Assembly (NCBI GenBank): GCA_938010655.1
Contig: CALLVA010000174.1
Location: 1-39,468, forward strand
Source of the DNA: an uncultured Parvularculaceae bacterium
GTDB lineage: Bacteria; Pseudomonadota; Alphaproteobacteria; Caulobacterales; Parvularculaceae
DNA length: 39,468 bases
Direction: 5' to 3'
The notes under the pieces were generated by a model that saw only the letters and a program-made list of their open reading frames with translations, did not search any database and was not told the origin of the DNA. Both the position numbers and the translations under genes were made by a program. This document shows positions 1-39,468 of the stretch, piece by piece (within the stretch, counting starts at the first letter, position 1; the number at the start of each line of letters is the position of its first letter).

Positions 1-516
1 TCCCGGCAACGAAGTGTTCCAGTAGTCGATCTGTCTGAAAATGCGTTAGTTTTGAACGCCTTAGGCGCATAACGAAGAGTAATTCCCCTTAGTTATCTAT
101 GCCAGCCCCTAAATATATTATGCTTTTGTGGAGGTATTGTGTGCGTTTGGTTTCGTTTTGTCATTGTGATTTCCGTCATAAAAATGCGAATCTTTGCGAG
201 CAGCTATCCGGATAGTTCTCTGGCTTATTACCAATTCCTTTTTTATTTTGTCTAGTGTCTGGACTCAGTCGATCCATAGCCTCGGTGAGAAACGATATAT
301 AATATTAAGGAACCTTCGAGCAAATTTCTTGAACCTTGTTGCCAAACGTCTAATGTCTTTCATGCTGCACAAGACAATCAATTAAGTAAATTGGATACAC
401 ACCCTAGACTAGAATTTTAGTTAGAACTCTATATCCGCTTCGCAGTAAGGTTATTAAAATAAATAGAAATTGAATAAATACCTTGTGCAATTTACATTGA
501 AAGTTGAATTAATATC

Positions 517-1035
517 ATGATCGAAACACCAATTCATTCAGCTATAGGCTACTTGAAGATTAGCACTGACGATCAAAAGACATTTAAGTTTCGAGTTTAT
601 CCTTTTACATTTTCAAATGATCCAGAGAAAAATGACGTTTGCGAGATTATCTTCAACGCAAAAAATTTGGATATGCAAAAATTGTCAGAATGTGAAGGTG
701 ATGAGGTAGATATAGACATATATCCAAACGAAATATCAATTTTCTACTTCGGAGAAACGTATGAGTTCGAAGTTAATTCTCTTAAATGTGACATGGTCCC
801 CTATGAAATGGAAGACTACGTTTCACATATAAAGGGGTTAGACGCGTTATGGCAAAGTGCGAATCATGAAAACCACAAACTACAGAGGAAACTTGAGGCC
901 ATAGAAAAACTCACTTGCGAATTAATACGCAGAGCAGAAATTAAAGCTTCATCTAATAGTGAGCGCAAACAAAAATATGAAGAAGCGGAAAAGGTTTTAA
1001 TTCGGATCTTAGCGGAAATTCGTGCGAAAGCCTGA
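517..1035 (+). CDS. hypothetical protein (172 aa) with a charged, coiled-coil-like C-terminus
   Basis: Complete ORF in an AT-rich segment; C-terminal part rich in E/K/R heptad-like stretches; no family recognised. Confidence 0.55.
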   Translation: MIETPIHSAIGYLKISTDDQKTFKFRVYPFTFSNDPEKNDVCEIIFNAKNLDMQKLSECEGDEVDIDIYPNEISIFYFGETYEFEVNSLKCDMVPYEMEDYVSHIKGLDALWQSANHENHKLQRKLEAIEKLTCELIRRAEIKASSNSERKQKYEEAEKVLIRILAEIRAKA

Positions 1036-1125
1036 AAATGGAAATTGAAAGGAGTATTAGAGGATCATTTTTTCGGTTTATTAAGCATAGAATGAACTAT
1101 ACTAGATTAAATTGTGGTCGCCGAC

Positions 1126-1148
1126 AAAGCCCCTACCGGGGCCTTCTT
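1126..1148 (+). terminator. possible weak terminator hairpin downstream of ORF 517-1035
   Basis: GCCCC-TACC-GGGGC stem-loop followed by CTTCTT, without a true T-run. Confidence 0.35.
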
Positions 1149-1265
1149 CACCTTCATTTGATCCACTATAGATTTGCTATGCAATTCAATTGATCAAATG
1201 ATTTTGCTGTACAAAACCAGCTTCGAAGCCCTTGCCACAAATCCCTATTCGTGTAGTTCTTTCAC

Positions 1266-2486
1266 ATGAAACAACTTCGCACGCATCTCTCCTCCCTTGA
1301 CGGTCTGACCGACGCTATGGTTCAGCAGACGACCGATTGGGCGTTGATTAATTCTGGCACACCGAATCTGGACGGAATCGCGCGCGTGGCGGCGGCGGTT
1401 TTGCCTTCTTTTGAGGCTTTGGGGTTTCAGGCCAAAACCCTGCCCCCGGCGGCCGCGACCACGGTGAACCGCGACGGGGATATTGTGCCGTTGACGCGGG
1501 GGCCGGTCTATCATCTATCGAACAGACCAGACGCCCCAAAACGCATTTTGCTGGCTGGGCATTTAGACACCGTGTTCCCGGCGGATCATACTTTTCAATA
1601 CGTGCATCTCAAAGGTGATAAGCTTCATGGCCCCGGCTGCGCCGATATGAAAGGCGGCATTGTGGTGATGCGCGAGGCGCTGCGCTGTTTTGAGGCGTCG
1701 CCTTTTGCGGGGGAGATTGGCTTCGATATTCTTTTTAATTCCGACGAGGAAACAGGCTCCCATGCTTCCTCCCCCACCCATGAACATTTTGCGCAAAAAT
1801 GTGATGTGGGGATGGTCTATGAACCTGCTTTGCCCGATGGGTCTTTGGCCGGGGCACGGGCGGGCAGCGGGATTTATACTTTCATCGTCAAAGGCGTCGC
1901 GGCCCATGCGGGACGCTCTTTTCATGATGGGCGCAACGCGATTGTTGGCGCGGCGCGATTGATCACGGCGATTGAAACGCTGAATGGGCAGCGCGAAAAT
2001 TGCACCTTGAATTTGGGCACGATCAAAGGCGGAGTTGCTTCCAATGTAGTGGCGGATTTATGCCTTGTGGTGTTGAATGTGCGCGGGCGCACGCCAAGCG
2101 ATATGAAATGGATTGATGATAATGTCCGTGGGCTGATTGGCTCAGAGAATTTTGGCCCTGATATTTCTGTTGAAATTCACGGCGGGGTGCATCGCCCTTG
2201 CAAGCCAAATGAAGGCGGGACATTAGCGTTGTTTGAAGCGGTCAAATCCTGCGGCGCGGAACTTGACCTTAATATTGCATGGGCGCCCACTGGCGGGTGT
2301 TGCGACGGGAATAATTTGGCCGCCGCTGGCTTGCCAACCGTGGACACGCTTGGTGTTTGCGGCGCCTATATTCACTCTGCAGATGAATATGCGCTGAAAG
2401 AAAGTTTCGTGGAGAGAGCGAAACTCTCTGCTCTTGTCATGATGGGACTTGCGGCGGGGGAAATTTCCTGGCCGGACCGCGTTTAA
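1266..2486 (+). CDS. M20 family metallohydrolase (carboxypeptidase G2 / ArgE/DapE-like)
   Basis: M20 motifs in translation: LLAGHLDTVFP, GPGCADMKGG, NSDEETGS; first gene of the ast cluster. Confidence 0.85.
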   Translation: MKQLRTHLSSLDGLTDAMVQQTTDWALINSGTPNLDGIARVAAAVLPSFEALGFQAKTLPPAAATTVNRDGDIVPLTRGPVYHLSNRPDAPKRILLAGHLDTVFPADHTFQYVHLKGDKLHGPGCADMKGGIVVMREALRCFEASPFAGEIGFDILFNSDEETGSHASSPTHEHFAQKCDVGMVYEPALPDGSLAGARAGSGIYTFIVKGVAAHAGRSFHDGRNAIVGAARLITAIETLNGQRENCTLNLGTIKGGVASNVVADLCLVVLNVRGRTPSDMKWIDDNVRGLIGSENFGPDISVEIHGGVHRPCKPNEGGTLALFEAVKSCGAELDLNIAWAPTGGCCDGNNLAAAGLPTVDTLGVCGAYIHSADEYALKESFVERAKLSALVMMGLAAGEISWPDRV

Positions 2487-2504
2487 GATTTTGCATATAT
2501 AGGA

Positions 2505-3554
2505 ATGAAGGTGAGAGAGATGATGACATTTGTTCGCCCGGCGCGTCTGGCCGATGTGCCTGACCTTTTAGAGCTAGCCAAAAAAGCAGGGCGCGGCATG
2601 ACCACCATGCCCCACAATGAAACCGAAATGAAAAAGCGCGTGCTCAATTCGCAAACCGCTTTTGCGCGCGGCCCCGAAAAGCCGCTAACGGAAACATATT
2701 TTTATGTCATGGAAGTTGATGGAAAAGCTGTTGGCACATGTTCCATCTTCACCAATCTGGGTGCCGAACGGCCTTTCTATACCTATCGTCGCTCTCGCAT
2801 TATCAACCAAGCGCCTGATCTCGACATTCGAGCCGAAGTCGACATTATGACACTCGTCAATGATTATCATGGGTATACGGAGATTGGGACATTGTTTCTG
2901 GACCCTGCTTTTCGTGGGGGCGGGCGCGGGCGCCTTTTATCCTTCTCTCGCTTTATGATGATGGCCGCGCATATGGATCGCTTTGACGACAATGTCATGG
3001 CAGAAATTCGCGGCTGGTCCGATTCAAATGATCGTTTTCCTTTTTGGGAGGCTATTGGTCAAAAGTTTTTCAAAATGGGTTTTGTCGAAGCGGATATGCG
3101 CTCCGCCCATGACCATAGATTCATTGCTGAATTAATGCCGAAACATCCGATCTATGTTGCCTTGCTGAATGATGAAGCCCGCAGAATTGTCGGGGAGCCC
3201 CATGATATGTCTCGCCCCGCCATGGAACTTCTGGAAAGTCAGGGGTTTCGATATCGCAATTGTGTTGATATTTTTGATGGCGGCCCAAGCATTGATGTGC
3301 CCATGCAAGATATTGAGACGATCAAAAACGCCCGGTCTGTGAAAGTTGAGATTGGCAAAAGCTTGACCAAAGGCGAAAAATGTTTAGTCGCCAATTTTGG
3401 CCTCAAAGACTTCGCCTGTTATCAAGGTTTCATGAAACCAGGATCAGAGACGATTACTCTATCTGAAGACTATGCGACGGAAATGAATGTTGAGGCTGGG
3501 GATAATGTCCTTGTTTCTCCCTTGAAAAGCAAATCAACAGGAGGTGCCTCATGA
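2505..3554 (+). CDS. astA: arginine N-succinyltransferase (true start may be the ATG at 2520 or 2523)
   Basis: FVRPARLADVPDLLELA N-terminus, EIGTLFLDPAFRGGGRGRLLS motif, upstream of astD and astB. Confidence 0.92.
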   Translation: MKVREMMTFVRPARLADVPDLLELAKKAGRGMTTMPHNETEMKKRVLNSQTAFARGPEKPLTETYFYVMEVDGKAVGTCSIFTNLGAERPFYTYRRSRIINQAPDLDIRAEVDIMTLVNDYHGYTEIGTLFLDPAFRGGGRGRLLSFSRFMMMAAHMDRFDDNVMAEIRGWSDSNDRFPFWEAIGQKFFKMGFVEADMRSAHDHRFIAELMPKHPIYVALLNDEARRIVGEPHDMSRPAMELLESQGFRYRNCVDIFDGGPSIDVPMQDIETIKNARSVKVEIGKSLTKGEKCLVANFGLKDFACYQGFMKPGSETITLSEDYATEMNVEAGDNVLVSPLKSKSTGGAS

Positions 3555-5017
3555 GCGGTCAACTCTATATCAATGGCGAATGGCGGATCGGCACAGGCGA
3601 GACTTTTGTCTCAACCGCGCCCGCCAATTTGAAAGTCCTCTGGGCTGGCAATGAAGCATCCCTTGCTGATGCGGATGATGCTGTTCATGCCGCTGCCGAA
3701 GCGGGCAAAGCATGGCGAGCGCTAGCGCTTGAAGATCGCCTTGCTGTGATCCATCAATTTATTGAAGTCTTGAAAACCCGCAAAGAAGAGATCACATCCG
3801 CCATCGCCCACGAAACCGGGAAACCCTTTTGGGACGCCGCGACGGAAGCCGGGGCCATGATCGGCAAAGCGGATATTTCCCTTAAAGCTTACCACGAAAG
3901 AACGGGTACGGAAGATCGGGATTTATCTGGAACAACTTTGCGCGTGGCCCATCGCCCCCATGGCGTGATGGCCGTTATCGGTCCTTTTAATTTTCCCGGG
4001 CATTTGCCGAATGGACACATTATTCCGGCTTTGATTGCGGGCAATACAATTGTTTTTAAACCCAGCGAATTAACGCCGCTTGTTGCAGAAAAAACATTGG
4101 AAGCATGGCATGAAGCTGGCTTGCCGAAGGGCGTGATTAATCTAGTTCATGGGGGCCGCGACATCGCAGAGCATTTAATTGATCACAAACAGGTCAAAGG
4201 CATTTGCTTTACAGGTGGTATTCAAGCGGGCCGCGCGATTCATCAGCGTCTCGCGGGACAAGTCGATAAGATTTTGGCCTTAGAACTTGGGGGCAACAAC
4301 CCGCTTGTGGCTTGGGATATTGCGAACAAAAAAGCCGCGGCGGAAATCATTTTACGATCTGTATATATCACCTCTGGTCAGCGATGCACTTGCGCAAAAC
4401 GCCTGATCATCCAAAACGGCGCAGAAGGCGACGCGCTTTTAACCGAACTGCAAAGCCTCTTAGACAATATTATTGTTGATGCCCCCGATGCCACACCAGA
4501 ACCTTTCATGGGGCCGCTTATTTCTGAAAAAGCAGCCAGCATGGTTCTCGCTGCTCAGAAAAAATTGATAGAAGAAGGCGGCAAAGCTCTGCGAAAATCA
4601 GAGCAGCTCCCCCAAGGGAGCGCTTTTGTCTCTCCCGGCATTATTGATACGACAAATATCGAAAATCCGCGCGATGAAGAAGTGTTTGGCCCCCTCCTGC
4701 AAGTTATCCGTGTAGATCATTTTGACGATGCGATAGCTATCGCCAATAAAACGGAATTTGGCCTGGCGGCAGGGCTATTGAGCGATGAAGAAGACCGATG
4801 GACCCAATTCTCTAAAGATATTGAAGCTGGTATTGTGAACTGGAACCGACAGACAACAGGCGCGTCAGGCGCAGCCCCCTTTGGCGGCCCCGGCCTTTCT
4901 GGCAACCATCGTCCTGCGGGCTATTACGCCGCAGATTATTGCGCTTGGCCCATGGCGAGCCTTATTGGCGCAGGCCCTCTGACTGATGGCGGCACAACCC
5001 TCGGCCTTAAAAAATAA
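3551..5017 (+). CDS. astD: succinylglutamate-semialdehyde dehydrogenase
   Basis: Aldehyde dehydrogenase motifs (GPFNFPGHLPNGH, LELGGNNPLVAWD, SGQRCTCAKRL); overlaps astA by 4 nt. Confidence 0.95.
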   Translation: MSGQLYINGEWRIGTGETFVSTAPANLKVLWAGNEASLADADDAVHAAAEAGKAWRALALEDRLAVIHQFIEVLKTRKEEITSAIAHETGKPFWDAATEAGAMIGKADISLKAYHERTGTEDRDLSGTTLRVAHRPHGVMAVIGPFNFPGHLPNGHIIPALIAGNTIVFKPSELTPLVAEKTLEAWHEAGLPKGVINLVHGGRDIAEHLIDHKQVKGICFTGGIQAGRAIHQRLAGQVDKILALELGGNNPLVAWDIANKKAAAEIILRSVYITSGQRCTCAKRLIIQNGAEGDALLTELQSLLDNIIVDAPDATPEPFMGPLISEKAASMVLAAQKKLIEEGGKALRKSEQLPQGSAFVSPGIIDTTNIENPRDEEVFGPLLQVIRVDHFDDAIAIANKTEFGLAAGLLSDEEDRWTQFSKDIEAGIVNWNRQTTGASGAAPFGGPGLSGNHRPAGYYAADYCAWPMASLIGAGPLTDGGTTLGLKK

Positions 5018-5038
5018 ACGATCAAGGAATTTTTTACC

Positions 5039-6379
5039 ATGCATGCTGATGAAATTAATTTTGATGGCTTAGTGGGACCGACCCATAATTATGGCGGTCT
5101 ATCTATTGGTAATCTTGCCTCCATGCAAAACTATGGCGCTGCGTCAAACCCAAAGGCCGCTGTCCTACAGGGCATTCAAAAGATGCGTACCATGATGGAT
5201 TTAGGCCTCAAGCAGGGCATTTTGCCACCTCATGAACGTGTTCATATTCCAACCTTGAAACGATTTGGTTATAGCGGGAGCGACGCTTCTATTCTAGAAG
5301 CAGCTTGGAAAGCTGCGCCAAGCTTGGTGATGAATACAGCCTCGGCCTCTAATATGTGGACTGCCAATGCGGGCACGATCTCGCCAAGCGCGGATACGGA
5401 AGATGGCCGCGTGCATTTTACCGCCGCAAATCTCGCTTCAAAATTTCATCGCGCGATTGAAACAAAGTTCACAAGCCGAAGTTTGAAAACAATCTTTCAA
5501 GATGAAACCTTTTTTGCCCATCACACACCTGTCCCCAAAGGAGGCGGCATGGGCGATGAAGGTGCTGCAAACCATGGCCGTTTTGCGCCTGAACATGGCG
5601 CAAAAGGGGTTCAGCTTTTTGTATATGGTAAATCAGCCTTTGCATCAGAAGATGGCGCCCGCTTTGAAGCCCGCCAAGCTTTGGAAGCCTCCCAAACAAT
5701 TGCCCTACAACATGGTCTGTCAACGGATCATACTGTATTTATTCAGCAAGCGCGGGCCGCAATTGATGCTGGTGCTTTTCATAATGATGTCGTCTCGGTG
5801 ACCAATGGATCAGTTTTACTCTATCATGAACAAGCTTTTGAACATAAAAAGGAAGCTTTAGAGAGCATGCGTAATGCATGCGCAAAAATTGAGCTGACGC
5901 CTATTTTTGTTGAAGTCCCTGCGGCACAGGTTTCCCTTGAAGATGCCATTCAGTCTTATTTGTTCAATTCACAACTGATCACGCTGCCCAATGGCGATAT
6001 GACATTGATCTTGCCCAAAGACGCAGAAGAAAATGACCATACGCGCACATGGGTAGAGAGTTGCCTTGCCGGGAATACGCCGATCAAAAAAGCGATATTT
6101 CTAGACTTGAAGCAAAGTATGCGAAATGGCGGCGGGCCGGCTTGTCTGCGGCTACGGGTTACTTTGACTGAAGCAGAGCAAACCGCTTTAAAAGGACGTG
6201 GACTGATGACACCTGCCCTTTGTGATGATTTGGAAAAATGGGCCGAGAAACATTATCGTGACAATTTAAAGCCAAACGAGCTGGGCGACCCCTCTCTCTT
6301 GCAAGAAAGCCGGACAGCCCTTGATGAGCTAACCGGCCTTCTAAATCTAGGGTCATTATATGATTTTCAACGCGGCTAA
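5039..6379 (+). CDS. astB: N-succinylarginine dihydrolase
   Basis: N-terminus EINFDGLVGPTHNYGGLSIGNLAS and C-terminal SMRNGGGPACLRLRV are characteristic of AstB. Confidence 0.95.
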   Translation: MHADEINFDGLVGPTHNYGGLSIGNLASMQNYGAASNPKAAVLQGIQKMRTMMDLGLKQGILPPHERVHIPTLKRFGYSGSDASILEAAWKAAPSLVMNTASASNMWTANAGTISPSADTEDGRVHFTAANLASKFHRAIETKFTSRSLKTIFQDETFFAHHTPVPKGGGMGDEGAANHGRFAPEHGAKGVQLFVYGKSAFASEDGARFEARQALEASQTIALQHGLSTDHTVFIQQARAAIDAGAFHNDVVSVTNGSVLLYHEQAFEHKKEALESMRNACAKIELTPIFVEVPAAQVSLEDAIQSYLFNSQLITLPNGDMTLILPKDAEENDHTRTWVESCLAGNTPIKKAIFLDLKQSMRNGGGPACLRLRVTLTEAEQTALKGRGLMTPALCDDLEKWAEKHYRDNLKPNELGDPSLLQESRTALDELTGLLNLGSLYDFQRG

Positions 6380-6385
6380 CTCACA

Positions 6386-8029
6386 TTAGCGACGGCGATA
6401 TTGATCCCATACGCGGTCTAGCGCGCTGCCTTCATTGGCATAATTATCAATAGTGCCCCATGGGCCATATTTGCTAACGGCGCTGACATTACCAAAATCT
6501 GAGAGCATCATGACACCTGCATCCACAGCTGCTTTTTGCACTTTTTCCAGCTGTTCTACCATATAGTCTGATTTAACATATTCAGCATACCAGCCCATAG
6601 CGTCTTCATTGCTCCATAAAGTGTATGGCATGGTAAAATGCGACCCTCCCTCATAGGTCACCACATCCATCTTCATGGCATTAGCGGTTTCCATCTGAAT
6701 CGCAAAAATTTGCTTCATCCCTTCAAGAGATGCCACATTGGCTTTTTGCGGTCCTTTTAGGAACTGATCCCGGAAATGACGCATGAGCCCTTGGGGATCC
6801 GATTTTATTCTTTGCACCAACTCTTCATTCGTATAACCGCCTAATTTCTTATTCGACGTATCTGGGAAAAAATAGGTGGTGATGCCAACATCGAACAAAT
6901 GATGAGGTTGCAATTTGCTTTTATTCTTTTTCAAATAATCCACTACACCATGTAGAGCCTGCCCGGTAATAAGAGCACGTCCCTGCCAAGCCTGGCCAAT
7001 GGCTGGCTTCGAAGAAAAATAATTGGCTTGAGTGGCGATGTTACCAACGACGGTATGGTTTGGGCATTTTTCACGCAAACGCATCAAAAGCTTCGCACTG
7101 TGATAGCCGTAAAAATAACGCATACCATGACGAATATTCGGCGCGAGTAGCTTCCCGCGTGCTTGGGCATATCCCGTTTGCGCTTTAAACGCCCAATTCC
7201 AAATCTCATTGGAATATTCCACAATAACTGTTTTGCCGTTTGGCACATGTTTATTGATTTGATCCGCATAAAAATCAACGAGCCGTGTTGATGCTTGGTG
7301 AGGCAGATTGACCCAAGGGATCGTATTCGTTTCAGCCGCAAGCTTTAAGCAAACGCTTAAGGGGGTGCCCCGTCTGCCAAGATTAGTTTCCTCGCCGCCC
7401 CAAAATAAATGCGCTTCATCATTCATATGTTCAGGTTCAGAAGTCGTAGAATGATTGATCTTCAACCAGTCCATAAACCGTAAACAATCATATTTTGAAA
7501 CCCGGTTTAGAAACCGACGGCTAAATATTTTGCCTGATGCAAGGTCTTTTTGTTCGCTCTGGCGGTAAAATCTAAAGTTACGAAAACTCGGCGATGATTC
7601 CTTTAAAATAAAGGTAATTTGCGTTGGGCCCGTTACATCAAGAACGATTTTATTGGCGGACTGAGTTACAATCTTAACATTCTTCCAAATTGTTGGGCGA
7701 ATGACTGCCTTGCCTTGCCAATCAACAATCCAGCGGCCTTTATACTGTTCACTCGCGCCCGGCTCGTCAGATTTGCCAAAAAAAGGCGCCGTATGAACGG
7801 TCGAGTCGCTCGCGCCATATCCATCGGGGACATAAGGCATACCATATTTGTTGAAGGTAAGCTGTTCTTTGGTGACTTTGCGTTTAACGGATTTTCCCGC
7901 TCTTAAGTCCCAGCCGCTACCGCAATGAAGATGGTTGATGAATGGATCTTCAAGGGACCAATAACTAACACCAGTCAATCCAAGTTGCAGAAGCGGGCGC
8001 CCTGCGTTTTCGTATGCGGAATGTACCAT
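6386..8029 (-). CDS. glycoside-hydrolase-like protein (TIM-barrel, EYSNEIWNW motif)
   Basis: Contains GVSYWS near the N-terminus, PWVNLPHQAS, IVEYSNEIWNW and YEGGSHF, resembling GH-A-like putative cellulase/cellulose-binding proteins; no obvious signal peptide. Confidence 0.6.
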   Translation of the reverse strand: MVHSAYENAGRPLLQLGLTGVSYWSLEDPFINHLHCGSGWDLRAGKSVKRKVTKEQLTFNKYGMPYVPDGYGASDSTVHTAPFFGKSDEPGASEQYKGRWIVDWQGKAVIRPTIWKNVKIVTQSANKIVLDVTGPTQITFILKESSPSFRNFRFYRQSEQKDLASGKIFSRRFLNRVSKYDCLRFMDWLKINHSTTSEPEHMNDEAHLFWGGEETNLGRRGTPLSVCLKLAAETNTIPWVNLPHQASTRLVDFYADQINKHVPNGKTVIVEYSNEIWNWAFKAQTGYAQARGKLLAPNIRHGMRYFYGYHSAKLLMRLREKCPNHTVVGNIATQANYFSSKPAIGQAWQGRALITGQALHGVVDYLKKNKSKLQPHHLFDVGITTYFFPDTSNKKLGGYTNEELVQRIKSDPQGLMRHFRDQFLKGPQKANVASLEGMKQIFAIQMETANAMKMDVVTYEGGSHFTMPYTLWSNEDAMGWYAEYVKSDYMVEQLEKVQKAAVDAGVMMLSDFGNVSAVSKYGPWGTIDNYANEGSALDRVWDQYRRR

Positions 8030-8105
8030 CTGACCTCACTTACGCCAAAACGCTCATTTGAATAAAGACATATTCAGCTATGACACGTTTGAGGCGAAAC
8101 TGTGA

Positions 8106-9770
8106 TTATGTCTCAACAGAATCGGCACCAGGGATATATTTTGGCAATACCGGATACATCTCTTGAAGAAAGCCATTGATGCGCGCTTCAGCATCCGCTT
8201 CGGTTTCATCCGGACGGATAACAGTCATCATTCGAATCATCGCGCCGTCTTTACGGCCTTTCGTGATGGCATCCGCCACAACCCATGCGCGCACAACAAA
8301 TTCGTTCGCGACCATGCGCCCGCGTTGATCATACCAATAATAAACAAGCTGCCGAACATCCCCAAACTTAATGATAATGCGATTATAGACCATGATGCGC
8401 CCATCAGGCATTGGTTGTTTTTCGACTGTATGCTCGACAAATTCCCAACCACCACCGGGCAAACATTGCTGCGGAGAGTGCCAAGATTTGCCTTCGCGTT
8501 GCTGGCTGACATAGGCCATGTAAACATTGACCGGTGCTTCCATCGTTTCATTAAAGAAATTCGTCACGATGAAATCATCGGCACCGATGGCATTCGCCAC
8601 ACGCGTCTCAACCTGTTTTTCTTCAGACTGATATGCCGGAAATTCCAGCGGGAAAGTCGCGAATTGAAATCTGTCTGGTTCATAAATCGTTTTATTCCCC
8701 AACAGCGTAATCGCTGCGAAAGTAAGGGCTAATCCACCAATGACAACGGCTGACATAATGGAAGACAATTTATAGTCGAACTTATTTTGCCCTGTGATCG
8801 GCGCTTCAGGCTCAATTTCTGGGACACCGAAGACATCAGCGACGGGGCGCTTTTGCACAAATTTAGATAAGAGCCAAATGATGGCATAAAGCATGACCAA
8901 GCAGACGAAGAAGACCATAAAGCCTTCAATATCATGGGAAAGACCTTCAGCATGTTCAGCGCCACGAATGCGCACAAGGACAGCCGTGACGGCAATACGC
9001 AGGCTATTACATAAGATGGTGATTGGAATTGTCGCGAAGAAGACAATGGCTCTCTCCCACCAAGACCCCTTATAGAGGTAAGCCGCCATGACACCGAGGC
9101 TCATAAACGGGAATAGATATCGCAAGCCAGAACAAGCGTTCACCACTTCAAGCTGATGCACCCCAAGATCAATAACATTACCGCTATTGTGTACCGGGAT
9201 ATTCAACATCCGAATAAAGGCAACTCCCAAATCCGTCGACATTGCCTGAAACTGGTCAGACATTAATGTCACCATCATCGCCGGCGGCGGCACCATGGCG
9301 AATAAATACAACATCGGGATCAAAGAGAGTAAAAAGAACTTTTGCCCCCAAATAGCGCCAGGCAAGCCCAATAAGAAAATGACCAAGCCCAATTGAGCGA
9401 TCAGGGGAATTTCGGTGACATATCCAGCGATTGCAAAAACCAACCCGACAGCAGAGATAATAATGCCCGGCATCCAGGATTTGCCGATAGCAGCCAATAA
9501 GGCATCACGGCGCATATAAAGCAGCCCAGCCGAAATGACGGGAATGAAATAGCTGTGGTTTAATTCTTCAGAATTGCCCCAACGCCGCAAAAGGCTTTGC
9601 CCGGCTTCCCAGAACACCGCGATCGTGCCGATCAAGACTGCCGCAGCCAGCGCTATCGTCTGAGGGCTTGGGCGCTGAAACTTAACTGGCAGAACGCCTG
9701 TGTCCTTTTCCAGGTTGGCGTCTTTATCAACGTTATCATCAACGTTTTCAGCTTTGACGTCGTCGGTCAT
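8106..9770 (-). CDS. xrtD: exosortase fused to C-terminal EpsI domain (XrtD / VPLPA-CTERM-specific type)
   Basis: Multi-TM N-terminal half with candidate catalytic Cys (VVNACSGLRY), Arg (NSLRIAVTAVLV) and His (EGLSHDIEGF); C-terminal EpsI-like WHSPQQCLPGGGWEF; a VPLPA-CTERM protein is encoded 3 kb away. Confidence 0.88.
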   Translation of the reverse strand: MTDDVKAENVDDNVDKDANLEKDTGVLPVKFQRPSPQTIALAAAVLIGTIAVFWEAGQSLLRRWGNSEELNHSYFIPVISAGLLYMRRDALLAAIGKSWMPGIIISAVGLVFAIAGYVTEIPLIAQLGLVIFLLGLPGAIWGQKFFLLSLIPMLYLFAMVPPPAMMVTLMSDQFQAMSTDLGVAFIRMLNIPVHNSGNVIDLGVHQLEVVNACSGLRYLFPFMSLGVMAAYLYKGSWWERAIVFFATIPITILCNSLRIAVTAVLVRIRGAEHAEGLSHDIEGFMVFFVCLVMLYAIIWLLSKFVQKRPVADVFGVPEIEPEAPITGQNKFDYKLSSIMSAVVIGGLALTFAAITLLGNKTIYEPDRFQFATFPLEFPAYQSEEKQVETRVANAIGADDFIVTNFFNETMEAPVNVYMAYVSQQREGKSWHSPQQCLPGGGWEFVEHTVEKQPMPDGRIMVYNRIIIKFGDVRQLVYYWYDQRGRMVANEFVVRAWVVADAITKGRKDGAMIRMMTVIRPDETEADAEARINGFLQEMYPVLPKYIPGADSVET

Positions 9771-9867
9771 AAAAATTGCCCCATCTACCCGTAACTTATT
9801 GTTTTAAAAGAAATACAGCTCTTCATCTCTATTTCACTACATCTGACGCCACTGTTACGGCATTTTG

Positions 9868-9883
9868 TGCAGTATTTATGCCA
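9868..9883 (-). promoter_or_regulatory. candidate sigma-54 (-24/-12) promoter for the exosortase gene
   Basis: Minus strand reads TGGCATAAATACTGCA: GG-N10-GC spacing, matching TGGCA...TGCA of the RpoN consensus; about 100 nt upstream of the exosortase start. Confidence 0.45.
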
Positions 9884-10051
9884 GATATGTTAACAAATAC
9901 CAGTCATTCCACCTGACAATTTCGCAATATCCTAATCTCTTGTGGCGATAATCATACAGATGCCAAAAACACGCTAAAAGAGAATAAAAAATCCCTATGA
10001 ACATAGAGTTTTAAACCTTTTCCGCTTTTGTCGTTGAATAATTTGTCATTT

Positions 10052-10067
10052 TGGCGACTTTTGTGCA
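10052..10067 (+). promoter_or_regulatory. candidate sigma-54 (-24/-12) promoter for the Wzz/BY-kinase genes
   Basis: TGGCGACTTTTGTGCA: GG-N10-GC spacing, about 125 nt upstream of the ORF at 10192. Confidence 0.4.
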
Positions 10068-10191
10068 TATGGTACAGGGAATTAGGTGGGATAGAGGATA
10101 AGCGTGCCCCGGAACGGGACATTTTCGTTCTACGAACACCATTTAATGAATTTTAAGCCGAGGGAGATCGGCGACAAAGAGGCTGTAAGGT

Positions 10192-11814
10192 ATGGAATAC
10201 CAATTTTCACCGGAATATGTCATTCGGTTGCTCAAGAACAAATTCTTCATGATCGCGCTGCCCGCGCTCGCGCTGGCCAGCCTTCTGATTCTTATCATTG
10301 CTTTATTGCCCGCCAAATACGAGTCAGGCGGCAAGCTCATGGTGCGGACAGAACAATTATCCCTGACCCGGAACACACAAGACAAACGCCCTGTGGAGCG
10401 CTTCCGCGTTGTGCAAGAGCAGGTCATGACCCGGCCTCTCATCCTTGAAATCGTGCAAGAGCATAATGTTTTCGCTGATCAGAAACTCTCCAATACAGCC
10501 AAGGTGGATCTGCTTCGGGAAAATATCTTTGTCAAAACAGTGCGCGATGACCGTATCGACATGGGCACAGATGATATTGCTTTCACCATTGGCTATCGCC
10601 ACCCAGATTCAGAAATTTCCTATCGAGTTGCCAATTCTTTGGTCAATAAGTTCTTGGAAAAAGCAACCGAGCTGGAGCAAGAACGCACCCAAAATAACAG
10701 TGACTTTTTCCAAAGACAGGTTAATTCCACGGAAAGAGAACTCATCAAAGTTGAAGCCGATATTGCCAATATCCGGTCTTTGAATGCTGCCAGCCTTCCC
10801 GAAGATCGCTCTGTTAAAATGCAATCTCTCGAACGCGCTCAATCTGATATTTCACGGATTGATAGTGAAATCGCGGCATTGAACCAAGAGCTAGGTATTC
10901 TGCAAAGCGAAAGAGGCGAAACCAGTCAGCGTTTTTCCGATGAAGACCGCCTTTCAGAACTGCGTCAACGACGCGATGTATTGTTGTCTCAATATACAGA
11001 CCGTCACCCTGAGGTTAAAAGCATCAACGCTCAAATTGCTGGCCTTGAGGCGCAGCTAGACCCGTCTTCTTTCATTGCCAATACAAATCGGGATTTATCG
11101 CGGATCGAACAAGCGATCCAGCAGGCCGAGGCAGAAGGTGCATCTACCGATCAACTCAACTCCCTTAAAGGTGAGCGGGCCTCATTACGCCAAGCCAAAA
11201 TTGCCGCTGAGCGCGCTTTGCAAGAAAACCGCGCCAATGATCGTATCTCCAGCGGGAGCGCACGCAAAACAGTGGTCATCTCCCGTATTGAAAGCATGAA
11301 CACACAGCGTGCCTCGCTGGTAGAAAAAATCACTTCGCTTGAAAGCCAATTGGCGAAAACAGCGTCTGTCGCTTTGCAACTGAGCAGCAAAGAACGGGAA
11401 AAAGAAACTCTGGAGAACAAGCTTGATGGGCTTGAAGTCAGCCTTACGCAGGCAGGCATGCAGGAAAGCTTGGTGCGGGATAATCGCGGGCCAACCTTCC
11501 AATTGCTGGAATCAGCGGTTGAGCCTGAAGTCCCGACCAGCCCGGATCGTGTTCGATTGAGCTTTTTGGGGGTCTTCCTCTCCGGTTTCCTCGCTTTGGT
11601 GATTGCTCTTGCGCCGGAAATGATCATGCCGAAAATCCGAAGCAAAAACCAACTTCAGGAATTCGTCCCCATTGAAGATGTTGTAACAGTTCCCCAGTAC
11701 CACAAAAAAGAAACACGCCTGAATCGCAACTCAATGTTAGCGATGAAAGTCGGTGCGATGATTGCGCTTGGTGTGATTTTAGTCGGGCTTTTAGCCTTCA
11801 CCTTAGTGCGCTAG
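10192..11814 (+). CDS. polysaccharide co-polymerase / chain-length determinant (Wzz/GumC/EpsF family)
   Basis: N-terminal TM, long coiled-coil, C-terminal proline-rich motif VEPEVPTSPDRVRLSFLGVFLSGF preceding a TM; followed by a BY-kinase gene. Confidence 0.88.
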   Translation: MEYQFSPEYVIRLLKNKFFMIALPALALASLLILIIALLPAKYESGGKLMVRTEQLSLTRNTQDKRPVERFRVVQEQVMTRPLILEIVQEHNVFADQKLSNTAKVDLLRENIFVKTVRDDRIDMGTDDIAFTIGYRHPDSEISYRVANSLVNKFLEKATELEQERTQNNSDFFQRQVNSTERELIKVEADIANIRSLNAASLPEDRSVKMQSLERAQSDISRIDSEIAALNQELGILQSERGETSQRFSDEDRLSELRQRRDVLLSQYTDRHPEVKSINAQIAGLEAQLDPSSFIANTNRDLSRIEQAIQQAEAEGASTDQLNSLKGERASLRQAKIAAERALQENRANDRISSGSARKTVVISRIESMNTQRASLVEKITSLESQLAKTASVALQLSSKEREKETLENKLDGLEVSLTQAGMQESLVRDNRGPTFQLLESAVEPEVPTSPDRVRLSFLGVFLSGFLALVIALAPEMIMPKIRSKNQLQEFVPIEDVVTVPQYHKKETRLNRNSMLAMKVGAMIALGVILVGLLAFTLVR

Positions 11815-11843
11815 AGCCAGACAGATAAAGCGAGTTTATAGTT

Positions 11844-12707
11844 ATGAAACATATTGAAAAAGCGCTCGAAAAAGCCGGGACGAAATCAACAGATGCCAAA
11901 TCTGCACCGCGCAAAGGGCTGATCGCGGAAAAATTGCCGACGCCAGACGCAACCCATGACGCCCCTATGGCGCCAGCCTCTGCGCAATCAAGCACTTATT
12001 CCCGCTTGGACCTGACGGAGCTTCCTGCGCTTGAATGTGATTTTGAAAGCTTCTTCTCCAAGCATTATGGTGATGGCACCTCATCTGACCAATTGCGCAC
12101 AGCCTATGGCTCTTTGAGAACAACTGTTCTCCAAAAAGCAGCCGCACGCGGCTATCGCAAAATTGGCATCACCTCCGCTTCACCAAACGCCGGCAAAACA
12201 GTGACCTCGCTCCATTTGGCGCTCGCTTGTGCCCGCCGCGCAGAATATGATGTGTTCCTCGCAGATTTCGATTTGCGCAGCCCTTCAATTGCGAAATATA
12301 TTTCAGCTCGGAATTTCAATACGATTGCAGAATATTTCCGGGGGGATGGTAATTTTTCTGATTATCTTTATCGCTCTGAAGAAAAAGCGCTTCAGATTGC
12401 GTTGAATGATACGCGTCTTGATTTTAGTGCTGAATTTCTAGCTGGTGAAAAAACAGACAATGTGATCGATGAACTAACCAGCCTCAGCGATAATGGCATG
12501 TATTTCTTTGACTTGCCGCCAATCCTTGGATGCGACGACACGGTTGCCTTTATGCCAAAACTTGATGCGCTTATCATGGTGACGGCGAGTGACGAAACAA
12601 AAACCAGCCACATGCGCGATGCCATGACGGCTGTTGGTGATTTCCCGATTTTGGCGACTGTCTTGAACAAGCATGAAGGTGTTGTTTCAAGTTACCAATA
12701 TTACTAG
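11844..12707 (+). CDS. CpsD/CapB-family tyrosine-protein kinase (BY-kinase)
   Basis: Walker A SASPNAGKTVTS, Walker A' VFLADFDLRSPS, Walker B-like YFFDLPPILGCDD, C-terminal YQYY tyrosine cluster. Confidence 0.85.
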   Translation: MKHIEKALEKAGTKSTDAKSAPRKGLIAEKLPTPDATHDAPMAPASAQSSTYSRLDLTELPALECDFESFFSKHYGDGTSSDQLRTAYGSLRTTVLQKAAARGYRKIGITSASPNAGKTVTSLHLALACARRAEYDVFLADFDLRSPSIAKYISARNFNTIAEYFRGDGNFSDYLYRSEEKALQIALNDTRLDFSAEFLAGEKTDNVIDELTSLSDNGMYFFDLPPILGCDDTVAFMPKLDALIMVTASDETKTSHMRDAMTAVGDFPILATVLNKHEGVVSSYQYY

Positions 12708-12727
12708 GACGCCCAAGATACAGATAC

Positions 12728-12761
12728 AAAAAAGCCCGGCCTTTGCGCCGGGCTTTTTCTT
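12728..12761. terminator. bidirectional Rho-independent terminator
   Basis: AAAAAAGCCCGGCctttgCGCCGGGCTTTTTCT between convergent genes, with an A-tract on one side and a T-tract on the other. Confidence 0.9.
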
Positions 12762-12777
12762 TATACAGTGCTTAAGC

Positions 12778-13626
12778 TTAAGCAGCTGATTTCTTTTTGC
12801 GACGCGCGGTTGCGCCAAGACCAGCAAGACCCATCATCATCGGGATGAAGGCCGCAGGAAGAGGAACTTCAGACACTTCTTCAATCGAAATTGTTGCCAA
12901 GTTGAAGAGGCCTGGGTTTGTTAGGAAATCAATCAAAGCTGCGTCAAGCACTTGGCCATTCGGCAGTGTCAAACCTGCAAAAGCAGAAAGAGTTTGACCA
13001 ACTGTGATCACACCATTTTCCTCAGCGCCGTCTGTTCCAACACCACCCGGAATAAAGGGAGCAGCATTAGGATCCGTTAGCTCTGTACCCGCATCAAAAA
13101 TATTTAAACCAGTAACATTGATGATTTGAGGTCCAAGGAAATTGCCATTCGCATCAAATAGCTGAATTGCATTGTCTGTCCCAATAAATGTGTCGTTTGA
13201 TGGCAAGATCATGGAAAGAAATGTAAAGAATTGAGCCGAAGCACCATCAACTTCAAATTCCGCCGTTGCTGTTTCACCAGGCTCGATCAAAGGCGCGCCA
13301 GCAAAACCGCCAGGCGCTGTCAAAACACCACCGACTGAATTTGGATCAGCAGCCAATCTTTCATCACGGAGCGTTGCCGCGCTGCCTAATTCTGCTAATT
13401 CTTCAATGCCAGCTGACGCTTGTTGGCCAAGTGACCAAGCATCAAAAGTTGCATTATGGAAAGCAACATATAAAGGCGTGAGGGTTAGACCGTTCACTTG
13501 AGAATTATTTGTCACTGTGATGCGCAATGTTGCAGCATCCGCAACCGATGCAACTGCACTGGCAATCCCCATGACAGCACATGCGCAAGCAAGTTTAATG
13601 CCTGCTAATTTTTTTACTCGTCCCAT
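12778..13626 (-). CDS. secreted spondin-N-like protein with a VPLPA-CTERM sorting signal
   Basis: Signal peptide (MGRVKKLAGIKLACACAVMGIASAVASVADA), spondin-N-like region (ITVTNNSQVNGLTLTPLYVAFHNATFDAWSLGQQASAGIEELAELG), C-terminal VPLPAAFIPMMMGLAGLGATARRKKKSAA. Confidence 0.88.
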   Translation of the reverse strand: MGRVKKLAGIKLACACAVMGIASAVASVADAATLRITVTNNSQVNGLTLTPLYVAFHNATFDAWSLGQQASAGIEELAELGSAATLRDERLAADPNSVGGVLTAPGGFAGAPLIEPGETATAEFEVDGASAQFFTFLSMILPSNDTFIGTDNAIQLFDANGNFLGPQIINVTGLNIFDAGTELTDPNAAPFIPGGVGTDGAEENGVITVGQTLSAFAGLTLPNGQVLDAALIDFLTNPGLFNLATISIEEVSEVPLPAAFIPMMMGLAGLGATARRKKKSAA

Positions 13627-13855
13627 TTCAAACTCCTAGGGTTTTAGACATAAGAGTACTGCTCACAAAAACAGGTATTTTTGCGTTCAATACAAATCAT
13701 TTATTGGAAGTCTCTCTTCCGAATTTGACGTTATGCATAAAAGTATAGAAACAAAAGAGCAGAACCGATCACATTTTCCTCGCTCACACGGACGTGAAGA
13801 TTTTGTAAATTATCACATATTCGTGAACAAAAATGATTGGCTGTGAGCTGGCAGA

Positions 13856-14893
13856 CTAATTGGTGTCTTTATCAGATGAAAAATAAAGCACGCCCAATAG
13901 GCTGATAAAGAAAATCAATAGAAGTGGCCCGCCCCATTGATACATGAGAGGTGCAGCCCTGTTCATCATCGCAACCAAAGCGCTCACAATGGTGAGCACT
14001 ATATAAACAAGAGCGACGCGCTGATGCGAGAATCCGGCTTGGTTTAACCGTTGATAGAAATGCTCTTTATGGGCTTGAGAAAGTTTCTTTTTCGCTTTTG
14101 CACGCCGCATCAATGTAAAAGCGACATCCATAATAAAGGGCAGAAAAATGATTGGTATAAAGAGAAAGCCAATCTCTGTGCCGCCATCGCCGCGTTGCGA
14201 CAATAAGGCTAAGCCGGCCATAAAGAACCCAGCGCCAAGGCTGCCCCCATCCCCCATAAATATCCGGCCTGACGTAAAATTGAATATGAAAAAGCCTAAT
14301 AGACCAGCGGCAAAACAAAGCGATATCAAGAACAGGTCTTGCTGGCCGATGCCCGCTGCAACCAGCGCACAAGCAAAAGCCGCAACCACCGCAGCGCCGC
14401 TCGCCACCCCGTTCAAGCCATCCATAAAATTAAACATATTCACAAAGGCCACGACAAAAAATACCGCCAGCACAAACCCGGCCCAGCCAGCCAAAGAGAC
14501 TAGCCCCAAAAAGGGCAACGGCAGATAAAGAATACCGCCAATCTGGCTGACCAAAACGACGGCTAAAACAAGCTGCGCAATCCCTTTGCCCAAAGGGGAT
14601 AAGTGAATTCGATCATCCGTGAAACCTACTGCCGTCATGAGCAAGGAGAACATCAAGAGCTGTATGACATCGCTTTGAAAGGGAATCCCTTGCAACAAAG
14701 TCAAAGCCGTCGCGCCTGCCACAAAAGGCACCATGAAACTCACCCCGCCCGCTCTGGAAATAAGCCCGACATGGCTAGACCGCTCTGTGGCGGCATCCAT
14801 AAAAAGAGTCCGTCCAATGAAAAGACGACATAAAATAGCGCTGCAGAAAAACACTGCGATCACGATCAAAAAAGCATTAAGTGGAGATATCAT
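13856..14893 (-). CDS. WecA/MraY-family polyprenyl-phosphate glycosyl-1-phosphate transferase
   Basis: Multi-TM protein with FTDDRIHLSP, FNFMDGLNGVASG and FMGDGGSLGAGF motifs. Confidence 0.88.
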   Translation of the reverse strand: MISPLNAFLIVIAVFFCSAILCRLFIGRTLFMDAATERSSHVGLISRAGGVSFMVPFVAGATALTLLQGIPFQSDVIQLLMFSLLMTAVGFTDDRIHLSPLGKGIAQLVLAVVLVSQIGGILYLPLPFLGLVSLAGWAGFVLAVFFVVAFVNMFNFMDGLNGVASGAAVVAAFACALVAAGIGQQDLFLISLCFAAGLLGFFIFNFTSGRIFMGDGGSLGAGFFMAGLALLSQRGDGGTEIGFLFIPIIFLPFIMDVAFTLMRRAKAKKKLSQAHKEHFYQRLNQAGFSHQRVALVYIVLTIVSALVAMMNRAAPLMYQWGGPLLLIFFISLLGVLYFSSDKDTN

Positions 14894-14947
14894 TACACCA
14901 GAATAATATCGTAATTTGCTAGGCGAAGGATAGAATTTTTTCGCGTG

Positions 14948-15847
14948 CTACAAAATTTTTCCAGCCGCGGCCCAAATAGATTTTTGCTGGAAAAAATGCG
15001 CTGCCTGTCTGGCGGCGGCATCTTCGAGAAACACGCCAAAAACAGTTGCGCCACTCCCAGACATTCTGGCCGCCAGACAAGAAGGTTGGGAAGCCATCTC
15101 CGTTTTGATCTTAGCAATAGAAGGAACAAGATCGATGGCTGGCGCTTCCAAATCGTTTCGTGTCTGCGTGATCAATCGAAGAATATCTGCCCCCAGAACA
15201 GGATCAGGCAGCACTGGCAAAGACGCCTTTGGCGGCGCCCCGTTTTTAGTCCGGGCTTGCGCCAGACCAGAAAATATAGCCCCCGTTGGCACTGCCTCTC
15301 CCGGATTGGCCAAGCAAATATAAAGCGTTGGCAAGGTGCTGACGTGAGATACAAATTCACCTGCGCCGGACATCAGCTTGATCCCCCCTTGGGAGAAATG
15401 CACCTCCAAGCAAAGAGGGCCGTCCGCGCCAATGGAAAAGGCGATGTCTTTGAGCTGATGATCTGAAACGTCTAACGACCAAAATTGACGCAACGCCACA
15501 AGCGCCGCCATGGCATCCGCCGTGCCGCCGCCAACCCCGGCGGCGACGGGGAGATTTTTGACCAAGGTGATACGCGCCGTTTGAGAAGACCCTGCCGCAT
15601 CGCGCAAGGCAGATACAGCGCGCATAACCAAATTGTCTTCCCCGGAAAGACCTGCCAGATCTTTTGCAAATGGTCCCTTAACGGCAAAAGACATCTCGTC
15701 ACTTGGGTGAACAATGATCTTGTCGCCTATATCGCAAAAAACAGCGTGGCTTTGCAGATCGTGCAAGCCATCAGGTCGCTTCTCGCCCACATGCAAATTT
15801 AGATTGATCTTGGCCGGGGCGACCCATTCAAGACTTTCATCCGGCAT
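14948..15847 (-). CDS. ispE: 4-diphosphocytidyl-2-C-methyl-D-erythritol kinase
   Basis: APAKINLNLHVGEKRPDGLHDL and LPVAAGVGGGTADAMAAL GHMP-kinase motifs, plus C-terminal MSGSGATVFGVF. Confidence 0.95.
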   Translation of the reverse strand: MPDESLEWVAPAKINLNLHVGEKRPDGLHDLQSHAVFCDIGDKIIVHPSDEMSFAVKGPFAKDLAGLSGEDNLVMRAVSALRDAAGSSQTARITLVKNLPVAAGVGGGTADAMAALVALRQFWSLDVSDHQLKDIAFSIGADGPLCLEVHFSQGGIKLMSGAGEFVSHVSTLPTLYICLANPGEAVPTGAIFSGLAQARTKNGAPPKASLPVLPDPVLGADILRLITQTRNDLEAPAIDLVPSIAKIKTEMASQPSCLAARMSGSGATVFGVFLEDAAARQAAHFFQQKSIWAAAGKIL

Positions 15848-17796
15848 TATTGATCCTGAGACGTTGCTTTTGAATCTGCTTCTGCCTCTTGAAGACGCTT
15901 TGGTTTTGCCGTGTCGGGCAATCCATTTTTGAGTTTGTCTTCAACCGAAGCTCTTAGCTTATCGTCCGGTTCAAAATCTAAAACGCGCTCCCATTCATAA
16001 GCCGCTTCTGTTTTCCGACCGAGCATCCAATAAATATCGCCCAAATGATCCGTAATGGTCGCGTCATTTGGCTCCATCGTGACCGCTTGTTCAATATAGC
16101 CTCGGGCCTCTTCCAGATTACCCAATTGATAATGCGCCCAACCAATAGAATCGACAATCGCGCCGCTATCTGGCCGAAGCTCCAAAGCTTTTTCAAGCAT
16201 CGCAAAAGCTTCATCAAGATTCTGACCGTTTTCAGCCCAGCTATAGCCGAGATAATTCAGCACCATTGCTTCATCCGGCTCAAGCTCAACCGCTTTTTGC
16301 AAATCCGAAATGCCGGCTTCAAATTGATCAGCTTGAATAAAGCCTGCGCCGCGCTGAAAATATTGCCGCCAAAGATAAACACTATTGCGTTCTGCACTGC
16401 CATATTTTTCAGAACGTTCAATCATCTTTGTGCTGAGCGCATTTGCGGCATCATATTCTTCATTTTGTTGCAACAAATCGACCAGATACATATTGGCATC
16501 TACGCCAAGGGGATCATTCTTGGCAAAATTCCGCAACTTTTCTGCCGCACGATCTGGTTGTTTCATGTCGGTATAGGCATTTGCTGTGGACATGGCAGCA
16601 TATTCATATCGCGTAGACGCCGGGCTTGTATTGGCAAATTGGGCAATCGCTTCTTCTGGCAATTCATAATCGACATAGACCAATCCAATCAGATAATCCG
16701 CTTCCGTCAGGTCATCGTCCAGATGATTGGCCAATTGCGCAAAGGCTAATGGCATATTAAGCGCAGCAGGCACATTGCGGAATCCGGCTCGCGCCGCATT
16801 GGCGCGTTCTGTTGTGGCTTGCTGATATCCTGCCCACCCAAATTGTACGAGCGCATGCGCGGCGCCTTGCTTGCCCGTCATAATGCTACGGGGCTTATCG
16901 GCTTTCGCGGCTTTGATTAATTCGCGGCCTTCGCCTTCAATCGGCTTGCCAAGGCGCACAAGGCCCAACCGCCCGGCCCGGGCCATACCGCCTGTTTGAC
17001 CAACCATCCGCTGATACATATCAAGCGCTTCGCCATCCTCGCCATGACGCTCTAAAAATTTGGCGTATAATACGAGGTCCAGTTCGTTGGTATAAGGCGT
17101 AATGATTTTTTTCCAGGTCTCCCGCGCCTCTTTAATGTCGCCGACCTCTTCCAATAAGAGCGCCCTATGGAGATTATCAAATCCGGTAAAGTGATCTTTT
17201 GGATCGCGGTCCAATTCTGCTAAAGCTGCTTTTGCGCCAACCGCATCTCGCAGCGCCCAAACCCGCACAAGTCGACCAACAGATTTGGTGAAAACTGTGT
17301 CCAATTCCTTTTCCAGAGTCTCAACAGCAAGCGTCGCTTCCCCGGTGGCAAGTTGATCCACAGCCACTGTGATGCGCGGCAAAGTCTCATCAGGCGCGCG
17401 GCGTTGCAGCGCTTCCAAGGCCGCAGCGACAGACGGTGTCCCTTCTAATTTTTCGGGCAAGACCGGGGGCGACTGCACATTCGGTAAAAGCAATTGATCC
17501 GCATGGCGCCGGGCTTCTTTGATATCCCCAGAAGCAAGAGCATAGAAAAAAGCACGGCTCACAACACCGGACTCGATCGGCGCAACTTTTGCGGCTTTCA
17601 CATATTCATCTGCCGCCAACCCAAGCTGTCTTTGACGCGACGCAAAACGCGCTTTCAAATAGGCCCCAGTTGCTGTCTCTGCTGGTTCGGCACTGACAAC
17701 ACGGAACCGATCCAGCGGTGCGCTGACAGAACTACAAGCCGATAATAAAGCGAACGCAACGAGAGACGCTGACATTTTGGGGGAGAAAAGTTTCAA
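15847..17796 (-). CDS. TPR-repeat lipoprotein
   Basis: Lipobox LLSACSS at the N-terminus; multiple TPRs (e.g. AMVLNYLGYSWAENGQNLDEAFAMLEKALELRPDS). Stop codon overlaps the ispE start. Confidence 0.85.
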   Translation of the reverse strand: MKLFSPKMSASLVAFALLSACSSVSAPLDRFRVVSAEPAETATGAYLKARFASRQRQLGLAADEYVKAAKVAPIESGVVSRAFFYALASGDIKEARRHADQLLLPNVQSPPVLPEKLEGTPSVAAALEALQRRAPDETLPRITVAVDQLATGEATLAVETLEKELDTVFTKSVGRLVRVWALRDAVGAKAALAELDRDPKDHFTGFDNLHRALLLEEVGDIKEARETWKKIITPYTNELDLVLYAKFLERHGEDGEALDMYQRMVGQTGGMARAGRLGLVRLGKPIEGEGRELIKAAKADKPRSIMTGKQGAAHALVQFGWAGYQQATTERANAARAGFRNVPAALNMPLAFAQLANHLDDDLTEADYLIGLVYVDYELPEEAIAQFANTSPASTRYEYAAMSTANAYTDMKQPDRAAEKLRNFAKNDPLGVDANMYLVDLLQQNEEYDAANALSTKMIERSEKYGSAERNSVYLWRQYFQRGAGFIQADQFEAGISDLQKAVELEPDEAMVLNYLGYSWAENGQNLDEAFAMLEKALELRPDSGAIVDSIGWAHYQLGNLEEARGYIEQAVTMEPNDATITDHLGDIYWMLGRKTEAAYEWERVLDFEPDDKLRASVEDKLKNGLPDTAKPKRLQEAEADSKATSQDQ

Positions 17797-17930
17797 GAGA
17801 CGGCATCCTGGTTTGATGAAAAATAGTTATACGATGACTATAGGGGTCTGAAACACCTAGCAAAAGGTAAACAGGCACCAATAATCGTTACATTATGATC
17901 AGACGCCCCCAAAAAGAGCAAGACACATCT

Positions 17931-18443
17931 CTAGGACGAAGAAGCTGCGCCAAATTGTCGTTGCAGGCGAACCACTGCTTCATCCAGACTGGACAAAAAG
18001 CGCGACCGATCCTGCTTTGAAAAAGGCGGCGGCCCGCCAATCTGGTCCCCGCCAGAGCGTAAATCAGCCATGATGGCGCGGGTCGCCAAGGCGCTGCCGA
18101 TCATATCATCGGTAAAAGCCTGCCCATTTGATTTCAGCACCAAGGCCCCCGCTTTCAAACATCTATCCGCCAACGGGATATCCGCTGTGATCACAATGCT
18201 GGCGGGGGTCGCCTGTTCCGCAATCCAATCATCCGCCGCATCAAAACCATCGCTCACCACGACCATTTCCAACAAGGCGTGACGCGGAATACGCAGATAC
18301 ATATTCGCCACAAGTTTGACGGGTACATTATACCGCCAAGCAACCTTGTAGACTTCTTCTTTAACCGGGCAGGCATCAGCATCCACCAAAATGGTGACAA
18401 TTGGCGGGGATGTCGTGGATAAAGGCGGCGACGCATCACTCAT
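17931..18443 (-). CDS. YaiI/YqxD (DUF188) family protein
   Basis: [53 protein letters not shown] and [19 protein letters not shown] are family-typical. Confidence 0.92.
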
Positions 18444-18583
18444 TGCTCAATCCTCATAAAACGTTAACCTTTCTTCGGGGAAAAGTAGTTATAGAGATAG
18501 TGTCCTTAAAAGCTGTATCAAAGCAGCACACCATTTTGGTCAACATGACCGCAGTACCGGTTTATAGAATACAGGGTATCCAC

Positions 18584-19660
18584 ATGAATTATATGCCAAA
18601 AAACATCGCAGATAACGACTCAGCAAAAAAAGCGACACCCACCACCCCGCCCAAAACGGCGCGGGACTGGATGATACTGCTCTCAAAATATCGTATGCCG
18701 AAACATCGTCGCAGCTTTTTTGAACTAGCAGTCACAGCTCTGCCCTTTTTTGCGCTTTGGGCTGCTGCCGTGGCGGCGCTTGAAATCAGCCCGTTTTTGA
18801 CCTTGGCTTTATGTGTGCCGGCAGCAATGTTTTTGATCCGTTTGTTTACGATCCAGCATGATTGCGGGCATGGCGCTTTTTTCCGCGATAAACAGCTTAA
18901 TGATTGGGTGGGCCGCGCGATTGGGGTGCTGACCCTGACGCCTTATGATGTTTGGAAAAAATCCCATTCCATCCACCATGCCTCTTCTGGCAATTTAGAC
19001 AAACGCGGCACAGGCGATATTCATACTCTCACCGTGAAAGAATATAATGCCCTGCCGATGCTTAAACGATTTGGTTATCAACTGTTCCGCAACCCGGTTG
19101 TGCTTTTCCTGATTGGGCCCATCATCGTCTTCTTCTTTCAACAACGCATTCCAATGGAATTTTTGAAAACAGGCGGCTGGCGCGCATGGATGAGCGCCAT
19201 GGGCACAAATGTTGCCGCTGGCGGCATTATTACCCTGATCATTTGGCAGCTTGGTTTCCTGGCGTTTCTTCTGGTCTATGTCCCCATTGTCGCCATTGCC
19301 GCATCGATTGGCGTTTGGTTATTTTATGTCCAGCACCAGTTTGAAGAAACACAATGGGCCAAAAGTGATGAATGGGACATGCAAGAGGCTGCCCTTCACG
19401 GGAGTTCTTTTTATGTCTTGCCACAGCCATTGCAGTGGATGACAGCGAATATTGGCATTCACCACATTCACCACCTCAATAGCCGGATCCCGTTTTACCG
19501 CTTGCCTCAAGTCCTGAAGGATCATCCGACATTGGCGACCATAAATCGCCTGACCCTTTGGGAAAGTTTCAAAACGATCAATCTGCATCTGTGGGATGAA
19601 GGGCAGCGCCGATTGGTGACATTTAAAGAAGCAAGAGCTTTGAGACTCGCCTCGGCTTAA
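18584..19660 (+). CDS. fatty acid desaturase
   Basis: Three His boxes: HDCGHGAFF, HSIHHASSG, HIHHL. Start placed at MNYMPKN (18584); the longer ORF from 18401 runs antisense into the divergent DUF188 gene. Confidence 0.88.
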   Translation: MNYMPKNIADNDSAKKATPTTPPKTARDWMILLSKYRMPKHRRSFFELAVTALPFFALWAAAVAALEISPFLTLALCVPAAMFLIRLFTIQHDCGHGAFFRDKQLNDWVGRAIGVLTLTPYDVWKKSHSIHHASSGNLDKRGTGDIHTLTVKEYNALPMLKRFGYQLFRNPVVLFLIGPIIVFFFQQRIPMEFLKTGGWRAWMSAMGTNVAAGGIITLIIWQLGFLAFLLVYVPIVAIAASIGVWLFYVQHQFEETQWAKSDEWDMQEAALHGSSFYVLPQPLQWMTANIGIHHIHHLNSRIPFYRLPQVLKDHPTLATINRLTLWESFKTINLHLWDEGQRRLVTFKEARALRLASA

Positions 19661-19682
19661 CCGTTTACCCTTTTTCAAAAGC

Positions 19683-19717
19683 AAAGCCGCCCTCGAAAGT
19701 TCGAGGGCGGCTTTTTT
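19683..19717 (+). terminator. Rho-independent terminator
   Basis: AAAGCCGCCCTCGAaagTTCGAGGGCGGCTTTTTT hairpin plus T-run downstream of the desaturase. Confidence 0.9.
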
Positions 19718-19739
19718 AATCTACACTGCTTTAGACAGC

Positions 19740-20972
19740 TTACTTCTTCGCACGCCAGTCTTCGAGCACTTTGTGAGCCGTTTCGCGACCACCGATCCCG
19801 AAGGCCAAGCCAGCGGCTAGCGCGGCAGCAGCCATGGACAGACCAAAGGCTAGGAACACAATGTCATCACCAAGACCCATTTCACGAAGACCCATCGCAG
19901 AAACAAGAATGATAATCCCGTATTGTGCGATCGTCGCCATAAGCTCTGATTGAGCGCCGCCACTTTGACGGATCAAGTTTGAGACAAAGCGGGCAACGAA
20001 GATGCCGACGAGAATGAACACAGCACCAAGCAAGATGCGGCCAGCAATTTCCAATACGCTATTCAGAATAAGCGAGATTTGCTCAAACTGAAGAAGCTTT
20101 GTGGCTTCGATCAATCCAAACACGATGATCAAGACCATCACACCATTGGCAACCATGTTAGTGGCTGAAAAGGAGGAAGCCGAAACAGCTTGCTTGCTGT
20201 CTTTCACATTATCCATCGCAGCAGAAGTGGCTGAGAATCCGAAGGATGACCAAATATTGTCAAACCCGGTTGCGGCCAAAACACTCGCAATAATCGACTT
20301 CGCCGCTTTACCAATCAGGAAAGCCAACAATAAGACGACACTCGCAGCAAAGATATTTGGAATTGCTGCCATTACACGTTGCAACATTTCTGTTGCTGGC
20401 GTTGTCACGGCATCGATTGCAAGCGTATCAAGACCCGCAATCACAGAAGGGATCAAGATCAACGCAAAAACAACCATACCAACAGCTTTCGCGATTGCAG
20501 GGCCTTTGACGACATCGCCCATACCGCCCTTTGCCGCAGCAACATCAATCGGTGCTGCTTCAAGCAAGCTCTGAATAGCCCGCTTGGCAATTGTCGCGAT
20601 CAACGCACCAATACCGATAATAAAGGCGGCACCAATGATACGTGGCAGATAGGAAAGGACCGTATTGATCATATTTTCCAACGGACGCGCAGCTTCACTT
20701 AAGTTTAGCTTTGCCAAAATCATCGGCAATGCGACCAAAATAATGATCCAGAAAATCGCTTTACCTAACGAATTGCCCAGCATTTTGCGGTCTTTTACGG
20801 CTTGTGGTGTTCTTTTTTCGCCTTTTTTTGCGCCTACTCTTTGAACGCCTTTGCGGACAGCCATAGAGGCAATTTTCGCGATAATATAGGCGACAATCCC
20901 GATCAGGACTGCAGCAGCAAGGTCTGGCAAAAACGCTAATGTATCTTGCCATAGATTTTCTAATTGTTGCAT
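19740..20972 (-). CDS. mechanosensitive ion channel-related protein (CmpX-like, conserved TM-helix repeats)
   Basis: Repeated TM segments of the type LPRIIGAAFIIGIGALIATIAKRAIQ / IPNIFAASVVLLLAFLIGKAAKSI / ILLGAVFILVGIFVARFVSNLI; C-terminal LAFGIGGRETAHKVLEDW. Confidence 0.82.
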   Translation of the reverse strand: MQQLENLWQDTLAFLPDLAAAVLIGIVAYIIAKIASMAVRKGVQRVGAKKGEKRTPQAVKDRKMLGNSLGKAIFWIIILVALPMILAKLNLSEAARPLENMINTVLSYLPRIIGAAFIIGIGALIATIAKRAIQSLLEAAPIDVAAAKGGMGDVVKGPAIAKAVGMVVFALILIPSVIAGLDTLAIDAVTTPATEMLQRVMAAIPNIFAASVVLLLAFLIGKAAKSIIASVLAATGFDNIWSSFGFSATSAAMDNVKDSKQAVSASSFSATNMVANGVMVLIIVFGLIEATKLLQFEQISLILNSVLEIAGRILLGAVFILVGIFVARFVSNLIRQSGGAQSELMATIAQYGIIILVSAMGLREMGLGDDIVFLAFGLSMAAAALAAGLAFGIGGRETAHKVLEDWRAKK

Positions 20973-21274
20973 TGATCTCTCATTTGGTCCGATGTTGAAA
21001 TATCTGATACCCGAGTGGACCCCTCAATCCCGGAATATCAGCGAAGTTTGAGTTCATCTCTTATCGAGAAATATCCATATCTCTCGAAAGTTCCCAAAAA
21101 GACTGGAAATCGACTAACTTAAAACCGCTACTAGATGAGACGGCGTCAGGATCAACGTTGCTTAAAACACAGGCGCAACGACAATCTTCACGTCGATGAA
21201 CCAGAGTTAACAAATATTCATGCCATTGGCAAGTGTTTTTGCGGACTACCTGTCAAGTTATTGAAATAAATACC

Positions 21275-21952
21275 TTAAAAACGGCTATCTGTTTGCCCAA
21301 ATGGTAAATATCGGTAATGGCCGGTCACGGGCCAGCTAAAAAGCACGGGCTCTAATTGTGGGGTTCCAGCTATATGATGAACGATCATCGGTTGACCATT
21401 AGGGGCTTTCTGCGAGGAGACGATGCCGATATGGGGAATGAAGCGACCGCCTTTTGGGCCCACATTCCACGTCACCAAATCCCCCACCTGATAATCCGCA
21501 GCATTTTGCGTCACGCGCAGGGATTGGCCATTGCGTTTAAAAAACACCCGCAAATTCGGCACTCGCCGATGATCAATATTGCTGTCAGGCCGAGACAAAC
21601 CCCAATTTTTCGGATAGGCGGCAAAGTCTTTTTTCATGTCTTCATGAACACGGGATTGTAAATCTATTCCCACACCCCGATAGGCTCGAATGATCACATC
21701 CGTACACACGCCTTGAGTTTCGGGGACATCTCCAAACGGATAATCCAAGCGGACATAAGCTCCGTTATACAAACGGTCTGGACGCAGATTATCGAGAGCG
21801 GCGTCGGCGAGGCGTTGATTCAAAGGCGCGTCTTGCGCCGATGCAGGGGCGAGCAGCATGATCATGCTCAGCATACAGACCCAAAGAAGCGAAAATTTTT
21901 GGCGATAATGAGTCAAAGAAAACCCTTCTGGCAATTTGCATGTGCATTCCAA
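21275..21952 (-). CDS. DUF1287 family secreted protein
   Basis: Signal peptide; GVCTDVIIRAYRGVGIDLQSRVHEDM...DSNIDHRRVPNLRVFFKR and HIGIVSS match DUF1287 features. Confidence 0.88.
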   Translation of the reverse strand: MECTCKLPEGFSLTHYRQKFSLLWVCMLSMIMLLAPASAQDAPLNQRLADAALDNLRPDRLYNGAYVRLDYPFGDVPETQGVCTDVIIRAYRGVGIDLQSRVHEDMKKDFAAYPKNWGLSRPDSNIDHRRVPNLRVFFKRNGQSLRVTQNAADYQVGDLVTWNVGPKGGRFIPHIGIVSSQKAPNGQPMIVHHIAGTPQLEPVLFSWPVTGHYRYLPFGQTDSRF

Positions 21953-22006
21953 TGATACGCCATGACGCCGCCAAAAGGGCTAAATTTTTTGTAAATTATC
22001 AGACAG

Positions 22007-22480
22007 CTATGAAACTGGTGCTACGACCAGAACTGTTCCTTTCACTTCTCTAATTTCCAATGCCGCTCCCTTAAGCACACTAAGTGCAGGGTCCGCCTCG
22101 GCAGACCATACTGTATCGCCTAAGCGGACGCGGCCTGTACCACCAGAAAAGTCTTCATCCGCCACAACGCGCTTGCCCACTTTTTGAGCGCCCCGCTCAT
22201 TGAGGTTCACTTTATCCGTCTTCTCATTGTTCACCCAGGCTTTGGCATAAGGGGTCGCAAAAATCGTCAGTAAAATTGTGATCCCGGCAAACAGAAATAA
22301 TTGCAGCTGCCAATTCCCATCAAAGGGCCCAAGGTCGAAAAACCCAGTGATAAAGGCCGCGACAGCAGGCCACAAAATATAAGTCGTGCCCGTCACAATT
22401 TCACCGATCAGCAAAACGGTTCCCAACACCCACCAATACCAAAACGGCATTTCAGCCATCATTGTTATAAAACTATCCAT
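22007..22480 (-). CDS. NfeD family membrane protein
   Basis: N-terminal TMs and C-terminal OB-like region (RVRLGDTVWSAEADPALSVLKGAALEIREVKGTVLVV), next to an SPFH gene. Confidence 0.88.
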   Translation of the reverse strand: MDSFITMMAEMPFWYWWVLGTVLLIGEIVTGTTYILWPAVAAFITGFFDLGPFDGNWQLQLFLFAGITILLTIFATPYAKAWVNNEKTDKVNLNERGAQKVGKRVVADEDFSGGTGRVRLGDTVWSAEADPALSVLKGAALEIREVKGTVLVVAPVS

Positions 22481-22554
22481 GATCCCTCCAAAACTTTGAT
22501 GGATTGGCCCTCTTATCTTTTGAGGACCAATCCCAATATTGAGCTAACCTACAT

Positions 22555-23535
22555 TTAAGCGCGCGGCACAGATGTGGTCGGCTTTGGCGGATTGTCTTTA
22601 AAGACTTCTTGCGTGATTTGTCCCAAGCCCCCAAGAGAGCCAACCAAGCCGGACATTTCCGCCGGGACAATCACCATTTTTTGCTGTGGTGATAATGCCA
22701 ATTTTTCAAAGGCTGTCACATATTGCTGCGCAACAAAATAGTTGATCGCTTGCACATCCCCTTTGGCAATCGCTTCAGACACCATCGCGGTCGCTTTTGC
22801 TTCAGCTTCCGCCTCGCGTTCGCGCGCTTCGGCATCCCGGAAAGCCGCTTCTTTATCACCTTCAGCTTCAAGAATACGCGCTGCTTTATCCCCTTGCGCA
22901 GAAAGGATCGCAGATTGCTTTTCCCCTTCAGAGCGCAAAATCGCAGATTGTTTTTCGCCTTCTGCCGTCAAAATTTCGGCCCGTTTCAATCGCTCAGCCT
23001 TCATTTGCCGTGCCATAGCTTCCGTAATATCGCTTGGCGGGGAAAGATCTTTAATTTCCACTCGTGTCACTTTGACACCCCAAGGGTTCGTCGCCGCATC
23101 AATCACGCGCAAGAGGCGTTCATTGATTTCGTCTCTATTTGAAAGGGTTTCGTCCAAATCCAAAGAACCGATCACGGTTCTAACATTGGTCATCGCCAAA
23201 TTGGTGATCGCCCGGTTCAAGTCTGAAACTTCATAGGCCGCTGCTGCCGCATCCATAATTTGGATAAAAGCCACCGCATCCGCAAACACCATGGCGTTGT
23301 CTCTTGTGATCACTTCTTGGGACGGAATATCGATCACTTGCTCCATCATATTTAATTTGCGACCCACTTTATCAACAAAAGGGACAAGCAAATGCAGGCC
23401 GGGCTTGAGGGTTTTCGTATATCGACCAAACCGCTCCACAGTGAATTGAAACCCCTGGGGGACAACTTTGATGGTCGAGCCAACAATAAAGAGCCCTAAA
23501 GCCACAACAATGAGTGCAAAAAAACCTAATTCCAT
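22555..23535 (-). CDS. SPFH/Band 7 stomatin-like protein (QmcA type)
   Basis: IKVVPQGFQFTVERFGRYTKTLKPGLHLLVPF plus the EGEKQSAILRSEGEKQSAIL repeat typical of the family. Confidence 0.93.
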   Translation of the reverse strand: MELGFFALIVVALGLFIVGSTIKVVPQGFQFTVERFGRYTKTLKPGLHLLVPFVDKVGRKLNMMEQVIDIPSQEVITRDNAMVFADAVAFIQIMDAAAAAYEVSDLNRAITNLAMTNVRTVIGSLDLDETLSNRDEINERLLRVIDAATNPWGVKVTRVEIKDLSPPSDITEAMARQMKAERLKRAEILTAEGEKQSAILRSEGEKQSAILSAQGDKAARILEAEGDKEAAFRDAEAREREAEAEAKATAMVSEAIAKGDVQAINYFVAQQYVTAFEKLALSPQQKMVIVPAEMSGLVGSLGGLGQITQEVFKDNPPKPTTSVPRA

Positions 23536-23797
23536 AATCTATTCCCTTCTTTTCTCTATTTTTCTTATATCGTGACGAAAAGATAAATTTTCGAGACTTG
23601 AAAATTGCCGCCTTCATACCGTGGAGGGCAAAAAGGGCTGATTTGTAGAAATTTGCGTTAGAATTTGCCCCGTCATGGTTAATGATCCATGAAATTTTGG
23701 GTTTTGGGCGCCATCCGCGCCAGTTTGGCGCATGGTTGCAATGTGTTAACAGCAGGTTAAACTAAGCATATTGGGACGATAATGCAGGGTTGGGATC

Positions 23798-25753
23798 ATG
23801 AGTTCGATGAGTAAATTGGCAATTTTAGTCAGTGGTTTGGGCTTGGCTTCTTTATGTGGTCTGACATCGCTATTTGCTATGACGCAAAGTGAAGACGCCC
23901 CCCTATCTTCCGAACAATCGGCACCTGACCTCAGCACAACAGATCAATCTTTTGAGCAGCTTACGGACGTTTTAACAGAAGAAGATATTTTCGCCCCGCC
24001 CCGGATTATCTCTTCCCCCATGGACCCTGTCATCCTCAATAAGCTCAATCAGGCCGCAGATAGTTTTGAACAACGTGACCCTTTGGAATATATGGATCGC
24101 ATTCCACCTGCTCGAAATACGGGATTAGAATGGAATATCTACGCGACTGAATGGTCCGAAGCAGAAGAACAAGGCTATGAAGCTTTTGTTATTGGACTTG
24201 GTCGTACAGATTGCTCCTCTCTTGATGCCTGCCTCACTAATGAAGCAAATCCCTTTCGAGACACCGATGACGAAGATGAAATTTATTACGGGGATTGCGC
24301 CGATATGGCCTATTTCCTGCGCGGATATTATGCATGGAAACGCGGCCTTCCCTTTTCTTACCAACACCTCCTCGCCTCAGCCGCTGGCAAAAAAGAAGAC
24401 CTTCGATATTCTGAAAAAGGCAATATCATCACAGGGCGGCGTGATGTTACCGGGCAAATCAAAAATGCCCCGGAATTTTTAAAACGTATCGGGCAAGAAG
24501 TTTCCACCGCAATGTTCCGTACACACCCCGAAACAGGGACACAAGGCACATTTGACGATTTCTATCCCGTGGCCATTGAGCGCGCACATGTTGTGCCCGG
24601 CAGCATTGCCTATGATGTTTTTGGGCATGTTGGGTTGGTTTTCGAATTAGAAGATGATGGACGCGTGCAAATTTTTGCCTCGCATCCTGATTTTTCAGTC
24701 ACACGATCTTTATACGGCGCAAATTTTATGCGCACTGGTCCTGATTTTGGCGGGGGCTTAAAGGCTTGGCGACCTATCAAAATTGTTGGCGCGCGGCAAA
24801 AGTCTGACGGCACCTATAAAGGCGGCAAAATTGTTGCGACAAAAAACGAAGACCTGCCCGGCTTCGCCATGACCCAATATTTGGGCAATGTGCCGGATGA
24901 AAATGGGGATTGGTCTTTAGGGGAATTTCAATATCAGGGCCGCACCATTGATTATTATGATTATGTGCGGAAAAATCTTGCCGTAAAAGGGTATGCCGCC
25001 AACCCTGTTCGCGAGACCCGTCATGCGGTGCGCGCTTTATGTGGTGATCTGCAAGCGCGGCGCTTCGCGGTGAACCGCGCTGTCTATTCCAAAGTTCACT
25101 TGAAGCCTCATCCCGGCGTCTTGCCCCCGAATATTTATGGGACCTATGGCACTTGGGAAGCTTATTCTACACCATCGAGAGATGCGCGTTTGAAAACGAG
25201 TTTTGTCGAACTTCGCAAAATGGTGCAAAGCCAACTCACCAAAGTTGCGGAAGGCGCGCCTGATCTTGTTTATGGCGGCGGAGACTTGGCGGCTGATTTG
25301 GCCGATGTGATTGAAGAAGAGCAACTTGCTTGCAAGATCACTTATGGTCGATCAGATGGTAGCACTGTTGTGATGAATATGACTCATATTATCCCGCGTT
25401 TATTCGATCTTTCCTTCGACCCGTATCATTGCCCAGAACGGCGTTGGGGCGCGACAGGTGTTGAGCTTTCATCTTGTGAAGAAACGCCTGACAAGAAATA
25501 TGCTTATGAGCAACAACAATGGCTGCGCAATCAGGCCACTCGAACATATAATGTCAAAATGGGTTTCAAGATTGAGGAGTTACAGTCCCCCGCAAATGCC
25601 CCCGTTGAAAAAGGGGGCCTTGGGGCTGCGGAAGCGCCAGAGATTGAAATCCTGCCCCTCCTCAACCCATTGAGAACACCGCATCGGCAACACGACCCTG
25701 CCATGACCAATGAAATCACACGCAATATGCAAAATATTCTCACTGGCGAATAA
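23798..25753 (+). CDS. large secreted protein of unknown function, possible papain-fold (NlpC/P60- or transglutaminase-like) hydrolase
   Basis: Signal-peptide-like N-terminus; DCADMAYFLRGYY (candidate Cys), GHVGLVFELEDDGRVQIFASHPD (candidate His and polar residue). Confidence 0.6.
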   Translation: MSSMSKLAILVSGLGLASLCGLTSLFAMTQSEDAPLSSEQSAPDLSTTDQSFEQLTDVLTEEDIFAPPRIISSPMDPVILNKLNQAADSFEQRDPLEYMDRIPPARNTGLEWNIYATEWSEAEEQGYEAFVIGLGRTDCSSLDACLTNEANPFRDTDDEDEIYYGDCADMAYFLRGYYAWKRGLPFSYQHLLASAAGKKEDLRYSEKGNIITGRRDVTGQIKNAPEFLKRIGQEVSTAMFRTHPETGTQGTFDDFYPVAIERAHVVPGSIAYDVFGHVGLVFELEDDGRVQIFASHPDFSVTRSLYGANFMRTGPDFGGGLKAWRPIKIVGARQKSDGTYKGGKIVATKNEDLPGFAMTQYLGNVPDENGDWSLGEFQYQGRTIDYYDYVRKNLAVKGYAANPVRETRHAVRALCGDLQARRFAVNRAVYSKVHLKPHPGVLPPNIYGTYGTWEAYSTPSRDARLKTSFVELRKMVQSQLTKVAEGAPDLVYGGGDLAADLADVIEEEQLACKITYGRSDGSTVVMNMTHIIPRLFDLSFDPYHCPERRWGATGVELSSCEETPDKKYAYEQQQWLRNQATRTYNVKMGFKIEELQSPANAPVEKGGLGAAEAPEIEILPLLNPLRTPHRQHDPAMTNEITRNMQNILTGE

Positions 25754-25763
25754 TGAAAGGCTA

Positions 25764-26957
25764 TTAGACCTGCAGCCCTTTTGCAAAAACCCGTCGCTGG
25801 GCCCGCACCCACCAAATATCGATGCGGCGCAAGACGAGCGCCGCTGGCAAGGTGACGATTAAAAGCACCAAAATTGCCGCAAGCGTCGCCAAGCGATGTC
25901 CAAAATCTGGCTGCACGCTCATATAGGCCATGGCAGAAAAGGAACAAAGCAACGGCACATGGACGAGATAAATCGGGAAAGACATCTCGCCCAGAAACGC
26001 CCCAAAGCGACTTGAAAGAAGCCGCCAATTCGCCTGCGCCGCCAATATTAAAAGGAGGCCCGCGGAGAAAGAATTTACCATGATGATTTTCGGTAAGTCT
26101 TTACCCGGCAAATCCCCTAACCATTGATAGGCGCCGCCTTGTCCATCATATCCAAACCCATAGATCACCACTAAAATCATCCCGATACGGAGAGCTAACA
26201 CAGGTTTTAAGAGCCACCCCGCCCAGCCTCTGCCTTGGGCAAAAGCTAACAAAAGCCCCAGCAAAAACCCAAACATCCACCAATCCACCATCAACGCTGC
26301 AATAGTAGCTACGCCAAAGACAGCCAATACCAAGCGATCACTTTCCGCGCGAGACATGATCAGCCCCAAGCCATAAACCAAAAAGCTGCCATAGAGCTCT
26401 GCTCGCATCGTCCAGAGACTAGAATTTAAAACGCTGCCGCCTTCGAAAAACGGCATGATCACCCCATATTGCCAAAGATCACCAAGGCCGGGCCGCATGG
26501 CCTCATTGGTCATGCCAAAAGCATAATTTTTTAGCCAGGGCGATCCCGAAATAGCCCCCGCTCGCTCAAACGCCATTGCCCCAGACCAAAACAAAATCGC
26601 TGCCAATATGACGGATAAAAAGGCAGGCACCACCAATCGGCCAAACCGCCTGACAATGGCAAAAGAGACATCATAAGAGCTCTGTCGCTTCACTAAGGGC
26701 AGCGCCAAAACATAGCCAGAAAGCACAAAGAAAAATCCAACAGCCGCCCGGCCATTCACCACCCCATAAAGCGGCGTGTTTCTCACCAATCCCATCACCC
26801 CCGCATCAGGGGTGGCCTGATATATCGGAAAGTAAAACCCCAACATTAAATGATGCGCCACCACAAAAAGCGCAGCAAGCCCCCGCAAAGCCTCCAAATG
26901 AACAATTTTGCTTCTATTAGGCGAGAGGGTAGAAGGGGCCGTCACAAGGAACTCCAC
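25764..26957 (-). CDS. acyltransferase 3 family membrane protein
   Basis: HLEALRGLAALFVVAHH, GRAAVGFFFVLSGYVL, SFPIYLVHVPLL motifs. Confidence 0.92.
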   Translation of the reverse strand: MEFLVTAPSTLSPNRSKIVHLEALRGLAALFVVAHHLMLGFYFPIYQATPDAGVMGLVRNTPLYGVVNGRAAVGFFFVLSGYVLALPLVKRQSSYDVSFAIVRRFGRLVVPAFLSVILAAILFWSGAMAFERAGAISGSPWLKNYAFGMTNEAMRPGLGDLWQYGVIMPFFEGGSVLNSSLWTMRAELYGSFLVYGLGLIMSRAESDRLVLAVFGVATIAALMVDWWMFGFLLGLLLAFAQGRGWAGWLLKPVLALRIGMILVVIYGFGYDGQGGAYQWLGDLPGKDLPKIIMVNSFSAGLLLILAAQANWRLLSSRFGAFLGEMSFPIYLVHVPLLCSFSAMAYMSVQPDFGHRLATLAAILVLLIVTLPAALVLRRIDIWWVRAQRRVFAKGLQV

Positions 26958-27065
26958 ATAAAGAGTGCTTTTTGTACGGATGTTTTCCCCTTTAACTCAA
27001 GGGTTGTTATGATTTTGAGAGATCAGGCTTTTTGCTCGCTAAACACTTTGCCTGATATTTTCAGC

Positions 27066-28229
27066 TTAGTTTTTCAAAGGCGCAAAAAGCGTTTTGTGAT
27101 ATTTCAGCCACCAGCGATCCAGCCGCACAAAAGCGATTAGGAACGGCACACTCACCGCCGCTAATACAACAAAACTAATCAAACTCGCCACCCCATGTCC
27201 AACTTGATCAAATGTGGCTAAATATGCCAATGCGGCAAAGCTTCCTAATAATGGGATATGGATCAAATATAAGGGAAACGAAATTTCCCCAAGCCAGCGC
27301 CCCATTTGGCCACTTAATCCTGGTACGGTTTTATATTGGCTAAAGGACCAGAACACCATGGACGCGCCCAAAGTGATCGTCAAAATCACTTTGTTATAGC
27401 CATAAAAAGGGATGTAATAAAGCCAGCCATAAGCGCCGCCTTGACCCGCATATCCCAATAAATACAGCCCAATCAATAGACAAGGCCACACGGTCCAAGA
27501 AGGCGATTGTTGAGCTTGCCACTTTTGGCCGGCTCGCCCGCTGCGCAACCAGGCAATGAACATCCCAACCATAAAGCCGAGCATCCATGTATTCACGACA
27601 GTGACAGCAACCATCAGGACACACCACACTGCTATCGTGAGGCGTTTTGTAGAGGCAGAAACCATCAACATCGCCGCCCCAAAGACAACAAAACTGCCAT
27701 AGAGCTCTAATTGCATGGTCCAAAGATTGGTGTTCAAGGCACTATGACCAAACAAAAACGGACCGTAACTCCCATCTGCAATGACTTGCCAAGGGCCGGG
27801 CTGGGACGTTTCTAGCATCCCATCAAAAGCGTAATTGCCGAACCATTCTGATCCCGTTATCGCGGCGACAGTTTCAAACTTAAAAAGCCCAACCCAGAAC
27901 AAAATGGCGGCGATTAAAACGGATAGAAAAGCAGGCAATAATAAACGTACGAAACGCCGCGTCACAGCCATGGCACTGTCATAAGTGTCAATGCCACGAT
28001 TAAAGGTCCCAATCGTTAGGACATATCCCGATAAGACGAAAAAGAGCGCGACCGCCGCCTTACCATTGAGCATTAAAAAAAACGGGCTTTGATAGATTAA
28101 TGCCCCCATGCCTTCGCCTGCTTGATGAAGTGAAGGATAAAAAGACAATGTAAAATGATGCAAAACAACAATAATCGAGGCAATGCCCCGTAATGCTTCG
28201 AAATGCAAAATCCTACTAGAAGGCTTCAT
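27066..28229 (-). CDS. acyltransferase 3 family membrane protein (paralog of 25764-26957)
   Basis: HFEALRGIASIIVVLHH, GKAAVALFFVLSGYVL, SFPLYLIHIPLLGSFAALAY. Confidence 0.92.
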   Translation of the reverse strand: MKPSSRILHFEALRGIASIIVVLHHFTLSFYPSLHQAGEGMGALIYQSPFFLMLNGKAAVALFFVLSGYVLTIGTFNRGIDTYDSAMAVTRRFVRLLLPAFLSVLIAAILFWVGLFKFETVAAITGSEWFGNYAFDGMLETSQPGPWQVIADGSYGPFLFGHSALNTNLWTMQLELYGSFVVFGAAMLMVSASTKRLTIAVWCVLMVAVTVVNTWMLGFMVGMFIAWLRSGRAGQKWQAQQSPSWTVWPCLLIGLYLLGYAGQGGAYGWLYYIPFYGYNKVILTITLGASMVFWSFSQYKTVPGLSGQMGRWLGEISFPLYLIHIPLLGSFAALAYLATFDQVGHGVASLISFVVLAAVSVPFLIAFVRLDRWWLKYHKTLFAPLKN

Positions 28230-28467
28230 GATTAATTCACTGCAACTTTCTTGTGTCTAAGATTAAAGGTACTCTTATCAATCAGATTGTTCAACTGATG
28301 AAAATTCAGTTAACACCTATATCATTACTCAATCGAAACGAATTGCAAGTATTGCAAAATGTCAAACACGTCTCCTTCTATATTTAAGCAAATTTTACAC
28401 CAGAATTGTGCATTGATCTTTGCGCGCTTGCGCCTATCTTCTGAACATAGATCAAAGGAGTATCGGC

Positions 28468-28668
28468 ATGTCAGGCATCGTATTTTTTCTTATCCCAATC
28501 GCCATGCTCGCAACGGCGGTCATTTTGGGGGTGGGTATATATTCCCTCGCCAAAGGCGGCTCCTTCAACAAGAAGAACGGCAATAAATTGATGGTCTGGC
28601 GTGTCGGGGCGCAAGCCATTGCGATAGCATTAATGATGTTATTCCTGGCCCTGATCGGCGCAAAATAA
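28468..28668 (+). CDS. twin-transmembrane HIG1-domain-like small protein
   Basis: Two TM segments around SLAKGGSFNKKNGNKLMVWRVGAQAIAIALM; AAAGGAG ribosome-binding site just upstream. Confidence 0.8.
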   Translation: MSGIVFFLIPIAMLATAVILGVGIYSLAKGGSFNKKNGNKLMVWRVGAQAIAIALMMLFLALIGAK

Positions 28669-29256
28669 ATGGTCACCCTCAACAAGATCTACACCAAGAC
28701 AGGAGATGGCGGCGAAACAGGGCTTGTGACAGGCGACCGTATTGCCAAAACCAGCCCTCGGATTGAGGCCATTGGCGCTGTCGATGAACTCAATGCGAGC
28801 ATTGGTATGGCCAGAGCGGCGGTTCTCTCCCCTGCCTTGGATGAAGAACTTGCGCGTGTTCAAAATGACCTCTTTGACCTTGGGGCAGATCTGGCCACGC
28901 CGGGGGAGATTCCTGGTGAGGATGGAAAAGACATGGCGCTGCGCCTTGCGCCAGAACAAGCCACAAGACTTGAAGAAGCGATTGATGCTTTAACCGCAGA
29001 GATGCCGCCTCTTAAATCTTTCATTTTGCCCGCCGGCAAAGGCGGGGCCGCCCCGCTTCACCTCGCCAGAGCCATTGCGCGGCGCGCTGAACGTCGCGTT
29101 TGGGCTTTAGCGGATGAGACCACCCCACCAGCCCAACATATTATGACATATCTTAACCGTCTGTCCGATTATCTCTTCACCGCCTCACGAAAAGCCGCCA
29201 GAGATAATGGCGGCGAGGTGACATGGGTGCCCGGCAATAATAGAAATGCAGATTAA
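28669..29256 (+). CDS. cob(I)yrinic acid a,c-diamide adenosyltransferase (PduO type)
   Basis: NKIYTKTGDGGETGLVTGDRIAKTSPRIEAIGAVDELNA and ARAIARRAERRVWAL ... YLNRLSDYLFTASR. Confidence 0.95.
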   Translation: MVTLNKIYTKTGDGGETGLVTGDRIAKTSPRIEAIGAVDELNASIGMARAAVLSPALDEELARVQNDLFDLGADLATPGEIPGEDGKDMALRLAPEQATRLEEAIDALTAEMPPLKSFILPAGKGGAAPLHLARAIARRAERRVWALADETTPPAQHIMTYLNRLSDYLFTASRKAARDNGGEVTWVPGNNRNAD

Positions 29257-29371
29257 TATGCCATCGCAGCAGACTGCATTTAGGTATTGCGGTGCGACTT
29301 TGAGTAGCTAAAAAGATATTTAATACATGTGTGACAGCGCTTTTGCGCTTACCCAGAAGGAGAATTTGCCC

Positions 29372-30121
29372 ATGAAAGTGCTTGTGCCGGTTAAACGGGT
29401 TGTCGACTATAATGTGAAAGTGCGTGTCAAATCTGACCAAACTGATGTCGATCTCGCAAATGTCAAAATGTCCATGAACCCTTTTGATGAAATCGCGGTT
29501 GAAGAAGCGGTGCGCTTAAAAGAAGCTGGCACGGCCTCCGAGATTGTTGTTGTCTCCATCGGCCCTGAAAAAGCACAAGAACAAATTCGCCAAGCCCTCG
29601 CCATGGGCGGCGACAGAGGCATTCTCGTCACGACAGATGTGGACGCGGAAAGCCTTGGGGTGGCAAAGCTTTTAAAAGCGGTGTGCGACGAAGAAAAACC
29701 AGACATGGTGATTATGGGGAAGCAAGCCATTGATAATGACCAAAACCAGACAGGCCAAATGTTGGCGGCGCTGCTTGATTGGCCGCAAGGGACGTTTGCT
29801 TCAGAAGTTGCCCAAAATGGCGACAAGCTACATGTGACGCGTGAAATTGATGGCGGCTTACAAACCGTCGCGCTCAATCTCCCTGCCGTGGTGACCACAG
29901 ATTTGCGCCTGAACGAGCCGCGCTATGCGTCTTTGCCGAATATTATGAAGGCGAAGAAAAAAGAAATGGCGCAAAAAACGCCTGAAGATTATGGCGTAGA
30001 CCTCACGCCGCGCCTTTCCAAATTAAAAGTAACGGACCCACCAAAACGCGAGGCTGGCATTAAAGTGCCGGATGTTGCCACCCTTGTCGACAAACTGAAA
30101 AACGAAGCAGGAGTAATCTAA
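29372..30121 (+). CDS. etfB: electron transfer flavoprotein subunit beta
   Basis: [20 protein letters not shown] start; [45 protein letters not shown]. Confidence 0.96.
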
Positions 30122-30123
30122 CC

Positions 30124-31053
30124 ATGGCTATTTTAATTGTTGCTGACCATGCGAATACGGAACTTTCTGATTCAACAGCGAAAGTTGTCACTGCGGCTGG
30201 CCAGATTGGCGGCGATGTTGATATTTTGATCGCGGGCGAAAACGCCGCGGCGGCGGCTGATGCTGCCGCTAAAATTGTGGGCGTGCGCAAAGTGCTGCAT
30301 GCTGATGATGCGCATTATGGCAAAGGCCTTGCTGAACCGTTGACAGAATTGGTTCTATCCGTTGCTAGCGATTATGATGCGATTGTTGCGCCAGCCTCAA
30401 CATCTGGCAAAAACTTTATGCCGCGTGTCGCCGCGAAATTAGATGTGATGCAAATTTCTGAAATCACGGCGGTTGAAGCACCAGACACATTCCAACGTCC
30501 CATTTATGCTGGCAATGCTATTGCGACTGTAAAATCTTCCGACGCAAAGAAAGTCATTACCGTTCGTCCAACTTCATTTGCCGCTGCGGCAGATGGCGGA
30601 AGTGCGAGTGTTGAAAAAATTGGCAACGCAGCCTTCCCAAGCATTTCTGATTTTGTCAAAGAAGAGTTGACTGTTTCTGACCGCCCTGAACTTCAAGGCG
30701 CGAAGATTGTCATCTCCGGTGGTCGCGCTCTGGCGTCGACTGAAAACTTTGAAAAATATATTTATCCAGTTGCAGACAAGTTAGGGGCCGCGATTGGCGC
30801 TTCGCGAGCGGCTGTTGATGCTGGGTATATGCCAAACGATTATCAAGTTGGACAAACAGGCAAAGTTGTTGCCCCGGAACTTTATATTGCGTGCGGTATT
30901 TCCGGCGCGATCCAACATTTAGCTGGCATGAAAGACAGTAAAGTCATTGTTGCCATCAATAAGGATGAAGAAGCGCCTATTTTCTCTGTCGCAGATTATG
31001 GTTTGGTCGCAGACTTGTTTGAAGCGCTGCCAGAATTAGAAAAAGCGCTTTAA
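30124..31053 (+). CDS. etfA: electron transfer flavoprotein subunit alpha
   Basis: C-terminal FAD-binding region VVSGGRAL-type, [47 protein letters not shown]. Confidence 0.96.
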
Positions 31054-31069
31054 TCAAGCATCATATTGC

Positions 31070-31103
31070 AAAAAAACCCCCGGCTTTGACCGGGGGTTTT
31101 TTT
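31070..31103. terminator. bidirectional Rho-independent terminator
   Basis: AAAAAAACCCCCGgctttgaCCGGGGGTTTTTTT between convergent etfA and gor. Confidence 0.93.
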
Positions 31104-31128
31104 AATGGATAAGTTTTCAAGCGCTAAA

Positions 31129-32481
31129 TTATGACTTGGATAATGTCACGATCTCTTCTGCTGCTGTTGGGTGCAGGGCGCATGTCGCATCGAATTCTGC
31201 TTTTGTGATGCCATGTTTAATTGGAATGGCTAACATTTGAATCATCTCAGGCACTTCATGCCCCACTAGATGGCAGCCCAAAACGCGATCCGTCTTTGGA
31301 TCGACGATTAATTTCATCAGCATACGCTCTGGATTATCAGCCAGAATATTTTTCATTGGCCGGAAATCTGTTTTATATACGTCGACCTTACCAACTTTTT
31401 CTTTGGCCTCCGCCTCCGTCATGCCCACGACGCCTACGGGAGGTTGCGTGAAGACCGCCGCTGGAACGCAATCATATGACATCTTCTGAGCGTTATCGTT
31501 GAAATGCGTTTGGGCAAAAGAAATGCCTTCGCGAATGGCGACAGGGGTCAAATTGATCCGGTCCGTCACATCACCAATCGCAAAAATGCTCTCTTGGCTA
31601 CTTTGGTGCCAATCATCAACGATAATCGCACCATTTTCCTTGGTTTCCACACCTGCTTCGCGCAGACGCAATCCGCTTGTGGAAGGCCGACGCCCCACAG
31701 CCCACATCACTTGTTCTGCCTTGAGGGTTTCACCACTATTGAGGTGAACATGTTTCAAAGATGTTTTTTCTTCGATCCGGGTAAAGATTGTTTTGGTTAA
31801 AACTCTCACCCCTTTATTTTCCAGCTCTTGATGCACTTGCTTTTGCACATCCGCATCAAACCCACGCAGCACATTTTCACCGCGATAGACCAATGTTACA
31901 TCGGACCCAAGGCCCGCAAAAATAAACGCAAATTCAAGGGCGATATATCCGCCGCCAGCAATCACAATGCTTTTAGGCAATTCTGGCAAATCTAAAGCAT
32001 CATCAGACGTGATCCCAAGATCATGGCCTTCAATAGATTGGTCTGTCCAAGGATATCCCCCAACAGCGATCAGAATTTTTTCCGCTGTAACGTCTTTGCC
32101 TTCATTCACCAGATGCACAGTATGTTTATCTTTGAAGACGGCGCGATCATGAAACGTTTTGATGTCTGAATTATCGAGAAGTTTTTGATAAATCCCATTC
32201 AGCCGATCAATTTCCTTATTCTTATTGGTAATGAGTGTTTTCCAATCAAAGCTGACATTATCAGCCGACCAGCCATAACCTTTCGCATCTTCAAAAGCGT
32301 GACTGAACTCAGACGCATAAACGAGGAATTTCTTTGGGACGCAGCCACGTATCACGCAAGTGCCGCCAACGCGGCTTTCTTCGGCAATAGCTACTTTTTT
32401 GCCCATGCCCGCCACAAGCCGACTCGCCCGAACGCCCCCGGAACCTGCGCCAATGACGAATAAATCATAATCATATGCCAT
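31129..32481 (-). CDS. gor: glutathione-disulfide reductase
   Basis: FVIGAGSGGVRASRLVAGMGKKVAIAEESRVGGTCVIRGCVPKK with redox CVIRGC; C-terminal HPTAAEE. Confidence 0.94.
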   Translation of the reverse strand: MAYDYDLFVIGAGSGGVRASRLVAGMGKKVAIAEESRVGGTCVIRGCVPKKFLVYASEFSHAFEDAKGYGWSADNVSFDWKTLITNKNKEIDRLNGIYQKLLDNSDIKTFHDRAVFKDKHTVHLVNEGKDVTAEKILIAVGGYPWTDQSIEGHDLGITSDDALDLPELPKSIVIAGGGYIALEFAFIFAGLGSDVTLVYRGENVLRGFDADVQKQVHQELENKGVRVLTKTIFTRIEEKTSLKHVHLNSGETLKAEQVMWAVGRRPSTSGLRLREAGVETKENGAIIVDDWHQSSQESIFAIGDVTDRINLTPVAIREGISFAQTHFNDNAQKMSYDCVPAAVFTQPPVGVVGMTEAEAKEKVGKVDVYKTDFRPMKNILADNPERMLMKLIVDPKTDRVLGCHLVGHEVPEMIQMLAIPIKHGITKAEFDATCALHPTAAEEIVTLSKS

Positions 32482-32510
32482 AGAGACATCCTTTAATTGC
32501 AGAATTACTT

Positions 32511-33023
32511 TTAAGCGCCTGGCATAAAGCCAATCCCATGGGTGAAGCGCTCATCTTGAAATGTCGCTAAATCTTTTTTGAAGACTGACAATAATTCAGC
32601 GAAAATAGACTCAAAAACAGGGTCAAGCTTGCCCGAAAATTCTAACGGCACTTTGACCATTGGTTGATTGGCAACATAAACATCAAATGTGTCCCCCGTT
32701 ACCTCGACGCGAACGCCCGTGCGCAACCAAAGCGCACCGCTATCTTCAACATTGTCGACGATAGCGCAAATCCCAAATAGAACAGGCTCCAGGCGAACGA
32801 CTTGCGCGCCATGAAAACTAAAAGCAGCATCACCATAATGATGTCTTGGATCAAAAGGGCCTTGCGCCGGCACCGCAACAACTTTTTCTTTGGGACAGCT
32901 CAACCAGTCCGCATAACCCGACAAAACAGCTTCCCCAAACCCTTTACAGCGCACGAGGTTTTCCATCGCGGCTTCGCCATATTCTGCGATGGCCTCTTTC
33001 AATTCATCATATTTGGTAGTCAT
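32511..33023 (-). CDS. hypothetical protein
   Basis: Complete ORF (start chosen at MTTKYDEL) between gor and rpiA in the same orientation. Confidence 0.7.
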   Translation of the reverse strand: MTTKYDELKEAIAEYGEAAMENLVRCKGFGEAVLSGYADWLSCPKEKVVAVPAQGPFDPRHHYGDAAFSFHGAQVVRLEPVLFGICAIVDNVEDSGALWLRTGVRVEVTGDTFDVYVANQPMVKVPLEFSGKLDPVFESIFAELLSVFKKDLATFQDERFTHGIGFMPGA

Positions 33024-33095
33024 GACGGTCCTATGGCACAAAATTTTTAAGAGGGTCGCATTATAGAGGAGGTTTTGCCGTATGACGACAGAGCT

Positions 33096-33830
33096 TTAGG
33101 CTTTTTTAGCTTCCACCACTGTCACACCTGCGTCAGTGCCAAAAATCGCCATATCCGCAAGCCCGACAAAAAGGCCCGTTTCGACGACACCGGGAATCAT
33201 ATCTAAAGCACGATCAAGGGCATCCGCATCTGGAATACGAACGCAGGCAATATCTACGATATAATTACCGCCATCAGTACGATAGACCCCGCCGCCAGCC
33301 TCGCGCGGGCCGGGCCGCAGATTTAGAGAAGGGGCTTTGATCCCTTGTGCTTCGAGAACCCGGCGAATTTTTTGAATGGTCAATGGCCACGAGAACCGAT
33401 CAATCTCAACCGGGAGAGCAAACTTGCCCAATTGCGCAACGTTTTTGCTCTCATCCGCAATGACAATCATCCGCGTCCCAGAAGAGGCAATAATTTTTTC
33501 CCGAAGCAACGCCCCGCCGCCGCCTTTGATCAGATTGAGATCACCATCACATTCATCCGCCCCATCAATCACAAGATCAATGACGGTGCTTTCATCAGGA
33601 TCAATTAATTCAACTCCAGCCGCTTCGGCCAAGCGGCGCGTTTCTTCTGACGTGGGAATACACCGAACTGTCAGGCCCTTTTGTACCATGAGACCAACAG
33701 CCGCCACCAAATGCGCCGCGGTTGAGCCCGTGCCCAAACCAAGGGTCATGCCGTCTTGAATATATTTAGCAGCCTCTTCGGCAGCTTGGCGTTTTTTATC
33801 GTCAGAGGTGGTCATGATTTCTGCTCTCAT
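33096..33830 (-). CDS. rpiA: ribose-5-phosphate isomerase A
   Basis: GLGTGSTAAHLV, DLVIDGADECDGDLNLIKGGGGALLREKI motifs. Start may be the internal MTTSDDKK. Confidence 0.95.
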   Translation of the reverse strand: MRAEIMTTSDDKKRQAAEEAAKYIQDGMTLGLGTGSTAAHLVAAVGLMVQKGLTVRCIPTSEETRRLAEAAGVELIDPDESTVIDLVIDGADECDGDLNLIKGGGGALLREKIIASSGTRMIVIADESKNVAQLGKFALPVEIDRFSWPLTIQKIRRVLEAQGIKAPSLNLRPGPREAGGGVYRTDGGNYIVDIACVRIPDADALDRALDMIPGVVETGLFVGLADMAIFGTDAGVTVVEAKKA

Positions 33831-33879
33831 TTTGCCCGATCAAAATACGCATTTTTGCGCATTTAGCAATAAACAAGAG

Positions 33880-35715
33880 CTATTCCACCGTCACAGATTT
33901 TGCCAAATTGCGCGGCTGATCCACATCCGTTCCTTTTGAGCAAGCGGTATAATAAGCCAGCAATTGGATGGGTACAGAATATGCTAATGGGGAGAGCATC
34001 GGGTCTGTTTCTGGCACAGCAATCGAGCGCCAGAGCTTGCCCCCTTTTTCCGCTTCAGCAATGCCTTTTTCAGAAGACACCAAAAGACATTTGCCGCCGC
34101 GCGCCATGACTTCATGCATATTGGAAATTGTTTTTTCAAACAGAACATCGTCATCTGGCGCCACCACGATGACAGGCACATCTTCATCGATCAACGCGAT
34201 AGGACCATGCTTCAACTCTCCAGCCGCATAGCCTTCTGCGTGAATATAAGAAATTTCTTTAAGCTTCAACGCGCCTTCCAATGCCATTGGATAAGACACA
34301 CCGCGACCAAGATATAAAACATCCCGTGCTTTGGCGATATCATCAGCAAGGGCTTTAATGTCAGCTTCGGATTTCAACGCTTCAGAGATCTGGCGCGGCG
34401 CTTCCAAGAGCGCGGTTACGAGACGGTTTTCCTCTTCGGGAGAAATTGTGCCCCGCTGTTTCCCGGCTGCAATGGCCACGCAAGCAAGCGCTGCTAATTG
34501 GCAGGTAAATGCTTTGGTTGAAGCAACCCCAATTTCTGGGCCCGCATATGTCGGGCAAAGGCCATGGCTTTCCCGCGCAATGGTTGATTCTGGCACATTC
34601 ACGATCGAGCAAATCATTTGCCCATTTTCTTTTGCATCGCGCAATGCCGCCAATGTGTCTGCGGTCTCCCCAGATTGGGAGATAAACAACGCCCCGCCAT
34701 TCTTCGTATACACCATATCGCGATACCGAAGCTCAGAAGCCACATCAATTTCAATCGGTAAGCGCGCCCATTTTTCAAACCAATATTTTGAAATCAACCC
34801 CGCATAAAATGCGGTGCCACAGGCGGACATGGTCAATCGATCAATATTGGTAAAATCAAGCGTGTCTGCCGGCAGTGAAATTGTTTTGGATACCGGGTCA
34901 ATATAAGCCGATAGTGTATGCCCGACGACTTCAACCTGTTCATGAATTTCCTTCGCCATAAAATGACGATGGCCACCCTTATCAACCATCATGGCCGACG
35001 CTTGGGAAATTTGCTCTTCGCGAGAAACAGCGTTGCCCTCAACATCGAAAATATCAAACCCATCCCGGCGAATCTCAGCCAAATCACCTTCCGCAAGATA
35101 GGTCACCAAATTTGTAAAAGGCGCAAGCGCATACGCATCAGAGCCGAGGAACATTTCTCCTTCGCCGCGCCCTATCGCCAGAGGGCTGCCTTGGCGTGCA
35201 CATAAAATAAAACCATCATTACCCGGAAAAATAGCGGCCAGTGCATAAGCGCCTGTCAGTCTTTTAACCGCCGCCATAAAGGCCTGTTTTGGGCCTAAAT
35301 TTTGAGTCATCATCAGATGCGTCACAAGTTGCGGCACAACTTCTGTGTCCGTCTCGCTTTCAAAGACACGGCCTTCCGCGATCAACTCTGCGCGCAAATC
35401 TGCAAAATTTTCGATAATACCATTATGCGCAATCGCCACGCGATCTGTGGAATGAGGATGTGCATTTGCTTCTGTCGGCGCCCCATGGGTGGCCCAACGG
35501 GTCTGCCCGATGGAGACGACGCCTTCCAAAGGCTCAGCATCCAAAAGAGCTTTCAAATTCACCATCTTGCCTTTGGCGCGGCGGCGCGCCATGACGCCAT
35601 CTTTCAAAGTGGCTATGCCTGCTGAATCATATCCTCGATATTCAAGCCGTTTCATCATTTCAAAAACGGAAACCGCTGCTTCTTCTCGCCCAATGACACC
35701 TACTATACCGCACAT
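33880..35715 (-). CDS. glmS: glutamine--fructose-6-phosphate aminotransferase (isomerizing)
   Basis: MCGIVGVIG N-terminal Cys; SIS domain motifs; C-terminal DVDQPRNLAKSVTVE. Confidence 0.97.
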   Translation of the reverse strand: MCGIVGVIGREEAAVSVFEMMKRLEYRGYDSAGIATLKDGVMARRRAKGKMVNLKALLDAEPLEGVVSIGQTRWATHGAPTEANAHPHSTDRVAIAHNGIIENFADLRAELIAEGRVFESETDTEVVPQLVTHLMMTQNLGPKQAFMAAVKRLTGAYALAAIFPGNDGFILCARQGSPLAIGRGEGEMFLGSDAYALAPFTNLVTYLAEGDLAEIRRDGFDIFDVEGNAVSREEQISQASAMMVDKGGHRHFMAKEIHEQVEVVGHTLSAYIDPVSKTISLPADTLDFTNIDRLTMSACGTAFYAGLISKYWFEKWARLPIEIDVASELRYRDMVYTKNGGALFISQSGETADTLAALRDAKENGQMICSIVNVPESTIARESHGLCPTYAGPEIGVASTKAFTCQLAALACVAIAAGKQRGTISPEEENRLVTALLEAPRQISEALKSEADIKALADDIAKARDVLYLGRGVSYPMALEGALKLKEISYIHAEGYAAGELKHGPIALIDEDVPVIVVAPDDDVLFEKTISNMHEVMARGGKCLLVSSEKGIAEAEKGGKLWRSIAVPETDPMLSPLAYSVPIQLLAYYTACSKGTDVDQPRNLAKSVTVE

Positions 35716-35726
35716 ATTATTATATC

Positions 35727-37073
35727 CTATTTCTTATTCTTTGCACGGAACGTTGCCGCCCAGCCAGATTTCATGACTTGTCGACCCCGCGCCACCGCCA
35801 GATCATCTTTTTCGACATTCTTTGTGACAACTGATCCAGACCCCACATAAGCTCCATCTCCAATGGAAACTGGTGCCACTAAAGAAGAATTGGACCCGAC
35901 AAACGCGCCAGCGCCAATCTCTGTCTTGAATTTATTGAACCCATCATAATTACAAGTGATCGTGCCTGCGCCAATATTAGCATCTGCCCCCACATGAGCA
36001 TCGCCAATATAACTCAAATGGTTCACCTTTGCGCCCGCTTCCAAAACTGCTTTTTTCAGCTCAACAAAATTGCCCACTTTTGACGCTGGTCCCAAATCTG
36101 CCCCCGGTCGCAGCCGCGCATATGGCCCTGCCATCGCCCCTTCTCGAACGATTGTGCCTTCAAGGTGGGAAAAGGCTTTGATCTCCGCGTTATTTTCAAC
36201 CGTCACGCCGGGCGCAAAGACAACCCCCTGCCCAATGATGACATCTTGACCAATTTTGGTATCATAAGAAAAATAAGTCGTATGCTGATCTAAAAGCGTT
36301 GCGCCATCTTCCATCGCTTTTTGGCGCGCGCGCCGCTGGAACACATCTTCTGCCACCGCTAATTCAACCCGCGAATTAACCCCCAACACTTCTTCTTCTG
36401 TGCCTTCCACAACCGAACAAGAGTGACCCGCATCACGCGCCAAACCGACAATATCTGTCAGATAATATTCGCCCTTCGCATTCTCATTGCCAATTTTGGG
36501 CAATTCGTTTTTCAAAACATCAGAATGGATTGCCATGAAACCAGAATTACAAAGCCCAACCGCAAGCTCGTCTGGGCTTGCTTCTTTTGCCTCAACAATT
36601 TTTAAGAGGCTGCCTTCTTGATCGGTGATCAGGCGTCCATAAGCGCCTGCATCTTCCAAGGTAAACCCCAGAACCGCAACACCCGCCCCTGCTGTCACTG
36701 CGTCCACAAGTTTTTGCAGGGTTTGCGCGGTCACCAAAGGACTATCCGCAAAGAGCACCAAGACAACACCGTGAAAACCATCAAGACCTGGCAAGGCTTG
36801 CGCGACAGCATCGCCCGTGCCTTGCGGCGGCGCTTGCACAAAAATACCGGCTTCAGCATGCAATGACGTTGCGACATCACCAACTTCCGGCGCGTGATCG
36901 CCAATTACAACACCAAGCCGCGTCAGCTGTAATGTCTCTACGGTTTTGATCACGTGGCCGAGCATCGGCAGCCCCCCAACAGGGTGCAGCACTTTTGGCA
37001 AAGCTGATTTCATTCTGGTGCCATGGCCAGCCGCCAAAATGATCGCTGCAATATCAGTTTTCGTCGCGCTCAT
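35727..37073 (-). CDS. glmU: bifunctional UDP-GlcNAc pyrophosphorylase / GlcN-1-P acetyltransferase
   Basis: IILAAGHGTRMKSALPKVLHPVGG, hexapeptide repeats, TITCNYDGFNKFKTEIGAGAFVGSNSSLVAPV. Start set at MSATKTD (37073); the ORF-track extension to 37232 is not supported by homology. Confidence 0.96.
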   Translation of the reverse strand: MSATKTDIAAIILAAGHGTRMKSALPKVLHPVGGLPMLGHVIKTVETLQLTRLGVVIGDHAPEVGDVATSLHAEAGIFVQAPPQGTGDAVAQALPGLDGFHGVVLVLFADSPLVTAQTLQKLVDAVTAGAGVAVLGFTLEDAGAYGRLITDQEGSLLKIVEAKEASPDELAVGLCNSGFMAIHSDVLKNELPKIGNENAKGEYYLTDIVGLARDAGHSCSVVEGTEEEVLGVNSRVELAVAEDVFQRRARQKAMEDGATLLDQHTTYFSYDTKIGQDVIIGQGVVFAPGVTVENNAEIKAFSHLEGTIVREGAMAGPYARLRPGADLGPASKVGNFVELKKAVLEAGAKVNHLSYIGDAHVGADANIGAGTITCNYDGFNKFKTEIGAGAFVGSNSSLVAPVSIGDGAYVGSGSVVTKNVEKDDLAVARGRQVMKSGWAATFRAKNKK

Positions 37074-37225
37074 GAGTGTATCATTCTCCCCGGTCTTGCC
37101 CCGCTCGTTGCATATCTTATAGCAAGAAGCTTGCCCAGTGACGTTATGTTTCTTTTTCTTTCCAACGTCTCCTAAACTCTGAAAAAGATTGAGATATATT
37201 GTCAACACAGCTTCAGGGTGAATCC

Positions 37226-37420
37226 ATGACACCGCTTAACACGCTCTGCGTTATTTTTGATCTTGATGGCACCTTGATTGAGACCGCGCCAGACTTAGCC
37301 GGGGCCATGAACCGCGTGTTGATCAACGAAGGATATGCGGCTTTGCCTGTCTCGCAGGTGCGCCCACTGATTGGCCATGGCGGTCGCGCGATGCTGCGGG
37401 GCGCTTTAACCCATTTTTGA
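37226..37420 (+). pseudogene. gph: truncated HAD phosphatase (phosphoglycolate phosphatase-like) remnant
   Basis: Starts VIFDLDGTLIETAPDLAGAMNRVL...GHGGRAMLRGALTHF and then stops after about 65 aa; a shifted frame continues as FEEGIEANS but no HAD motif II/III follows. Confidence 0.75.
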
Positions 37421-37442
37421 AGAGGGGATTGAGGCAAATAGC

Positions 37443-37460
37443 ACGCCCTTAGGGCGTTTT
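37443..37460 (+). terminator. short terminator-like hairpin after the gph remnant
   Basis: ACGCCC-TTA-GGGCGT followed by TTT. Confidence 0.4.
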
Positions 37461-37552
37461 AGATACGAAACCGCCCCCAAAACGAAAATTCCCGGCGGCG
37501 GCTTTTTCTGCCACTACCGGGAATTGAATTATTCTCTAAAAATCGCCGAGCT

Positions 37553-37747
37553 TTAAACCACTTGTTGGGTTCGCTGGGGCATCCCATTGACCATGTTGCT
37601 ACGCAGATCGGTCCGGGCGGATCTCATTGTTGAGACGAAGCCTTCCTTGACCAATTCTACATTTACTTCAAAGCCTTGCTTGCGCCAATAGTCTGCAATT
37701 TTTTGCTCCAACCGAGCAGCGCCATCTTTGTTACAATAATCTGACAT
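37553..37747 (-). CDS. small hypothetical protein
   Basis: Start chosen at MSDYCNKDG; a compact globular-looking ORF (RLEQKIADYWRKQGFEVNVELVKEGF) with TCCTCC/GGAGGA complement (RBS) upstream on the minus strand. Confidence 0.65.
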   Translation of the reverse strand: MSDYCNKDGAARLEQKIADYWRKQGFEVNVELVKEGFVSTMRSARTDLRSNMVNGMPQRTQQVV

Positions 37748-37981
37748 CAGTTTCCTCCGTGACAAATCAAAAAATCAAAGGTGCTTCCCTTTCTTATAGG
37801 GGGAAATCACTCTTGCCTTATATTTATAGGTTAGATTCAGGGTCTGTCCATAGACCAAACTATAAAATTGCCAATTTTTATAAGTTTATCCTCTTTTTGT
37901 GATTTTTTGTGCTATATTTCATGGCAATTAATTAGTTTTACGTATATTTTATGCGCCTAACAAATATTTTTAGAGGCCATC

Positions 37982-38671
37982 ATGCGAGAACCTTTACTCT
38001 CTTCCTTGCGAGAGACCGTCGACACCACGCCAGATCTCACCGCTATTGGGGAGCGTATTCGTGTTGCGCGCAAGAATATCGGCTTGAAACAGGCCGATCT
38101 GGCTGAACGACTTGGGGTCACCCAACCGACTGTAGCCAATTGGGAATCGGGGGTTCACGATCCTCGTCAGTTAATGTTGGCCAAAATTGCGGAAACAGTT
38201 GGGGCAAGCCTTGGTTGGCTCGCCAGTGGGGAGCGATCTCAGCAAGAAAAAGACAAGCAACCCGCCGCGGCCTATTTGCGCCGGGGGCTGTTCCATGTGC
38301 CCATTGTCTTGATGCGGGACATTGCCCGATTATCAGAAGCCCCGGACATGGATTTTCATACCTATGCCACGGATTATATTCCCTTCACGGCGGGCAATGA
38401 TGGTGTCTTTGGTGTTTTCGTTAAAGACCCTGCTATGGATCTTGCTTTTCCGGGAGAGACCTTGGCGGTGATAGACCCTAAATTGCGCAGCCCGGTCGAT
38501 GGGGATTTTGTACTGATGTCCCGGGAAGGCGAAGAACCGTATATTCGAAAATGGCGCGTCAATCCGATCCGGCTTGAGCCTGTTTCCAGCATGATGAGTT
38601 TTGAGCCTGTGCCCGTCAATAATTTGAAAGGGCTTCTTGGCTCTGTCTTGGTGTCCATTCGATTCCATTAA
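37982..38671 (+). CDS. XRE-family regulator with S24/LexA-like C-terminal domain
   Basis: HTH: IGERIRVARKNIGLKQADLAERLGVTQPTVANWESGVHDP; C-terminal FPGETLAVIDPKLRSPVDGDFVLMSREGEEPYIRKW. Confidence 0.85.
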   Translation: MREPLLSSLRETVDTTPDLTAIGERIRVARKNIGLKQADLAERLGVTQPTVANWESGVHDPRQLMLAKIAETVGASLGWLASGERSQQEKDKQPAAAYLRRGLFHVPIVLMRDIARLSEAPDMDFHTYATDYIPFTAGNDGVFGVFVKDPAMDLAFPGETLAVIDPKLRSPVDGDFVLMSREGEEPYIRKWRVNPIRLEPVSSMMSFEPVPVNNLKGLLGSVLVSIRFH

Positions 38672-38741
38672 AACATATTGCTTTTACAGAAACGGCAATA
38701 TCTCTATTGCACCACTCTCTTGCCCTGCTTAAACCCCTTTT

Positions 38742-39468
38742 ATGAGCCATAAAGACACCATGATATCGCGCGGCACCACTTTTACCCTGACGAACTGGGC
38801 CATCAACAGCACGGGGAAAAGCGTCGCTTTTTCCTATGAGTGCAGCCGGTTTGGTCCCTTTACAGAAGAAGTGTCTTTTCCCTTTGAAGCGCGCGCCCTT
38901 CAGCCCACCGAAGAGATGTCTCGCCTTTTGGATTTGTTACATATCGCGCTGGGGGTCAGTTATTACAAAGCTGCAGCCGCAGAAAAAATTGAATTGCCTG
39001 TGTCAACCCCTGCTGCCATCGAAATGGCACGTCTTCTTTATACGGAAGGCTTAGCCGAATTTTTCGTGCGCGCCGGGCTGGACTATCCTGTTGCCACCAC
39101 ATTTAGGACCAAGTCGAAAAATTACAAAACTGCCAAAAGCCATGCGCCAGAGCCAAGTGATATTGAGTGTCTTATTGCTTTTGGAGGCGGCAAAGATTCT
39201 TATGTTGCCAAAGCGATTTCTGACCAAGCAGGTTACAAAGCGGCGCTTTGCTCTGTCACATTGTCGCCCCGTGTTGAAACAATTTTGCAAGGCACAGCGC
39301 CAGAACCCCTGATTTTTCTGCATCGAAAATTAGACCCAAAAATTCGCACCCTTGACCCGGCAAAAGCTTTTAATGGGCATATCCCCATCACCGCAATCAA
39401 CTCATTGATGCTGGTGATCTTCGCGAAAATGATGGGGATACGGCAGGTGGTTTTTGCCAATGAGCGGT
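38742..39468 (+). CDS. murL: UDP-N-acetyl-alpha-D-muramoyl-L-alanyl-L-glutamate epimerase-like protein (MurL), 5' part; runs off the window edge
   Basis: Open frame from ATG 38742 to the last base: ...IECLIAFGGGKDSYVAKAIS...GHIPITAINSLMLVIFAKMMGIRQVVFANER. PP-loop-like GGGKDS and the TAINS...NER motif are recalled as typical of MurL. Confidence 0.78.
   Translation, partial: MSHKDTMISRGTTFTLTNWAINSTGKSVAFSYECSRFGPFTEEVSFPFEARALQPTEEMSRLLDLLHIALGVSYYKAAAAEKIELPVSTPAAIEMARLLYTEGLAEFFVRAGLDYPVATTFRTKSKNYKTAKSHAPEPSDIECLIAFGGGKDSYVAKAISDQAGYKAALCSVTLSPRVETILQGTAPEPLIFLHRKLDPKIRTLDPAKAFNGHIPITAINSLMLVIFAKMMGIRQVVFANER

Follow-up and report, generated by a model that had tools for sequence, protein, structure and literature searches.

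The open frame at the right edge of the window, the 39,468-nucleotide stretch of DNA analysed here, is with little doubt the 5' half of murL, and together with murD2 across an assembly gap it would supply D-glutamate (D-Glu) for peptidoglycan. The MurL/MurD2 system is already known, Parvularcula included (available excerpts of PMC8788868). The additions made here, from sequences and models, are an apparent pseudo-MurD retained beside the new route and a predicted QueC-like fold of MurL. The positions of the features are listed in Table 1.

Table 1. Features of the window, of the window genome and of MurL-MurD fusion loci (positions without a locus name are those of the window)
Feature	Position	Strand	Basis or remark
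glmS	33880..35715	-	TIGR01135, 752 bits
glmU	35727..37232	-	NCBIfam PRK14353/TIGR01173
Regulator immediately preceding murL, HTH_3 / weak S24 (CI- or LexA-like)	37982..38671	+	Pfam
murL, N-terminal 242 aa	38742..39468	+	NF041275 profile match; 3' part cut by contig end
PP-loop FGGGKDS (ATP pyrophosphatase motif) of MurL	39180..39200	+	GGGKD invariant, 35 MurL sequences
GHIPITAIN motif of MurL	39375..39401	+	G, H, P, A invariant, 35 MurL sequences
MurD-like frame, 473 aa, dcw cluster between mraY and ftsW	L012:6892-8313 (contig C101, window genome)		intact frame
MurL-MurD fused frames	L151:5929-8499; L155:2396-4918; L156:1-2580; L167:1070-3619; L171:2-2287		gammaproteobacterial genomes

The truncated murL and its neighbourhood

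The frame (38742-39467, forward strand) is free of stop codons up to the contig end, and its truncation is an assembly break, because the window is the entire contig C174 of a draft genome (2.19 Mb, 207 contigs, 78.5% complete). Approximately 209 residues of MurL are absent beyond this end. Met7 (38760), which aligns better with relatives, is a possible alternative start. The translated half matches the NCBIfam profile NF041275 (MurL) with an E value of 3.1e-36 over profile positions 10-238 of 447, and no Pfam model matches the frame. Its score of 124.8 bits is below the curated cut-off of 700 bits because only half of the protein is present; this cut-off is fitted to Xanthomonadales, and the full-length MurL proteins of Parvularculaceae reach 254-339 bits. 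The sequences FGGGKDSYVAK, GHIPITAINS and VVFANER, from which the initial annotation had proposed a MurL-like gene at the window edge, are all present in the translation, and the proposal is upheld by the profile match and by the lack of a stop codon before the end. Across 35 diverse aligned MurL sequences, 14 columns are invariant, and all of them fall within the half encoded in the window. The window's own MurL is included in this alignment and therefore contains all 14 invariant residues.

The regulator encoded upstream of murL matches HTH_3 (6e-14) and, under the gathering score, Peptidase_S24 (4.5e-4) in Pfam. It has a homologue in 13 of the 17 murL loci of relatives and may control murL-murD2. 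The linkage to glmU and glmS, also claimed by the initial annotation, is confirmed: both genes are identified by profile, and their homologues lie near murL in 12 and 11 of the 17 loci, respectively.

Full-length MurL is encoded by 17 of 60 relatives, all of them Parvularculaceae of the genera g3 (Parvularcula), g5, g6 and g8 (mostly Aquisalinus). Among the same 60 genomes, it is absent from the genera g2, g4, g7 and g9 and from the other families sampled. The window MurL, from genus g1, is 43-52% identical to 16 of the 17 proteins and 38% identical to the most distant one, that of genome G005. A MurD gene lies directly downstream of murL in all 17 relatives, often overlapping the murL end. 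When GTDB contigs were scanned independently with the alignment as query, MurD was found adjacent or fused in 69 of 72 MurL-like loci, five of which, all gammaproteobacterial, encode MurL and MurD in a single frame; the scan with the window protein alone as query found no relative. In the three loci without an adjacent MurD (L122, L177 and L178), the murL gene is partial, lies close to the end of its contig or is a distant relative only. The last of these belongs to Crenothrix polyspora, which has a distant MurL-like protein with no MurD beside it, together with MurI and a strong canonical MurD elsewhere in the genome. This protein possibly has a different function.

Xanthomonas oryzae (PMC8788868) resembles the window genome in having a MurL of this family encoded by a gene adjoining murD2 (XOO_1319 and XOO_1320), in having neither murI nor Dat (D-amino-acid transaminase), and in having a MurD2 with Arg for K348. 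The window differs in that it contains half a gene, scoring ~125 bits with the Xanthomonadales model, in a glmS/glmU neighbourhood, and in that the old MurD of the dcw cluster is retained in this genome in an apparently inactive form. Parvularcula MurL and MurD2, listed in the same report, are the same gene pair from the same family, but the window genus g1 branches deeply and separately, with a best MurL identity of 52%. The available excerpts of this report do not mention a retained pseudo-MurD or the MurL fold for Parvularcula. The window murL extends the MurL/MurD2 route, a proposed target for narrow-spectrum drugs.

MurD2 and the supply of D-glutamate

The last 192 residues of a MurD are encoded at the right end of another contig of this genome, C193 (8727 bp). 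This fragment is ~50% identical to the murL-linked MurD2 of Aquisalinus-type genomes and is adjoined by a convergent CAP-domain gene, homologues of which are found at the same place in 10 relatives. Contig C193 very probably continues contig C174 across a gap of ~1.4 kb, because its MurD2 end adjoins the CAP gene, which in relatives comes after murL-murD2. The expected content of this gap, ~209 residues of MurL and ~250 residues of MurD2, is near 1.4 kb. It is highly unlikely that C193 is not a neighbour of C174 and that its MurD half comes from another part of the genome. No sequence overlap joining the two contigs is found, and contig ends are arbitrary, but murL-linked MurD2 is the nearest match of the fragment, and the CAP gene comes next to it, just as in relatives. 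With C193 as the continuation of C174, the prediction of the initial annotation that murD2 lies just past the right edge agrees with a C-terminal half in the relatives' gene order on an inferred join. Its second prediction, that the genome has no murI, agrees with the search result, since no match is detected even at E<=10 in this 78.5% complete genome.

The C193 fragment has Arg at the position of E. coli MurD 348 and Leu at position 319. All full-length murL-linked MurD2 proteins aligned have Arg348 and either Leu or Ile at 319, and canonical MurD has Lys at both positions. They also retain the E. coli residues K198, H183 and E157. D182 is replaced by Glu in most of them; this position falls in the missing half of the window genome's own MurD2. 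The murL-linked MurD2 proteins of four Parvularcula genomes (G002, G022, G026 and G030) keep Asp182, yet have Arg348 and Leu319. For Xanthomonas MurD2, the residues equivalent to D182 and K348 (R358 for K348) are reported to set the choice of L-Glu, and the K319T mutation lets E. coli MurD accept L-Glu (available excerpts of PMC8788868). The MurD-like gene of the dcw cluster was also considered as the MurD2 partner and was rejected; its catalytic residues are gone, and it is the C193 fragment instead that resembles murL-linked MurD2.

Single gene absences are weak when taken alone, because the window genome is incomplete. MurI does not exceed the cut-off in any of the 36 Parvularculaceae members searched, including the 17 MurL-bearing relatives. 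A clear MurI match is present in most genomes from other families of the order. No MurI exceeds the cut-off in another 20 MurL genomes, of which one is a Parvularcula and 19 are of other lineages; the one exception is Crenothrix, with its distant MurL-like protein. No bona fide Dat is found in the window genome; its three aminotransferases of the Dat superfamily are best named as IlvE-type or PabC-type, and all are under the Dat cut-offs. With the Dat profile TIGR01121, MurL-less members of the family score 223-291 bits (149 bits in one draft genome), and MurL-bearing members score no more than 161 bits. The MurL-less genera g2, g4, g7 and g9 have no MurI and show a strong Dat match in nearly all genomes, and they therefore probably obtain D-Glu via transamination. 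The Parvularculaceae are a natural experiment, in which D-Glu appears to come from Dat in some genera and from MurL/MurD2 in related ones, and from MurI in none. A PF01177 (Asp/Glu-racemase family) protein is present in many relatives, including several MurL-bearing ones, and is not found in the window genome. Such proteins were rejected as hidden MurI, as the single example inspected, from G028, is an aspartate/glutamate racemase-type protein.

It is extremely unlikely that the window frame encodes a MurL homologue acting on another substrate, with D-Glu provided by a murI or Dat located unseen in the 20% of the genome that the draft lacks. This degree of completeness leaves room for such a gene, and the distant Crenothrix protein coexists with MurI and canonical MurD. 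However, near-complete MurL-bearing relatives are without MurI and Dat, and the window genome's own dcw MurD has lost its catalytic residues, so that the cell needs MurD2. Assignment of the frame to another PP-loop family of the QueC, TtuA, ThiI or TilS type, which the initial annotation had named as the finding that would speak against MurL, is barely credible: the PP-loop is common to TtuA, TilS and MnmA and the predicted fold is QueC-like, but no family other than NF041275 matches significantly, and the relatives are full-length MurL proteins whose genes are followed by murD2 and whose genomes have no murI.

The MurD retained in the dcw cluster

The MurD-like frame in the dcw cluster of the window genome carries the changes K198M, H183T, D182V, K319S and K348Q, by which catalytic and D-Glu site residues are gone. 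A dcw MurD of this apparently inactive type is present in 16 of 19 MurL-bearing Parvularculaceae, with an internal stop in none (dcw clusters L086-L102, L226, L227 and L235). Among these 19, dcw MurD is not found in G014, G024 and G032, and the retained MurD is not essential throughout, because these three genomes live without the gene. The murD slot of G014 is empty, with 167 bp between mraY and ftsW (L094, between 7336 and 7503), and that of G024 (L095, 1110-6882) contains ~5.8 kb of other sequence. The P-loop residues G111, G114 and K115 are kept in all dcw MurD copies compared, and the catalytic residues vary. In two Parvularcula copies a Lys aligns at position 198, but in a poorly aligned stretch from which its neighbouring residues have been lost. 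For two close pairs of genomes, the dN/dS values of dcw MurD are 0.063 (G007 versus G028) and 0.075 (G004 versus G012), and that of murC for the latter pair is 0.064. As judged from these ratios, the dcw MurD is under purifying selection and is not simply decaying, because its dN/dS resembles that of murC.

The dcw MurD of G005 (L093:3492-5003) is 59% identical to canonical MurD. It differs at 10 of the 92 positions that are invariant across 11 canonical MurD proteins, and these positions are mostly in the active site (P72S, G137A, I139P, E157K, D182V, K198M, K319S, T321S, K348Q and S415P). The genome of G005 also contains murL and murD2, and the changes in its MurD look like a recent, independent inactivation. 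A tree of seven dcw genes separates G005 from the other MurL genera and groups it with the MurL-less genera g2, g4 and g7 (support 97-100). These other MurL genera have divergent dcw MurD copies that fall into one clade (support 100) of the MurD tree; the G005 copy is placed with canonical MurD. The MurD2 and MurL of G005 fall outside the main Parvularculaceae clade, and none of the window's other neighbours is present at its murL locus. Two independent switches to MurL/MurD2 in the Parvularculaceae fit these phylogenies best, and one ancient switch with reversals is less favoured. In other lineages, the old murD seems simply to have disappeared, as judged from the spacing of dcw matches.

The balance tips modestly towards the reading that the resident dcw MurD became a maintained pseudoenzyme, at least twice independently, in those Parvularculaceae that switched to MurL/MurD2. 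If so, MurD would have a role apart from catalysis that outlasts its reaction, for example in structural partnership with MurG, MurE/MurF or FtsW. A structural role of the retained MurD in a cell-wall enzyme complex is plausible, because Thermotoga MurG binds MurD, MurE and MurF (cited in PMC6420597, available excerpts). As a rival explanation, the gene may be kept for translational coupling to ftsW, whose frame overlaps that of murD by 4 bp. Purifying selection on the MurD protein opposes coupling as the full explanation. A new catalytic role of the retained MurD is another rival to a structural one. A search of the available literature retrieved no description of a retained inactive MurD. 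Its retention makes the long-standing question of a possible structural role of Mur ligases in a cell-wall enzyme complex directly testable.

Predicted fold and chemistry of MurL

MurL uses one ATP and forms AMP, and adenylation of the alpha-carboxylate has been proposed (PMC8788868 and PMC5808125, available excerpts). A review from 2018, in its available portion, describes MurL as being without known conserved domains. We infer from the published enzymes of Xanthomonas, Micromonospora and Salinispora that MurD2 in this organism would add L-Glu to UDP-MurNAc-L-Ala and that MurL would adenylate the alpha-carboxylate of the MurD2 product using ATP with release of PPi, epimerise the Glu of this product from L to D, and hydrolyse the adenylate to form AMP.

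An AlphaFold2 model of a full-length MurL (L107) has a pLDDT of 88.5. The best match of this model in a fold search is QueC (3bl5; probability 1.00, E 1.9e-4, TM 0.70 by target), followed by ThiI and TtuA with poor superposition. The half encoded in the window was modelled with a pLDDT of 90.7; its fold matches are weak, the best being QatB-QatC (E 4.6e-3). Comparison of the MurL profile with PDB sequences gives weak PP-loop matches (PH0300/TtuA PP-loop, E 3.5e-4), and a search of PDB sequences with a single full-length MurL sequence gives none. At the end of E. coli QueC, the sequence TCYNGF..GCGHCAAC aligns with the MurL cysteine motif SCNRNF..WCGxCxKC. The MurL motif lies past the contig end in the window genome and is present in 31 of the 34 other aligned sequences.

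MurL is modelled as a QueC-like PP-loop adenylating enzyme, in keeping with AMP-forming chemistry. As QueC adenylates a carboxylate, a QueC-like fold fits the chemistry proposed for MurL and gives it a mechanistic frame. QueC (7-cyano-7-deazaguanine synthase), TtuA, ThiI and MnmA share the PP-loop fold seen in the MurL model, and QueC has in addition a similar cysteine motif. MurL differs from these enzymes in that it has no full-length sequence similarity to them, acts on a different substrate, carries an additional N-terminal domain and extends further at the C-terminus.
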